Assembly: GCA_964030785.1 (NCBI GenBank)
Contig: OZ034979.1
Coordinates: 5,699,423 to 5,763,422 of the forward strand
DNA: 64,000 nt
Reading direction: 5' to 3'
Origin: Siderastrea siderea
Lineage: Eukaryota > Cnidaria > Anthozoa > Scleractinia > Rhizangiidae
The notes beneath the pieces were generated by a model, which was not told the origin of the DNA, did not search any database, and worked only from the letters and a program-made list of their open reading frames with translations. Positions 1 to 64,000 of the stretch are shown in pieces; the stretch's first letter is position 1; the number at the start of each line of letters is the position of its first letter. Both the position numbers and the translations under genes were made by a program.

Positions 1-2
1 TA

Positions 3-360
3 GAAATCCTGTTTTGTGTAGAAAGCCACGTTTTTGCGAAGGCGGCGAAGAGTTTGAAAGCAAGTGAAGGTAAATTAACTTGAATTGCAGCCGATACGTT
101 TCTCGGAATATTTTTAGCAATTCCTGGAACTGTGCAGTATTATTAAATTCGATGTTTTATCGAGGATTCTTCTATTTTGTTGTATTTATTTCATTGAATC
201 ATCAATCGATTCAGAAAGAAAACACACCATTTTAACGTTGGAACCTTAAAGAACACTCGACCGTCGGTAAAGTGGGATTTGGAAAACAGCGGAGAAATCC
301 TGTTTCGTGTAGGAAGCCACGTTTTTGCGAAGGCGACGAAGAGTTTGAAAGCAGGTGAAG
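3..360 (+). repeat. Pair of 67-bp direct repeats
   Basis: Bases 3-69 and 294-360 are two near-identical copies, differing at only a few positions, set 291 bases apart. The rest of the stretch up to 1080 shows no coding exon. Because the exon at 1081 begins with an acceptor and is a third exon, this stretch is probably intron 2 of the first collagen gene copy. Function unknown. Confidence 0.7.
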
Positions 361-1080
361 AAAGCGCTTTGCACGATGAAGCGAGGATTGAATGCGATTC
401 GTTTTTTTAGGTAAAACAATTCTTATTTGAGTAAACGCTTTTTAAAGCAAAGCAGGTCTCTTCTGAGTCAAATATTACCTAAAAATAATTGTTGTACTTC
501 GTCCTCCGTTCTTTCATTCATGACGAAGATTTAGGGGAAAAACCTACTCGTCAAGTCTGTTTCACGGATGCGTCACTGACGTCCGTCACGGGCACTTGTC
601 CGACACGCGTTTCACCAACGACCAAGATATTTGTGTTTAATTCATTTTTGGCCGTTAAACCACCGCATGCGCTTTACCTGCAGCACTTCACTTTCCAATG
701 GAAATCACTAGTTTAATAGTTGCGCCGGAAAGCAATAACACAGAAGCAAAACAAAAGGTACTTGCCCCTTGCCATCGAGCGACAGGCGTGCGTCTATCAT
801 CGACTCGAGGGCGACTCGAGGGCTGCAAAAGCTAAATTTTTCGCGGGAACAGAAATAATTCGCATAAATTAACATTGATTCGCCGTGACGTCACTGGACG
901 GCATTAGCGGCTCATTGATTCAGACGTCTCTCTCGGGAGTGAGCGACCAGAGGAGACGGCTGAAATTCAGGCTAGTATTGCTTTAAGAACAACACTGAAG
1001 TCGTTTGAGTCATTTGACGGTAAATCCCATTAATACTCTCTCAACTTGACTACGTTTCCGGTTTGATTTTACTCGTACAG

Positions 1081-1437
1081 GACTGCTCTTTTAACAAGCT
1101 ACAGTCTGATACGGCACTCAAAGTCTCTTTCCAAGGAGTAATGAGAGTCTATGGCTCGGGTGGAAAGTGTAACCGCTGGTACTTCAAGTTCAATGGTAAC
1201 GAATGCAGTGGACCAATGACAATTGAGGCTGTTGTGTACAACAGCTGGCCATCCGGGAGTCCCAATCTGCTTCATCACCGATCATTTGAGGGCTATTGTG
1301 AGAACATCCCACAGGGCTCGGTTAGAGTGGAATTATGGGTTGGCCAGTTTGGTAGCTACACCTTGGGTGATGCGAACACTGGATGGATTGCAGTGTCCCG
1401 GATTATCATCGAAGAAGTAGCTAGGCCTCAGTCCTAA
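1081..1437 (+). CDS. CTHRC1-like collagen protein, copy 1, last exon (intact)
   Basis: This is the final exon of a secreted protein resembling collagen triple helix repeat-containing protein 1; upstream exons lie outside the window. A pyrimidine-rich acceptor ending CAG precedes the first codon (phase 0), and the reading frame starts DCSFNKLQSDTALKV and ends at TAA. The 118-residue C-terminal domain has the family layout: CNRWYFKFNGNECSGPMTIE, then a conserved Trp-Pro-Ser turn, YCENIPQG, VELWVGQF and a C-terminal SRIIIEE. Copies 2 and 3 in this window are damaged in this exon, whereas copy 1 is complete. The family is extracellular and in vertebrates modulates Wnt/planar polarity and collagen deposition; the role here is unknown. 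Identification rests on the shared domain and on the matching signal-peptide and Gly-X-Y exons of the neighbouring copies. Confidence 0.85.
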   Translation, partial: DCSFNKLQSDTALKVSFQGVMRVYGSGGKCNRWYFKFNGNECSGPMTIEAVVYNSWPSGSPNLLHHRSFEGYCENIPQGSVRVELWVGQFGSYTLGDANTGWIAVSRIIIEEVARPQS

Positions 1438-1595
1438 ATCATGACTTTTGGAAACTGTTCTACTTGCACTAGATAAAGTGATCGTTTTGCGAAATGCCTA
1501 GATAGAGCGCGTTTAAGGCAAAACGCTGTAATAGTTTAAAGCATTGTGAAAGGTTAAGAGTAGTTTACATCTATGTAAGAAACAAAATTTCATTA

Positions 1596-1601
1596 AATAA
1601 A
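1596..1601 (+). promoter_or_regulatory. Polyadenylation signal of copy 1
   Basis: A consensus AATAAA lies about 160 bases after the stop codon of the intact C-terminal exon, in AT-rich 3' sequence. This is a plausible poly(A) signal for copy 1. Confidence 0.5.
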
Positions 1602-2184
1602 CTTGCTGTTAGTTCCGTTAAGTATCTTGTCACAACGCATCTATTTCTCGCATTAACTTAAAACTGACTTAATTGAAATTTGATCGTTTTCTAACGTTTT
1701 AATAGACAACTTTATTTACCATATAGAGTTTGACCCACCGAAGACCTATCGACACTTAGAACCTCTAGGGCCCACAATTTTAATTCAAATTACTTTTTCG
1801 GTTTTTTAAAAACCTGGGGTCGTCACTGTCCTCTTACACGCCCCCATCCTTTGAATTTGCTTTTCTAATTTTTTTCTTTTACCACACCAGTGTTTCCTGA
1901 AGCGCATGTTACCTTAGTTTTTGCGATTTGCTGATAAGAAATCTTTATTTTGCAATTTATGTAATTTAAATGACGTTTTAAACCGTAGAAGTAAAAACTC
2001 AAGTTTGATTTTTTTTGACCATTGAGCATGAGCGCTAGCGTAATAGTCACAGAATTTGAGCGTAATGTGAAAAAAGATCTCCCGTTAATTTTGTACAAGT
2101 TGCAGTCAACTGTGTCGCTTTCCGAACACCTCACTGTTCAGAGTATGGATATTTTAGTTATTACAAATAGCTTACGTGGCAGGT
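1602..2184. other. Duplicated 3' flank of copy 1, non-coding
   Basis: No gene is seen. From about 1720 the sequence is recognisably similar to 14390-14830 downstream of copy 2 (shared phrases such as GTTTGACCCACCGAAGAC), so it belongs to the segmental duplication unit that carries the collagen gene. Confidence 0.6.
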
Positions 2185-2191
2185 ACTAAAA

Positions 2192-2281
2192 GTGGAGGGA
2201 GTGGGGGAATTATTGCGAACAGGGGAGGGAGTAGGGGAATTATTACGAACAGGGGAGGGAGTAGGGAAATTATTACGAACA
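2192..2281 (+). repeat. 30-bp minisatellite, 3 units
   Basis: Three tandem units of a purine-rich 30-mer of the form GGGAGGGAGTAGGGGAATTA. The same unit is expanded to about 11 copies at 14850-15190 downstream of copy 2. Because the period is a multiple of three, open frames run through it on both strands, but they are artefacts. Confidence 0.85.
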
Positions 2282-2394
2282 GAAAAGGGTTTAATACAGA
2301 AAGCGGGCGTTCGAAACTACTGTGTCCAAGGAAAAGGGTTTGTGCTCAAAATAGCGAGAAGGTCGGGGTGGCAGGGGTTTACTTTATAAAAATA

Positions 2395-2749
2395 AATGTT
2401 ATTTACTGCATAACATGCACTTATGTTATGTTATGTTATCTTCTGCATAACATGCACTTTATGCAAAAAGATATACCTTGGTGAAACCAGGGAGGAGACT
2501 AGGCCACCGTTTCCGCGCCAGATACGCCAGATACACCTACGGGACATTAAAAGAAATGACAAGGACGCATCCAAACCAGTCGCCCGACATTTCAACCTCG
2601 CTAATCATTCTAGCCAACACATGATAATCTGTGGCCTTTCCCTACACCAGGATAACACGGAAAGCCGTAAAAATCTAGAACAAAAATTAATTTTTCAAGT
2701 CGGCACATTAAATTTCTGCGGTATCAACGAACGCTTTTCATTCAACTAA
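2395..2749 (+). pseudogene. Penelope-like retroelement fragment, GIY-YIG endonuclease
   Basis: The 3' end of a Penelope-like element ORF. Recognisable pieces are CTLCKKIYLGET (the second half of a GIY-YIG core), then RDIKRNDKDASKPVARHFNL and SRKNLEQKLIFQ, ending INERFSFN and TAA. The 5' edge is scrambled by a short duplication of TGCATAACATGCACTT with TTATG repeats, and no reverse transcriptase domain is attached. It is a dead 5'-truncated copy inserted downstream of collagen copy 1. A separate reverse transcriptase fragment of this kind lies at 19912-20562. Confidence 0.8.
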
Positions 2750-3157
2750 TTTATTCTTGTTTTTCACGTTGCCATGTTCCTACCAATAGCGTAGCTCCAC
2801 CACTCTCCATATAAACCAAGTGCAACCCACAATTTCTTGATTCGCTTTGACGAAGGGCTAACGCTCGTCAGCTTTCAATCTCTTTACGGTGGCCAATTTA
2901 CCTTATCAACTCAGGTGATAAATCCAAAATTTTGTGTTTCATGTACCACAAATTCTTTAGAAACTAACCCCCTTGTTTTTATGGAAATAACTTTGTCTTG
3001 TATAATGAGGTTGGTTACTGATGTGTGATGACTTGAACATCCTCATTATGAAACCAGTAGTGGAAAATATTTTCAAACTTGTCTACTCCTTTAGCTGTCT
3101 TTAAGCTGGTGCGGCATATCACGTTTGTTTGCGTGAAAGAAAAGACTAGTCTGATTC

Positions 3158-3296
3158 TCAGACGGTCCAAGGTCGCTCGCCCAAACTCCCTAACAATAAT
3201 AATCTTTATTGAGGATGCCTACTTCACTCAAAAGTGCTTTACAGAAGGGTCAGTCCTACCTCTCACTCGCTGGGCGAGCGACCTCGGACGGTCTGA
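3158..3296. mobile_element. Small foldback element
   Basis: Arms 3158-3183 and 3270-3296 are inverted copies (TCAGACGGTCCAAGGTCGCT against its complement with few mismatches), enclosing about 85 bases. The corresponding region after copy 2 (about 15480) lacks it, which supports insertion after the duplication. Confidence 0.6.
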
Positions 3297-3529
3297 AAAT
3301 CAGCAAAATGTTAAGCAGCTTTTCTGAAATTCAGGGTTTAAAAAAACATAAGCGACAAGATTTAAGCATGACATTCGAGGCCTGCGTAATCAGGCACAAG
3401 ATTTGTAACATAACATCGCCTTCAAGCGACAAATTCTCTTCGAGAACTCTAGACACTGAGCAAAAGCAGGAAAACAAAATGGAACCTAAGTAAACATGTA
3501 CAGCTAGTGAAGGCTACAAGAGCACTTAC

Positions 3530-3850
3530 CAGCAAGCGAGTTGTTTTGCTTTCGGGTTCTTTTCCAAAAACTAACAACGATCTTCGTGTAGGTCACTAAC
3601 TGGCTGTACAAGAAGGGAGCCCTAGGGACCATAATGAAAAAAAAAAGTGTTTTTGATAGCTGTGTTTTCAAGTCGGGTGAGTGACAAAACGAGTGTTTCT
3701 TACACTTTGCAGAATCGTTTTCCTATTTCTATTTGTTGTAACGCTCTAAATAAATGGCGTAGAAGACATGAAGACGTAAATCCCAATTGCTGAGAGTAAA
3801 AGCAAGTACGTTTCGTTTTGAAACGGCGTGCTTGGCGCAAGACTTTTAAA
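3530..3850 (-). pseudogene. GPCR-like remnant, duplication unit 1
   Basis: On the minus strand, fragments match the GPCR-like sequence after copy 2: LVTYTKIVVSFWKR (end of a fifth transmembrane helix and start of loop 3) followed by a diverged tail ending at a stop, plus an upstream stretch corresponding to NFWIYVFMSS. The frame is broken by stops and by a poly-A run. Best read as a decayed rhodopsin-class receptor exon carried along with the collagen gene duplication. Receptor class is inferred from the better preserved copy at 15771-16400. Confidence 0.4.
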
Positions 3851-4338
3851 AGGCGGATAAACTGCTGTTCCCCTGGCTTTAACATCTTTGTTGGAGGATG
3901 GTCCTAACATTTAAAGTATTTATATGAAGTCGTTCCTGACGGACAGCTGTACCGACAAGAGAGGATGGTGCCGACCATCGTCTTAAAACGAAAACTGCTC
4001 CCTGTTGAGCATCATGACCTCGGTTTTTTGTTGCCTTGAGCTGCAGCCCGTTGTTTTAAATCCTCTTTTTAAGTACTTAATTCTTAGGTCTTTTAAATCT
4101 GTTCCGTATTCAGTGAGTCGAATATCACCCTATTTATGGGGCTTAACGCCAATAATCTACTTTTCGGCACTATGGTTTTCTCAATCATTCTCTACCCCAG
4201 TTGATAGCTTTCTTTAACTCGTAATCGAGGGCTGTAAAAATTACTAGGGTACTCTAACTTGCTCCGTGGAGAACACTAACCAGGACGTGAAAGGTGGGGA
4301 AAATATTAGTAGAAATTAGTTCATAATCTTCTATGGTG
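3851..4338. other. Non-coding stretch, nothing recognised
   Basis: AT-rich sequence with no splice-supported open frame and no repeat structure that I can identify. Confidence 0.5.
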
Positions 4339-4489
4339 GTAGTATTGATGATGATGATAATGATGACGATAAAGACTACGACGACGACGACGATGATGAT
4401 GATGATGGCGATGAGGATGATAGTGGCACAATGATGATGATGATATTGATGGTGTGGTAATCATAATGATGATGATGACGACGATGACA
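4339..4489 (+). repeat. (GAT/GAC)n microsatellite
   Basis: Imperfect trinucleotide tract dominated by GAT, GAC and AAT triplets. It produces long Ser/His-rich or Asp-rich open frames that are not genes. Confidence 0.9.
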
Positions 4490-6524
4490 CTTCACTGAAA
4501 AAGGAATTGAACTTTCGAACCTTTTTATTGGGACTACACCAACCACCCCCTCCCTTGACCCCCCGTTAAGAAAAACGTGGTCCATGCACGGCAGAATAAT
4601 GGCAGCCTTTGATCTTGACTTTACAAAGGACCGCAAGCTTTATCAGTATAACCTTCTTGAAAATAGAACCACACATTATGTCAAGGCACAATGTTATTTC
4701 TGTTGACAAAATGACCTTGTGTACCTATGATCTTATTTCTTCATTCGATGGTAGTTTCTGTCGCGATAAAATCGACAGCCAATCGTAACATCTGACGAGG
4801 TGTGGGGTGTACAAAGTCCTGGATCCCTTATCTGAAGGGACGCATGCGCAGGAACGAAATAGGAGACGCTTGCTCGCAGGCCGTGGAAGCTGTCACTTAA
4901 ATCCCTCTTGATTTTCCGCAGACATTTAACAGTATCTTGAATTGCACTAACACAGGGATTGCATCGCTTGAATTTTTTAAAATACTAAGTATAATAAGTA
5001 TGAGGAAGTGCCAGCACAACATTGTTCACTAAGGCAGCAGGAAATTTCTCGACTGCTAGTGCTATGGCGAAAGGCGAGTATGTGCCTCCTCCAATTAAGA
5101 ATAAACCACCCGCGCATTGCGGGTATGTGCGGACGTCGGAAACTGATAAATAAATGTTTTGAATCGGTGTTTAGCCGACTGTTACCGCAATGTGCACATG
5201 AGTGTTTTTAAAACGCGATTTGCTTATCATGATTCGACTCAGTGATCGAGCAATGGAAAGTGAAACTCGCTTTTAAAGTAATTTAAGTTAGTTAAATAAC
5301 GTACTACCTAATAAAAGATTAAGTTCGAAATGAGTTACCCATGTAAAAAATTAAGGAAGCAAATTTGAAATGAAATAAATTCTGACCACACTAAACGGAA
5401 AGGAAACCACTGCACTAAGTCAATGCTTTGTGTGACTCTTGGCTGGAGTCACATAAGTACTGAAAGGTGACACTGTCAAAATGATTGCTGTAGGTAATTC
5501 ATTTTTGGTTTTTCGTCGCTAGTTAAAATGTTGAGCTCCCGAACAGCATATTTTTGTTTCTTCATTAATGGTTAGAGTACGTTCTTAATTAACTTTTGTC
5601 GGATTAACTGAACGTAAGCGGAAAACCGAGTTTTTGAAACTTTAATATGGGCCGATACAGTCGCATCAACAGCGAGCGAAACGTCTTACTTGTTACCAGT
5701 CTTTTGGGTGTTTTATTTTTCGCCGGGTGCGATATCAAAAAGGGCGTATACTCATAGAAGGTATCTGATACGCAGTTCTGATTAAGCTATTGATTTCTCT
5801 AATACAGATGATTGTTTACCTAAATTTTGTGTGATGATGTACTCAGTTCCCAGTTATGTCAAGACTATTCTGGGTGGTTTCAGAGGGCGGAGTCTGGATA
5901 ATCGAAGTTCTCTGTATTGTTTTTTCACACAACTTTGCTTCAGTAATTCATCCCTGGGGCCCGATAACACGGTGTAAAACTGACCACGGTTCTGTTGATT
6001 TTTAAATGCAGGACCAAAGTGAAAATGTAGGCAAAAAGAATTTATACGAATCAACATCGTCAAGCTATCAAACTGGACTCGACATTGACGCTAATTCTGG
6101 AATAGCTTAACACAGTTAAAGCAACCATGCCTTTAAAAGCCTACGTTCTTTTTCAGACCTAACCAGAAACTGTTTCATACTTGCTAATGAATCAAAGACA
6201 AAATCAAAGGGGGAGGGGGGATAGTTGAGTAACTCCGCATATCTTGTGGCATCCGTTAATTTGAGAGCTAAATACCCTGGATGACTTCAACTAAATAAGT
6301 TAGTAACTCATATTTGATTCTCGATATTCTAGAATCTTGTGTCCATAGACAACGAATGAATAAATGAATGAATAGGGATAGGTCGTTAAAAAAAATAAAA
6401 ATAAAATAAAAAAAAATAAACGGTTTCTAAACTCACGAATACATTATTATACTTAACTAAGGAACAATTAAAAGGATAAAAAGAAAAGAAGTGATAAGTA
6501 GATACATAAATAAATTGTCAGATC
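4490..6524. other. Non-coding stretch, nothing recognised
   Basis: No exon, family motif or clear repeat boundary was found on either strand. Short open frames here have no flanking splice signals or recognisable composition. Confidence 0.5.
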
Positions 6525-6840
6525 TCAAGTAGCACATATGGCGCAACGAGAACACGGGTCGTCGATTAGGGCGGTGAGGTCTTTGTCTCTTATGCTGTTT
6601 CTCAAATTTTCAATAGTCAGTCTCTTTCTGTCAACAGCGCTCAATCTGGACCAGAGGTAAGGGCCAAGATATCTGATGGAGTGTTTTGCGTAACGAACTG
6701 AAGAGAACCGAGGCAGATCGAAGTCAGCTTTTCTGAGAGAAAAGCCTTTGTTCGAGTTTCTGAAGAGTGCCATTATGTAGTCAGGTGCAAGGCCGTATTG
6801 TCTATAGATAACATCACAAATGTTGTCACAGGTATCTAGT
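6525..6840 (-). pseudogene. Non-LTR retrotransposon (LINE) ORF2 C-terminal fragment
   Basis: The minus strand encodes about 105 residues ending in a TGA stop. They have the typical far C-terminus of CR1/L2-like LINE polyproteins: VIYRQYGLAPDYIMALFRNS, then RFSSVRYAKHSIRYLGPYLW, a hydrophobic NLRNSIRDKDL helix and a final Cys pair (CSRCAIC). Upstream the frame meets a stop, so the reverse transcriptase proper is missing, a standard 5'-truncated copy. The LINE clade cannot be fixed from this piece. Confidence 0.7.
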
Positions 6841-7455
6841 TTTTAATACCAACGGAGCAGTTTTCAATTGAGTGTCGCAACAAAAACAACACTTAAACAA
6901 CACAGTCAACCAATCAGAACTCGAAGTGAACACGTGTCAAGCGTGGAAAAACACTTGCGTCACAGAAGACAAGATTTGTTTTGTTGTTACTTTTGACTGG
7001 TTGAGAAAGTGGCGGGAGCTTTTTCAGCCAATCACAGCGGCCACAGTAAACATGAGCCAAAACAAACGCGAATTTCGTTCCACGCTCAATTAAATACTGC
7101 TCCTTTCTTGTACCTATCAGAATAATCCTTGGTATGGGTCTATGAAGCGCGTTGTCAGATCTCACCTCTTTGTTGACAGTCTTATGTTAAGCCGTTCATG
7201 TCTCTGTTGTATTTTCCCATTCCATTCTTGACACGGCTACCTGGTGTGGAGAAAGACTATTATAATAAAGAAAAGGAATATTAAGAGACTGGATCGGACG
7301 TACTGAATTTTGGTTTAGGTGAAGGAAGAAACTTGTAAGATGTGAAATACGCTAAAACCTGCGCCTTATCTCAAATCTAACCAAAACCGATTTCTTTTGG
7401 GGCAAATTGCTTCAAAGGTACATAAATATGGAGGGTTATCTGCATAAGTAAGTAA
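6841..7455. other. Non-coding stretch, nothing recognised
   Basis: No supported exon or repeat. Two overlapping open frames near 6870-7165 on opposite strands show no family features. Confidence 0.45.
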
Positions 7456-7642
7456 AGATGATGATGGCGATGGTGATGACAACGACGATGATAATGATGA
7501 TGATGACGACGATGACGATGACGGCGATGATGATGATGATAATGATGATGATGATGCTCATGATGACGATGACAATGACGCTGATGTTGATGATACTGAT
7601 GATGACGATGATGACGATGATGATGATGACGACGACGATGAC
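7456..7642 (+). repeat. (GAT/GAC)n microsatellite
   Basis: Long imperfect trinucleotide tract of GATGATGAC type, about 190 bases. Open frames rich in Met/Thr or Ile/Val run through it and are artefacts. Confidence 0.9.
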
Positions 7643-7756
7643 GTGACGAGATCTTTCATCCGTTTCATTCCAATTACCACACCTGTTAGGATGGTACGTG
7701 CCTTTTTTTATAATTTTCCACGCAGAAGAAGCAACTTTATTTAAAGAGGGTGACAT

Positions 7757-10440
7757 TTAAGGTAGCTTTTAATGCGAAGAAAATCCCAGGCTTAAGGGGC
7801 AACGTTGTTTCAACTGAATCTTCGGACATTTCGTATTACTTCGCCCTCTTATCAAATTAAACTAATAAAAAATTCAGTATTTCAGCGCCCACAATTATTT
7901 TATCTTCGTTGGGATCATGAAATTAAAGCAAGTGACTGAGCATTTTGTAATCCATTTTATTAAGTAAATGAAGTCACTTACGACAACAACAGCAACACTA
8001 ACACCACCAACAACAGACTTCCGTCAGAATAAAAGTAACAGGGAGGTACAAATGTAGCGTCAAATTCTGATACCGAGATCTTCTCCCTCCTACAGAACTG
8101 ACACACATAGGTAAAAACGAATCCCAACACACATGAATTACTGATGCCTTTATTCGGCTTATGTTGCAACCTATTTCACTATTATGGCTAGACCCGGCTT
8201 TTTTCAAGAATGATTCACCGACTATGAGGCGTTTTTGATTTTTTTTTTTGGGGGGGTAGTGGTTATATTTTGCATAAAAGTCTTGGATCAGAGCGAGAAC
8301 ACTTAAGAACCTTGGCCCGCGCACTCGTCATGGCATCCAATTTCTCTACAAGGACCGAAAAAGCACCGTTGTTAGCTGAGAACCCATTTGCGTTCAGCCA
8401 ATGAGAAAACTAGAAATTCATAAGCCAAGATTGAGAATTTAAAAAAACGTTGTTAATCTATATTTTTGACTGATCACGATCTATTATGATCCGACGGGAC
8501 GCAAGTATGGTCGTACACGGTTTTTGCAAAAAAAAATATCTATTTAATAAACCAAATCCTTTCTGACCTCCTCGTTACTTTTAACGACTAGAGTGTCCCT
8601 CTTGGTAAGCCAATTAAACCTGAATCTCTGCTATTTTTTGAATAAGGAATTAATCTCCAATGTTTAGTTGTACACTGGAAAACTTACCCTGAGATGGACG
8701 AGTCCTAGGTAAAAGACAGTAGACGTAGATGAACGGGACTGTTTAACTGACGTAGATGCAACGGACGATTTAACCAAACCTGACAGGACACAAAACAGAG
8801 CTCTGTAAAAGATAATATAAATATTTTCGTAATGTTAGTTCGAAGGTGGTTTCAATTTTTAATACATTTTCAAGCTCCCGGTCATATTGTTGAGATGTGG
8901 TTTGTACGAAACTGGCCTTAACCGTGGAAGAGATGGCAGTGTTTGGTAACTAATTTACCAACGACTGTGACTGACTATTGTCGTCGAGTTTGATTTAAAT
9001 ATTTGCTTTCAAATGTAAAACTGGAACGTTGTGAAAGCTGTTTTATTAATAATTGTCTTATTACAATTAAAAGGTAAGTAGTTTTTGTAAACCCAAAGAG
9101 TTGTTACATGTCCTATATAAAGAAAATGGATTATTATAGTATGCAATTCAGTATCGTCCTAGAGACCCCCCCCCCCCCCCCCCCGTCCCCCGCAGTGGGG
9201 ATTTATCAACCTTAACAAAGTCTGCCCAAAACAACTCACTAGAAAATCTCCAAGCCAAAAAAAAGGGCCATATCGCTAATTTGATATCCAAAAAAGCCCT
9301 TTGCACCTCCCCCCCCCCCCCACCATCTTCCGGACCTGAGAGTCAAGAATGATATTGTTGCCTTTCGAGAAAGCGACTAATATAACGGAGGGCAAATTCT
9401 ACTATTAGGCGTCAGAAACTGCTGAACAATTCAACCCCTACGTCTCACGATGTTGTTTGTTTGGATTAACAGTGGTTAAAAACCGTATCAACTGTTAGAC
9501 TGTTAAAAAGGCATTGATACTACAGTAGTCTCTCATGATCTCAAATGTACATGGGAAACCAAAGACTGTTCGAGATAACGGGAGTTTGATATAGCTAATA
9601 GTAAATAACGGGCCAAAACTCGACCATACCACTGTGATAAAAGACGAATTTTCGTTCGTGATACCGGTGGGGGATCGAGATAGCCGGGCTTCGAAATAGA
9701 AGGGTCTACTCTATTAGATGAATGCTACAAATAAGAAATAAAACTACTACTTGAAGCTATATTTACTTACCTGAAGATTTTAGAAGACGGTTGTACTGTT
9801 GACCATGGCCACGTGTTTGCAAATTATCGCTCGGAATAAACGTCTTAGCTTGAAAACTAAGGCAGAAGACCTAAGTTCTTCGTTTCGCTAACATTACCAC
9901 CCCTTTAAAATGTTTTCCAAGTTTCTAAGCCAATAAGAAAGAATTTTAGGCACATTTAACTCTTTGGGCATCCTTCGCTTTCCACTCGAAGTAAAGGTGA
10001 GAAACAAAATTGAATAATTCATCCATGAATAAAATTATCTGCAATTCAAATAAATTTAGATTAAAACACATTTCCATGTGAGAGTTCTCGAAAATTCAAA
10101 TGTAGGTCGGTGCATAGGTTTTAGAAATTTTTGCAAGATTTATTCAAAATTTAAGTTTGTGTAAAAAGCCTTTTCCTTTTTCTGCATCCTACAAAATCCA
10201 GAACTAAAACGGCGGTTCTTTTTTACAGTTCACGTTCCACAAGTCACAAGTACAAGTCAAGTCACAAGTCACACTGTGCTGAGATACAAGCGAGACAGTG
10301 TCCCTAGCCTTAAATCAGACTAATACATACTGGGGGGATCTAAAATACTTACCGGGCCCGGAAAGTTATTGGGAGTTTCGAGAAACAGACCCCAGGTCCC
10401 TTAGTATTTCGCGTTTGCTTTCTCTATTTTTTCCTGGAAC
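7757..10440. other. Non-coding stretch with C-runs and a possible MITE
   Basis: No gene is seen. It contains C-homopolymers at about 9167-9184 and 9308-9321. Around 9524-9712 lies a possible short DNA element: its left end CAGTAGTCTCTC and right end GGGTCTACTCTA are loosely inverted and flank a GGGGATCGAGATAGCCGGGC segment of pogo/Tigger-like style. The boundaries are weak, so it is not called separately. Confidence 0.4.
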
Positions 10441-10454
10441 AGGCTTCGTGACTG

Positions 10455-10555
10455 AAATATGATTTTGCTCGAATGTGAGACTGAGACGAGAATTCAATTG
10501 ATAAATGTATTTCATTCTGGTGAAAACAACAGAATAAATGAGAAGCCCTGGGTTG
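10455..10555 (+). promoter_or_regulatory. Conserved block upstream of copy 2 exon 1
   Basis: About 100 bases beginning near TATGATTTTGCTCGAATGTG are retained upstream of three collagen paralogues: here, at about 16690-16780 (copy 3) and at 62843-62945 (copy 4). It lies about 0.6 kb before the start codon in copies 2 and 4 and farther away in copy 3, where a MITE and a tandem duplication intervene. It may be a distal promoter element or simply conserved duplicated sequence. Confidence 0.35.
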
Positions 10556-11006
10556 TAACTTCCTTTACATCATTTGCGTCTCTCAGCTTTTAGCTGGTAA
10601 AAGTATTCCTTTTATTTCTTTTCTATTTTATCAATTTTAGCATTTTATGTGCTAGCATTTTATAGGTCACACTCATGATGGCAAATCACCAATATTCAGC
10701 TTCTAAATGAAACATCAATCAAATTCATGACACAGGCGCCAAATAAAATGTTAAAACAGCGAAGGTAAAAATTGTATTAATAATACTGAAAGTCTTTGAT
10801 CACCATTGGAAAACAGCACATATCATTTCAGAAGACACATAGTACATACGAATTCTTTACTGATTTACTTGGCATGGAGCCCTATTAGGTCTTTTGAATT
10901 AGCCCCCTTTTCGGAGACTTTTATACCCTTAGTGACAACCATGATGACAAATAGCGAACATTCGACATTCTTCTTCTGAAAGACATATCAATCAAATTCA
11001 GCCGTT

Positions 11007-11013
11007 TATAAAA
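11007..11013 (+). promoter_or_regulatory. TATA box of copy 2
   Basis: TATAAAA lies 55-62 bases before the start codon, within a block that is almost unchanged before copy 3 (18306-18312). In copy 4 the equivalent position reads AATAAAGAC, so the box is weaker there. Confidence 0.6.
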
Positions 11014-11702
11014 AGACTCGTGTTTGAAAAACAAGCACATATCTGACATATCCTCATAGCAGACGCAGATGGTTCGCGCACTCTTTGGCATGTCAAAGTT
11101 ACTTTTCGCTGTCTTGTTGGTCCTCTGTTTGTCAGTGGATGCACTGGCAACAACAACAAAGCCCCCACTTCAACAGAAAACCGACGCTTCGAAAGATTTA
11201 TGCGAGGTCAGTACAAACGCACAACATTATACTCAGCTGGTTGTAACATGGGAGTTTTCGGTGGAGAGGCGGAATTTTTCCGGGAAACTGAAGATATTGC
11301 CCAAGATTTGAACCAGGAGAGTAGAGAAATTTACCACAACTAGATAGACGACATTGAGTTTGCATGTCATCCATAAAAATCGGAAATGAGTTTTCTGGCA
11401 TTTTAAGGTCTCTCTCTGTGGCTTGAGGTACTGTTTCTTATGCAGACCAAATCTATTTTACAAAAGGCATTTTAAAAATTTCTCCGTCTCACAAGGGCAC
11501 CAAACGATTCCCGTCTGTAAATGTTTTTTTCCCCGATAATTTTATTTATACTTTTTGTGGCGTTTTCAAAGAAAATAGCAGACAAGGATTTTCGGATAGC
11601 TACGATTCATTCCATATACAGAACGGGAAGAGATTTCATTTCCCAAAAGCTTTTGCTCCTCATATATTTAGCTAATCACAAACATGCCTTTCAAACGCCC
11701 TA

Positions 11703-11933
11703 CTGAAATGAAAGTAAACATAGCCGAAAAAGATCTTCCTTATTAATTTGATTGAACTTCGTGTCGTTTAGTAGCCCCTAATCTCTTCAGGAATGACCAG
11801 GAAAGTATAACAGCTCGTACGAGAAGCTTCAGAGAGCTGTTTTACATTCCTGAAGAGATCAGGCGGTACCAAACGTTAAGCAAATTAATAAGGAAGGTTT
11901 TCTCGGCTATGTTTACTTTTCAGGAATAAGGCA
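11703..11933. mobile_element. Foldback element in intron 1 of copy 2
   Basis: A large imperfect palindrome: the ends read CTGAAATGAAAGTAAACATA and its near complement, with arms of roughly 100 bases that include AATCTCTTCAGGAATG and CATTCCTGAAGAGAT around a short loop. The same element sits at 19011-19247 in copy 3, so it was present before the two copies separated. Confidence 0.75.
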
Positions 11934-12370
11934 GGCCGTTTCTCACCCTCTCTTTGTTGCCTCTTGTAATTTCACCACCTTGACTAGATAATAGATAACT
12001 GATGGCCTGTCTATATCGATAATCTTGGGATTCTCTTCGCTATTATGGTTGTCCCTCTTTGGGTCAGCAGCCACGCAACACACCCATGATCAAAGGTTAC
12101 CAGGTTATTAGGTTTCAGTTTTCCTCCCTCGTTCCTCTCAGCACACACGTACGCTGTTTTCGCTTTCGTCGTTTTCTTTCCCACCCACCCATCCAAGTTT
12201 AGAGAAATTTAGAGGGTGAGGTGGCAGAGAGGTTTATTTCTTTTCTTGATGAAGCCTGTCCTCATTTCTTCAGATCTAGAAATAAACTTCTCTTATGGCC
12301 AAAAACAAGCTGTGTTGCCGTTGTTGGCGGTAAGAGGAGTGGGTGGCCGGAGGACAATTGACAATAAAGT

Positions 12371-12431
12371 TGATTGATTGATTGATTGATTGATTGATTA
12401 ATAGATTGATAGATAGATAGATAGATAGATA

Positions 12432-12467
<36 letters not shown>

Positions 12468-12472
12468 AATAA
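12371..12472 (+). repeat. (GATT)n(GATA)n microsatellite
   Basis: Tetranucleotide tract GATT, then GATA, then GATT. It follows AATTGACAATAAAGTTGATT, a typical tail of a SINE or LINE 3' end. A shorter GATT tract occurs at the same place in copy 3 (about 57080-57112). Confidence 0.9.
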
Positions 12473-12729
12473 AAGTTGTCCTAGGTAAGAGTCACCCTCC
12501 CAACCGAGACAACTTTTACCGATTGTTTATATGAGATTTAAAAAAAACTCTCTGCTGACCGAGAACAAATTACTCAGTTAAAGTAATCATAATCTTGCTT
12601 AAATTCAAAACTTCACTACACCTTCTTTGGACATTCGGATTCCCTTTAATAAAAGCACCGTGTTTTTTTTTCACAATTATCAACAACTGGGCAAAGTCCC
12701 CAAATCGCGCTACACTTTGTAACCAACGC

Positions 12730-13015
12730 TAATAAAAGTACATTGCTTAAAGTCGCCACCGTAAGATTCCTTTTTAAATTGGTCACTCTAAGACTCTTAA
12801 AGTCGCCACTGTTCCTCTTACGATGTTTCTTAAAAGTACCACCTTTAGTGACTCTTAAAACTGGAACTTATAAGCGCCTATTTTAACCACTCTTAAAAGT
12901 GCCTCTTCCAATTTTTGCTTACAAGTGTCACTTTTAAGGACTCTGAAAAGTCCCACGTGTAAGACTCCTTAGAAGCGGCACTTCTAACGACTCCTTGAAA
13001 GTGCCACTTGTAAGT
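12730..13015 (+). repeat. Degenerate tandem repeat in intron 1, copy 2
   Basis: Roughly 30-40-base units centred on GACTCTTAAAAGTGCCAC recur seven or more times with divergence. The same array occurs at about 57440-57710 in the intron of copy 3, so it predates the duplication. Confidence 0.65.
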
Positions 13016-14313
13016 TACATACGGTGCCAGATCCTCGGGTGGTTAAATGAAATATTTTTAGTTAATTTTACATAGGGGACTTTGCCCATTCTGCCTGGAA
13101 CGACAATCTCTATATAATCAATCCCTCGCAGAAATGTTTGACAGATTGCTGGTAAACATAAGAAGATTTAACCGTTATTTGATTTAGTTTACACTGGGTC
13201 TTGTGTTTTGTTGTCTAATCAAATCCTACTTACTTTCCAGAAATCCATTATTGGTCATGGTTTTCCAGGCATTCCAGGATCGAATGGCATGCCGGGAATG
13301 TCTGGCGTTCCGGGGGTGCAAGGTCCACAGGGAAGGGATGGATCTAAAGGACAGACTGGTGACAAGGGAGCACAAGGAATGCCGGGTACAAAAGGGGAGA
13401 GAGGTCCCGAAGGACCACGCGGAAAGAGCGGGCCACCAGGAATGATGGGAATTAAAGGAGAGCCGGGAATTATGGGAGCTCAAGGAAAGAAAGGAGACAA
13501 GGGAGAGAAAGGAGAAAGTGTAAAGGCAAGTCGGGCAAGTGCAGTGCCACAAACCAACTGGAAACAATGTGTGTGGAAAAAAACGACGAAACTGACAACG
13601 GAAAGATAAAAGTAATGGACAAACAAAGCTTAAATAACAGCTTTATGCTAAGGTTGCGAAAAGAACATTCTAGCTTGCATGCGCTAAGAAAAAAAAATTG
13701 TAGAGGAGAGAATTATTTAAAGAAATAGTGTTGGCATTTGTACGTGTTTCTTGAAACAGCCAAGGCAAACTTTTAAGGTTAACTTATAACATTTTGGGGG
13801 ATGACACGTAAATTTTTACTTTTTAAGGTAAAACGAACTCCTTTAGACCAACCAGTTTCAGTTGACAGAAAAATTAACCTTATTGGTCAAGTAAAATATA
13901 ATTTTATCGATTTGACGTTTGTTTCTTCATCACGTCGTTGACGGTTGTGGGTAAAACAATCTCTCCCCATCTATTGCTTTACGACTAAAATTAAAGGCAT
14001 CTGACGAGGTACGGTTAACACCATTAAGACTTACAATCTGACTCTGTTTTCCTTTCGGATTTCATTCTTGCAGTATTGTTCGTTTAACAAGCTGCAGTCC
14101 GATACAGTACTCAAAGTCTCTTTCCAGGGAAATATGAGAGTCGTTGGCGATGATAAGTGTAACCGCTGGTACTTCAAGTTCAATGGTAACGAATGCAGTG
14201 GACCAATGACAATTGAGGCTGTTATGTACAACGACTGGTCAACTGGAAATCCCAATCTGCACTTTCACCGACCAGTCAAGTATCCTGGCACAAAGCATCC
14301 ATTTGTCGCATAA

Positions 14314-14849
14314 AACCTTAAACTGACTTAATTATGTTCTAAATTTGCCAAAGAGATAGTTTGCTTCTGTTTTAATAGACAACTTTACTTACCATATTGG
14401 GTTTGACCCACCGAAGACTTAACTACACTTAGAGCTTCTAGGGCCTACGATTTCAACGCAAATTAGTATTTCGGCTTTTTAAAACCTCGGGTCGTCCCTG
14501 GCCTCTCCTCCGCCCCTCCCTTCCCTCCCCTCCTCGGATTTCCTCACTTTTTTAACCACACCAGTAGTGTTTCCCGAAACACCTGTAACCTTAGTTTTTG
14601 CTTTTTTTTGGTACGAAATCTTTATTTTGAAATTTATGTAATTTAAATGACAGTTTTAAACTGTCGAAGTTAAAACTCAAGTTTGAGATTATTTGAGCAT
14701 TGAGCAAGAGCATAAAAATCACAAAATTCAGGCGTAATGTAAACAAAGATCTCCAGTTAGTTTTGCACAAGCTGCAGTCAACTGTCGCTTTCCGAACACC
14801 TCGCTATTACGGATATTTCATTATTACGAATAGACTGCGCAGCAGGCGG
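14314..14849. other. Duplicated 3' flank of copy 2, non-coding
   Basis: This follows the truncated third exon. From about 14315 it matches the 3' flank of copy 1 (near 1655 onward), so the end of exon 3 appears to have been deleted by a join into the 3' flank. Confidence 0.5.
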
Positions 14850-15190
14850 TAAAAGAGGAAGGAGTGGTAGAATTATTACGAACAGGGGTGGGAGTGGGAG
14901 AATTACTATGAACAGGGGAGGGAGTGGGGGAATTATTACGAACAGGGGAGGGAGTGGGAGAATTATTACGAGCAGGGGAGGGAGTAGGAGAATTATTACG
15001 AGCATGGGAGGGAGTGGGAAAATTATTATGAACAGGGGAGGGAGTAGGAGAATTATTAGGAACAGGGGTGGGAATGGGAGAATTATTACGAACAGGGGAG
15101 GGAGTGGGGGAATTATTACGAGCAGGGAAGGGAGTGGGAGAATTATTACGAGCAGGGGAGTGAGTGGGGGAATTATTAGGAACAGAAATC
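14850..15190 (+). repeat. 30-bp minisatellite, about 11 units
   Basis: Tandem units of the form GGGAGGGAGTGGGAGAATTA repeat every 30 bases with point changes and phase kept. This is an expansion of the 3-unit tract at 2192-2281. Open frames of 139 and 152 codons on opposite strands are by-products of the 30-base period. Confidence 0.92.
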
Positions 15191-15770
15191 GGGCAATCGA
15201 AACTACTCTGTCCAAGGAAAACGGGTTTGTGCTCAAAATGTCAGAAGGTCGGGATGGCAGCGGTCTTCTTTATAAAAATAACTTTGTTTTGGGTAATGAG
15301 GTTGGTTATTGGTGTGTGATGATGTGAATATTCTTATTATGAAACCATAAGTGAAAAATCTTTTGAAACTTGTCTAAAATGTAGACTTTTATATCTCAGT
15401 TTGTCACTTAAGTTAAGTGGGTGTAGCTCGTTGAGTTGTCTTATAAGCTGGTGTGCCTTATCACGTTTGATCGTGTGAACGGAATTTCAGTTTAAAAGAC
15501 CTCTTGCTCTTGATTACTCCAGAAAGGGAACGACGACGAAATTACACGCAACATGAAAAACAGCAACAGCAAAATGTAAAGCAGTTTTCTGAAACTCTGG
15601 GCAAAAAAAGCATAAACGGCAGGATTTAGACACGACATTCGAGGCCTACGCAGTCAGGCACAAGATTTGCAACATAACATCGCCTTGGAAAACTCTAGAC
15701 ACTCTAAGCCGGTGATCCACGATAGAATTGGAACCCCAGCATACAGCGAAAACTGCAAAAGCACTTGCTA

Positions 15771-16400
15771 TCAAGAGAGTTGTTTTGCTTTACACTTAGC
15801 TACTGCACCGTGAATTTTTCCTTTCTTTCCTCTTTTCCATAAACTAACAGCGATCTTCGTGTAGTTCACTAACATGTACATGAAGGGAACAATAAAGGCC
15901 ATGATGAAAAACAGTGTTTTTGATAGCGTACCCTTTTCAGTTCCGTTTTCCTCTTTCCAGCACATTTCTTTAGATTTTTTTGTAACGCTGTAAGTAAATG
16001 GCGTAGAAGACATGAAGACGTAAATCCAAAAATTAAGCTGTGGTTAAAAGCAGGTGCGTTTTCAAAAGTCACGGTGCCAGGTTGTAAAATCTTTCTTTTT
16101 CGATCCCAAGCATGCAATGGCGGCCAAGCTGCTAAAATTGGCAGCCGCACATGAGAGTTCCATAAGAACAAAGGCCTTTCACAAGTGCAGTGTGGCGAAT
16201 TGTTGAAGTCGTTTATTCTCAACAATGAACTGCGGCTACATGGAATACGCACGAGTTTAACTTAACGATTAGTAGAAGATCAGAAAACCTTAAACACTCG
16301 TCCGTATCTTGCAGCTTCGAAGGATAACGTAGATCACAAGGAGATTGAAAAATACACTGTGTATCCAAGCAGTAAATCGTAAGCCACAAGAAAGTTTGTT
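15771..16400 (-). pseudogene. Rhodopsin-class GPCR-like remnant, duplication unit 2
   Basis: On the minus strand, in several broken frames, segments read like a class A receptor. NLLVIYVILRSCKIRTS (end of helix 1 and loop 1) lies at about 16290-16340. A Ser/Ala-rich helix with SLAAIACLGSKKK follows near 16090-16140, then LNFWIYVFMSS near 16020. The terminal 80-residue frame has LFFIMAFIVPFMYMLVNY (helix 5) then TKIAVSLWKRGKKGK and a stop. The order along the strand suits a receptor lacking helix 2 and everything after helix 5. Similar, more decayed remnants follow copies 1 and 3. No ligand class can be assigned. Confidence 0.45.
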
Positions 16401-16950
16401 AGAAATCAAGCCGTTGCATATCTTACAATTTTCCAATTCCTTTTTACAGCCAGCGTAAAACCATGGCACCTCTTTTGCACAGACCACCCCGTAAACCCAC
16501 CGTAAAAAGTACACACGTGGAGAATCAAAGGGACAAAAGTAAACCCTGACTGGTTAACTGTCTGGGTAGGAGAGTGGTCAAGGACAGAAATTCCCCCACC
16601 CCTATCCCCTCACTCTCCAGAGTTCCTTCCAAGTTAATATTTTTGCGTTTGCTTTCTCTATTTTTTTCGTGAAAAAGTTCTTGCGACTGAATTATGATTT
16701 TGCTCGAATATGAGACTGAGATGAGAAATCAATTGATATAGGTATTTTGTTCTGGCGAAAACAATAGAATGAGAAGCCCTGGGTTTCAACTTCCGTAACA
16801 TCATTTACTTCTCTCAATTCTTATTCGTTAAATGTATTCCTTTTATTTTTTTTTAATTTATCTTTTACCAATTGTAGCGTTTCATGTGATAGGTAACACT
16901 AGGACACTTAGACCAAGTTATTGATTGTTTTTCCAGTAATGCATATTTCT

Positions 16951-17282
16951 TGGGAACACCCCGATTATGGAGTCTTTAACCCCTTTGCTGGGGTCTCTAA
17001 AGCGATATGTCACAATGGACGGCATATCAATCATATCAGTTTCATTATGGAATCCTTAATCCTGGATGATGAAGTCCTCAACCCCTTTGCTGGGGGCTAT
17101 AACATGATGCATTACTTGGGAACACCCCGATTATGGAGTCTTTAACCCCTTTGCTGGGGTCTCTAAAGCGATATGTCACAATGGACGGCATATCAATCAT
17201 ATCAGTTTCATTATGGAATCCTTAATCCTAGATGATGAAGTCCTCAACCCCTTTGCTGGGGGCTATAACATGATATATCACA
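16951..17282 (+). repeat. 166-bp tandem duplication upstream of copy 3
   Basis: The unit starting TGGGAACACCCCGATTATGG at 16951 repeats at 17117 with one or two changes. Within each unit the phrase AACCCCTTTGCTGGGG occurs twice. Related single-copy sequence is found upstream of copy 4 near 63060-63110. Confidence 0.9.
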
Positions 17283-17668
17283 ATGGACGGCAATTTAACA
17301 ATGTGCGGTGTCCGACTGACACATAATCAAATTTAGCCTTAAAATAAAGAATATCCCCCTTGAAAAATCGGGAATTATTGTCACAGTAGAGGGAAGAGTG
17401 TTAGCGTAATCTTCACCATGCCTATGTATTTTGGGGGCTTTGAAGCCCTGCTTTACCTGGCACGAAGCCCTGAGGTCGCTGTGCTAGGTGACAATCATGA
17501 TGGCAAATCACCAATATTCAGCTTCTGAATGACACATCAATCAAATTAACAGACAGTCGCCGAACAAAATGTCAAAAAATTTTGGTAAAAATTGAATTAA
17601 AATATTTTTAAAAAGTTAAAAATACTGAACGTTTTCGTCACCTTTGGAAAACGGCACATATCATTGCA

Positions 17669-18121
17669 GTCCCGGGGAGGGGGGTACTCGGAAAAATTTT
17701 GGGTGGGGGGTGTGCCGTTGGGACTTTGAAATCCTTTACTTATACCAGACCACTTTCAGGTCGTTTTTGCAACCCTTTTCTAGACTAGATGCCAAAAATC
17801 CCTACCCTATCCCAGGATAGCCACTTTCCAGCAATCTATCAGAAATAGAACCTCACAGTGCTTTTAATGGAAAACCATCTCTCGATCAACAAAGTTGTCA
17901 CGATTTCGTTAAGATTTTATATTTCCGAGTTTTTCAAACCCATTTTGGACTAACTTTTTCACACCATCTATTAGTTTCCCGGTAATCAGATACCCTTATC
18001 TAGACCAAAATGACCTGATTTTTGCACCCTGTTCCAGACCAAACTGATTGAAAACCATATCCTTCACAGCGGCACATACCTATATAAGTTATATATGGGA
18101 GTACCCTCCCCCACCGGGGAT
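17669..18121. mobile_element. MITE-like element upstream of copy 3
   Basis: About 450 bases with G-rich left end CCCGGGGAGGGGGGTACTC and imperfectly complementary right end GAGTACCCTCCCCCACCGGGG. The equivalent interval upstream of copy 2 (about 10830) lacks it. No coding sequence. The target duplication could not be read cleanly. Confidence 0.7.
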
Positions 18122-18305
18122 TACGGTGCCTCAGTAGTCGGGACCTTAATACTCTGATTTACTTGGCATGGAGTCCCAAGGTGTTTTAAATTAAGCCCCT
18201 TTCTGGGGACTCTCATGTGCTTAGCTAGTAACAATCATGATGGCAAATCACCAACATTCTTCGGCATTCTTCTTCTGAAAGACACATCAATCAAATTCAG
18301 CCGGT

Positions 18306-18312
18306 TATAAAA
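18306..18312 (+). promoter_or_regulatory. TATA box of copy 3
   Basis: TATAAAA lies about 55-60 bases before the copy 3 start codon in the same context as copy 2. Confidence 0.6.
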
Positions 18313-19010
18313 AGACTCGTTTTTGAAAAACAAGCACATACCTGACATATCCTCACAGCAGACGCAGATGGTTCGCGCATTCTTTGGCATGTCAAAGTTA
18401 CTTTTCGCTGTCTTGTTGGTCCTCTGTTTGTCAGTGGATGCACTGGCAACAACAACAAAGCCACCACTTCAACAGAAAACCGACGCTTCGAAAGACTTAT
18501 GCGAGGTCAGTACAAACGCACAACATTTTACTCGGCTGGTTGTACTATGTGAGTTTTCGGTGGAGAGGCCAAATGTTTCCGGGAATCTGAAGATATTGAA
18601 ACAAATGGGAACCAGGAGGGTAGAGAAATTTACGGCAACTCGATAGACGACATTGAGTTTGCGTGTCATCCATAAAATTCAGAAATGACTTATCTGGCAT
18701 TTTTAGGTCTCTATCTGTGGCTTGAGGTATTCTTTCTTACGCAGGCACCAAATCTATTTTATAAAAGGCATTTTAAAAATTTCTCCATCTCCCAAGGGCA
18801 CCGAACGATTCCCGTCTGTAAATCCTTTTTTTGTTCCTCGATAACTTAATTTATACTTTTTGTGGCGTTTTCAAGGTAATGGAATTAATGCAAGGATTTT
18901 CGGATAGTTACGATTCGTTCCATATACACAACGGGTAAAGGTTTCATTTCCTTAAAGTTTTTGCTACTCAAATATTTAGCTAATCACAAACATGTCTTTC
19001 AAACGCCCTA

Positions 19011-19247
19011 CTGAAATGAAAGTAAACATAGCCGAAAAAGGTCTTAAGATTAAGATTAATTTGATTGAATTTCGTGTCGTTTAGTAGCCCCTAATCTCTT
19101 CAGGAATGACCAGGAATGTATAGCAGCTCGTACGGGAGGCTTCTGAGAGCTGTTATACATTCCTGAAGAGATCAGGGCCTATCAAACGATAGATTTCAGC
19201 AAATTAATAAGGAAGGTTTTCTCGGCTATGTTTACTTTTCATTTCAG
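19011..19247. mobile_element. Foldback element in intron 1 of copy 3
   Basis: Counterpart of 11703-11933. The ends CTGAAATGAAAGTAAACATA and its complement are almost exact here; the inner stem pairs CTCTTCAGGAATG with CATTCCTGAAGAG. Several differences from copy 2 keep or improve pairing. Confidence 0.75.
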
Positions 19248-19911
19248 CAGCGAATAGGGCAGTCCATTTCACACCCTCTCTTTGTTGCCTCCTGTAAATT
19301 CAAGGCCTTTCCCTCTTTGCCCACCTTGAGTAGATAACTGATGGCCTGTTTATATCAATGATCTCGGGAATATTCTCTCAGCTATTATGGTTGTCCCTCT
19401 TTGGGTACTCATGGGCAAAGGGATTAATTGTCAGCCGCCACGCGACACACCCATGATCAAAGGTTACCGGGGTTCTTAGTTTAGCTTTCCTTAGGGGTCA
19501 ACCATTTAACTTCTCAGGGTGGGGGTTGGGTGATTTTGAAAAAAATATCCTGCAAGTGCATATGGGTAAGAAAAAATTTCCTGCACAAGAGTATTGTCCA
19601 AAAAAAGATTCACGCACGTACAGTCGGTTGGAAAAAAAAATTCTGGCAAGATGTTTCCTGGGTTGACACAGGGATTCATAGCACAATAATCTGTCCCCCT
19701 CAGATTGCCTTTTCGTTACATTTATAGCACCTGAAGTAACCAATCTTGATACATGTTTTCTGAACTTCAAGATCACGGCTGGTGTTGTGATTTGAAGAAC
19801 AATGTTTTCAGTGCACTCTAAATCAAGAATGCCAGAATAGCTGTTGGAACATGAAGTTAACTTTATCAACTATCTATTTGACACAAAACTGGAATGAGTT
19901 CTCCTGTAACA

Positions 19912-20562
19912 TTAGCCTGAACGCTTGTCAAGTAAACGTGTAGGGATAGGAGGTGTGTCTTTTAATATAGAAAGTGTCGTATGCCTTGCATACTGTTTGT
20001 ATTCCCTCTCTTGTAGAATATTAGTACACAAGCTCGTTACGTCCAGAGATTCAAGTATTGCGCTCTCTGGAACTTTAGTCCTGTCAATGAAATTAATGGA
20101 GTCAGTTGACTGTATCAGTCTTTGAGATACGACTTCCGTTGTTGTGCTAAAGGCTGGAGTAGTATGGCAACAAATGCTGATAACTTCTCTGTTGGACCGG
20201 AAACTCCTGAGGTCTCCCAATTAAGTCGGTTTGTGGATTTTCGTAAGGGTATAAAATACTGGAATTCGAGGCGGGTTTGGTGTTTGACAAAGCCATTTTT
20301 CAGTCATTTCGTTAATGTGGTGTTCATTGTGAAGTACTGTAATCAATTGTTGTACTTTGCGGGATGTATCTTCATCCATGGGTACCGCGAGAGGCCTCAG
20401 TAGTTTTCCATGTTCGTGCCTGTTGTCTAATTGAATTTGTCCCTCGTTTTTTCCCAAGAAAGTCTGGGATGAAGCCCGAATAAAGTTTGAACGTGAGGAA
20501 AATGATGAGAAATCATCATCCAGTTTTCCGGATGGATGTGATCTGGGGATATCTGTCATCAT
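19912..20562 (-). pseudogene. Penelope-like reverse transcriptase fragment
   Basis: The minus strand encodes a degraded reverse transcriptase of Penelope-like style: PVFYTLTKIHKPT, then (after a frameshift near 20220) GPTEKLSAFVA, SINFIDRTKVP and SLDVTSLCTNI where intact copies have a DVTSLYTNI motif. It stops before the YxDD region. At least one stop and one frameshift separate the two halves. It is a remnant inserted in element A. Confidence 0.75.
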
Positions 20563-21550
20563 TGAAGCTAGGGAATGGTACCCATAAATTTGGTAGGATA
20601 AATGACGTGGCCAAAACAGTTCTTATTCTACCACATTCAAATGCCGGTGAAGAGAGAGTTGTGTCCCTTAGTAAGGAAAACAAAACAGCATTTCGGCAGC
20701 ATCTCTCCAGGTGGACGGTACGTTGGCCTTTTTGCTTACTATCAAAATGGCCAACAAAGAATCATCTTTTGAACCACCTGCGGATTTGTTGGCCACTGCA
20801 AAGAAAGCTACTTGAAACTACAACAAAGAGCATCATCAACGCTGTTTTTCAGCGTTATGGCATGTTAATTTGACTTCTGGATAAGTCAGAATGTTAAGAA
20901 AAAGCTGATATTAGTCCAATTAAAAGAAAAATCTGGGATCTAAATAGTTACTTTCGAAGGGACACATTTCCCCTCAGAATAAAGGAAAACACGTCTTAGC
21001 TGCTTCAATTTTTCAAAATTTTCTGGGGGAGCATGCCCCCAGACCCCCCTACAAAGATAACGCCGTCAAAGATATCACTCTTTGGCAACAAAGCAACTTA
21101 AGAGCTCTGTGCAGATTATTTTGGGGCTTTGTAATGTGTACTTCAGCTGTAAGTTGGATTAAACCCTTTCTAGATAGCTCTCTAAAGCAAGTTATTGCTG
21201 TAACGCGTTCCAAACTAAAATGCGTTTTTCCAAACTTCAAAATTCCGTCATAAAGCCCAATTTCGCACGGAATAAAACGCAATTTCCGCCAGAAATGTAC
21301 GATACTTGACTGCAAACAAACCGTTAGTTCGAGTAATACCCTGCTAACACGACGAAATGACATTTTTTAACTGTTGTTGTAGTTAACCACGTTTATTCTG
21401 AACACAATTTTACAGTAAAAATCCACAGTTAAAATTGAGCGAAATGGATGGAGACAAAAAATGACCTGTAAAATTGCAGCATAGCAAAGGTATTCTCATC
21501 CAAAGGCCTTACAGCTGCAAATAAACTCTAGAAGAGTAACTCTAAAGCAA
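20563..21550. other. Element A interior, non-coding
   Basis: No gene seen. A short segment at about 21200-21240 (AACGCGTTCCAAACTAAAAT and neighbours) is an inverted match to about 56320-56360 near the other end of element A. Confidence 0.5.
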
Positions 21551-22085
21551 ATGAATGATGCAGAAATTCTGCATCTTCGCCGGGTGGCTTGAAGACGTTG
21601 GATGCAGAAATTCTGCACAACCTTATTTTTCGCGTTATTCATTACTGTACCGACAACAAATGGATGATGCAGAAATTCTGCATCTCAAATCCGTATCAGT
21701 GGCTTGAAAACTGTGGATGCAGAAATTCTGCATGACCTTTATCCCACTTAATTCACTACGATTTCTGCAACAAATGAATAATATAGAAATTCTGCATCTC
21801 AAATCAGTGGCTTCAAAAATTTGGATGCAGAAAATCTGTACAACCTTTTTTCCGCTTACAGCTGTAATTTAGTACTGTCCCGACAACAAATGAATGATGC
21901 AGAAATTCTGCATCTCAACTAATATACTCATAACTGTACATGGCTTGCAAAATTTTGATCCAAAAAATTCTACACAATCTTATCTCCCGCTTAATTCACT
22001 ATTGTACATGTATCCACAACAAATCAGTGAAACAGAAATTCTGCAACTTAACCTAGTGGCTTGAAAAAATGGATGCAAAATATTT
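21551..22085 (+). repeat. Array of GATGCAGAAATTCTGCATC palindromes, left side
   Basis: About ten copies, some decayed, of the near-perfect palindrome GATGCAGAAATTCTGCATC occur at alternating spacings. They form a period of roughly 110-130 bases with two palindromes each and shared spacers such as GTGGCTTGAAAA. The complementary array lies at 55228-56138, so the two flank the interior of element A in inverted orientation. Confidence 0.85.
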
Positions 22086-22289
22086 TGGGACCTACACTGT
22101 AGGTAGACAAGTTACTTGGGCAGAAAAATGCAAAAGTGCTGCCTTTCATACACGTAGAAACATGATTCGAGCTAGAGAAAGAAGTCAAAACAATGAAAAT
22201 TTACATGTATAGATTATTAATTTTGAAGTAATTTCTGGAAAAATTTTACACCCTTTACTTCATAAAATCCAACAATAAAATTATGATAA

Positions 22290-23090
22290 GGGACCGTTCA
22301 TTTTTTATGGGGTAGGGAGGGCTGGTGGGATTTGATGGGTAGTACCTGGAAAATATAATGACCCCCCTATACATTAGAAAGTTTTTATCTGGCCCCTACT
22401 TGTAGTCCTAAATATTTGAGATGACCCCCCCCCCCCAAAAAAAAAAGGAAAGAAAAAGGGATCAAGTAAATCTAAAACTTATCAAGCTGAAAATAAATTT
22501 AACAGTCAATTTTAACACTCAAGTCCTGCAGGAGTAAATGTCTTTATTCAGACAAGCACTAAAGGTAATTTTCTGGCAGGGGTTCCAGAGGTATCTTCCC
22601 CTGGAAAATGTTGAAAATTTAGAGATGCCCTAATGCAATTTGCTGCATTCTGAAGTACATAAACAGACAATTCATATCGGTTTGAAGCATTATTTTGGAC
22701 ATTGTTATCGGTTGTTCAGTTGTTTAAGAATCAGATTAGCAGAGGGCAAAAAAGAGCTGACATTCCCCTGGCTGTATTTTATAATGAAACAGTTCGTGGG
22801 GTAGAGTAGCTGTTGGGTGTATAACAGAGTAGGGGGGTCCGGGGGCATTCTCCCCCGGGAAAATTTGAATTTTCAGAACCTTAGAAACGCTATTTTTGGT
22901 CTTCTGGCACTAATGTTTGCATTATTACAGAAGTTGTCACTACTAAACTTACAGGCAATTTTTTGGTGACCCCCCCCCCTTTACACACCATATTTTTTCG
23001 GCTGGCCCCCCCTATGAAGCCATATTTTTTTACGTGGCCCCCCCTCAAATCCCACCAGCCCCCCCTACCTCATAAAAAATGAACGGTCCC
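22290..23090. mobile_element. 801-bp TIR element (TAA target duplication)
   Basis: The left end GGGACCGTTCATTTTTTATG and the complementary right end extend for about 50 bases, followed by G-rich subterminal sequence. TAA flanks both sides (22287-22289, 23091-23093). No coding sequence. It is a non-autonomous element with a TWA target, nested in element A. Confidence 0.88.
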
Positions 23091-23700
23091 TAAGGAAAAA
23101 AAATACTATTTGCTGCTTAATTATTGCTGATACAGGGTGTATGTATCTATTTGAGCCCTGATCAGCTAGGTGTATATTCATACAGCAGTAATGATTTTTG
23201 AAATAAAATGGAAGAAATCTGCTAAGTTCAGCAAATAGGTGACTTACACCCTGTATGGAAGTAGGCCTTACTGCATACATTTCATGTCTGTGTCACACAA
23301 CTTCCCTTATCAGATCTAACTGTTTCACCATGGTCTGGCACAAATCATGAAGTAAAAGCAAATCCTTTCGCTGATTTATTTGTATTTCTTAGAATACACT
23401 GACGTAGTTCATATCTACCTCGCCACTGATCAAACCAAACGAGACTGTGCCCACACACCAGGAAGCACTGCGTTAAGCCTCAGTAACATTTTTGGCCCAA
23501 AATGTACAGTTTCAGGAGCCCGATAGTATACGCTGTGACAGAAGAAAGAAAAGAGACAGACAATTAATGTGTTATAATGAGGAGGTGGAGGAGAGGGCCA
23601 ACCTTGGCCATTATGATACTTACAGGCTGTAAGCCATTTTTGCTTATAGTAGTTAGCTATTTCATGTGTTGTGGATTCGTAACCCCTTAAAGCCATTTAA

Positions 23701-24301
23701 GGACGTTCGCGCTGGAGATATATAGCGTCTATATAGATATATAGACGTGGAGATATATAGCGCTAGTGGGCACTTTAGTATCTATGCACGGGTGTAACTC
23801 TCTTAAATGTTCGGTGACCCCATATTTTCTTTTGATAAATCACTTTCTCTGTCAATTATCTACGTTTTGAGAAAAATTAAAGAAAATCTGTATTGTGGAA
23901 GTTTGATTTTTTTCAACTTTTCTGCCCTCGCATCATCGAATTATGCTATTATTGTAGCTGCACGGTGTTCGCAAAAGTCCATCTTAGAGGACGAGTTTAA
24001 CTAAAAGGATGACACTAGCTCACATTGTTTACTTGACAGATCCACTTAAATAAAATTTGACTAAGAAAGTGGGTCTACAGCGAATCATTTTTAATATTTT
24101 TCAACTAACAAGCACTGAGGCCATGTCGAGTTGTGAGGGCCGATTTGTCACAATTGGGGTAGTTTTCCACGCGCTTTATTTTGAAAACGAAGTCGGTGAC
24201 CCCCCAATTTTTTGGCATTTCTGACATAGGTAACTCATTATCTGACTGTAGCCAAAGTATAAAAAAAATCTGTATTGTAGAAGTTTTTCGCGCGAACGTC
24301 C
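23701..24301. mobile_element. 601-bp element with TTAA target duplication
   Basis: The ends GGACGTTCGCGC and GCGCGAACGTCC are perfect inverted repeats, each flanked by TTAA (23697-23700, 24302-24305). Internally two similar half-units share AAATCTGTATTGT and CGGTGACCCC. TTAA targets are the hallmark of piggyBac-type transposition; no transposase is encoded. Confidence 0.82.
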
Positions 24302-24305
24302 TTAA

Positions 24306-27300
24306 CTTGTCATCAAAGCACAAGATGACCAGGGAATGCATTGTAGCTAAATTTTCCTCACTGTTAACTTTATCCTGAGTCAAAGCATTACACCCCTACA
24401 TAGGGGATTGTTTGCCAGTGTATTTTTGTTTTGTTTTTGTCTGTTTGTTTTTTATTTATTGTTATTATTTTTTTCCCGGCTTTGAAACTGATGCTCAAGC
24501 TGCTTTTATTTTTTAATATTGTCAATATAGATATCATAAGCAATGAACATATCCCATTCTGTAACACGGTGCCCTTGTATGACAACTATATGTGATGCAG
24601 TTGCACTGTTCACTAGGAATTTTACCCTTGGGTAATTTACAATGTATCAGTGAGTAACTGCAACCGGGAAGTGAATCAAAACCCAAAGTAAACCCAACCC
24701 AAAGCATTTCCTCAAGGATGCCACAGCGGAAAAGGGCTAGTGTAATGTGCTGAACAATTCAGAACTTTAACATCCATCCCTCCTGACTCTTAAGCATTTA
24801 TTTGAACTTTTGATGCTCAGGGCTTGCATAAAATTCCTGCCCCCTCCTCCCCCTTTGCCAAAAAAGTGCTCAAATGCCCCTCCCAAAGAACTATTAATTT
24901 TTTTTCAGTGGGAATTATTCATATTATTCTCAGGGTCTGCGAGTAAAAATGTTGCTCGCCTGTTCTGAATGTTCTAGACATCAGAGAGTGAATCAGAGTT
25001 GTATCTCCCAAAACAAAAGGAGTAAGGCATGGTTTGGTGGCGTGTTTCTTCACTCTTTATGTGACAAGGCCTTTCAAACCTGACCACCACTATAAACCGT
25101 AGCATGCTAATCAGTTAATAAATATATAAAAGCAATGAATAAAAATAATTGAATGAGGTTTTTGTGATCATACAGTGGAATAATCAAGGTCTCTGTAAGT
25201 GTTTTCAGCCAAGGCCAAAACCGAGTATCACAATAACTAAATTTAATAACTGAAGGGGTGCCTGGAATAAAGTCCCAAGTGACTTCTGATTAACTGATAA
25301 ATTCTCCTTTCAACCCTTTCCTTGCGTCTGTTTGTAAAATTAATCAAAGGGAGAATTTGACATTAGATTAGAGGTCACTTAGGGCCTTACTCCACACACC
25401 CCTTCAATGTTTTAATATGCACTGTGTTTTTTTTTTTTTTTTTTTGCTGGGTGTAAATTTGGCACTCACCACCCATGTACTTGATATGGGCACAGGGAAA
25501 GGGAGGGAGGGGGATGGTATTCCAAGAGACCTCTGTACACTGAAGGTCATGTGATATTAACTTTCTCAATCTAGCAATCTACAGACTAGGGCAATTGCTC
25601 TTTGTCTTTCCATAAACCATGTATACATATACCTATGAAGAAGACGAAATTAGAAAGAAACAGTTCTTGAGTAATATCACATGACCTACATGTACATTGG
25701 AAAAAACAAACAAACAAACAAACAAACAGTCCAGCTACAAAATACACCTGACGTCCATTGATCGGCGCATAATTATTAATATTAAACAGAGTAAATTAAA
25801 TCTTCATTTAAATAGATTGAAAGCAGACTCTTACCTTTCATTTACCATATTAGCATTTGAACAGGCCACACTCCTGTGCCTGAGCTACAAACACTCAACT
25901 GGACGCTGACAACGAAGTCGATGTCTGCAATTCATGTAGACAACGTTTGTGGAACGAACTCATCATAAGTTTGTCCTTGAATAAGACAAGCCAAAGTTGA
26001 ATATTCGCTTCATATCTAATTGATACGAGCAGTGTCTTCGTCGAAATCCTCCTCCTCAGGATTGCTAGGGTTGAAAATACGAATTTGGAAGAATTTCCGT
26101 TCGCGATTTCCACTCAGGCCGCCGAAATGGAAAGATTCCTAACGAATTTCCTCCCAACCTCAAGGGCAGCCTCGTTCCCAGGTTGCTCTCAGGTTTACAG
26201 GAAAGGAACAAAGGAGACTAATGTCGCGCATGCGCACAATTCTATTTGAAATGCCTTGAATTTCATTCGAAACGCGGGAAAAGAGGAGATGGCGGCGGTC
26301 GTGCTGACAGCTTTGATTTCATTGAATGTTTATCCTGTGTTCTGGTGCAAAGGACGCCGTAAGAATGTATAGTTGTTGAATAACTTCCAAATTTAGGTCA
26401 TCATCTCAGCTTTTCCGTCAAGATAATTCATCGTGAGGAAAATCGCAGCAAGGGATTGCAAATCTGAGAAATGAGACGAGTCAGAAAAGGCGACGGTGAA
26501 TTGAAAACTCGTGATAAGCAGACGAAAGTTTTGCCTTCCTGTCTTTGTTCTTCATCATCTTAACAGACTTCAACGCAAGACCAAGTACTGTTTAACAATA
26601 AAGTAAGTTGAACGTGAATGGAAATGCGTAATGTTTGTCGCATTGAAGGATAATTTGTGCTTGAAAGGGGCAGAAAGACAAATTCCTTGACAAGAGGGAG
26701 GTAAAAAGTGGCGTCCGCCTCGTAAACTACATGTTTTGGGGTTGTGAATGATTTCTGACGTTAAAAAAACAGAACATATAGCCGAGGCAAAAGTAAAAAT
26801 CGATACGATCAAGGAATTATATGGTTTTTGCTGCTTAAGCGAAAATATTGTGCCCAGACGCAAGCAGTTAACAGCGCAACTGCAATAGAAAAGCTCAATT
26901 TTATTCCAAACAAATATTTTGCTTCAAGTATCCGAGACTTTTGTCGTGGGTTTTGGTACACGAAATCCCTTTTGCTGGTAACAGTTTATTAATTAAGGAA
27001 GCGACTTTTCAAGAAAAGATATTGATAAAAGTGGCAGGGCTCAACAGGGAGTCGTCAAGGTGTGTATCACTGTCAACGACATACGATGAAAATTACGCTA
27101 CGGTCGCACCTCAGTCTACTTTGCTTCGTTCATTCATTTGGCTACTTTGATTTCTAAAAACTCCAGCCATGAAACAGTATGAAATATCGATTCTTATCAG
27201 GGGTTTTTTAATTGTATTGCCACGATTTGTAAAAAGGAAACCCAACAAGATGACGCGCCAGCAGAAAACTGTGAAAAAAATAACTCGAATCTTGTCGCCA

Positions 27301-27826
27301 GATAGGTGTTGTTTGGGCCATATATCCTACAATAGGGCTTGGTACAGCGATCGCTTTCAACCGAGAATAGAATAATAAGGTAAGAATAAGTTAGGCTAAA
27401 CAGTGTTAACTTTAAAGTGGCAAGGCGTGCGGAAAGGAACGGGGAAAGCGAGGCTACAAGAACGTCAAAATAGTTCCGTGAGATGAAAGAAACAAGAACA
27501 AGAGCTGCAGCTGTTATCAATAAAAGCACGCGGAATGAGAAATTTAAACTTAAAGTGATCGGTACTTCACCAAAAACCTACGAATTAGTTATAATACTGA
27601 AGAAAACTACCCAATTAGTGATGTTCTAGGAACTGTTTAAAGTTTATTAAGGAACAATACATAGAAATTTCACCTCCATGTCTTTTAAACAGACCTATTC
27701 ATAATGTGTCGAATTTGCTCTTTACATGTTAAGCTTAAAGTACATTGTGAGTTGTATTAATTTTTATGATTGTACACTGTGTTTAATACTAAACAAGATT
27801 CATATAAGTCTTAAATACATTTCAAA
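24306..27826. other. Element A interior, non-coding with small foldbacks
   Basis: No convincing gene. Two small inverted repeats are visible: about 25272-25382 (CCAAGTGACTTCTGATTA against its near complement) and about 25541-25692 (GGTCATGTGATATTA against TAATATCACATGACC). A (CAAA)n tract lies at about 25707-25727. A CpG-richer stretch with GATGGCGGCGGTCGTGCTGA near 26288 looks promoter-like, but no following exon is supported. Confidence 0.4.
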
Positions 27827-28131
27827 TTAGGGGCCGACCATTTAACTCTTGAGGGGGGGGGGGGGGGTGGATGATTTCGAAAAAAAATTTCCTGCAAGCC
27901 CTTGTCGGAAGAAAAAAATTGCATGCAGCACAAATGAAATAGAAAAAAAATTCTTGCACTGCTGCAAGCAAGAAAAAAAAATGTTGCAAAGCTATTTCAT
28001 CATTCCAGGGGGACTTTACAAAATCCCAGCAAAACTGCAACCATTCTTCCCTTGCTCCCTTTAAACTCTGGAGTTGGTTATGCTTCAGAATGTGCAATGC
28101 ATTCTTAGCTTTATAGGGTCCGACAATCTGT

Positions 28132-28430
28132 GAGCCAGCGAGCCACTCCAGTTAGCCTAAATCACACTCTGGTTTAGCCAAAACAACATTCCGGTTAGCC
28201 TACAGTTATTAGCTTTAATAGGTAGCTTGCGGTTAGCCCTATAGAATGGGATATAAAGGGATTTCTGGCTTGCACGGTTCACAAGGCTCGCGAGTCATGC
28301 AAGCCATTATGGTTAGCCTAAATTACACATTGGCTAACCTAGTTAGCACTGCAGTTAGCCTACAGTTCCTTTATAGGTAGCTTGCGGTTAGCCTTTTTAT
28401 TGGGATTAGGGATTTCTGGCTCGCTGGCTC
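28132..28430 (+). repeat. GTTAGCC-rich block bounded by inverted GAGCCAGCGAGCC
   Basis: GAGCCAGCGAGCC at 28132 and its complement at 28418-28430 bracket about 300 bases in which (G)TTAGCC occurs about seven times (another just beyond, and one in inverse orientation). Two longer half-units share CAGTTAGCCTACAGTT and GTAGCTTGCGGTTAGCC. Function unknown; lies in element B. Confidence 0.7.
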
Positions 28431-28800
28431 GTACTGTATCCAAACTCGTTAGCCTTATAATATCACAAGCAGTAATGGAGGTAAATTTTTCTATTTAAAG
28501 AATCAAGTTTTATTAGACAAAGAAAAATAATTTGTTCATTTTTAATCTTTTTAACTGAAGCATTTTCATATAACATAACACTTATAACATATAACATTTT
28601 TGCCATTTTTGATTTTTGCGATGTTTTAGTAATGCACCTATCAGTGTCTAGCCCCAATGGGGGGAGTGCAGGCATACCCAAGGGCTATAATGATTGACAT
28701 TTTCAAATATTTTGGGTCACTAAAATTTTTAAATTCCCCACCCTCTGCCATTTCAAACCTTGGTTAAATCCTTAATTCTTGTTATGAAACTATTCTATGA

Positions 28801-29140
28801 TTCTTGTTGTCAACCATAAGTAACATGTATTTATATTTTTCTATGTTTAAATATTTGTAAATAAAATATATCTCTATTATAACATATTCAGTATAAAAAG
28901 AAACAGATCCAAACCTTTCTTGTTGTCAACCGTAAATAAATAACAGTAACATGTATCTATATTTTTCTATGTTTTTATATTTTTAAATAAGATATATCTT
29001 TATTATAATATATATTCAGTATAAAAAGAAACAGATCCAAACCTTTCTTGTTGTCAACTATAAATAAATAAATAAATAAATAAGTAAACAGTAACATGTA
29101 TCTATATTTTCAATGTTTTTGTATTTTAAAATGAGATATA
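28801..29140 (+). repeat. Tandem repeat, about 120-bp unit
   Basis: Units start TTCTTGTTGTCAACC at 28801, 28917 and 29045 (spacing 116 and 128), carrying AACATGTATCTATATTTT and AAGAAACAGATCCAAACC. The third unit is partial. A (AAAT)n tract extends the last unit. Confidence 0.88.
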
Positions 29141-29300
29141 TAATTATGCCATAAAAAATTTTTCCCGGACCCCCCTGAAGCGCGAAAATAAAAACCAGGA
29201 AGGCCTTTATAGAAGCCTGGCATAATGAGAGTAACCAGGCCTTAAGATCCAACCCACTTGAGGATACACTGGGAACAAGCCTACAGTGCTCGGTAGTAAT

Positions 29301-29480
29301 CACAGGGAGCAGAGGAATTGTAGTAGAAATATCAATAAAAACGTCTTACCTCTTAACATTGCATTCTTGTGTTTATTAGCGTTGTTAAAACCTCATTTGC
29401 AAACCAAATATAAGCATTCATTTGCGATCGATCGAACCGAACCGCCATTACTTGAATAGCGTCGACCGCTGCTTGCTGGG
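29301..29480 (+). repeat. Left 180-bp terminal inverted repeat, P-type element
   Basis: Base-for-base complement of 49235-49414 by eye. It ends at GCTTGCTGGG, where the two sides diverge. It contains the palindrome GCGATCGATCG. Confidence 0.92.
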
Positions 29481-29491
29481 ACCGTGTTTTC

Positions 29492-29550
29492 CGTTGGACG
29501 AAGTCCAACGTATGGGAAAGCGAAGCTTTCCGAACGAGGCACGAAGTGCC
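29492..29550 (+). other. Three consecutive hairpins with GAA loops
   Basis: Right next to the left terminal repeat are three perfect stems of 8, 7 and 5 bp, each closing on GAA: CGTTGGAC-GAA-GTCCAACG (29492-29510), GGAAAGC-GAA-GCTTTCC (29515-29531) and GGCAC-GAA-GTGCC (29538-29550). They lie between the terminal repeat and the transposase gene and are not mirrored at the right end. Confidence 0.85.
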
Positions 29551-29720
29551 GAGAAGAAAAAATGGCAAGGGATGAAACATAGTACCACGTGACTCGTCGG
29601 ATGTGAACCGCGACATACTGGTGACGGAAGTGACGTACTATGTTCGGAAGTTCAGCCAACCGTTACTAATCCGAAGTTCAAAACAACAGCTGATTTCAAG
29701 AGCTTGGAGGGAGATTTGAA

Positions 29721-32700
29721 ATGAAACGCGTTTTCTCCAGTGGGGAAAATCTTCCGCAGCGAAAAAAATATAAAGCGGAAGATCGTGGAAAGAAATCTGT
29801 AGTCGTGCAATGGTACGTTATATTTCTAAGTCAAAAATTCATTATTCTGCGATTTATTTTCATCGATCGATCGATCGATCAATCGATCGTTTGGTAAAAG
29901 TGTGCTTAATTTCCTTTGCAGGCTTTTACACAACTACAAAATTTCTGGGGATAGTTTTCTACCAGGAAAGAAAATTTTTGGCGATTACGTTGATAACTGC
30001 ACCGAGAAAGAAAATTATCTACTGCAAGAGATTGAAGTAGGTAGGATTCTGAAGGAGGTGTTTCCTGAAATCAGACGAGTGCAGCGACGAGTTAAAGGAG
30101 TAAGAACATGGACGTATACACTGTCTAAAATTCAAACTGTTGAAAGAAACGAGAACACATGTTCCATTCCTACCACTGATAGCAGTAGTCAATCCGCAGA
30201 TGCAATCACATGGGAGAATTTACCAATTGTTATCTCGGAATTTGGGTGGCAGTTAGTATGTACAACTGACGACTTCCATGAATGGATTAAGCTCGGGTCG
30301 CAGGACTTGTGCGATGGAAACAGAGTATTGTACGAAGTTAAAATTTTAAAAAATTGGGATTTCACAGTTCATGTAAACAACAAAAAGGTTTCAAGAGAGA
30401 CACTGGGAATTCAAAATTTAAATCCATGCCAGCAACTCATTCGCTATCTTTTTGATATTTTGAACAAGTGTACTTTATGTAAAGGCTTTCAAGTTCCTTC
30501 CAAAAGGATAACCAAGGACGTTTGTGGTAACATGACAGGAAGAACTGAAGAATGGTGCAGTCGAGAAGATGACACAGTAGTGCTTCAACATCGGTCCACG
30601 AAATGTTCGGTGTTACTTCCGAACGATTTCAAACGAACGACTAGACGCTACTGTGAGAACTGTGTAAAGCTAAAGAAGAGCTGTAATACAAATTTGGTCC
30701 CTGAAGTAGACATGGAAAAGTCACAACCTTCAGCCAAAAAAAGGGACAGTTACATGAGTGAAAATGAATTAAGAGAGAAACTTAATCATGAAAGAACAAG
30801 ACGAATAAATGCCGAGAGGAGGGAAAGTTATTTAAGGGATAAAATAAATCAAGAGATGAAGAACTTTGACGAAGAAGACCACAAAGATTTCTCTTACATG
30901 TTCCAAAGAATAAATAAAGGGTCAGTCAGTGAGGACATGAAGATATTTTGGGAAGAGCAAGAGAAGGCATTGCATGCCAAGAGTCCCAGAGGCTACAGAT
31001 GGCATCCAAAGTATGTTTAAACTTAAACCATGTATTGCTTTTAACTACAATACAGTAGCAATATTTATAATAAAGTATGGACAACAAGTAACAACAGCAG
31101 CAACAATTAATGCAGTGATGATGATGATGATGATGATTACAATGACGACACAAATTAATGAAATGAGCAAGTTTTAGATCAGGGGAGAGTTGATAAGAAC
31201 CTTTATCAACTTATTGGCAATTGGAGAAAACAAAACAGTTATTTTCTCTTTGTTCATCCTCCATAAACTTTGACCTATGGTATTGTAATCTTCTCTCTCC
31301 TTAGGATAATTAGAATGTGCTTATCAATATGGAACAGAAGTCCAGAGGCCTACAAAGAGTTGCGAGAATGTGGCATGTTAGTTCTTCCTTCTGGTAGGCA
31401 TCTCCAGAATTACAAAAACTCCTGTTCTCAAAACCCCGGCTTAAATGAATCTGTGGGGAAATGGATGGCACAAGAGGCAAAGAAAAGAAATATAGGCCTT
31501 GAAGGAAGGGAAGGTGGAATCATTCTTGATGAAATGGCTATACAGGTATACTTGTATAAATAAAAATAAAATAAATCACTTTATTTAAGTGTCAGAGTAT
31601 TAGCAATTGCTAATTGGCAACACTGTAAATAAGGAAACAGATATCATAAATCAACAGAAGCTTAATTAAATTTTCCCTGGTAGGAGGCTGACCAGTTGGC
31701 TATTAACAAAGTGTGGAGGAGTTGAATTTGGGGCCACCAAAGACAAATCCATCTAGTGCCAGGGAGGGGGATTGAAAGCTGGGACCTCTGGATTCTGGGT
31801 TCAGCACCCTACCACTAGGCAACATTTACCCACTTGTATAAACATTTTATTTCATTTTTTGATATCAATTCAAAGAAACTCTTAGAAGTGAAATTTACAA
31901 TACAGCTATTGTTTTCAATTTAACAAACAAAAGCTGCACTTGTAAATTACAATTGCTAAAGGTTTATTGAATTGACCATTGGCTAGAACACTTTACAACT
32001 GATTAAACACATAAAGCCATTTTTTTTGTATTTGTTGTTAAATAGGAGGAACTGCAGATGAAATCAGTGAATGGAGTATGGAAACTAATTGGGCTTGTTT
32101 CTTTGGGGGAGGACTACAATTGCATGCAAAGAATTATGACAGGTTAGTATTTAAAGTACTTTACCTGTTCATTACAAACAAATAAATAATTTAATAAATA
32201 AATATGTATAAAAAGAGCATTCAAAATGTCATTCTTCACTAACACTGAGTTTTATTCTTAATGTAATAAATTATAGAGACAAAAAAGAAAGATAGGAAAT
32301 AGACCACCTATTTACTAATAAGTAAATGTAATCAAAGGTGGGTAACTTAACACAATGCCCGGTTACTTGCTACAACAAAAGTACTTAATTATTTATTTCA
32401 CTTTAATTTATTTTTTTTAGGAAAAGAGACCATTGAGGTAGCTACACATGTCCTCCAATTTGTGTTCCTGGGAAACAATGGTTTTCGCTTCCCATTTGCA
32501 CACTTTCCCACCACAGAAGTTGATCCATCTACATTATATACTCAATTTTGGAAAGCAGTGGGCTGGCTAAGGCGATATGGTTTCCAGACTAACTTTTGTT
32601 GCTGTGATGGTGGAGAAGCAAACAGAAGCTTCATCAAAATGCATTTTAAAGGGAAAGACCCTGTCAAGGAGAAGTTCACTACAATCAATCCTAATACACA

Positions 32701-34555
32701 AGAAAGCCAATGGTGTTTCTACTTGATCCTTCTGTAAGTTTACCATAATTTTTTTCTAAATCTTTCCAAGAGGCCCTGTTATTTTTCAGGGGAAGGGAAG
32801 GTAGGGGGTGGGGGGGGGGTGGGGTTTAAGAATCGTAATCCTGAGTCAATTCTTGCAATAATCAATGTCCCATTTTTTGGTAAAAAGCAAATAAATAATT
32901 TCAAAATATACAATGTAGAAACCAGTAATAATCATTTCTTGTAACATTAAAAAGTGCAGTTACTAAGTGACCATAACATTAATGAAATGCACAATTGTAG
33001 GAATAGTTTATTAAGTTTTAACATTTGCACTGGATTTTTATTCAAATTAAATCATCAATAAATTACTGATAATGACAATTAAAGATAAAGTATTGCAGCC
33101 AGTGGACTCTGCCCATCAGATCAAAATAACCAATAACAGGCCATAATTTCAAAGTGCAAAACAAACAATACATAATTTTTAAATTAATTAGCCAAATAAT
33201 ATGAATGTTTTCTCTAAATTAGCACAACATTAAGAAGCTGCGAAACAATCTCGAGAAGAGTCGACCTGGGGGAGTACGACTACTGTCATTTGGTGACAAG
33301 ACGATCCAGTGGAAACATCTGTACCAAGCTTACAAATGGGACCAGAGTACCAATTCATTGAAAATTCATGAACGACTCTCTGAGGAGCATTTCAGTCTTG
33401 GTTATGCAAGTAGAATGAGGAATCATCTTGCCGAGGAAGTTCTTTCAAAGAAAATGTTATACCTTCTACAGGTACATATTAGATTTTTAAAAACTACATA
33501 ACAATTGGTGCCCACTTTAGGAATCTCGTTCATTTTCAGGAATTTCATGAACAATATCCCACAGGGGTTTCATATAGGACAAAACTCAATACTAACCTGA
33601 AGCACAAACACCATACCCAAGGAGGATTATTGGAAATTCCAAGTAGATGGACAGAATACACCATATTCGTATTATCGGTATTGGACTGGAACAAGCTTGC
33701 AAATGGAGGCTCATGCGGGGGAATATCATTAAAAACAGCTTCATGTCATTTGCATTTGAAAAGATTACCTGCATGAGCCTCCATAATTTGCAAGCTAGTT
33801 CCAGTCCAATACCAAGAATACGAAAAAGGTCTATTGAAAAGATAGAATTTTTTAGGAAATATGAGTACAAGTGAACCTAAACTGAAATTTCCTAGGGGGG
33901 GAGGGTTCAAGGCCAACCCCCCCCGGGAGAGTATGGACATTTGCAACAACACCAAAAAATAATACTGATACTGTACCTATGTATTTTTTATTCTCACTGT
34001 CAGGCTTACAAGAAAAATTGTTCACAGACACAAGGCCATGAAGCTACATATCTAGACAAGACAATAGAATTTATTGACATGACCAGCAAAATAGTCAATA
34101 TTTTTGATGACCGAAGACCTGTAAGCAGTTTGGATGATCATCGCTTAGCTACCAATCGCGAAGTTCTTGATTATCTAAACAGATGGGAGAAAGATGCTGA
34201 GGCACATACAGATATAAGTAAAGCCGAGAGAGCAAAGAGACTTTTGTCCGACAAACTTCGATTTGATCTCTCTTCGATGATAATTGGTTTTCGTGAAGTG
34301 TGTAGAATTGCCTTTGAGCATTTTCCTGGATCCACCATATCGCCATTTCGAACAAACAGTGACTTAGTGGAAAACATCTTTTGCCAGGAACGTGGACACA
34401 ATGGACAGAATTCCAATCCAACCTATGCACAATATGGCCCAACCATGAACAGTATTGTCCTTGGACAGACAACTACAACAACAAGCAGTAACACTGGATC
34501 TGTAGAGAATTTGTGTTTCTTTAAAAATGGAACATTTAGGTCTAAAAAGATGTAG
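29721..34555 (+). CDS. RFX-domain P-element-type transposase (one-base frameshift in exon 5)
   Basis: Seven exons fit splice consensus and phase: 29721-29812, 29922-31010, 31305-31545, 32046-32142, 32421-32733, 33223-33471, 34004-34555; about 877 residues if the frame were continuous. Residues about 28-105 resemble an RFX DNA-binding winged helix: QWLLHNYKISG, FGDYVDNC, EVGRILKEVFPEIRRV, RTWTYTL. A cysteine pair region (YCENCVKLKKSC) and a charged coiled coil follow, then the P/THAP9-type helix region with LPSGRHLQNYK. Catalytic-type positions are D469 (ILDEMAI), D609 (LLDPS) and E817 (LVENIF), followed by NPTYAQYGPTMNSIV. Exon 5 lacks one base near 32707: before it the frame reads TINPNTQE, after it PMVFLLDPS, which joins in phase to HNIKKLRNN of exon 6. 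P-type transposases normally begin with a THAP finger; none is seen. The copy is probably inactive unless this is a sequencing error. Confidence 0.82.
31561..31831 (-). mobile_element. tRNA-derived SINE in transposase intron 3
   Basis: On the minus strand the 5' part has a tRNA-like A box region (TTGCCTAGTGGTAGGGTGC) and a B-box-like segment (GGTCCCAGCTTTCAATCC), and the 3' end is AAATAAAGTGATTTATTTTA. It is flanked by an exact 11-base duplication ACTTGTATAAA at 31550-31560 and 31832-31842. It sits four bases after the exon 3 donor. Confidence 0.8.
33668..33822. mobile_element. Foldback element in transposase intron 6
   Basis: Arms of about 50 bases, containing GGTATTGGACTGGAACAAGC and its near complement, enclose about 55 bases. 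No target duplication could be read confidently. Confidence 0.7.
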
Positions 34556-35319
34556 AGTCCTAACAAAAAGGGCATCCCAGGCCATGAAACAAGGTCCTAT
34601 TGTTGAGGTGCCTTCCATTTTTCCTGTCATGGCTTATGGGGGATTGTGGGTATTTACACAAAGATTTTTAAAATTTATTTATTAACAATTGGCTGATTTA
34701 CGTGTATCAAAACATGCCTGCACTCATCTCGGAATGCAGACGTTGAGCCTATATTCACCACAGGGTCAGTGAAAATTATACTTACAGGTACCAGTAGTAC
34801 CAGTACGTAGCTAAACTTCAATTTTTGGTGTTATTAAGACTTAACGAAAATTTCCCCTTGTTCTGGATTGCATTATGGAATACCTCTAAAAAGCGTTAAA
34901 GATACATTCAAAAAATATAGCTTGAGAACTTAACATTTATACACGTCATTAACACTTCTCAGCAGCATGAAGTTGTCAATAACAGTAATGACGAGCCAAT
35001 GTCAACAACAACACTTTGCTTGCCCTGGTGCATTTTTCATATGAGATGTTTTAAAGTATACCATGTATAATGGTTCACCTCTTATATGCTTTGATTCCAT
35101 GATCTTCAATCAGTATAAGTTTCAGGACATCATGTTCCCTGATCGACTAATTTTCAGGATAAATTTATTAAACAAAGTGCTAAGAGCATTCCGGGTGGCA
35201 TTGGCTCTTACTAAACTTCAATGTGCATTTCTAGAAATACTTTGAAGGACTTCATTATAAACCCCTTACACAAAAAAACTTAATTATTGTGCTATGTTAC
35301 TCAATGTAGGACATGATAA
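34556..35319. other. Intergenic region between transposase and helicase 3' ends
   Basis: The two genes converge here. No exon or repeat is seen. It presumably holds the poly(A) signals of both genes. Confidence 0.5.
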
Positions 35320-38300
35320 TCAATTGTGTTTTTCATGCCATGTGATTATGGCCTTTAAAGTGGTCTTAAATTGAACTGATCTTTCATAAGCTCTTGCCAT
35401 TGCTTCATTGGCATGCTGATCTCCACGAAGAATCTCCTCTTCGTTTCTGGATGGCTTGAACCGTTTCCTTATAGGCTCATGACTTGCTCCTGAAGATAAT
35501 CGTGCCGCCTGTAAAGGAGCTTCAGTGCCAACCACAGCCTCTGTTAAGTAAAAACAATGACACATTTAAGATTATATTATTTTATGATGTGAGCAATATT
35601 TTTCACAGAATGTAAATTTTAAGGGCTTTTTAAGAGTTGATGTTCATGAAGTATATATATCATTATTTTTTAATTAATGTTTATTTTAACATGCTAACAT
35701 GTACCTTGCAATGGGTCAGATGTTATGTTCCCCTGGATATTTGACGTGCTTGCAACTGGTTCGTTCACTACCTGCTGACTCACTGCAACTGAAATTTTTT
35801 TTCCAAATGTAATTAATACATGTAAATAGTACAATAAATAGAGTAACTGTTGTTTCCATCACTAACAAAACCAACCTTGCAATGTTGTGCTCTCTCTCTG
35901 GACACTGGCCTCTGTAGTGATGATTCTGGCATTTTCTTCCTGATGACTCACTGCACCTGCACAAGAAGTGTCAACACATGGCAAACAAAGAAAGAAAAGT
36001 TTACTCATTTGGGCAGGGAATCTTTTGGGAGTTTAATATACTTCACCCTGTACATTGTGTAAAACAAATCAAAAGGTGTCTCATTCTTAGACATAGAGAA
36101 GATGGGTGTAAATAAGGTTTCGAGGATCCATACACGTGTATCAATATTTATAATAATTACATTGTAATAAATGCATTTGCAATTTATTTAGACTTTTTTT
36201 GTTCAGGAACTTTTATTAATAAACTGACCTTCCAGGATTCTCTCATTTTTTATGTTCGATATCCCAAAACTCTTTCCATTTTCCACTTCTGCTTTCCATT
36301 AATTTTTCTCCTGACTATCTCATTTCCAAATAATTGTTATCCCAAATGTCCTCTATTTTTTATTTTATTTTTATTGTTTTACCCCTCTTTCAGAAAAACA
36401 CAAATTCATGCAAATACTGTTTCCATTATTTTATAACGAAGCAGCTCAGAACCCATCCGACTAAAATGATCATTCAATAATTTATTTCTGAACTGGATTG
36501 ATGTCTTACCTGAACTTCCTGGCTGTGTAGCATCCCTCAATGCAGCAGGATTGGGCACATCACCTGAAGCTTGGATTTTGGTAGTCAACTTTTCTGAAAG
36601 TCTAGCCTTAGACTCACTTCGTTTAAATGCAAGACCATATCCTTTGCACAGTAGTTGAAGTTCATCTTTGGAGTACACTGTACTCTGAAAGATCAATGGC
36701 TGCTCAGTAATCATTGCTTGTAAGCGAATGTGCGATTCCTTTAGATTAGTTGAAGAGTCACTACGAATTGATGTCATGGTGACTTTGCTGGAAATCAAGT
36801 CTTTCTTTTTCTTTTTTTCAACAACCTTTTTACGGTGGGCCTCTGTTTTCTGTAATTTGTAATCTCGCCTGAAGTCTCGAAGAAATTCACCAACACCCAT
36901 TTTCACGTATCTGGTGCTCACGTCGTCATACAGCTGGGCAATTAAATCAGCATCACACAAGGACTCGTCACAGTTTTCATTTTCTCGCTGAGAAAATAGA
37001 GCTTTCCACTTGTGTTTCAGTTGCTGATTGTCCAGCATCCTAGCAAGTGTGATGCTCACTAAATCTTCTTTGTTAGTTGCCAGACTCTGGTTGTTCAGCA
37101 AGTTTACTCTCCCTTGCTCTAACTCAAGACTCCATTCAAACATCTGATCTGTGATGTGGACAAGTCTTCCTTTCTCATATGTCCATGAGAAAGTCACATT
37201 CAAAGTATCCTGGTACTTTGATTCTTCTTTTGCCATGCCACTTGACCAAATCAATTGTTCGAGAAGTTCTTTCTTGGCATAGGCTTCTTTTGCTTTCTTC
37301 CGTACTCCAGGATCTGACGAGCGAATGTTGCTCTTGAAGTACTCTTTGCATCGATGCCTTTCTTTGGCAATAGCCCAGGCACCACAATACCTAACTTTTC
37401 CTTTCCCTTCAGCTGACATATTTTGGACATCAATGTTACAAGCTTCATTACTTAAAGTTGGGAATTGTTGTCCAACTACAGATTTCAAAACAATTGAATT
37501 CAGGTTGTAAATCAATTCTGTCAAAGCATGGTAATGACATTCAGAGAACATGGAGACAGGAATGTTAATTAACATGCTAAATTCCTTTTCCAGGGCATCA
37601 GAGACCAGCAAAGAGTGTAAGTCACTAAAGTGGCATGTGAAATCCTTGCGTTTCACTTTCCTGGTTGGATTTTCTGAGACTTGCTGTCTTATCAGTGAAA
37701 ATATTCTATTCCACTGCACACTGACAAAAACTTTAGTTGACTGAAGTAATTCTGGTTCACACAGAGAGGTAAAAATGGCATTGACATTGGCCACTAATTC
37801 TTGTGCATGTAGTTCCTCTTCTTTAATTGACAGTGTTCGCAGAAAAGTGCCATAATCAAAGTCAACAGGAATTTTGTGGAATTCCTCTGATTCTGACATC
37901 TGTGATAACAGACTGTCTAAGTCTATTACATCTTCTTCAGCCTGAGCAACATTAGAATCAAGAAATGTTTGGACAATTGCATCAATTTCATCAAAGTTCT
38001 CTTCACACAATGGTTCATCATCAAAATCAAATTCTTCCTCTGTGGAAGATGACAGTGATGTCAGCTGACAGCATTTCTTTCCTGGTTGTGTAGTAGCATT
38101 TGTCACATTATCAAGAAAATTCAACACTTCTGGTGCTGCAGGAATCAGCCTATTCTTGTTGAAACCAATCACTCGCAGGTGATCCTTTGATTTTACTCTT
38201 GATATGGCCACATACAAATGTCCTGGAGCAAATTCTCGTCCACAATGTACTTCAACTGCTTCCAGTGTTTGCCCTTGGGCTTTGTGTACTGTCATTGCCC

Positions 38301-39364
38301 ACGCCAATTTTAAGGGAATCTGAGTACGTGTTCCAACCAACTTGTGAGTTTCAATTCTGTCATACACAGACCAGGTCACCCTTTCAACCACAACACTCTC
38401 AGTACCATCGCTTGTAGTGACCACTGGCAATCCATTCAAAAACGATGCCACAGTTCCTTGTACACCATTCTTGATGCGATCATTTATGTTGTAGACGAAC
38501 ATAACTTTTGCTCCAACTTTAAGAATCAATTTTTCATCTGCCACTAACTCTCTGTCCAACAATTTCTTTTCTCCGATGTCATACGCTTGAAATACCACCT
38601 CTTGACCTGGCAGGCTGTCGAACATGCACGTGTTGGAATAGTCGACATCCTCATTAAGGGGAAAAACCTTTGGAATGAAGTCAAGCTGTAATTCAGCTGG
38701 ATCCAGTGGTCTACTGAGGGTTTTAATTAAGTTCAAAGATTGATCACTGCAGCGACCTACAGAAATGTCTTTGAGGAGGTTGACAAGTTCATTGTCATCT
38801 TTTGCACGGAAACTATCCTCCAGAATCACTTGATGAGGGAATACAAACTGCCATAATTCACTCTGAAAAGCATACTTTCCCTCATCAATTGCACTTGGCA
38901 CTGGAGGCAATTGCAGGAAGTCTCCAAATGCCACCACTTGCAAACCCCCAAACATATAATTGGAATTCCGAATGTTTTGTGCAATATAGTTAATAGTTTC
39001 AAATGTCCTTTTGCTTAACATGGAAATTTCATCGATAAACAGAATTTCAGTCAATCTCCATCGGTTGCTGCATTCCTGATTGGCCAACACATTGCGTAAG
39101 AGCTGTTCTTTGGTTCCTCTACAATGTCCAATTCCAGCAAATGAATGGATCGTGCAGGCAGGGATCTCGCCATAAAGGGTACAGGCAATGCCTGTAGTAC
39201 ATGTGCAGGCAAACTTCTTATTCTTCCAATTGAGGACATCCAGAATATGTTTTGCAACATATGTCTTACCACAACCGGCAATACCACCAAAATAAACATT
39301 GTGCCCTCCTTGAACTAAATTGAAAATCAGCTGTTGCTGTTCACTTAAAGTACATGTATCAAAC
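35320..39364 (-). CDS. PIF1-like helicase, spliced, 5' end unresolved
   Basis: Minus-strand exons in transcript order: 39364-36510, 35956-35876, 35788-35705, 35540-35320, all joining in consistent phase 1; about 1,080 residues visible. The first visible exon starts after a CTTCACAG acceptor, so an upstream exon supplies the start codon. Helicase superfamily 1 motifs appear in order: Walker A GIAGCGKTY, Walker B FIDEISM, FGDFLQLPPV, NGVQGTV, TVHKAQGQTLEAVEV and YVAISRVKSKDHLRVIG. The following 500-600 residues are not recognised, apart from an acidic stretch, a Lys-rich segment and a SAP-like helix pair near SKDELQLLCKGYGL. An in-frame stop at 36406 would end an unspliced form, but GTAAGA at 36509 is a near-perfect donor. 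Such helicases occur in Helitrons and as nuclear Pif1; here it lies inside a P-type element, tail to tail with its transposase. Confidence 0.85.
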
Positions 39365-42300
39365 CTGTGAAGATACAGGAAGTGTATATTTTAGTTTGCA
39401 ACAAGGGAACATAAGAATATTTACAAAGAGAATACAGTACTAATAGGCAGTTTGTTTGTAAAAGGCATCCACGGTCCTCCACAATGCATGTGCCATCATA
39501 TACCGGTCAAATCGAAGCTTTACCATCCCTGTTGGGCAACACCCCGTGCATTTGAATTTTAATACAGTGACAGTTCGTCATTAATACCTTTCCATCGATA
39601 TTCATTTGCAATGATATGCATTAATTAGCCATGTTTTTGTTCCCACTTTATGAAAAACAGAAGAAAAATCACCATTACAGAACTCTGAAGCAGTTATCCA
39701 ATCTTACATAAAGAGTAAGTTAGACACTTCAAACACTTTCCAGAATCAACAAGCACGAAAGTATAATAAAAAAGTTGAAGAAACGTCTCACCTTTCGTCG
39801 AGGGAGGTGCGGGATTGCGGAAAATTAATTCAGAGTTTAAAAGAACGAGGCATATAACAAATGTGCTATTTTGTTATTCTTTTGTTATCCAATGAGATGC
39901 AAATGAGTGTGAGGCGTTTTTCTGCAATCCCGCACCTTAGAGCTTTCGTCAGACCTTCCCTGCATGGCCACCACGCGTTGATTCGAACAAGACTCTCTTT
40001 TAAACAAAACGCCTACAATATCACCAAGCAACGCCGAAGCTTCACATTTTCTTGAGATAGAAGAATCCAAATTGATAGGAGATAAAATAATCCGATAACT
40101 ATTTCCGATTTGAACTAACAACGGCAAACAGGGCATTCGAAATAACCCGCGAAGAGAAGCACGTTTTCGCGGAAAACGCTTGCTTTGCTCATGCTCAAAA
40201 CAATAAAATCACTCGAATGGCTTCCGGTCATGCGCATGACACAATACATGACGTATTTCCGTCACCAGTATGTAGCGGTGCACATAGTACGAAAAGCCAA
40301 CTTTCAACGCGAAATGAGCGATCGGCATAATCTCATATAAAGAATCTTTTCATCATAATGGTTTAGGTAGCTTAAAGATTACTTAAACACAAAACCGCAT
40401 GCAAAGACTCGGGCTCATTTGATAAATATGAAGCGAGTTATTGGGGAACGAAAATTCGACCGAAATCTGTTTCTTCCCTTGCCTCTATTCAGTTCGGGAG
40501 GATACCAGTTCTGGAAGAAACGAAAACAATTGTTCTACGTCACGAAACGTCATCGATCAAAACATTGGATCGCATTTCACAACAATATTCTCTGCAGCCA
40601 AATTCAAGATGGCGGACAAGCGCGAGGAAAGTACATACGATTTTTATTTAATTTCGTGCCGTAATCTTTTTTCTTTGTCGTGTTTGCAGCTCTGAAGTTT
40701 CAAACAAGTTTATTGCCAACATAAAAATGGTCGGAGTTCGCTTTCTCTTCTCGTAAGTCTACACTTTTTAGTTTTATTTAGTTTAAGCACTGGTCAATCG
40801 AAGAGAGTTTACGGAGTTTATGAGAGGTCAAACTCTCGCTCTCGTTTGGGCGGTTTGGCCTGAACTCTTGTGCTCTCCTCGACTTTGAACATGCTTAAAT
40901 TTGTCATGAGAGTCGTCGAGAGTTTTCTCTAAAGCATGACGAAATGAACGCGTCACTCGTGACGGACTTTTGATAACTCTCCTTCTGGTTTGGCCCGAGT
41001 TGATGATAGTCGATGGGAGTCGACGAAAACTCTCAATTCTCATCAACTCTTACTCGTTTGGCCCGGGCTTAAGTTGTGTGTTTTCTTTCTTTTATCGAAT
41101 GTGCCCACATATCATTGTATTTTAAGTAAAGGGCTAATGGTTAAGTCGAGCCTGTAATGCGAGGTATCATTGAAAGCGCCCCTTCATCTAAGAGTGAAAA
41201 AATATGGAGTGAGCTTGTCATATTATCGCATTTCGTTCAGACTTTTTATTTTTTAATTTTTGGTAAAACATAAAGCATGGCTCGAAAAGGTGCCATAGAG
41301 CTTGATGTAAAAAATACTGTAGTTTGGATTTCAGTATAGTGATTGGTAAATGCCTGTACCAAGAAAGGTGAAATGGAACAGTAAATGTTGGTCCTTGAAA
41401 TTGTTTTGCAGTCACACTTAATAATGCCCTTGCAGGATTCACCTGAAAATTTGATTCTGTGGTGATATAAATCCTGTGATTGCCAAAGTGTAAAAGTACA
41501 TAGAAAAGTACATTTATGTTCATGTATTGCTAGCAGAACATTTTTCATATAATTTTAAAAGTCATCTCAGATCCTGAAGGGTGTCAGAGGGTTTATTGTG
41601 AGTGTAAATTGAAAAATCCTTGGTTGCAATATATTTCATCTAAGCCTGGGAACGTTTAATTTGTTCTTGTTATCGAGACAAAAATGCAAATGTGAAAGAA
41701 GAAATAAGCAGTCAAAATGTTTCAGGTTAATACTATTTTATTTCATGTCAACACTCTACATCTTATTCTTCTTTGTTCCTCCATCCACCTAGAAACAAAT
41801 CACAAAAACAATTTTTAATTTGTTGATTTAATTTACATCCATAACTGAGCAAATCATGGGGAGGATTCACAAAGCCCTTCTCATCTATGATGTACCCTAA
41901 GTATTGGTTCTTAATAAAAGCCTATTGTTATGAAACAATACACTGAGGATTATATCTTAGTTAGGAGAGCTTTGTGAAAATACCCAAGCAGGGCTGTAGC
42001 TGCTTTGAGGCAAACCGAGGCACTTGCCTAAGTCTCTTTTTACGTTGTTTTTATTTTTTTTGAAGGGGAAAGTAAATACCAAGGAAAAGAATTTAACCAT
42101 GGACATTGCCACAGTTATACTGGCTACGGCCCTGCCAGGTCATATCTGGCACAATTCAGAGATTCTTTTGATTCTCTAATAACAAGAACTATATCATTAT
42201 AAATGTTCCTGACAGGTAATGTAATCTTACTGCCTTGTCCCCAGCATGCACATAATGGCCCAAGATAATTTAGCAGAGGGCACTGGGAAAGATGGAATGG

Positions 42301-42625
42301 AGGAGAAAACTAAAATAACTATTCTTCCTGAAGTTTCCCCTCTTGCACATACAAGTGCACTTTAACTAATATTTTCCAACAAACCTGTACTTCCATCTCC
42401 CCTCCTTCTTCAACATTTGTCAGGCCTGTTGCTATTGCTGCCACAGCCTCATCCATAAAATTATGCTTAATGAGGAGAACCCATTCACAGGGATGTACCC
42501 CCCCCCCCCCTCCTGCCTGCTTGTTTTGGACCCACTATCTGGTTATAATTGATATAAAAATGCTTATCTCCTACTCAGGGAAATTTTTAATATATTATGT
42601 TTTGGAATAACTTTTAAAATTATAA
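39365..42625. other. P-type element interior: helicase 5' region, no resolved exon
   Basis: The helicase start should lie here or beyond, but I could not find a donor in matching phase. Bases 39805-39830 and 39918-39940 carry an inverted GCGGGATTGCGG-type sequence. About 40246-40292 is an inverted copy of the sequence upstream of the transposase (29575-29645). Bases 40491-40520 are an inverted copy of 49159-49188. About 40790-41070 is rich in repeated ACTCTC and TTTGGCC words and may be another decayed insertion. Confidence 0.45.
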
Positions 42626-42898
42626 TTACTGGTCATTTGTTACAGAGATAATCAGAATCTTTGCATTGCAAGTTGAACAAGCAGTGATAAAAAAAACCTT
42701 GGCACACAGAGATCTACATTTATTGTGCCACACATGCAAAGGGTGTACATCTGGGGAATCCAAAGCCACATTTTGTTGCCACAATTGAGAGATTTGTTGC
42801 CAGAAGAGATTACACGTTGTCTTTCGTTTTCCTTTAACTTGAAGGCTAGCTCCACAAATGCGGCAAGAGTTCTCTATAATTTGATGATGAACCTCCAT
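42626..42898 (-). CDS. Possible zinc-finger exon (unrecognised gene)
   Basis: A 90-codon minus-strand frame starts MEVHHQIIENSCRICGASLQ and contains SPDVHPLHVWHNKCRSLC, ending in CSTCNAK. The Cys spacing (CxxC, later single Cys, then CxxxC and CxxC) suggests a zinc-binding domain like those at the N-terminus of several transposon proteins. There is no clear acceptor or donor and no partner exon, so it may be a decayed fragment of P-element cargo. Confidence 0.35.
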   Translation of the reverse strand: MEVHHQIIENSCRICGASLQVKGKRKTTCNLFWQQISQLWQQNVALDSPDVHPLHVWHNKCRSLCAKVFFITACSTCNAKILIISVTNDQ

Positions 42899-42910
42899 TT
42901 CTTACAATTT

Positions 42911-43283
42911 CTGTAGGCAGTCAAGACACATGAAACTAAATTTAGCAAGGAATTAAAACTGTAACAGTAGGAGCATGAAAGATAAATCATCAGCAAACTT
43001 TAAAACAGCGATTGGCAAACACTATCAAATTTATTCGAAGTAGTAAAAATATAAATAAAGTTCCTATACTCTCACTGATTTATCACACCGTCCATTTCTG
43101 TAGGCAGTCAAGACACATGAAACTAAATTTAGCAAGGAATTAAAACTGTAACATGTACACTAGGAGCATGAAAGATAAATCATCAGCAAACTTTAAAATA
43201 GCGATTGGCAAACACTCTCAAATTTATTTCGAAGTAGTAAAAATGTAAATTAAGTTCCCCCTATATCACTGATTTATCACACC
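42911..43283 (+). repeat. 187-bp tandem duplication
   Basis: The unit starting CTGTAGGCAGTCAAGACACA at 42911 repeats at 43098 with about 10 differences, ending before CAAATGATGCC. Confidence 0.92.
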
Positions 43284-43442
43284 TTCAAATGATGCCTATA
43301 TTATGCCTCAAAACGCTAATGACTGAGCGAACATAAGCGCTCTTGTCCAGATCGAAGCGATGTATAAAGGAATGCATACGGTGTATGAGCAAAGCATCCA
43401 AGTAGTCAACTTTAAAATGGATTACCATTTTTCCTAGGTGGT

Positions 43443-43763
43443 CTATGGTGGCCTAGGTGTGCCATAGAAGAATTGTACACTATTTCAAGACTTATTTAAT
43501 GATTTTATAGTTTGATTTAATGTGTTGTATATTTTATTGTCGATTTTTTATTATTTTTCTTTCACGTTTTTTGCTTCTTAGTTTTTGATATAGTCTTTTT
43601 TATAGTTATTGTTATTCAATTTCAGTTTCAATTCAATTTCAGTGTTAAAACGAGTTTTATTTTGTTTTATTTCGTCTCAGTTTTGTTTTTCAAAAGAAAA
43701 CTAAACTGCACCATGGCCTATGAGGGCCATAGACCACAATGCCATGCACGCATGTAAAGGCGC
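43443..43763 (+). repeat. Left 321-bp terminal inverted repeat
   Basis: Complement of 48449-48769, diverging after AAAGGCGC. As the kinase start codon follows closely, the repeat probably contains its promoter. Confidence 0.9.
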
Positions 43764-43898
43764 CATTTTGAAAAACACCCAGAATTCCCTTCGCTGGCAG
43801 CAGTCTTGCACATGGAGTCGAGTACGGGTTTCTAGTTCATTGTACGTAGAGCTTGTAGTTTTCTTAGCCGTTTATCGAAGGACGAGGCACGTTCTAAA

Positions 43899-45116
43899 AT
43901 GTCAAAGAGAAGTAATCGGAAGGATGATTTCGCAAAATTTAAAGAAAAGGTGGCGAAAAAGAGAAGGGGAAAGGAAGAAGCCACAACAAACACGGACATG
44001 GACTACATCACCGTTCAGCGGCTATCATCTAGTGTGGAAGGAAGATACCAGAAATATGCCAGAATTGGGGCCTTGACAAGCGTGCCTTTAGGCTGTGAAC
44101 CCACTATTCAGAACATCAAAGAGGCTTGCAAGCGCCACTTCGATGTAGCAGATGGTATTTACTACGATGTCCTGGCAGGTGAGAGGGGGCCATCTTGGTC
44201 TGAAACGAGTCAGATATCCAATTGGAAGGTTATACATGTTCGCTTTATCGAGCGTAGTGATGAGAGCCAATTCTGTGAAAAGTCCGAGTTCAACACCAAG
44301 AAACAGTGGAAATCCCAATTAACTCCAACGAAGGCACCCCCACCCACTTCAATGTCAACTAAAGTGGTAGCCTCGGTACCACTCAGTGCCATGCTCCAAA
44401 TTGGCAAACTTATTCAGCCAACTGTGGAAATAGTTACTGTAAAACTGGAAGAATTCAAACTTTCTGAAAAATCATGGGGTCAGCCCTTTGAAGTAACACT
44501 TTCCCTGTCTAAAGAAAAATTTGCAAGTGGTTCTTTTCGTGATGCATACCTTACAGAACCACTGTCGGGTATCAGTTCTGGAAAATATGTACTTAAAAGG
44601 TTTAAAGCGGATCAACTGGAAGAAATCAAGAAGTTGTTCAAGTCAATCGAGGAACACACGAGGAAAGTGGTCCAAATGAATGCTCTCTCTAGGAACTTTG
44701 CTATTATGCAGGCCAATGAAGCACCTGTTGAATATGGGCCCCCCCTTTGCTACACAAAGGTTTACTTTGGTAAGTTGTATGGCGAGTGCATAACTGTTGA
44801 GAACTATCTGGAGGGAGAATTCCAGAAATATATCAATAACACAGGAGATGTCTTTGGTGACAGTGAGTTAACCATGAAGGCAGAAGCATTCTCACATTTT
44901 ACTTACCAAAAGTTAGGGCAGCAGCTCATGGTTGTGGACATTCAAGGGGTAGGCCATCAACTTTTTGATCCAGAAATTGCAACCTCCACCTTAATGGATG
45001 ATGACATGTCTATATTTTTCTGCTGTGGAAATCTTTCCACACAGGCAATCACAAAGTTTAAGGCTGTGCATGTATGCAACAAATTTTGTAACATGCTTGA
45101 ACTTAAAAAAATGTGA
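43899..45116 (+). CDS. Alpha-type protein kinase carried by a transposon
   Basis: Single-exon 405-residue protein. The N-terminal 165 residues are basic at the start (KEKVAKKRRGK) and otherwise unrecognised. The alpha-kinase domain spans about 190-403: Gly-rich loop FASGSFRDAY (207-216), catalytic-type lysine in KYVLKRF (about 232), adenine-pocket segment VENYLEGEFQKYINN (300-314), AFSHFTY (about 329-335), active-site MVVDIQGVG (344-352), DPEI, and the Gly/zinc segment GNLSTQAITKFKAVHVCNKF with HxCxxxC cysteine pattern (377-396). All core motifs of the eEF2K/myosin-heavy-chain-kinase family look intact. The fold is atypical, unrelated in sequence to ordinary Ser/Thr kinases. The substrate is unknown. 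It faces the element's integrase gene tail to tail. The ATG chosen is the first in frame after the terminal repeat. Confidence 0.9.
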   Translation: MSKRSNRKDDFAKFKEKVAKKRRGKEEATTNTDMDYITVQRLSSSVEGRYQKYARIGALTSVPLGCEPTIQNIKEACKRHFDVADGIYYDVLAGERGPSWSETSQISNWKVIHVRFIERSDESQFCEKSEFNTKKQWKSQLTPTKAPPPTSMSTKVVASVPLSAMLQIGKLIQPTVEIVTVKLEEFKLSEKSWGQPFEVTLSLSKEKFASGSFRDAYLTEPLSGISSGKYVLKRFKADQLEEIKKLFKSIEEHTRKVVQMNALSRNFAIMQANEAPVEYGPPLCYTKVYFGKLYGECITVENYLEGEFQKYINNTGDVFGDSELTMKAEAFSHFTYQKLGQQLMVVDIQGVGHQLFDPEIATSTLMDDDMSIFFCCGNLSTQAITKFKAVHVCNKFCNMLELKKM

Positions 45117-45933
45117 TGGTCAACCAGCAACATTAATGTCAAGGGACTTTTAATCATCCAGGTGTTCCATACTGTGAAATATCCTGTTTCTTGTATGGTG
45201 TTTGGATTTGAACACGTTTTGTTGTTAATGGACAAAAAAAAAACACAAACTACTGTGTATAATGCATTATGTGTTGCAGTTTCTTTATATGTTACAGTTC
45301 AGTTCCAAGGTTATTATACCTGCTTGTAGGCCAGTGACTAAATTTCAACTGTCAGTTAGTCTTTCTGACTCATTCCATATCCAGAATTTTGAATGTTCAA
45401 GTTTTGGTTGATAAAACGATATGACTTAACAGCTGCAATTGAAAATGTGGTCTCAGGTGGTTTGGTTTAATATTATTGCCAGGTGTTGTGTTCTATATTA
45501 TATAACATAACTATACATCAACTATGTATACATTTATGAAAAAGTTGGTCAGAGTATGCTATGATATATTGTGTTTACATTTCGCAAACAAGATAATTAG
45601 GACAGTTTTATTAACTTTTGGGAAGTTAAAATTGAAATATAAATGTTTCCAGTGTCAGACTGCAATAGTTATATCTTTGTCACTTTTTTGAGGTATACTG
45701 ATTTTTTAATTTTTGTACCACAAAACACCAACTGTATATTTAGCACTAGCCTGCATAGCAAGCCCAAAGGGGAGGGCAAGGGAAGAAAATACCCCTTTCC
45801 TCCTCCCCTCTAGGCCAGCTATGCAGGGTAATTTAGTACAGAGTTTCTTTGAACTCTCCAACTGATGTGGGGTTACAGCATATTATCAAGCTAAATTAGA
45901 ATTACTGATATTTTGTCCAACCATATAGCAGTT

Positions 45934-48418
45934 TCAAAATGCATTTTTATTGACATGAGATCGCAGAAAGAGGTAAGCAACCTTTGCATCTTCTGGATCT
46001 ATGTCATTGGCATCTGGTACATGTCGCTGACACTCTTGTCGCACAGATGGCTTTAGATAATCATCATTTTCCTCAAGAACTTCAGAAAACTCAGCAACTT
46101 CAAGTAACTGTTCTTCTGTAACCTTGATGCCACATTTTTCTCCACCATATTGTTCCGGAAAGTGGTAAATATGTTCAGGCACTCCTGCTGGAAGTTCTTT
46201 TCCCCTCTGCTTCCGGCTCCTGTGGTTATTCCACACACACGTTCTGAAAACATCGAGCTCCTTTTGAATGACAGGGATGTAGACATATGCTAGCAGGTCC
46301 CTAAGGGTAGATGTAAAGTATACAAACAGTTACAAAAAATACAAGTTTGGCCTCCAATACTCCTAAAAATTAATAAAGAACCCCAGTTTCAAGAGCTGAG
46401 CTTGTTTCAAAGGCTAATGGAACCTCTGGAATCCTATCATACATTACTATTATCTCTTGAGTAATTTTGTTTTGTATTTTAAAAATACAACAAATTAAGG
46501 CAAACTACACTAAAATAAAATGTACACTTGCTAACACATCCACTATGGATGCTCTGGTACTAATTGGTTACTAGGTTTTCACACTTTTATGAAATTCACT
46601 CTACTACCATGTTAGATTTGTAAGTAAATTCACCATGAAATACATGTACCTGTCTGTTTGATCACTAGCGTCATATTCACCACATTCAACTAAGGATTTG
46701 AGCTGATCTTTAAAATATCTCTCCATTCTTTCTAATAGCTCCCGCCACCACCTTTCTATTTTATTTTGGGTTGAGGGTCCATAGAGTACTGCATCTGTAC
46801 ATTTCTCTAAATCTCCTTGTTTCTCTCTAAGAAAGCAATGGATTGTTGCCATAACATCAGTTTCGGTACCTCTGTCTATCCGCAATGTCTCGGGCAGAAC
46901 TGCAGAAAAATGTACATCAACAGTAATTCATTTCATTTTTTCCTAGCCAACACTGTAATGAATTCTGTATTCTGATTGGTTCTTATAAGAGCAGTCCAGA
47001 TTTTCTTTCCACGATCATGATAAAGGTTTTGTGTGTTTATTTTTGAAAAAGTTAACCACACAAAAAATAACCTCGGAGGTGGGAATAAGTAAGTTATTTA
47101 CCAGCTTAGCGGTGGTCTGAATAGTGAAAAACTGTAACTGTGGCCAAAGGCCTACAACATCGCAACATGTACAATGTAGTATTACTCTAACCTCAATTTT
47201 ATCCTGCAATCTGGGCGAAACCTCTCTTACACCCTGTCACCACCCCCCCACCCCCCCACAAACATTGGTAAAGATTTGTTTGTGTACTTGGGGGACAGCA
47301 CTTTCAAGAACTTGTTCACAGTTTTCACTATATGGAACCCTTGGGCAGTAAATAACATATCTTCTAAAAACACACATTCTTATAACTGGTTTAAATGTCA
47401 TTCAACTTTCAAGTGGATAAAGGATTAATATATATAGAATACTATTTTGGGTGTTTTGATTTAGTTCACTGTTATAATTTGATACTAATATTCCAGGTTT
47501 CTGACAAACATCATTACACCAAATTACATGTATATCTTTAGAAGCAATAGGGCTGACAAGCTAAACTGAGATATGATTTGCCTTCTATATTTTGCCCCTT
47601 ACCTCTAGATTCAAACAGATATTCAAAATAGAACCTTCCTATAACCTTGGGTTTGTTGTTTGAGGTCCACACTCGCAGGAAATTTACTCTCCCGCTGTAG
47701 GTATCTAATCCTCCGTAAATACACAAGGGAAACATTGCCTTTTGGTACCCACAAAGTTTATCATGTCCATCGCATGACATAGTACAGTCAGGTCCCTATT
47801 ACAAAAAAAGCACATGCAAGAAGGTAAAGTAAACAGAAACAGTGAGCAATTCTGGTCCTGTTAGAGATGTATACACGGATGGAGACGAAATGCAATGCAG
47901 CTGTTTTGAAAATTTGCTGCTTTATTTTTTGGGGGTTTCTTTATAATAATAGGTTGCACGATGTTTAAGTTAAATTAACTTAAACTTACACCAGTGACAA
48001 ATGCATTCAATCGTTGTGGTCTATTCGATTGCCCCACTCCTCCTCTTGATTCGAGTCCATCCGGGTCAGCTTCTCCCATCGCCGCGTACACCAAATCGCG
48101 AGGAACATTTAGGCCATGAACCTCACGCACCTTCTGTTGCATTGCTCGGTAACCCAAAAGCCTACCAGGACCTTGCAACTCCTTTTTAACAGCTTCTTGC
48201 ACATCACTAACTTCTACTCCATAGTCTGTGTACTTGAGGTCGAAAAACTGGAGCCTTCTACCAAGGCTTCTTAAACTCCATGCGTACATTGGATAATCTA
48301 AGCTCACAAAATCTAAAATTTCCTGTCTTCGCAGATTTCTGCGAACATACTGTTCAAGATCTTGTTTTAGCGCATCGTCATGCTGCCATTCGGCATTTCT
48401 TATTCGCGACTCTGCCAT
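45934..48418 (-). CDS. DDE integrase-type transposase of the alpha-kinase element
   Basis: Four exons on the minus strand: 48418-47990, 47795-47603, 46899-46650, 46300-45934, with GT-AG borders and matching phases; 412 residues. The N-terminal region has a helical DNA-binding style (LRRQEILDFVSLDYPMYAWS) and GPGRLLGYRAMQQKVR...GLNVPRD typical of integrase-core proteins found in animals. A retroviral-integrase-like fold is suggested by D152 (CDGHDK), D216 (RIDRGTE) and E256 (NKIERWW): spacing D-63-D-39-E. The tail contains YVYIPVIQKELDVFRTCVWN and an acidic C-terminus ending NKNAF. The start codon lies 31 bases inside the right terminal repeat. No frameshift or stop was found, so the gene may be active. 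Confidence 0.88.
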
Positions 48419-48448
48419 TTTGAATTACGCGCGATGCCTTTTGGGAAA

Positions 48449-48769
48449 GCGCCTTTACATGCGTGCATGGCATTGTGGTCTATGGCCCTCATAGGCCATG
48501 GTGCAGTTTAGTTTTCTTTTGAAAAACAAAACTGAGACGAAATAAAACAAAATAAAACTCGTTTTAACACTGAAATTGAATTGAAACTGAAATTGAATAA
48601 CAATAACTATAAAAAATACTATATCAAAAACTAAGAAGCAAAAAACGTGAAAGAAAAATAATAAAAAATCGACAATAAAATATACAACACATTAAATCAA
48701 ACTATAAAATCATTAAATAAGTCTTGAAATAGTGTACAATTCTTCTATGGCACACCTAGGCCACCATAG
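48449..48769 (-). repeat. Right 321-bp terminal inverted repeat
   Basis: Complement of 43443-43763. The integrase reading frame begins just inside it, so the same sequence could drive either gene. Confidence 0.9.
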
Positions 48770-48894
48770 TGGTCACCAGCGACGAAACTTTCCAAAAACA
48801 ACATTTATTAACGGCACAATGGAGGAAAATTGTTCTCTTGGACTAGAAAATTCTCCATGACAGAGAAAACAAAACAAAAAAAACGTATACTTAC

Positions 48895-49020
48895 ATTTCA
48901 TGTCCGCCAACATGGCGGCATTGTCCACGATCCACAAACTTTCGTTGCTGAAATATCCGTTGTTAACTCTACTTTCGTCGCCAAAATGCAACCGTGCTAG
49001 CAGCCATCTTGTTTTCTACC
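48895..49020 (-). other. Possible exon at the right side of the P-type element
   Basis: A minus-strand frame reads FGDESRVNNGYFSNESLWIV and ends at a strong donor (AAT/GTAAGT). It lacks an upstream ATG in frame. Any downstream intron would contain the alpha-kinase element. It could be the first exon of another P-element cargo gene or chance. Confidence 0.25.
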
Positions 49021-49234
49021 AGATTTGCTACTCAAAGTTCCCGGATATTGCGCCTAGAGACTGGTAAGGAGCTTTTAGCATCAGGCACCAATTTCCCTCT
49101 ATTATTTTTACCGATTTTTGCCTATTTTCGCAAGAACAAAAGAAATGTGACGTCACACTTTCTTCCAGAACTGGTATCCTCCCGAACTGCTATTCTTACT
49201 GCTGTGGTACCTTTGGCGCCCACAGTCCGTTGGA

Positions 49235-49414
49235 CCCAGCAAGCAGCGGTCGACGCTATTCAAGTAATGGCGGTTCGGTTCGATCGATCGCAAATGAATG
49301 CTTATATTTGGTTTGCAAATGAGGTTTTAACAACGCTAATAAACACAAGAATGCAATGTTAAGAGGTAAGACGTTTTTATTGATATTTCTACTACAATTC
49401 CTCTGCTCCCTGTG
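49235..49414 (-). repeat. Right 180-bp terminal inverted repeat, P-type element
   Basis: Complement of 29301-29480; outer end GCTCCCTGTG followed by the TAGTAAT duplication. Confidence 0.92.
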
Positions 49415-49468
49415 TAGTAATGGGAACCATGAAGAACATTAAAATAGCTTGAAATTTTGTAGTTTTAA

Positions 49469-50387
49469 GGGAAGGTACGTTTTTTCTTGGGGGGGGGGAG
49501 GGCTGGGGAATTTTGGGATTTTTTTCCCAAAAAAGTGTTGGCCCTCCCTTGCGTTTTAATGAAAACACTCCTGACCCCCCACCTTTAGGTGACTGACAAA
49601 AGTGCGACCCTCCCCTCACTACTACATGGTATGTTCCATGCTGTAGAAACCTCAGAACGTTTCACTTGTGAACGCAAAGTGTTTGAATATGAATATATCT
49701 CGATATTGAATGTGTGCACGCTGAAACAAAGAAAATGCGAACAATGTGTGGGATATTTACGTTTTATAGCTGAAGTTTGAATATGGAAGTATTTGAGTAA
49801 AGTTTTGAACATAAAATATCTAAGGGAAAATACACGCGCTTCTTTCTCCGACTAGCCGGCATTGCTGTTGGTTATTTTAACAGAAAGGTTTATTTGTTTA
49901 GCATGCGAAATCTGCCTCTCAAAAACAAATATTTCCTACATTTCCGACAGGGTAGAGCGCATTGTTGAATCTACTAGTAACTCTTCAGAACTAAACGACT
50001 CAGGAGATCAGGCAGCGGATAGCCAACAGCAAGAAGCTGAAGAAACGATACCCGAGTCAAGTACTTCTCGATACGGACGCAAAAGGACACGAGTCCTCCG
50101 AGAAAAACTATGTGCCATGGCATAATATATATGTACAAATGCAACCTAGTACCTTTTATAAAACACCAAATTAAATTAAAGTAGGTGAAAAGAAAAACTT
50201 AATCTGTAAGAAAAATGGAAAGCAACATCACAAAAATTCTCATTAAAAAATTCCGGAAAAGATGTGTGACCCTCCCTTGAATAGCTCACATGAGGTATGG
50301 CCCTCCCCTTTTGGTGCTCACTTTCACTGATGACCCTCCCCTCTGAGGCCCCAGCCCTCCCCCCCCCAAGAAAAAACGTACCTTCCC
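49469..50387. mobile_element. 919-bp TIR element (TAA) in element B
   Basis: The ends begin GGGAAGGTACGTTTTTTCTT and match as inverted repeats through a G-run and GGGCTGGGG, about 40 bases. TAA flanks both sides (49466-49468, 50388-50390). It retains what looks like a terminal coding exon (49951-50125), so it may be an internal-deletion derivative of a coding element. Confidence 0.87.
49951..50125 (+). pseudogene. Orphan C-terminal exon inside a 919-bp MITE
   Basis: After a TTTCCGACAG acceptor the frame reads VERIVESTSNSSELNDSGDQ, a Gln/Glu-rich stretch, then TSRYGRKRTRVLREKLCAMA and TAA. The acidic-then-basic composition is like the C-terminal tail of a DNA-binding transposon protein. No other exon is present. 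Family unrecognised. Confidence 0.4.
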
Positions 50388-50889
50388 TAACTTAATAAAT
50401 GGACAGTTGTAGCTCTAAAAAAAATAAATAACTGTTATGTCACAAAATGGCACTATTATGCCGGCAAATAGCACTATTATGCCGGCATTATGCTCGATGC
50501 TCCACCTATAGTATTATGCTCGAAATTATGCGGGCATATATGTCAAACCCTAATTAGTAAGCTCATACAAAAAAAATAGTGTAAGTGATTTTCATAATCC
50601 CATGAAACAAACTCAAGCCCATGCATTTCACTTATGATTTATCTATTTGTTGTCTTGTCTGTGAACAAAGCTCCAGCTGGAATTGAAAACTAATGTAAGA
50701 ACTCTTTTTTTTTTTTTTGAGGGAAAAAAAAATCCTGCAGAGAAATGAAGAGGAAAAAAAAATATCCTGCAGAGCGTTTAGAAGGAAAAAAAATATCCTG
50801 CCCACCAGGTTGCTAGAAAAAAAAAAGCTTGCTGACCAGAAATCATCCACCCCCCCCCCCCCCTCAAAAGTTAAATGGTCGGCCCCTTA

Positions 50890-51356
50890 GAAAAGTTTAA
50901 TTCCAGACATAAAATGTACACATGGCATCTACTAAAAATAGAAAATATCATGTTTGAAAAGCAGCACACACAGATCTAGAAAGAACAAATTATTTGTCCC
51001 ACTCTTTACTTTTCTTGACTTTTAAAAGGAACATAATGAAAAAATTATTTACCTTTAAAACCCAGCAAAATAACCAGTAACAGTTCTTTTGTGTTTAGTT
51101 TACACTATAAAATTTACCTGTGCTTGAAGTAATGAAACATTTGGTTCTCTTTTATTTAAAAAAAATACACATTTGTAACCTATCTAGAAGATCACTAAAA
51201 TTGTAGAAAAGCCGCTCTTTCTTTTCTTACCTAAAATACTAATAACTATATTTGTAACATGAACTCTCAGTATGAAAAAGAACACATGCACATGATTTTG
51301 GTTTGTCTTTCTTGGGAATATGTCTGAATTCACACAAAGACCAACAACTCCAAGCT
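50890..51356. other. Element A interior, non-coding
   Basis: AT-rich sequence with no recognisable exon or repeat. Confidence 0.5.
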
Positions 51357-51396
51357 GGCTTGATAACTCAGTTGGTAAGAGTGCTGCACTGCTATC

Positions 51397-51679
51397 ATAA
51401 ATAAATAAATAAACACTTTATTTCAGTAGGGTGCATAATTACAGTCAAACTGTAGTCTCCCTTATGGCCCTACAAAACATCCAGGTCGAATTGGAATTTG
51501 GAAATGTTGGTTTTAATGGAGGGAGGAAAACCGGAGTACCCGGAGAAAACCCTCGGAGCAAGGACGAGAACCAACAACAAACTCAACCCACATAAATTAT
51601 GACACCGGGACCGGGAATCGAACCCAGGCCACACTGGTGGAAGGCGAGTGCTCTCACCACTGTGCCATCCCTGCTCCCC
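51397..51679 (-). mobile_element. tRNA-derived SINE
   Basis: The minus strand starts at about 51679 with a tRNA-like head: A box region GGCACAGTGGTGAGAGCAC and B box GGGTTCGATTCCCGG. A unique body with TTCTCCGGGTACTCCGG follows, and the 3' end is AAATAAAGTGTTTATTTATT, as in the SINE at 31561-31831. The bases just left (51357-51396) look like the head of a second tRNA-like SINE (TAACTCAGTTGGTAAGAGTG) on the plus strand, cut by this insertion. Confidence 0.85.
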
Positions 51680-53358
51680 CATTGGTTTGACATGTATATC
51701 CCAACCAAGCCTGTATTTTTTCAGACTTTTTTTGCAGTTGCCTAAGTTGCACACACAGCTGCCATGGTCTTCCATTTCGTTAAACTCCTAATCTGCTCAA
51801 ATGAAAACCTAGAGTATGTGGGACCAGTTAGGGACACGTCAGTTTTCTAAAGGAGCAGGGGGAGGGCAATGAAATGTTATGGACCCAAAATCAATTTTGA
51901 CCCCTCACAGGACTGGTTGTTTTGGATGACCATAAGACAAGGCAAGTTCCTTTATTTCCTTTAACAAACTTAGGAGGTCAACAAGGACAAAGTTACAAGT
52001 TACAAGTTAAAGTTAAGAGTTGCCAAGTTTTACTTGCCATTTCTAACCACTTGCAATGTATTTTGTGGAGTCAGCTTCTTGAAAACTTACTGACAAGACA
52101 ACAACTATGTGAAAATCCTTTGGTTCACAAACGTTTTCTAAGAATATAAATCAACAGCCCAAACATAAGCTCATGAACTTATATTCAAGGTTACTGGGTG
52201 CTGGTCTTCTTTAAAATCTCCTCCTGAAAGAAAAGGTTTCAAGACTGGTAAGACTGATGGAAAACTATGATAGGTGCTAACTGTGTACATAACCTAAGGC
52301 TTCCTGTTGCCATTAAAATTAGACTCCTTTATTTAAAATTTTAAAGGGTAGCTCTTTCAGAAGTCAAGGCATTTACTATCAATAGGAGCCCTTATAGTGT
52401 TAGAGCATAATAATTATGCTCTAACACTATTATGCATCGTAATTGTCCAATCAGGATAAAGCAAGACTTTCCTGGGATAAACCTATTAATATTAATCGAT
52501 TCATAAGTGAGGTGCGAAGTAACGGTCGAGTTGCTTTTTGATGCTTCATGTTGTGTGTGAGCGTGTGAATTAAGATACTGATTTTTAGATGCTTGCAGAC
52601 CAGTTCATTTAGAACTAATACCAGGATTCTACTGCCCTGAATAAAATTATACAACATAACCACCTTTCTGTCAAAAAACTAAGGTAGTTTTAGATGATGC
52701 AAGGCAAAAATTGACGGCAAAAACACTTTACTGGTGACAAACACAAATCAAATCATACAAAACTGAGTTAATTCCAACAAGGAATCCTTTGGTGTAAATA
52801 AGGCAACAAGAGGCCCATTGGCTAAAGAGACAAGACTCTTGCTTTACAAATTTTAACGGCCAAAAAGTCAATGTTTGTAAACATCAAATGTTCTCTTTCT
52901 GTCCTTAAAATTCTTCAAGCAAAATTATTTTGCACTTCCACTTTCACAAATGGCCTTTTGGGTCGTTATAAAAAAACTTAAACAGTCCATCGGATGACTA
53001 CAGAATGAAAAAACTTCTAAATGAAGATCAAACGGAAGACCGAGCGGGGTCCTTGTAAAAATTATTAGCTGAAAGTGTGAACTGAAATGATATTGTACAA
53101 GTTTATTTTAATGTTATTTTAGCTGAGATAATTCCCGTTTGCCTGCATTGTTAATCAACTAGTGATTAACTGCAGGTCTTCTAAAGTAGTTTCATGGTTT
53201 TTTGCACCTCTTTGACTCTGAGATTACTTGACCGCTGAGTCAGACCGCCACGGCCCCTTCAAACAAGGAAAGTTCACTGATCGATTGATGTGTAGCAAAA
53301 GCTAACAAAAACTTGCAAGGGAACACTAATTTTTAAAATTGTGAGTAGGATAGCTTAC
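51680..53358. other. Element A interior, non-coding
   Basis: No gene recognised. It contains a perfect 17-bp-arm hairpin at 52394-52430. Confidence 0.5.
52394..52430. other. Perfect hairpin, 17-bp stem, 3-base loop
   Basis: ATAGTGTTAGAGCATAA, then TAA, then the exact complement. Not part of a larger recognisable element. Confidence 0.85.
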
Positions 53359-53618
53359 CTGCTTCGGTAAAAACGGCAGCTGTAAGACTTCGAATATCCC
53401 TGTCCTCTCAGTCTTTGAATCCCTCCTGATTTTATTATGACATCTAATCTTGTCTCCCTCACTTCATAGAACCATATTATTTTCTTGCGGTGTGAAGGAA
53501 AAATTTTCCTGCTCACAAATGCAAAAGCCCGTGCTAAACACTCGTTTTCCGATTTAAAATACCTTAAACCAATTTCTTTACGCCACCGAGAAGTTAGAAA
53601 AGCGCCTGGAATTGCCAT
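53359..53618 (-). CDS. Possible first exon of an unrecognised gene
   Basis: The frame opens with ATG at 53618 (MAIPGAFLTSRWRKEIGLRY), runs 86 codons and ends at a consensus donor AAGCAG/GTAAGC. Upstream sequence is GC-richer with GCCGCCATCTTTG, like an animal promoter. No matching downstream exon was found on the minus strand. It lies in element A and could belong to a cargo gene. Confidence 0.3.
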
Positions 53619-55227
53619 ATGTACCAAAAAGGTTAAGAATAAGTGATCAAGCAATGAAAACTACGTCGTTTACTCAGGCCGCCATCTTTGTTTATTTCAC
53701 TGGCGCGCACGTTTCAGGAATCTGGGTACTAGGAAAATGATTAACCAATCAGACAAAAGTCTCCTTTGTTCAGGAAAGGTGATTGGACGTTTTGAATATC
53801 AGAAGATGATTTGATTGGTTCAAGTATTTTATGGATGACACATTAATTTCCGTTTGAGAAGACGCGCCATTCGATTTTCTGTTGCCTCGTTCAATGTTGG
53901 TTCGCTCACATTTTGTCCTCTCGTTTAATTTGTCAAGAACATGGTGTTTTACATCGTTTTTCTTTTCTCTCGACGTACACGAGCGCGATTAGATTTACCA
54001 TAAAGGTCACTGCGTTAATCTGAGGGACGCTTCTTCATGGATGCCATGATTTGAATTCTTCAAACCAGCAGAACTCGTGAGAAGAACTGGTCTAATGGAG
54101 TGTTCTAAATGGTAGGTGTTTAAGTGTTTGATTCTTACTGCAGTATTTATACAACAGCGACATATTACAAACAGTTCAGCGGCGGTGTTTGCGTCTTCTC
54201 TGTTAGAATCGGTTAAATGAAATGTTCCCAAAGATCCCAGCGTAAATATGCATGAACATAAGCTTGAGCTTATGTAGCTGGGTTGATTGATTAGCCATAC
54301 GCTACAAGTAGTCCCTGAAAATCGCCGCCTGCGAGGAGACACAAGACACTGAAGGGAAGAGAGAAAATAAACTTTTTTTTAAATATTTGATTCACTTGGA
54401 ATATTTACTGCCTACTCAAAACTAAACCTTAACAATATTAAAATCACAGAAAAACAACCCTGTGTTGACTGCTACTCCAGTCACAGCCTGCCTACAACTC
54501 TATAAGAGTTTGACTGGGCTGACACATACAGCCAGTACTGTTTCAATGGTTTGTTTGACAGAATTCTATTCCAAGTGAATTTTGTATTGGACATAGCAGT
54601 GAAAATAGGAAGCTTGCACAATGACAGCATCAAAAAATACGAGCTTTAATGAGCAAAAAAACAACTCTGCATGTGCATCACACTTTAAGGTACATTTCCT
54701 TCCTATCCTCTGCATAACTACATGTACAAAAACACGAAATTACCTAATGTGACCCTTTATGGAGGACTTGAATTCACAAGCAATTTAAATGCCACCCCTA
54801 CAATTCCACTCCAGGAAAATACACCTACATTTGACAAGTGTAGCAAGTTAGAATCACTGCAATAATGTTTAAAAGATCACACAAACTCTTTATAACTGGT
54901 AACGTCTCCAGTGCTGCTGCTGTTGTGGTTGTGTAAACTCCCCAATAATGGTAAAGATGCACTGGCTATCAAATTACCTTGGAGGTGTGGTGTGCATGTA
55001 AGATTTTTGTCTTCTTTATTTTATCGTGGATGAAATGAAACAATCTGTAGTTATGTTTTTCTGTTTTAACTTCAGATCAAGATACAATAAATTATTGAGA
55101 TATTTAAATTTCAAGTACTGAATATAACTTAGAAAATGAATACTATACTATACTATATACTACTATACTATAATTTTGCAACTTACATGTATCTGAGTTC
55201 AGTGAATCTAAGTATTTTAAGCCATTT
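53619..55227. other. Element A interior, non-coding
   Basis: No supported gene; contains an (ACTAT)n microsatellite at about 55140-55172. Confidence 0.45.
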
Positions 55228-56138
55228 AACAAATTGCAGAATTTTGCATTCTGTATTCACTGCTTAATAACTTTTTGCTGAATTTTACTCGTATAACCAA
55301 ATGCAGAATTTCTGCATCTTAGCTCAGTGTAGTGAAATCGTATTTATTTTGCTGATTTTTGTTCATTTTAGCAGGTGCAGAATTTCTGCCTCTTAGCTCA
55401 GTGCAGTGAATTTGAGTGTATTAAGCCACTGAACAAGATGCCGAATTTCTGCATCCTTTGGTATTCACTACTTAATAAGTATAGTTATTGCTGAGTTGTA
55501 TTCATTTTATCAAGCGCAGTATTTCTGCATCTTAGTTCAGTGCAGTGAATTTGTATAGTTTTTTGCTGATTTTTGTTCATTTTAGCAGGCGCAGAATTTC
55601 TGCGTCATAGCTCAGTGCAGTGAATTTGAGTGTATTAAGCCACTGAACAAAATGCAGAATTTCTGCATCCTGTTGGTATTCACCGCTTAATAAGTATAGT
55701 TTTTGCTGAGTTGTATTCATTTTGTCAAGCGCAGTATTTCTGCATCTTAGTTCAGTGCAGTGAATTTGTATAGTTTTTGCTGATTTTTGTTCATTTTAGC
55801 AGGTGCAGAATTTCTGCATCTTAGCTCAGTGCAGTGAATTTGTATAGTTTGCAGAATTTCTGCAGCCATTGGTATTCAGTGCTTAATAAGTATAGTTTCT
55901 GATTGTGATTCATTTTACCAAATGCAGAATTTCTGCATCTCAGCTCAGTGCAGTGGATTTGAGTATTTTGTTTAGCCACTGAGCAAGATGCAGAATTTCT
56001 GCATCCTATTGGTATTCACTACTTATTAAGTGTCGTTTTTACTTATTTTTATTCATTTTATCAAATGCAGAATTTCTGCATCTCAACTCAGTGCAGTGTA
56101 TTATCTAGCCACTGAACAAGATGCAGAATTTCTGCATC
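55228..56138 (-). repeat. Array of GATGCAGAATTTCTGCATC palindromes, right side
   Basis: About fourteen copies of the palindrome, in the complementary orientation to 21551-22085, spaced roughly 50-75 bases apart with spacers such as TTAGCTCAGTGCAGTGAATT. Some units are decayed to GCGCAGTATTTCTGCATC. Confidence 0.87.
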
Positions 56139-57439
56139 CCATTTGTAAGAGCAGAACTGTAAGGCACACTTTATACTGAATGGAAAATTGTGTTGTTCAA
56201 TTACAAGCATTCTTTACTGAGCCAGTTTGGTTGTTGTTGAGAATATACGATTTACAATGAATACGGTAGAGGCGTCGAGGAATATCCCCATTCTCAACGG
56301 AAAATAGTAAGAAAATCGTAAGTTTGGAAAAACGCATTTTTGTTTGGAACGCGTTCGTACTGGTGGTTATCAGTTTGATTTGACAACGAAAGGATGTGGT
56401 TCATTATGTTCCCGTAAAAAATGTACTGAGGGCACATTCGCGCTATGCACTGTACTGTTCTGTAGCTCTATGCATGCACTATGTACTGTACTGTAGGCAC
56501 ATTCGCCTTGCAAAATGACTAAAATCCAGGAACAGATCTGACTCTTTTCATCAGTAAAAAGGGGTCACCTCAATGTTTTATATTCGGTGTTAAAATTAAT
56601 GTACTGTATTATAAAAATCAGATCCAGATCCTTAACCTTTTATAATTTGATTTATAATGAAGCCCTACTAACCCCATCCACACACGAAAAAAATTTCATG
56701 CAGAACGTTGGAGGGAGAACAAAATATCTTGCAAGCACATACCCTAAGGAAAAAAATTCATGGGGAATTAAGGGGTTAAAAAAAATATTCATGCCTATAC
56801 CAAGTCACCCAACCCCCCCCCCCCCTCAGAAGTTAAATGGTTGGCCCCTTACGCGTTCCTGTACCACACACGTACGCTGTTTTCGCTTTCGTTGTTTTCT
56901 TTCCCACCCACCCATCCAAGTGTAGAGATATTTAGAGGGTCAGGTGGCAGAGAGGTTTATTTCTTTTCTTGATGTAGCCTTTCCTAATTTCTTCAGGCCT
57001 AGAAATAAACTTCTCTTATGGCCAAAAACAAGCTGTGTTGCACGCCGTTGTTGGCGGGGGGGGGGGGGGGCATTGCCAATAAAGTTCATTGATTGATTGA
57101 TTGATTGATTGATAAAAGTTGTCCCAGGTGAGAGTCTCACCCTCCCAACCGAGACAACTTCTCCCGATCGTTTATATGAGATTTTAAAAAATCTTTCTGC
57201 TGACCGAGAAAAAATTACCCATTTTAAGTAATCATAATCCTGCGTAAATATTCAAAACTTCACTACACCTTCTATGCCCATTCTGATTCCCTTCTTTAAT
57301 TAAGGCACCGTTTTTCTTTTAAATTATCAGCAGCTGGGCAAAGTCCCCTATGTTAAATTAAATAAAGAGATCGAATAAACCACCCTATGCAATCCAGCTC
57401 ATGAAAATCGCGCTACACTTTGTAACCAACGCTAATAAA

Positions 57440-57710
57440 AGTACATTGCTAAGATTCCTTCTTAAATTGGTCACTCTAAGACTCTTACAGTCGCCACTAT
57501 TCCTCTTGTGATGATTGTTAAAAGTACCACCCTTAGGGACTCTTAAAGCTGGAACTCATAAGCGCCAGTTTTAACCACTCTTAAAAGTGCCACTTCTTAT
57601 GTTTGTTTACAAGTGTCACTTTAAGGTCTCTAAAAAGTGCCACGTGTAAGACTCCTTAGAAGCGGCACTTCTAACGACTCCTTGAAAGTGCCAATTGTAA
57701 GTTACATAGG
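57440..57710 (+). repeat. Degenerate tandem repeat in intron 1, copy 3
   Basis: Same GACTCTTAAAAGTGCCAC-type array as 12730-13015, here slightly shorter. Confidence 0.65.
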
Positions 57711-58841
57711 GTGCCAGATCCTTGGGTGGTTAAATTAAATATTTTTAGTTAATTTTACATGGGGGACTTTGCCCATTCTGCCCAGAACGACAATCTCTAT
57801 ATAATTGCTGATAAACATAAGAAGATTTAACCGTTATTTGATTTAGTTTACACTGGGTCTTGTGTTTTGTTGTCTAATCAAATCCTTTTTTCTTTCCAGA
57901 ATTCCATCATTATTGTTCATGCTTTTCTAGGCATTCCAGGATCAAATGGAATGCCGGGAATGCCTGGCGTTCCAGGGGTAGGTACAAGGTTCACAGGGAA
58001 GGGATGGAGCTAAAGGACAGACAGGTGACAAAGGAGCACAAGGAATGCCGGGTACAAAAGGGGAGAGAGGTCCCGAAGGACCACGCGGGAAGAGCGGACC
58101 ACCAGGAATGATGGGAATTAAAGGAGAGCCGGGAATTGTGGGAGCTCAAGGAAAGAAAGGAGACAAGGGAGAGAAAGGAGAAAGCGTAAAAGCAAGTCCG
58201 GCAAGTGCAGTGCCACAAACCAACTGGAAACAATGTGTGTGGAAAAAAAGCGAGAATACTGACCACGGAAAGATAAAAGTAATTGGAAAACAAAGTTTAA
58301 ATAACAGCTCTATACTAAGGTTGCGAAAAGAAAGTTCTAGCTTGCATTGTGTATCTAAATCCGCTGAGAAAAAATACTTTGTAAAGGAGAGAATTATTTA
58401 AAGAAATAGTGTTGGCATTTCAATGCTGAAAACGTAGATCGTATGGCTTTTATGCGTGTTTCTTGAAACAGCCAAGGAAAACCTTTAAGATTAACTTAAC
58501 CCGCTGCATTCTCACCGAAGATTTTCACATTTTAGTTTTCCTAGACCTTTATGACATGAGTGATAACATTGTTTCATAATAAGGGATATTGCTTTAACGT
58601 AAAAAAAAAGGCATTATGGCGGTGACAGGACTGGTAAATTTCTACTTTGTGACAGTAACAACTAAACTTCTTTCCCGTTTATCGTCATTGGTCAGTTAAT
58701 TATAAAAATTAAAAAAAAATGACTTGTTGCTTCACAAGGCCTTCGTTGACCGCTGTCGGTAAAAAAAACCTCTTTTCATATATTGTTTGACGACTAAAAT
58801 TAACCATCTGACTGGGGTTAACACCATTAAGACTCATAATA

Positions 58842-59627
58842 TCATGGGTGACAAATTACTCCTTAATTTTGGCGCGAAATTTCAGCGTTAATTTATAATT
58901 TCACATGTGAAATTACAAAATTGCCATGGCAACGGGTCTATCGCCCAGCGCCAAGATGGCGTTGAGGTTAATAATGAAAGTGTTTTGTGCAGAACTACAG
59001 CAATTCTGGAAATATTCATTGAGAACACAATTGGTAATCTGTAAATTTTGACTTTTAATTGACTGAACTTCTCAGAAATCACCTGCGAATTAAAAAGAAG
59101 AGATTATTTTTGATAGTGTGACAGCGGAAATTTTTGAACGGCGAGCCAGTTGCAGCGATCGAGTGATTGACCGCGAACTCAGAGAAGTAATTCAGTGGAT
59201 TTGGGCACTTCTTCGAATGGAATAAAGGTCAGTTTTTAAATACAAATTTGCTTCCGAAGTTTACTTTCGTTAAAACAAGTTTGCTGTGCGTATTTTGAAT
59301 GTATTTGTGAAGCCTTCTGAGCCTTGCTCGATGGAGCAACGTAGTGCACGATTCAGTGAATTTGCCGGATAAAACGCGGATAACCTTTGCCAAGCGATTT
59401 GCTTTGGTACTTTTCAAGTAAAAATTCAGAGTCTGGTGTATTTTGCTGTCGGTTACAAAAAACACGAAATCGTCAAAGCGTGGTAAAAACTTGTCACAAG
59501 ATTTTTTCATTATTTCACTCGGAAAAATGTGAACTTTAGCCGTTAAACCGTTTCAATGCTCAAGGAGTTCTCGATGCGATAAACAAGTCAAAACCCCACG
59601 ATTGTGAGTGTAATTTGTCACCCATGA
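58842..59627. mobile_element. 786-bp TIR element (TA) in intron 2 of copy 3
   Basis: The ends TCATGGGTGACAAATTACTC and its complement (about 20 bases) are flanked by TA. Copy 2 lacks it at the corresponding place in its intron 2 (about 14030). No transposase. A TA target suits Tc1/mariner-type mobilisation. It contains an RFX X-box-like TTGCCATGGCAAC at 58921. Confidence 0.8.
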
Positions 59628-59636
59628 TATTAATAG

Positions 59637-59795
59637 GTAATCAAATGGTATACTCGTGAAATTAGGAAATAATTTCACTTGCGTTTTGTCAAAATTTTAA
59701 TAATTTCCCTCGCCTAAAGGCTCGGGAAATTATTAGAATTTTGACAAAACGCGCGTGAAATTATTTCCTAATTTCACTCGTCACCATTTGATTAC
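59637..59795. mobile_element. 159-bp foldback in intron 2 of copy 3
   Basis: An almost perfect palindrome with arms of about 70 bases (GTAATCAAATGG outer ends, CGTTTTGTCAAAATT inner) and a short TCGCCTAAAGGCTCG centre. It is next to the TA element and absent from copy 2. Confidence 0.85.
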
Positions 59796-60944
59796 ACATA
59801 CTAATCTGACTCTGTTTTCCTTTGATTTCGTTCTTACAGGATTGTTCGTTTAACAAGCTGCAGTCCGATACAGCGCTCAAAGTCTCTTTCCAAGGAGTTA
59901 TGAGAGTCATTGGCGATAATAAGTGCAACCTTTGGTATTTCAAGTTCAATGGTTACGAATGCAGCGGACCAATGACAATTGATGCTGCTGTGTACAACAA
60001 CTAGTCATCAGGGGATCCCAATCTGCTTCATCACCGATCATTTCAGGGCTACTGTGAGAACATCCCACAGGGCGCAGTGACAGTGGAATTATGGGTAGGA
60101 CAGTGTAGTGGCGACGCCTTGGGTGATGCGCACACTGGATGGCAGTCAGTGTCCCGGATAATTATCGAGGAAGGAGCTTGGGCTCAGTCCTAAAACTTGA
60201 CTCTTGAAACTTTTCAACTAGCAGCAGAGAAAGGGACAGTTTTGCTCAATGTCTAGATAAAACGCGTTAAGGTAAAATGCTGTATTCACATCTGGTAGTT
60301 TAAAGTGAATCCAATCTTGATTTTCTTCTGAAACTGAAGCAAAGTTCAATTAAGAAAATGCTGTATTAGTTCTCATAGAAAAGTGAGTTGTCAAGTCTGT
60401 CTCCTTGTATTTTTTTGTGTTTTTGTCTTTGAAAATTTTAATCCACCGAATAGCTTTTTGCCTACCGCAAAGTTATCTGCTTTTGGAACTTCAGGAGCCT
60501 GGAATTTTAATGCCAATTAGTACATGTAGTCTCTCGGCTTTTTAAAAACCTGACGCCGTTTTTGGAAAGTCCGTAGATCTCTCAGGAACCTTAACCTATC
60601 CGGGACATCACCGGTTTTTTGTATTTTTGCAAAGAACGGACAGCTTTTCGGGAACTTAACTGCTTATGGGAGTACGCAAGCTCCTGTTAGCTTCTAATAC
60701 AAGTTGCAGTCAACTGTTACTTTTCGGACACTCTGCTGACAAGAACACACATTATTACGGAAGGAAAACTTTAAAAACGAAAGCGGTTCTTCGAAATAAC
60801 GAAATTGCGCCACGAGGCACAAGATTTGTAACATGACATTGCTTGCAAGCGACAAATTTTCGAGAACTCCATACATTTTGACCAATTATAAATCTACAAT
60901 AAAATAGGAAACTCCAGCATATGGCGAAGACTAGAAGAGCAGTT

Positions 60945-61255
60945 ACCATCAAGCGAACTGTTTAATTTTGCTTTACACTTAACCACTGCACCGTGAATTT
61001 CTACAGTTTCAGTTGTGTTGTTTTCCATAAACTAACAGCGATCTTCTTGTAAGTCACTGGCATGTACATGAAGAGAACAGTAAAGGCCATAATGAAAATA
61101 GTGTTAACGATAAGTAAAAGACCAGAAAACCTTTAAAGACTTGTCCGTATGTTGCGGCTTCGAAGCAAAGAGTAGATCGCAAGAAAACTGAGCAGAATTG
61201 CACCGCATCCAAAAAGTACTTAGTAAGTCTTAATCCAACAGAAGAGGGAGTGTTT
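60945..61255 (-). pseudogene. GPCR-like remnant, duplication unit 3
   Basis: Minus-strand fragments include FLAIYSLLRSRNIRTSLKVF (helix 1 to loop 1 style) followed shortly by FTVLFMYMPVTYKKIAVSLW (helix 5 to loop 3 style), in shifted frames with stops. Compared with unit 2 the region between them is deleted. Dead copy. Confidence 0.42.
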
Positions 61256-61473
61256 TTGGAAACACCTGCGACCATATCATGTCATTGGCGGTGTTCCAGT
61301 TGCATAATCAGTTTTATTCATTTTTGGCACAAACATTATTTTCGCCTTTTTATCCATTAAAAACCTTCAAGCAATAAAAGTTTTGAGCAGGTTATATCTG
61401 GAGGCCCTTAAAGCAACTCCAACCATTTCCACGTTCATGAGAGTCAAACCTTTAGTCAAGGTTTTAGTCTAAT

Positions 61474-61745
61474 GATGAAATCCTAAAGTGTGACCATTCA
61501 AATGAAAGCTATTGAGCAGTACTTTCCTGTGGTGCTGTTTATTATGCTGTACAAGGTGGTTCTAACTTTTGAGTCTGCGGATGAAATCCTATTAAATGAA
61601 AGCTACTGAGCAGTACTTTCCTGTGGTGCTGTAAATTATGTTGTACAAGGTGGTTCTAACTTTTGAGTCTGTGGATGAAATCCTAAAGAATGACCATTTA
61701 AATGAAAGCTACTAAGCAGTACTTTCCTGTGGTACTTTGTAGTAC
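61474..61745 (+). repeat. Tandem repeat, about 100-bp unit
   Basis: GATGAAATCCT begins units at 61474, 61580 and 61674, each carrying TGAGCAGTACTTTCCTGTGG or a close variant. Confidence 0.88.
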
Positions 61746-62835
61746 GTTATGATGTGCAAAAGTTTCTAACTCTTCACTCAATTCGAGGCTGTTGAGCAGT
61801 GTAAGGTAGTTATAGATTGTTAATCTGTGGATAAAATCCTAGAGTCAAACAGGTGACGCTGGTGTTGTGAGTTATGAGGCTTGCTCTAGCGTGTCAACTT
61901 TGAACTCATATAGGACAAACTAGTGTTCGTCGCCTTTGCATTTTTCTCAGAGGATCCAAGGTGTTTGAAGCCTTCTTTGCAGGTAGTATTGAATAGTACC
62001 TTAATTGGATACACTCGTCTCTTCTCGGAACCATGGTAATCTTAATTTCTTCTTCTTCATTGACCGCCTCGCCTTAGAGAGTAATCGAGCGCTGGGAAAA
62101 AGAGATAGGGTGCGAAGGTATATCTATGTGGAGAAAACCAGCCAGGATGTGGAATGGTGGAGACAACATAAACATTACCGGAAGCATTATCTTCTCAGGT
62201 GTGCCATATGCACGAAGGATGGTCATGAACTTCCCAAGAAGTATTGAGTCGAAGTCCACAGAATTATTTTTTTGATCTGAATTTATCATTACTACTTTTT
62301 TTTATCTAGAAGACACAGGAATTTTGAATTTAATAGTAATTATACGACCTTGTGATTATTGTTCAAGGGATAATAAATCCCGACCTTTTACTGGCGATTT
62401 TTTAATTTAAACTTTTACGTGTTTTAATAAGCCAAAAAGACTGACAGAGGTTCCTTAAAGGGTAAAACGCCCCCCTCCCCGAAAAAAATAATAATAAATA
62501 GGGGTCGGTTTCCACGTCCACATACTATAATAACAACGTTGCATTATACCTGAAAGATAAACCTAAAATCTCCCAATTCTTTTTACACACCAGTATAAAT
62601 TGATGGCACCCCTTTTGGAAAGACCTTCCCCGTACAATCCACCATAAGGGGTACACTCAAGGCTAAACGAAGGAATAAAATTAAACCCTGACTGGTTAAC
62701 TGTCTTAGTAGGAAAGTGACCAAGGACAGAGATTCCCCCGCCCTCACCCTCCCCCCCCCCCCCCCACTCTCTAGAGCTCCATTCGCGTTAATATATTTTA
62801 TTAATCTACTTTTTCCCCTTAAATCGGCTTTTTGA
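61746..62835. other. Non-coding stretch between units 3 and 4
   Basis: No gene recognised. Contains a C-run at about 62750-62765. Confidence 0.5.
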
Positions 62836-62842
62836 CAACTGA

Positions 62843-62945
62843 ATATGATTTTGCTCGAATGTGAGACTGAGATGAGAAATCAATTGATATATGTATTTCA
62901 TTCTGGTGAAAACAACAGAATAAATGAGATTAGAAGCCCTGGGCT
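62843..62945 (+). promoter_or_regulatory. Conserved block upstream of copy 4 exon 1
   Basis: Same sequence block as 10455-10555, here about 0.67 kb before the copy 4 start codon. Confidence 0.35.
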
Positions 62946-63513
62946 TAACATCGTTTGCTTCTATCAATTTTCATTTGTTAAATGTATTCCTTTTATTTTT
63001 CCTTTCTCTTTCATCAATTTTAGCGTTGATTGTTTTTCTAGTAATGTATATTTCTTGGAGAAATCCGGGATTATGGAGTCCTTAACCTCTCCGTTGGGGA
63101 CTCTAATGTGATATGTCACAATGGACGGCACTGAAATCAACAATGTGTAGTGTCCGACTGACATATTAATGCAATTCAGTCTTAAAATAATTAAAGACTC
63201 ATCCTTAAAAAATCAGGAAAGGTCATTAAAGTAGAGGGTAGAACACTGGCGTATTCTTTACCATGCCTATGTATTTTGGGAGCTTGATGCTCCGCTTTAC
63301 TTGGCACGGAGCCCGTGAGGTCTTTTGATCAACCCTTTGCTGGGGACTCTAATGTGCTAAGTGCCAATCGTGATGGCGAATCACCAGTATTCAGCTTCTG
63401 AATGACACATCAGTTGAGTTCCATGCGGAAATAAAGACTGGCTCTTGAAAAACAAGCACGTATTTGACATCATCACTGCAGAAGGAGAGTGTTGTATTAA
63501 CGTATTCTTTACC

Positions 63514-63627
63514 ATGGCACGGTACTTTGCTGTCTTGTTAGTTATCTGTTTGTCAGTAGGTTCACTAGCAACAACAACAAAACCACAAGTTCAACAGAAA
63601 ACCGACGCTTCTAAAGATTTATGCGAG
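63514..63627 (+). CDS. CTHRC1-like collagen protein, copy 4, exon 1
   Basis: A 38-codon first exon ending at a GAG/GTCAGT donor in phase 0, as in copies 2 and 3. It encodes a signal peptide (MARYFAVLLVICLSVGSLA) then TTTKPQVQQKTDASKDLCE. Eight residues present near the start of copies 2 and 3 are absent. The remaining exons lie beyond the window, so integrity cannot be judged. An earlier in-frame ATG exists upstream, but the signal peptide suits the chosen start. Confidence 0.8.
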
Positions 63628-64000
63628 GTCAGTACAATTGCACAACATTTTACTCAGCTGATCGTAACATAGATGACAACCTTGAAGAAGGCCTGTTTTC
63701 GGATAGAGGGCAAATTTTTGCGGGAATATGAAGATATTGGCACAAATTCGAACCAGGAGACTCGAAAAATTTACTCCAACTAGCACAAGTTTGATATTTT
63801 ATGGACGTTTTGCTTTTGTAGTTTGTATTAGGATAGTAACCCGAGCTGGAAGACAACACTATTCTTCGCTATCCTCAGATGTTTTTGATCATTTTCTAAC
63901 TTAAGAGCAGTGTGTACATAAGACAACTCTTTCTACTGAAACTAGCTTTAAACGGGGTTTAAATTTTTTTTAACCTTATCAAGAAGACAGAAAGAACATT
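63628..64000 (+). other. Start of intron 1, copy 4
   Basis: Similar to the first part of intron 1 in copies 2 and 3 (after 11207 and 18506), diverging progressively. Nothing else seen. Confidence 0.6.

What the first reader, a model, noticed from the sequence alone, without database searches (positions are those of the whole stretch)
43443..48769. A DNA transposon carrying an intact-looking alpha-kinase beside its DDE integrase
The sequence shows 321-bp inverted ends, a TGGT duplication, a complete alpha-kinase with glycine loop, lysine, DIQGVG and zinc motifs, and a four-exon DDE gene with no lesions. Alpha-kinases are normally host genes (eEF2K, TRPM6/7, MHCK). A kinase as stable cargo of a cut-and-paste element would be a way to spread kinases through a genome, and could explain lineage expansions of this rare family.
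Basis: partly seen in the sequence, partly recalled or inferred. Interest (0 to 1): 0.9.

Follow-up and report, generated by a model that had tools for sequence, protein, structure and literature searches.

The report
Jumping gene with built-in protein kinase
This is a young, intact-looking jumping gene from a coral-like animal that carries a protein kinase as one of its own two lasting genes, and because the same pairing recurs across the genome, many 'extra' kinase genes in such animals are probably transposon genes.

Summary
The element is 43444-48768: 320-bp inverted repeats (319/320 identical), ends TATGG..CCATA, a 6-bp target duplication GTGGTC (not 4-bp TGGT), a complete 405-aa alpha-kinase (+) and a convergent four-exon DDE transposase (-). 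Ends, duplication and gene pair match IS3EU, whose TET-bearing fungal members are reported to carry an alpha-kinase opposite the transposase (PMC12730594, passages): a known kind, not an unprecedented capture. In the window's own genome the repeat search found 14 ends, making 7 elements; all 7 carry the kinase. Of 90 related transposase loci found, 74 have a kinase within 8 kb (72 convergent), against 0 of 53 more distant ones. Kinase and transposase trees agree in most supported groups; active-site residues persist although synonymous sites are saturated between families. So the kinase is a co-inherited core gene, not passive cargo. Its conserved N-terminal domain has no Pfam or PDB match. 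The repeats end close to both coding starts in 15 of 15 elements measured, suggesting a shared promoter. Likely role (inferred): phosphorylation controlling transposition. Alpha-kinase 'expansions' elsewhere may be IS3EU genes.

The parts
43438..43443 (.). Left copy of the 6-bp target-site duplication GTGGTC
   Evidence: identical to 48769-48774
43444..43763 (+). Left terminal inverted repeat, 320 bp, begins TATGGTGGCCTAGG; its inner edge is 135 bp before the kinase ATG
   Evidence: the sequence was found at 14 ends in the genome
43899..45116 (+). Alpha-kinase gene, single open frame, 405 aa
44007..44252 (+). N-terminal domain of the kinase protein (aa 37-118), highly conserved in the relatives, no significant Pfam or PDB match
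44523..45089 (+). Alpha-kinase catalytic domain (PF02816, 1-185 of 185)
   Evidence: residues conserved
45934..46300 (-). Transposase exon 4, with stop
46650..46899 (-). Transposase exon 3 (Asp216 and Glu256)
   Evidence: conserved columns
47603..47795 (-). Transposase exon 2 (Asp152)
47990..48418 (-). Transposase exon 1 (ATG at 48418)
48449..48768 (-). Right terminal inverted repeat, 320 bp; its inner edge is 30 bp before the transposase ATG
48769..48774 (.). Right copy of the 6-bp target-site duplication GTGGTC

Best explanation
A recently inserted, intact-looking autonomous DNA transposon of the IS3EU type, with two convergent genes: a DDE transposase and an alpha-kinase. SHOWN: anatomy, 6-bp target duplication, the kinase in all 7 elements found of this family, recurring convergent pairing in many families of this genome, largely parallel kinase and transposase trees, conserved kinase active site. 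INFERRED: the transposase cuts the element out and inserts it at 6-bp SWNNWS-like sites; both genes are driven by the same regulatory sequence, because the long inverted repeats end close to both coding starts, so kinase and transposase appear together. INFERRED, about even odds: the kinase acts on the transposition machinery (the transposase itself or the repeat-bound complex, possibly recruited by its conserved N-terminal domain) and so sets when or how often the element moves.
For: Repeats 319/320 identical, 6-bp duplication. 14 ends = 7 elements, 7 of 7 with the kinase. 25 of 25 fetched kinase loci (the 20 best-scoring besides the window and 5 lower ones picked by hand; two overlap) hold a transposase on the opposite strand. 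74 of 90 related transposase loci have a kinase within 8 kb, 72 convergent; 0 of 53 more distant transposases do; about 0.2% expected by chance. Kinase and transposase trees share the groups {window family + Exaiptasia P0011/P0122}, the 11-row group with L029, L011/12/19 and Exaiptasia P0062/P0123, and {L017, L028, P0106/P0196} (cross-species pairs identified by equal contig length). 9 contig lengths over 5 kb are shared between kinase and transposase hit lists against 0.04 by shifted control. Active-site residues conserved (Lys 118/120, catalytic Asp 109/110, zinc ligands 109/111, 105/107, 103/106, 100/102) while synonymous sites are saturated between families (pS 0.77-0.91, pN 0.28-0.48). 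Inverted-repeat length (214-533 bp) tracks the two gene starts in 15 of 15 elements measured. Literature: IS3EU has usually 6-bp duplications, TAYGG..CCRTA ends, alpha-kinase opposite the transposase in TET-bearing fungal families.
Against: No IS3EU reference sequence could be compared directly. No expression, phosphorylation or transposition data. Within families, changes are few and only weakly depleted of amino-acid changes (15.5 synonymous, 30.5 nonsynonymous, rate ratio 0.53, p 0.02-0.05), so constraint is inferred mainly from between-family comparison. 16 of 90 related transposase loci and 27 of 99 kinase loci have no partner within 8 kb; some are decayed or unscored, some may be real exceptions; 2 pairs are on the same strand. 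6 of the 20 loci failed the strict end-and-duplication search. Trees differ in what the L017/L028 family joins next and in the place of L030. In the 120 listed transposase homologues the third catalytic residue reads Glu in 84 of 118 (many are single-exon fragments that end there), though it is invariant in the 44-row alignment. The kinase evolves about twice as fast as the transposase on the window-Exaiptasia path (0.74 against 0.38), which could also mean a host-directed role.
Confidence: 0.85

Rival explanations
1. The kinase is kept because it acts on the host, not on transposition: for example it phosphorylates silencing, chromatin or cell-cycle factors so that the element escapes repression, as has been suggested for TET/JBP genes of fungal transposons.
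For: The kinase path from window to Exaiptasia is about twice that of the transposase, and a more distant set of transposases in the same genome has no kinase nearby (0 of 53 within 8 kb), so a kinase is not a universal need of such transposases. TET/JBP in fungal transposons is proposed to counter silencing (PMC12730594, abstract passage).
Against: No host target is known; the tight, long-lasting pairing and the apparent shared promoter fit a direct partner of the transposase equally well.
Confidence: 0.35
2. Passive or accidental cargo: a host alpha-kinase gene captured once and dragged along without selection.
For: The kinase domain is related to those of TRPM7, eEF2K and MHCK A; within-family changes are near neutral.
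Against: 7 of 7 elements carry it; pairing and co-divergence across families and across species contigs; active-site residues kept although synonymous sites are saturated.
Confidence: 0.03
3. It belongs to another superfamily (Ginger1/2, IS481EU, or a new one) that happens to share long inverted repeats and a kinase.
For: No direct comparison to IS3EU reference proteins was possible; NCBIfam gives three transposase homologues only weak hits, below the curated cut-offs, to IS481 (best 5.9e-6) and IS3 (best 0.0017) models; IS3EU and IS481EU are not separated in the published tree.
Against: TATGG..CCATA ends, 6-bp duplications, no near-invariant Cys (so no HHCC motif) in the transposase alignment and the opposite-strand alpha-kinase all match IS3EU as published.
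Confidence: 0.08
4. Chance neighbourhood or assembly artefact: a host kinase gene next to a transposon.
For: None found.
Against: The same 5.3-kb unit recurs at seven places with seven different 6-bp duplications.
Confidence: 0.01

Closest known systems
IS3EU transposons of fungi (Pucciniales, Tuber) as described in PMC12730594 (passages seen)
   Same: 6-bp target duplications, inverted repeats over 30 bp ending TAYGG..CCRTA, transposase and alpha-kinase in opposite orientations
   Different: The fungal families described there also carry a TET/JBP dioxygenase between the two genes. The 0.8 kb between the two genes of the window element holds no ORF of 100 aa or more apart from one antisense to the kinase end. 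Host here is an animal. The fungal kinases could not be compared.
IS3EU/GingerRoot superfamily (PMC10045372; outline, results section and passages seen)
   Same: TA..TA termini, usually 6-bp duplications, integrase-like DDE transposase without an HHCC motif
   Different: That main text does not mention a kinase (0 occurrences); GingerRoot was described from a clubmoss.
Alpha-kinases with solved structures (TRPM7, eEF2K, MHCK A, ALPK1)
   Same: Catalytic domain alignable along the active-site and zinc residues
   Different: The transposon kinases carry a conserved N-terminal domain with no significant Pfam or PDB match.
Ginger1/Ginger2 DNA transposons (PMC2836005, search listing only)
   Same: Integrase-like DDE transposase
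   Different: Not compared here in sequence, companion genes or duplication length.

Membership tests
IS3EU | 6-bp target-site duplication | tested here: met
   Window GTGGTC; of the other 6 elements of the family 5 are exact and 1 has one extra base; 14 of the 20 loci passed a strict search with identical 6-bp pairs, 6 did not; the 5 loci were not put to that search
IS3EU | TA..TA termini, TAYGG..CCRTA, inverted repeats over 30 bp | tested here: met
   TATGGTGGCC at the ends of the 14 loci and the window that passed, repeats 214-533 bp; one window-family element has a changed left end, TCTGG
IS3EU | Alpha-kinase gene in opposite orientation to the transposase (reported for TET-bearing fungal families) | tested here: met
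   25 of 25 fetched loci; 72 of 90 transposase loci have a convergent kinase within 8 kb
IS3EU | DDE transposase without an HHCC zinc motif before the core | tested here: met
   D152, D216, E256; no near-invariant Cys in the summary of the 44-row alignment
IS3EU | Transposase groups with IS3EU/GingerRoot transposases in a tree | not testable with these tools
   No Repbase sequences held; weak NCBIfam hits to IS481 and IS3 models only
Alpha-kinase family (PF02816) | Full domain with catalytic Lys, Asp and zinc ligands | tested here: met
   PF02816 1-185 of 185, E=2.4e-34; residues
Alpha-kinase family (PF02816) | Kinase activity | not tested
   Needs the bench

The most novel reading that the evidence does not exclude
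A clade of eukaryotic transposons is built as a transposase-plus-kinase pair whose kinase controls its own transposition through a previously undescribed targeting domain, and the lineage expansions of alpha-kinases (anthozoans, tunicates, rust fungi) are copies of this transposon gene rather than host gene families.
Probability: 0.4. Interest if true: 0.78.

Novelty: new member of a known kind. Interest (0 to 1): 0.55.

Why it matters
It turns a curiosity (a kinase in a transposon) into a testable rule: in this genome 72 of 99 alpha-kinase loci found sit beside a related transposase. Public annotations include names such as TRPM6, eEF2K or myosin heavy chain kinase for such proteins in corals, anemones and tunicates, so counts of 'expanded' signalling genes there may be inflated. 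One fungal genome paper calls the family highly expanded in the rusts (PMC4469406, passages; its table row reads 79 and 39 in two columns that I take to be the rusts, 5 in one and 0 in seven), and rust IS3EU elements are reported to carry alpha-kinases, so the same explanation can be checked there by sequence alone. If the kinase controls transposition, it would be an unusual case of a transposon carrying its own signalling enzyme as a lasting partner.

Tried and rejected
Rejected: host gene with flanking exons (the unit recurs at seven places). Rejected: 4-bp target duplication (6 bp fits the family members). Rejected: accidental cargo (see rivals). Tried without result: viral contigs and phage records for relatives of the kinase (none); profile of the N-terminal domain against PDB (best E 0.78) and its 16 members against Pfam (one member at E 0.11), neither significant; transposase profile against PDB (one hit at E 0.034 to a fatty acid decarboxylase, not credible); literature for a coral alpha-kinase expansion (none); PMC6505742 (passages) proved to be about another kinase. 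dN/dS as a ratio was not usable: within families too few changes, between families synonymous sites saturated. One more distant transposase locus was looked at (L038): a zinc-ribbon plus integrase protein with no convincing inverted repeat within the 5 kb and no kinase; it is one of 53 and may not be IS3EU.

Counts to read with care: the genome searches score only the best candidates (101 of 916, 150 of 633, 103 of 196, 130 of 130), so totals are lower bounds. The split into close (at least 37% identity or 42%) and distant (at most 33% or 39%) transposases was set by me at the gap in identity; one distant locus has a kinase within 30 kb. One search used 111 typed kinase rows and gave 72 of 97; on checking I found two kinase places and six short rows left out, and with these gives 72 of 99, transposase counts unchanged. 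One search used 120 of 220 kinase homologues and 120 of 145 transposase homologues (those listed). One search used the 21 kinase ORFs of at least 400 aa of the 26, which then ended in an error. The script stopped after the kinase tree; L026 had an empty transposase chain because the script took the second of two kinases there, and L027 (overlapping it) was not entered; the transposase tree is (27 rows against 28).
Full report
What is there. The window element spans 43444-48768 and is flanked by the 6-bp direct repeat GTGGTC (43438-43443, 48769-48774). Inside lie two convergent genes. On the + strand, 43899-45116, is a single-exon 405-aa protein whose second half is a complete alpha-kinase domain (PF02816, 1-185 of 185, E=2.4e-34), matched in solved structures by the TRPM7, eEF2K and myosin heavy chain kinase A domains. 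On the - strand, 48418-45934, is a four-exon gene with GT..AG introns and no stop, giving a 412-aa DDE protein (D152, D216, E256) of the integrase-core family PF24764 (E=2e-18), whose homologues weakly resemble IS481 and IS3 transposase models, below the curated cut-offs.

Is it more than chance. A 320-bp inverted repeat with matched 6-bp flanks does not arise by chance, and the genome settles it. A search of the window's own assembly (830.9 Mb, 402 contigs) with the repeat finds 14 copies, which by position pair into seven elements of about 5.3 kb on six contigs. The kinase search lists seven copies at 99-100% identity, each in a 426-aa open frame (stop to stop), one in each of these elements. 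The duplications of the seven differ: GTGGTC, CATGTG, CACCTC, GACGTG, CACATG, GTAGTC and GTCGTC (the GTAGTC copy has a changed left terminus and the GTCGTC copy one extra base on the right). Five aligned copies differ pairwise by 11-17 substitutions over about 5.3 kb. The family is therefore young and was recently active. The C9 copy has a stop in transposase exon 1, so not all copies are intact, and the window copy itself has Tyr at kinase position 89, where the other 83 of 84 aligned kinases have Cys.

The kinase is not cargo. I fetched 25 kinase loci: the 20 best-scoring besides the window's own family order and 5 lower ones picked by hand; two overlap one place. All 25 hold a transposase on the opposite strand. 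The 21 kinase ORFs of 400 aa or more fall into seven families with 32-58% amino-acid identity between representatives. In a strict search, 14 of the 20 loci and the window have ends starting TATGGTGGCC and identical 6-bp flanks; 6 do not (L011 and L028 have arms without matching flanks, L023 an extra base, L021, L026 and L027 no end arms found). Working from coordinates over the assembly, 90 transposase loci of the same kind were found in two searches; 74 lie within 8 kb of an alpha-kinase, 72 of them convergent, 2 on the same strand, and 16 have none within 8 kb. Of 53 more distant integrase-like loci none has a kinase within 8 kb and one has a kinase within 30 kb. Chance would put 0.2% of random places within 8 kb. 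From the other side, 72 of 99 kinase loci have such a transposase within 8 kb and 27 do not. All totals are lower bounds because only the best candidates are scored.

The pair has been inherited together. Kinase and transposase trees share these groups with strong support in both: the window family; the window family with Exaiptasia P0011/P0122; an 11-row group of these with L029, L011/12/19 and Exaiptasia P0062/P0123; and L017/L028 with P0106/P0196. They differ in two places: the L017/L028 family joins L033 in the kinase tree (85/87) but L020/L021 in the transposase tree (100/99), and L030 sits with L031 and L032 in the kinase tree but weakly elsewhere in the transposase tree. The three cross-species pairs were identified by equal contig length in the two hit lists. 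Over all lists, kinase hits and transposase hits share nine contig lengths over 5 kb, against 0.04 expected when the lengths are shifted; one shared contig is only 5,435 bases long, about one element. Named hosts in these lists are anthozoans (Oculina, Exaiptasia, Acropora, Stylophora, Desmophyllum, Actinostola, Paramuricea, Dendronephthya, Xenia, Porites), a hydrozoan (Clytia), tunicates (Ciona, Phallusia) and, for the transposase, limpets (Patella, Lottia). Source names for the kinases include TRPM6, eEF2K and myosin heavy chain kinase, which the anatomy here suggests are misleading.

It is under constraint. Of 120 listed homologues (of 220 found), Lys233 is kept in 118 of 120, Asp347 in 109 of the 110 that reach it, Asp357 in 106 of 109 and the zinc ligands in 109/111, 105/107, 103/106 and 100/102. 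Between families in this genome, synonymous differences are saturated (pS 0.77-0.91) while nonsynonymous differences are 0.28-0.48. Within families the few changes (15.5 synonymous, 30.5 nonsynonymous) lean only slightly to constraint (rate ratio 0.53, p 0.02-0.05), as expected for copies that drift after insertion. In the transposase lists the two Asp are kept in 118/119 and 119/119, the Glu in 84 of 118, where many hits are single-exon fragments; it is invariant in the 44-row alignment. The kinase protein also has a conserved N-terminal domain, aa 37-118, with 14 columns invariant in 84 sequences and no significant Pfam or PDB match. It is a natural candidate for the part that brings the kinase to its target.

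How it may work. In 15 of 15 elements measured, inverted repeats of 214 to 533 bp end within about 140 bp of the start of both proteins (in L020 they run slightly past the starts of both matches), so repeat length follows gene start from family to family. The simplest reading is that the repeats hold the promoter and leader of both genes, which are therefore expressed together. Target duplications of 18 elements favour G/C at positions 1 and 6 (16 and 17 of 18) and A/T at positions 2 and 5 (17 and 18 of 18), a symmetrical 6-bp target SWNNWS. With a co-inherited and probably co-expressed kinase, control of transposition by phosphorylation of the transposase complex is the most economical role; action on host silencing or cell-cycle proteins is the main rival, favoured by the faster evolution of the kinase (path window-Exaiptasia 0.74 against 0.38 for the transposase).

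What is known. Passages of PMC12730594 state that TET-bearing IS3EU transposons of rust fungi have 6-bp duplications and ends TAYGG..CCRTA, and that all TET-bearing IS3EU families have transposase and alpha-kinase genes in opposite orientations. The results section of PMC10045372 gives IS3EU TA..TA termini, usually 6-bp duplications and no HHCC motif. The features testable here are met; direct comparison with IS3EU proteins was not possible. So this is a new animal family of a known kind. In the listings of searches I saw no paper that describes the kinase in animal IS3EU elements or explains alpha-kinase expansions by it; I opened only the papers named here, and Repbase reports and most subscription papers are not held. 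PMC4469406 (passages) calls the alpha-kinase family highly expanded in the rusts, with a table row reading 79 and 39 in two columns whose heads I did not see; PMC5295586 (passage) lists the domain with a ratio of 2.34 in a table of a wheat-rust genome comparison; PMC4150398 (passages) lists one rust alpha-kinase under diversifying selection. Whether those are transposon genes is a direct sequence test that I could not run.

Host. The assembly is unnamed; matches fall on 14 contigs tens of megabases long, and the closest named transposase is from Oculina patagonica (97% over 64%), which suggests a stony coral. This is inference.

Noticed in passing
window 29830-39390: Three ORFs with an RFX-like DNA-binding domain, a weak TNP-like transposase fragment and a 994-aa PIF1-like helicase, with a 36-bp inverted repeat (86%) at 29594-29629 and 40257-40292 around them: possibly a second, larger DNA transposon.
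   Followed up: partly
window 42907-43286: Two tandem copies of about 190 bp directly upstream of the element.
   Followed up: no
G000:C12:18602153-18602464: A kinase piece inside an 1822-aa open frame with a related transposase 3.2 kb away; may be a nested insertion or a fusion.
   Followed up: no
L026/L027 (G000:C7:12039689-12055355): Two kinase genes of one family on opposite strands, lying in the two arms of an almost perfect 1.9-kb inverted repeat, with a transposase beyond each: two elements joined or inserted back to back.
   Followed up: no
L038 (G000:C1:38397700-38402700): One of at least 53 more distant integrase-like loci: zinc ribbon plus DDE core, intact frame, no convincing inverted repeat, no kinase; many such loci have intact frames and are unassigned.
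   Followed up: partly
window 44163-44165 (kinase aa 89): Tyr in the window copy where the other 83 aligned kinases have Cys.
   Followed up: no
G000:C2:37866277-37867512 and C2:38043126-38044361: Full-length intact kinase frames with no scored transposase within 8 kb: unscored exons or candidates for kinases left behind.
   Followed up: no
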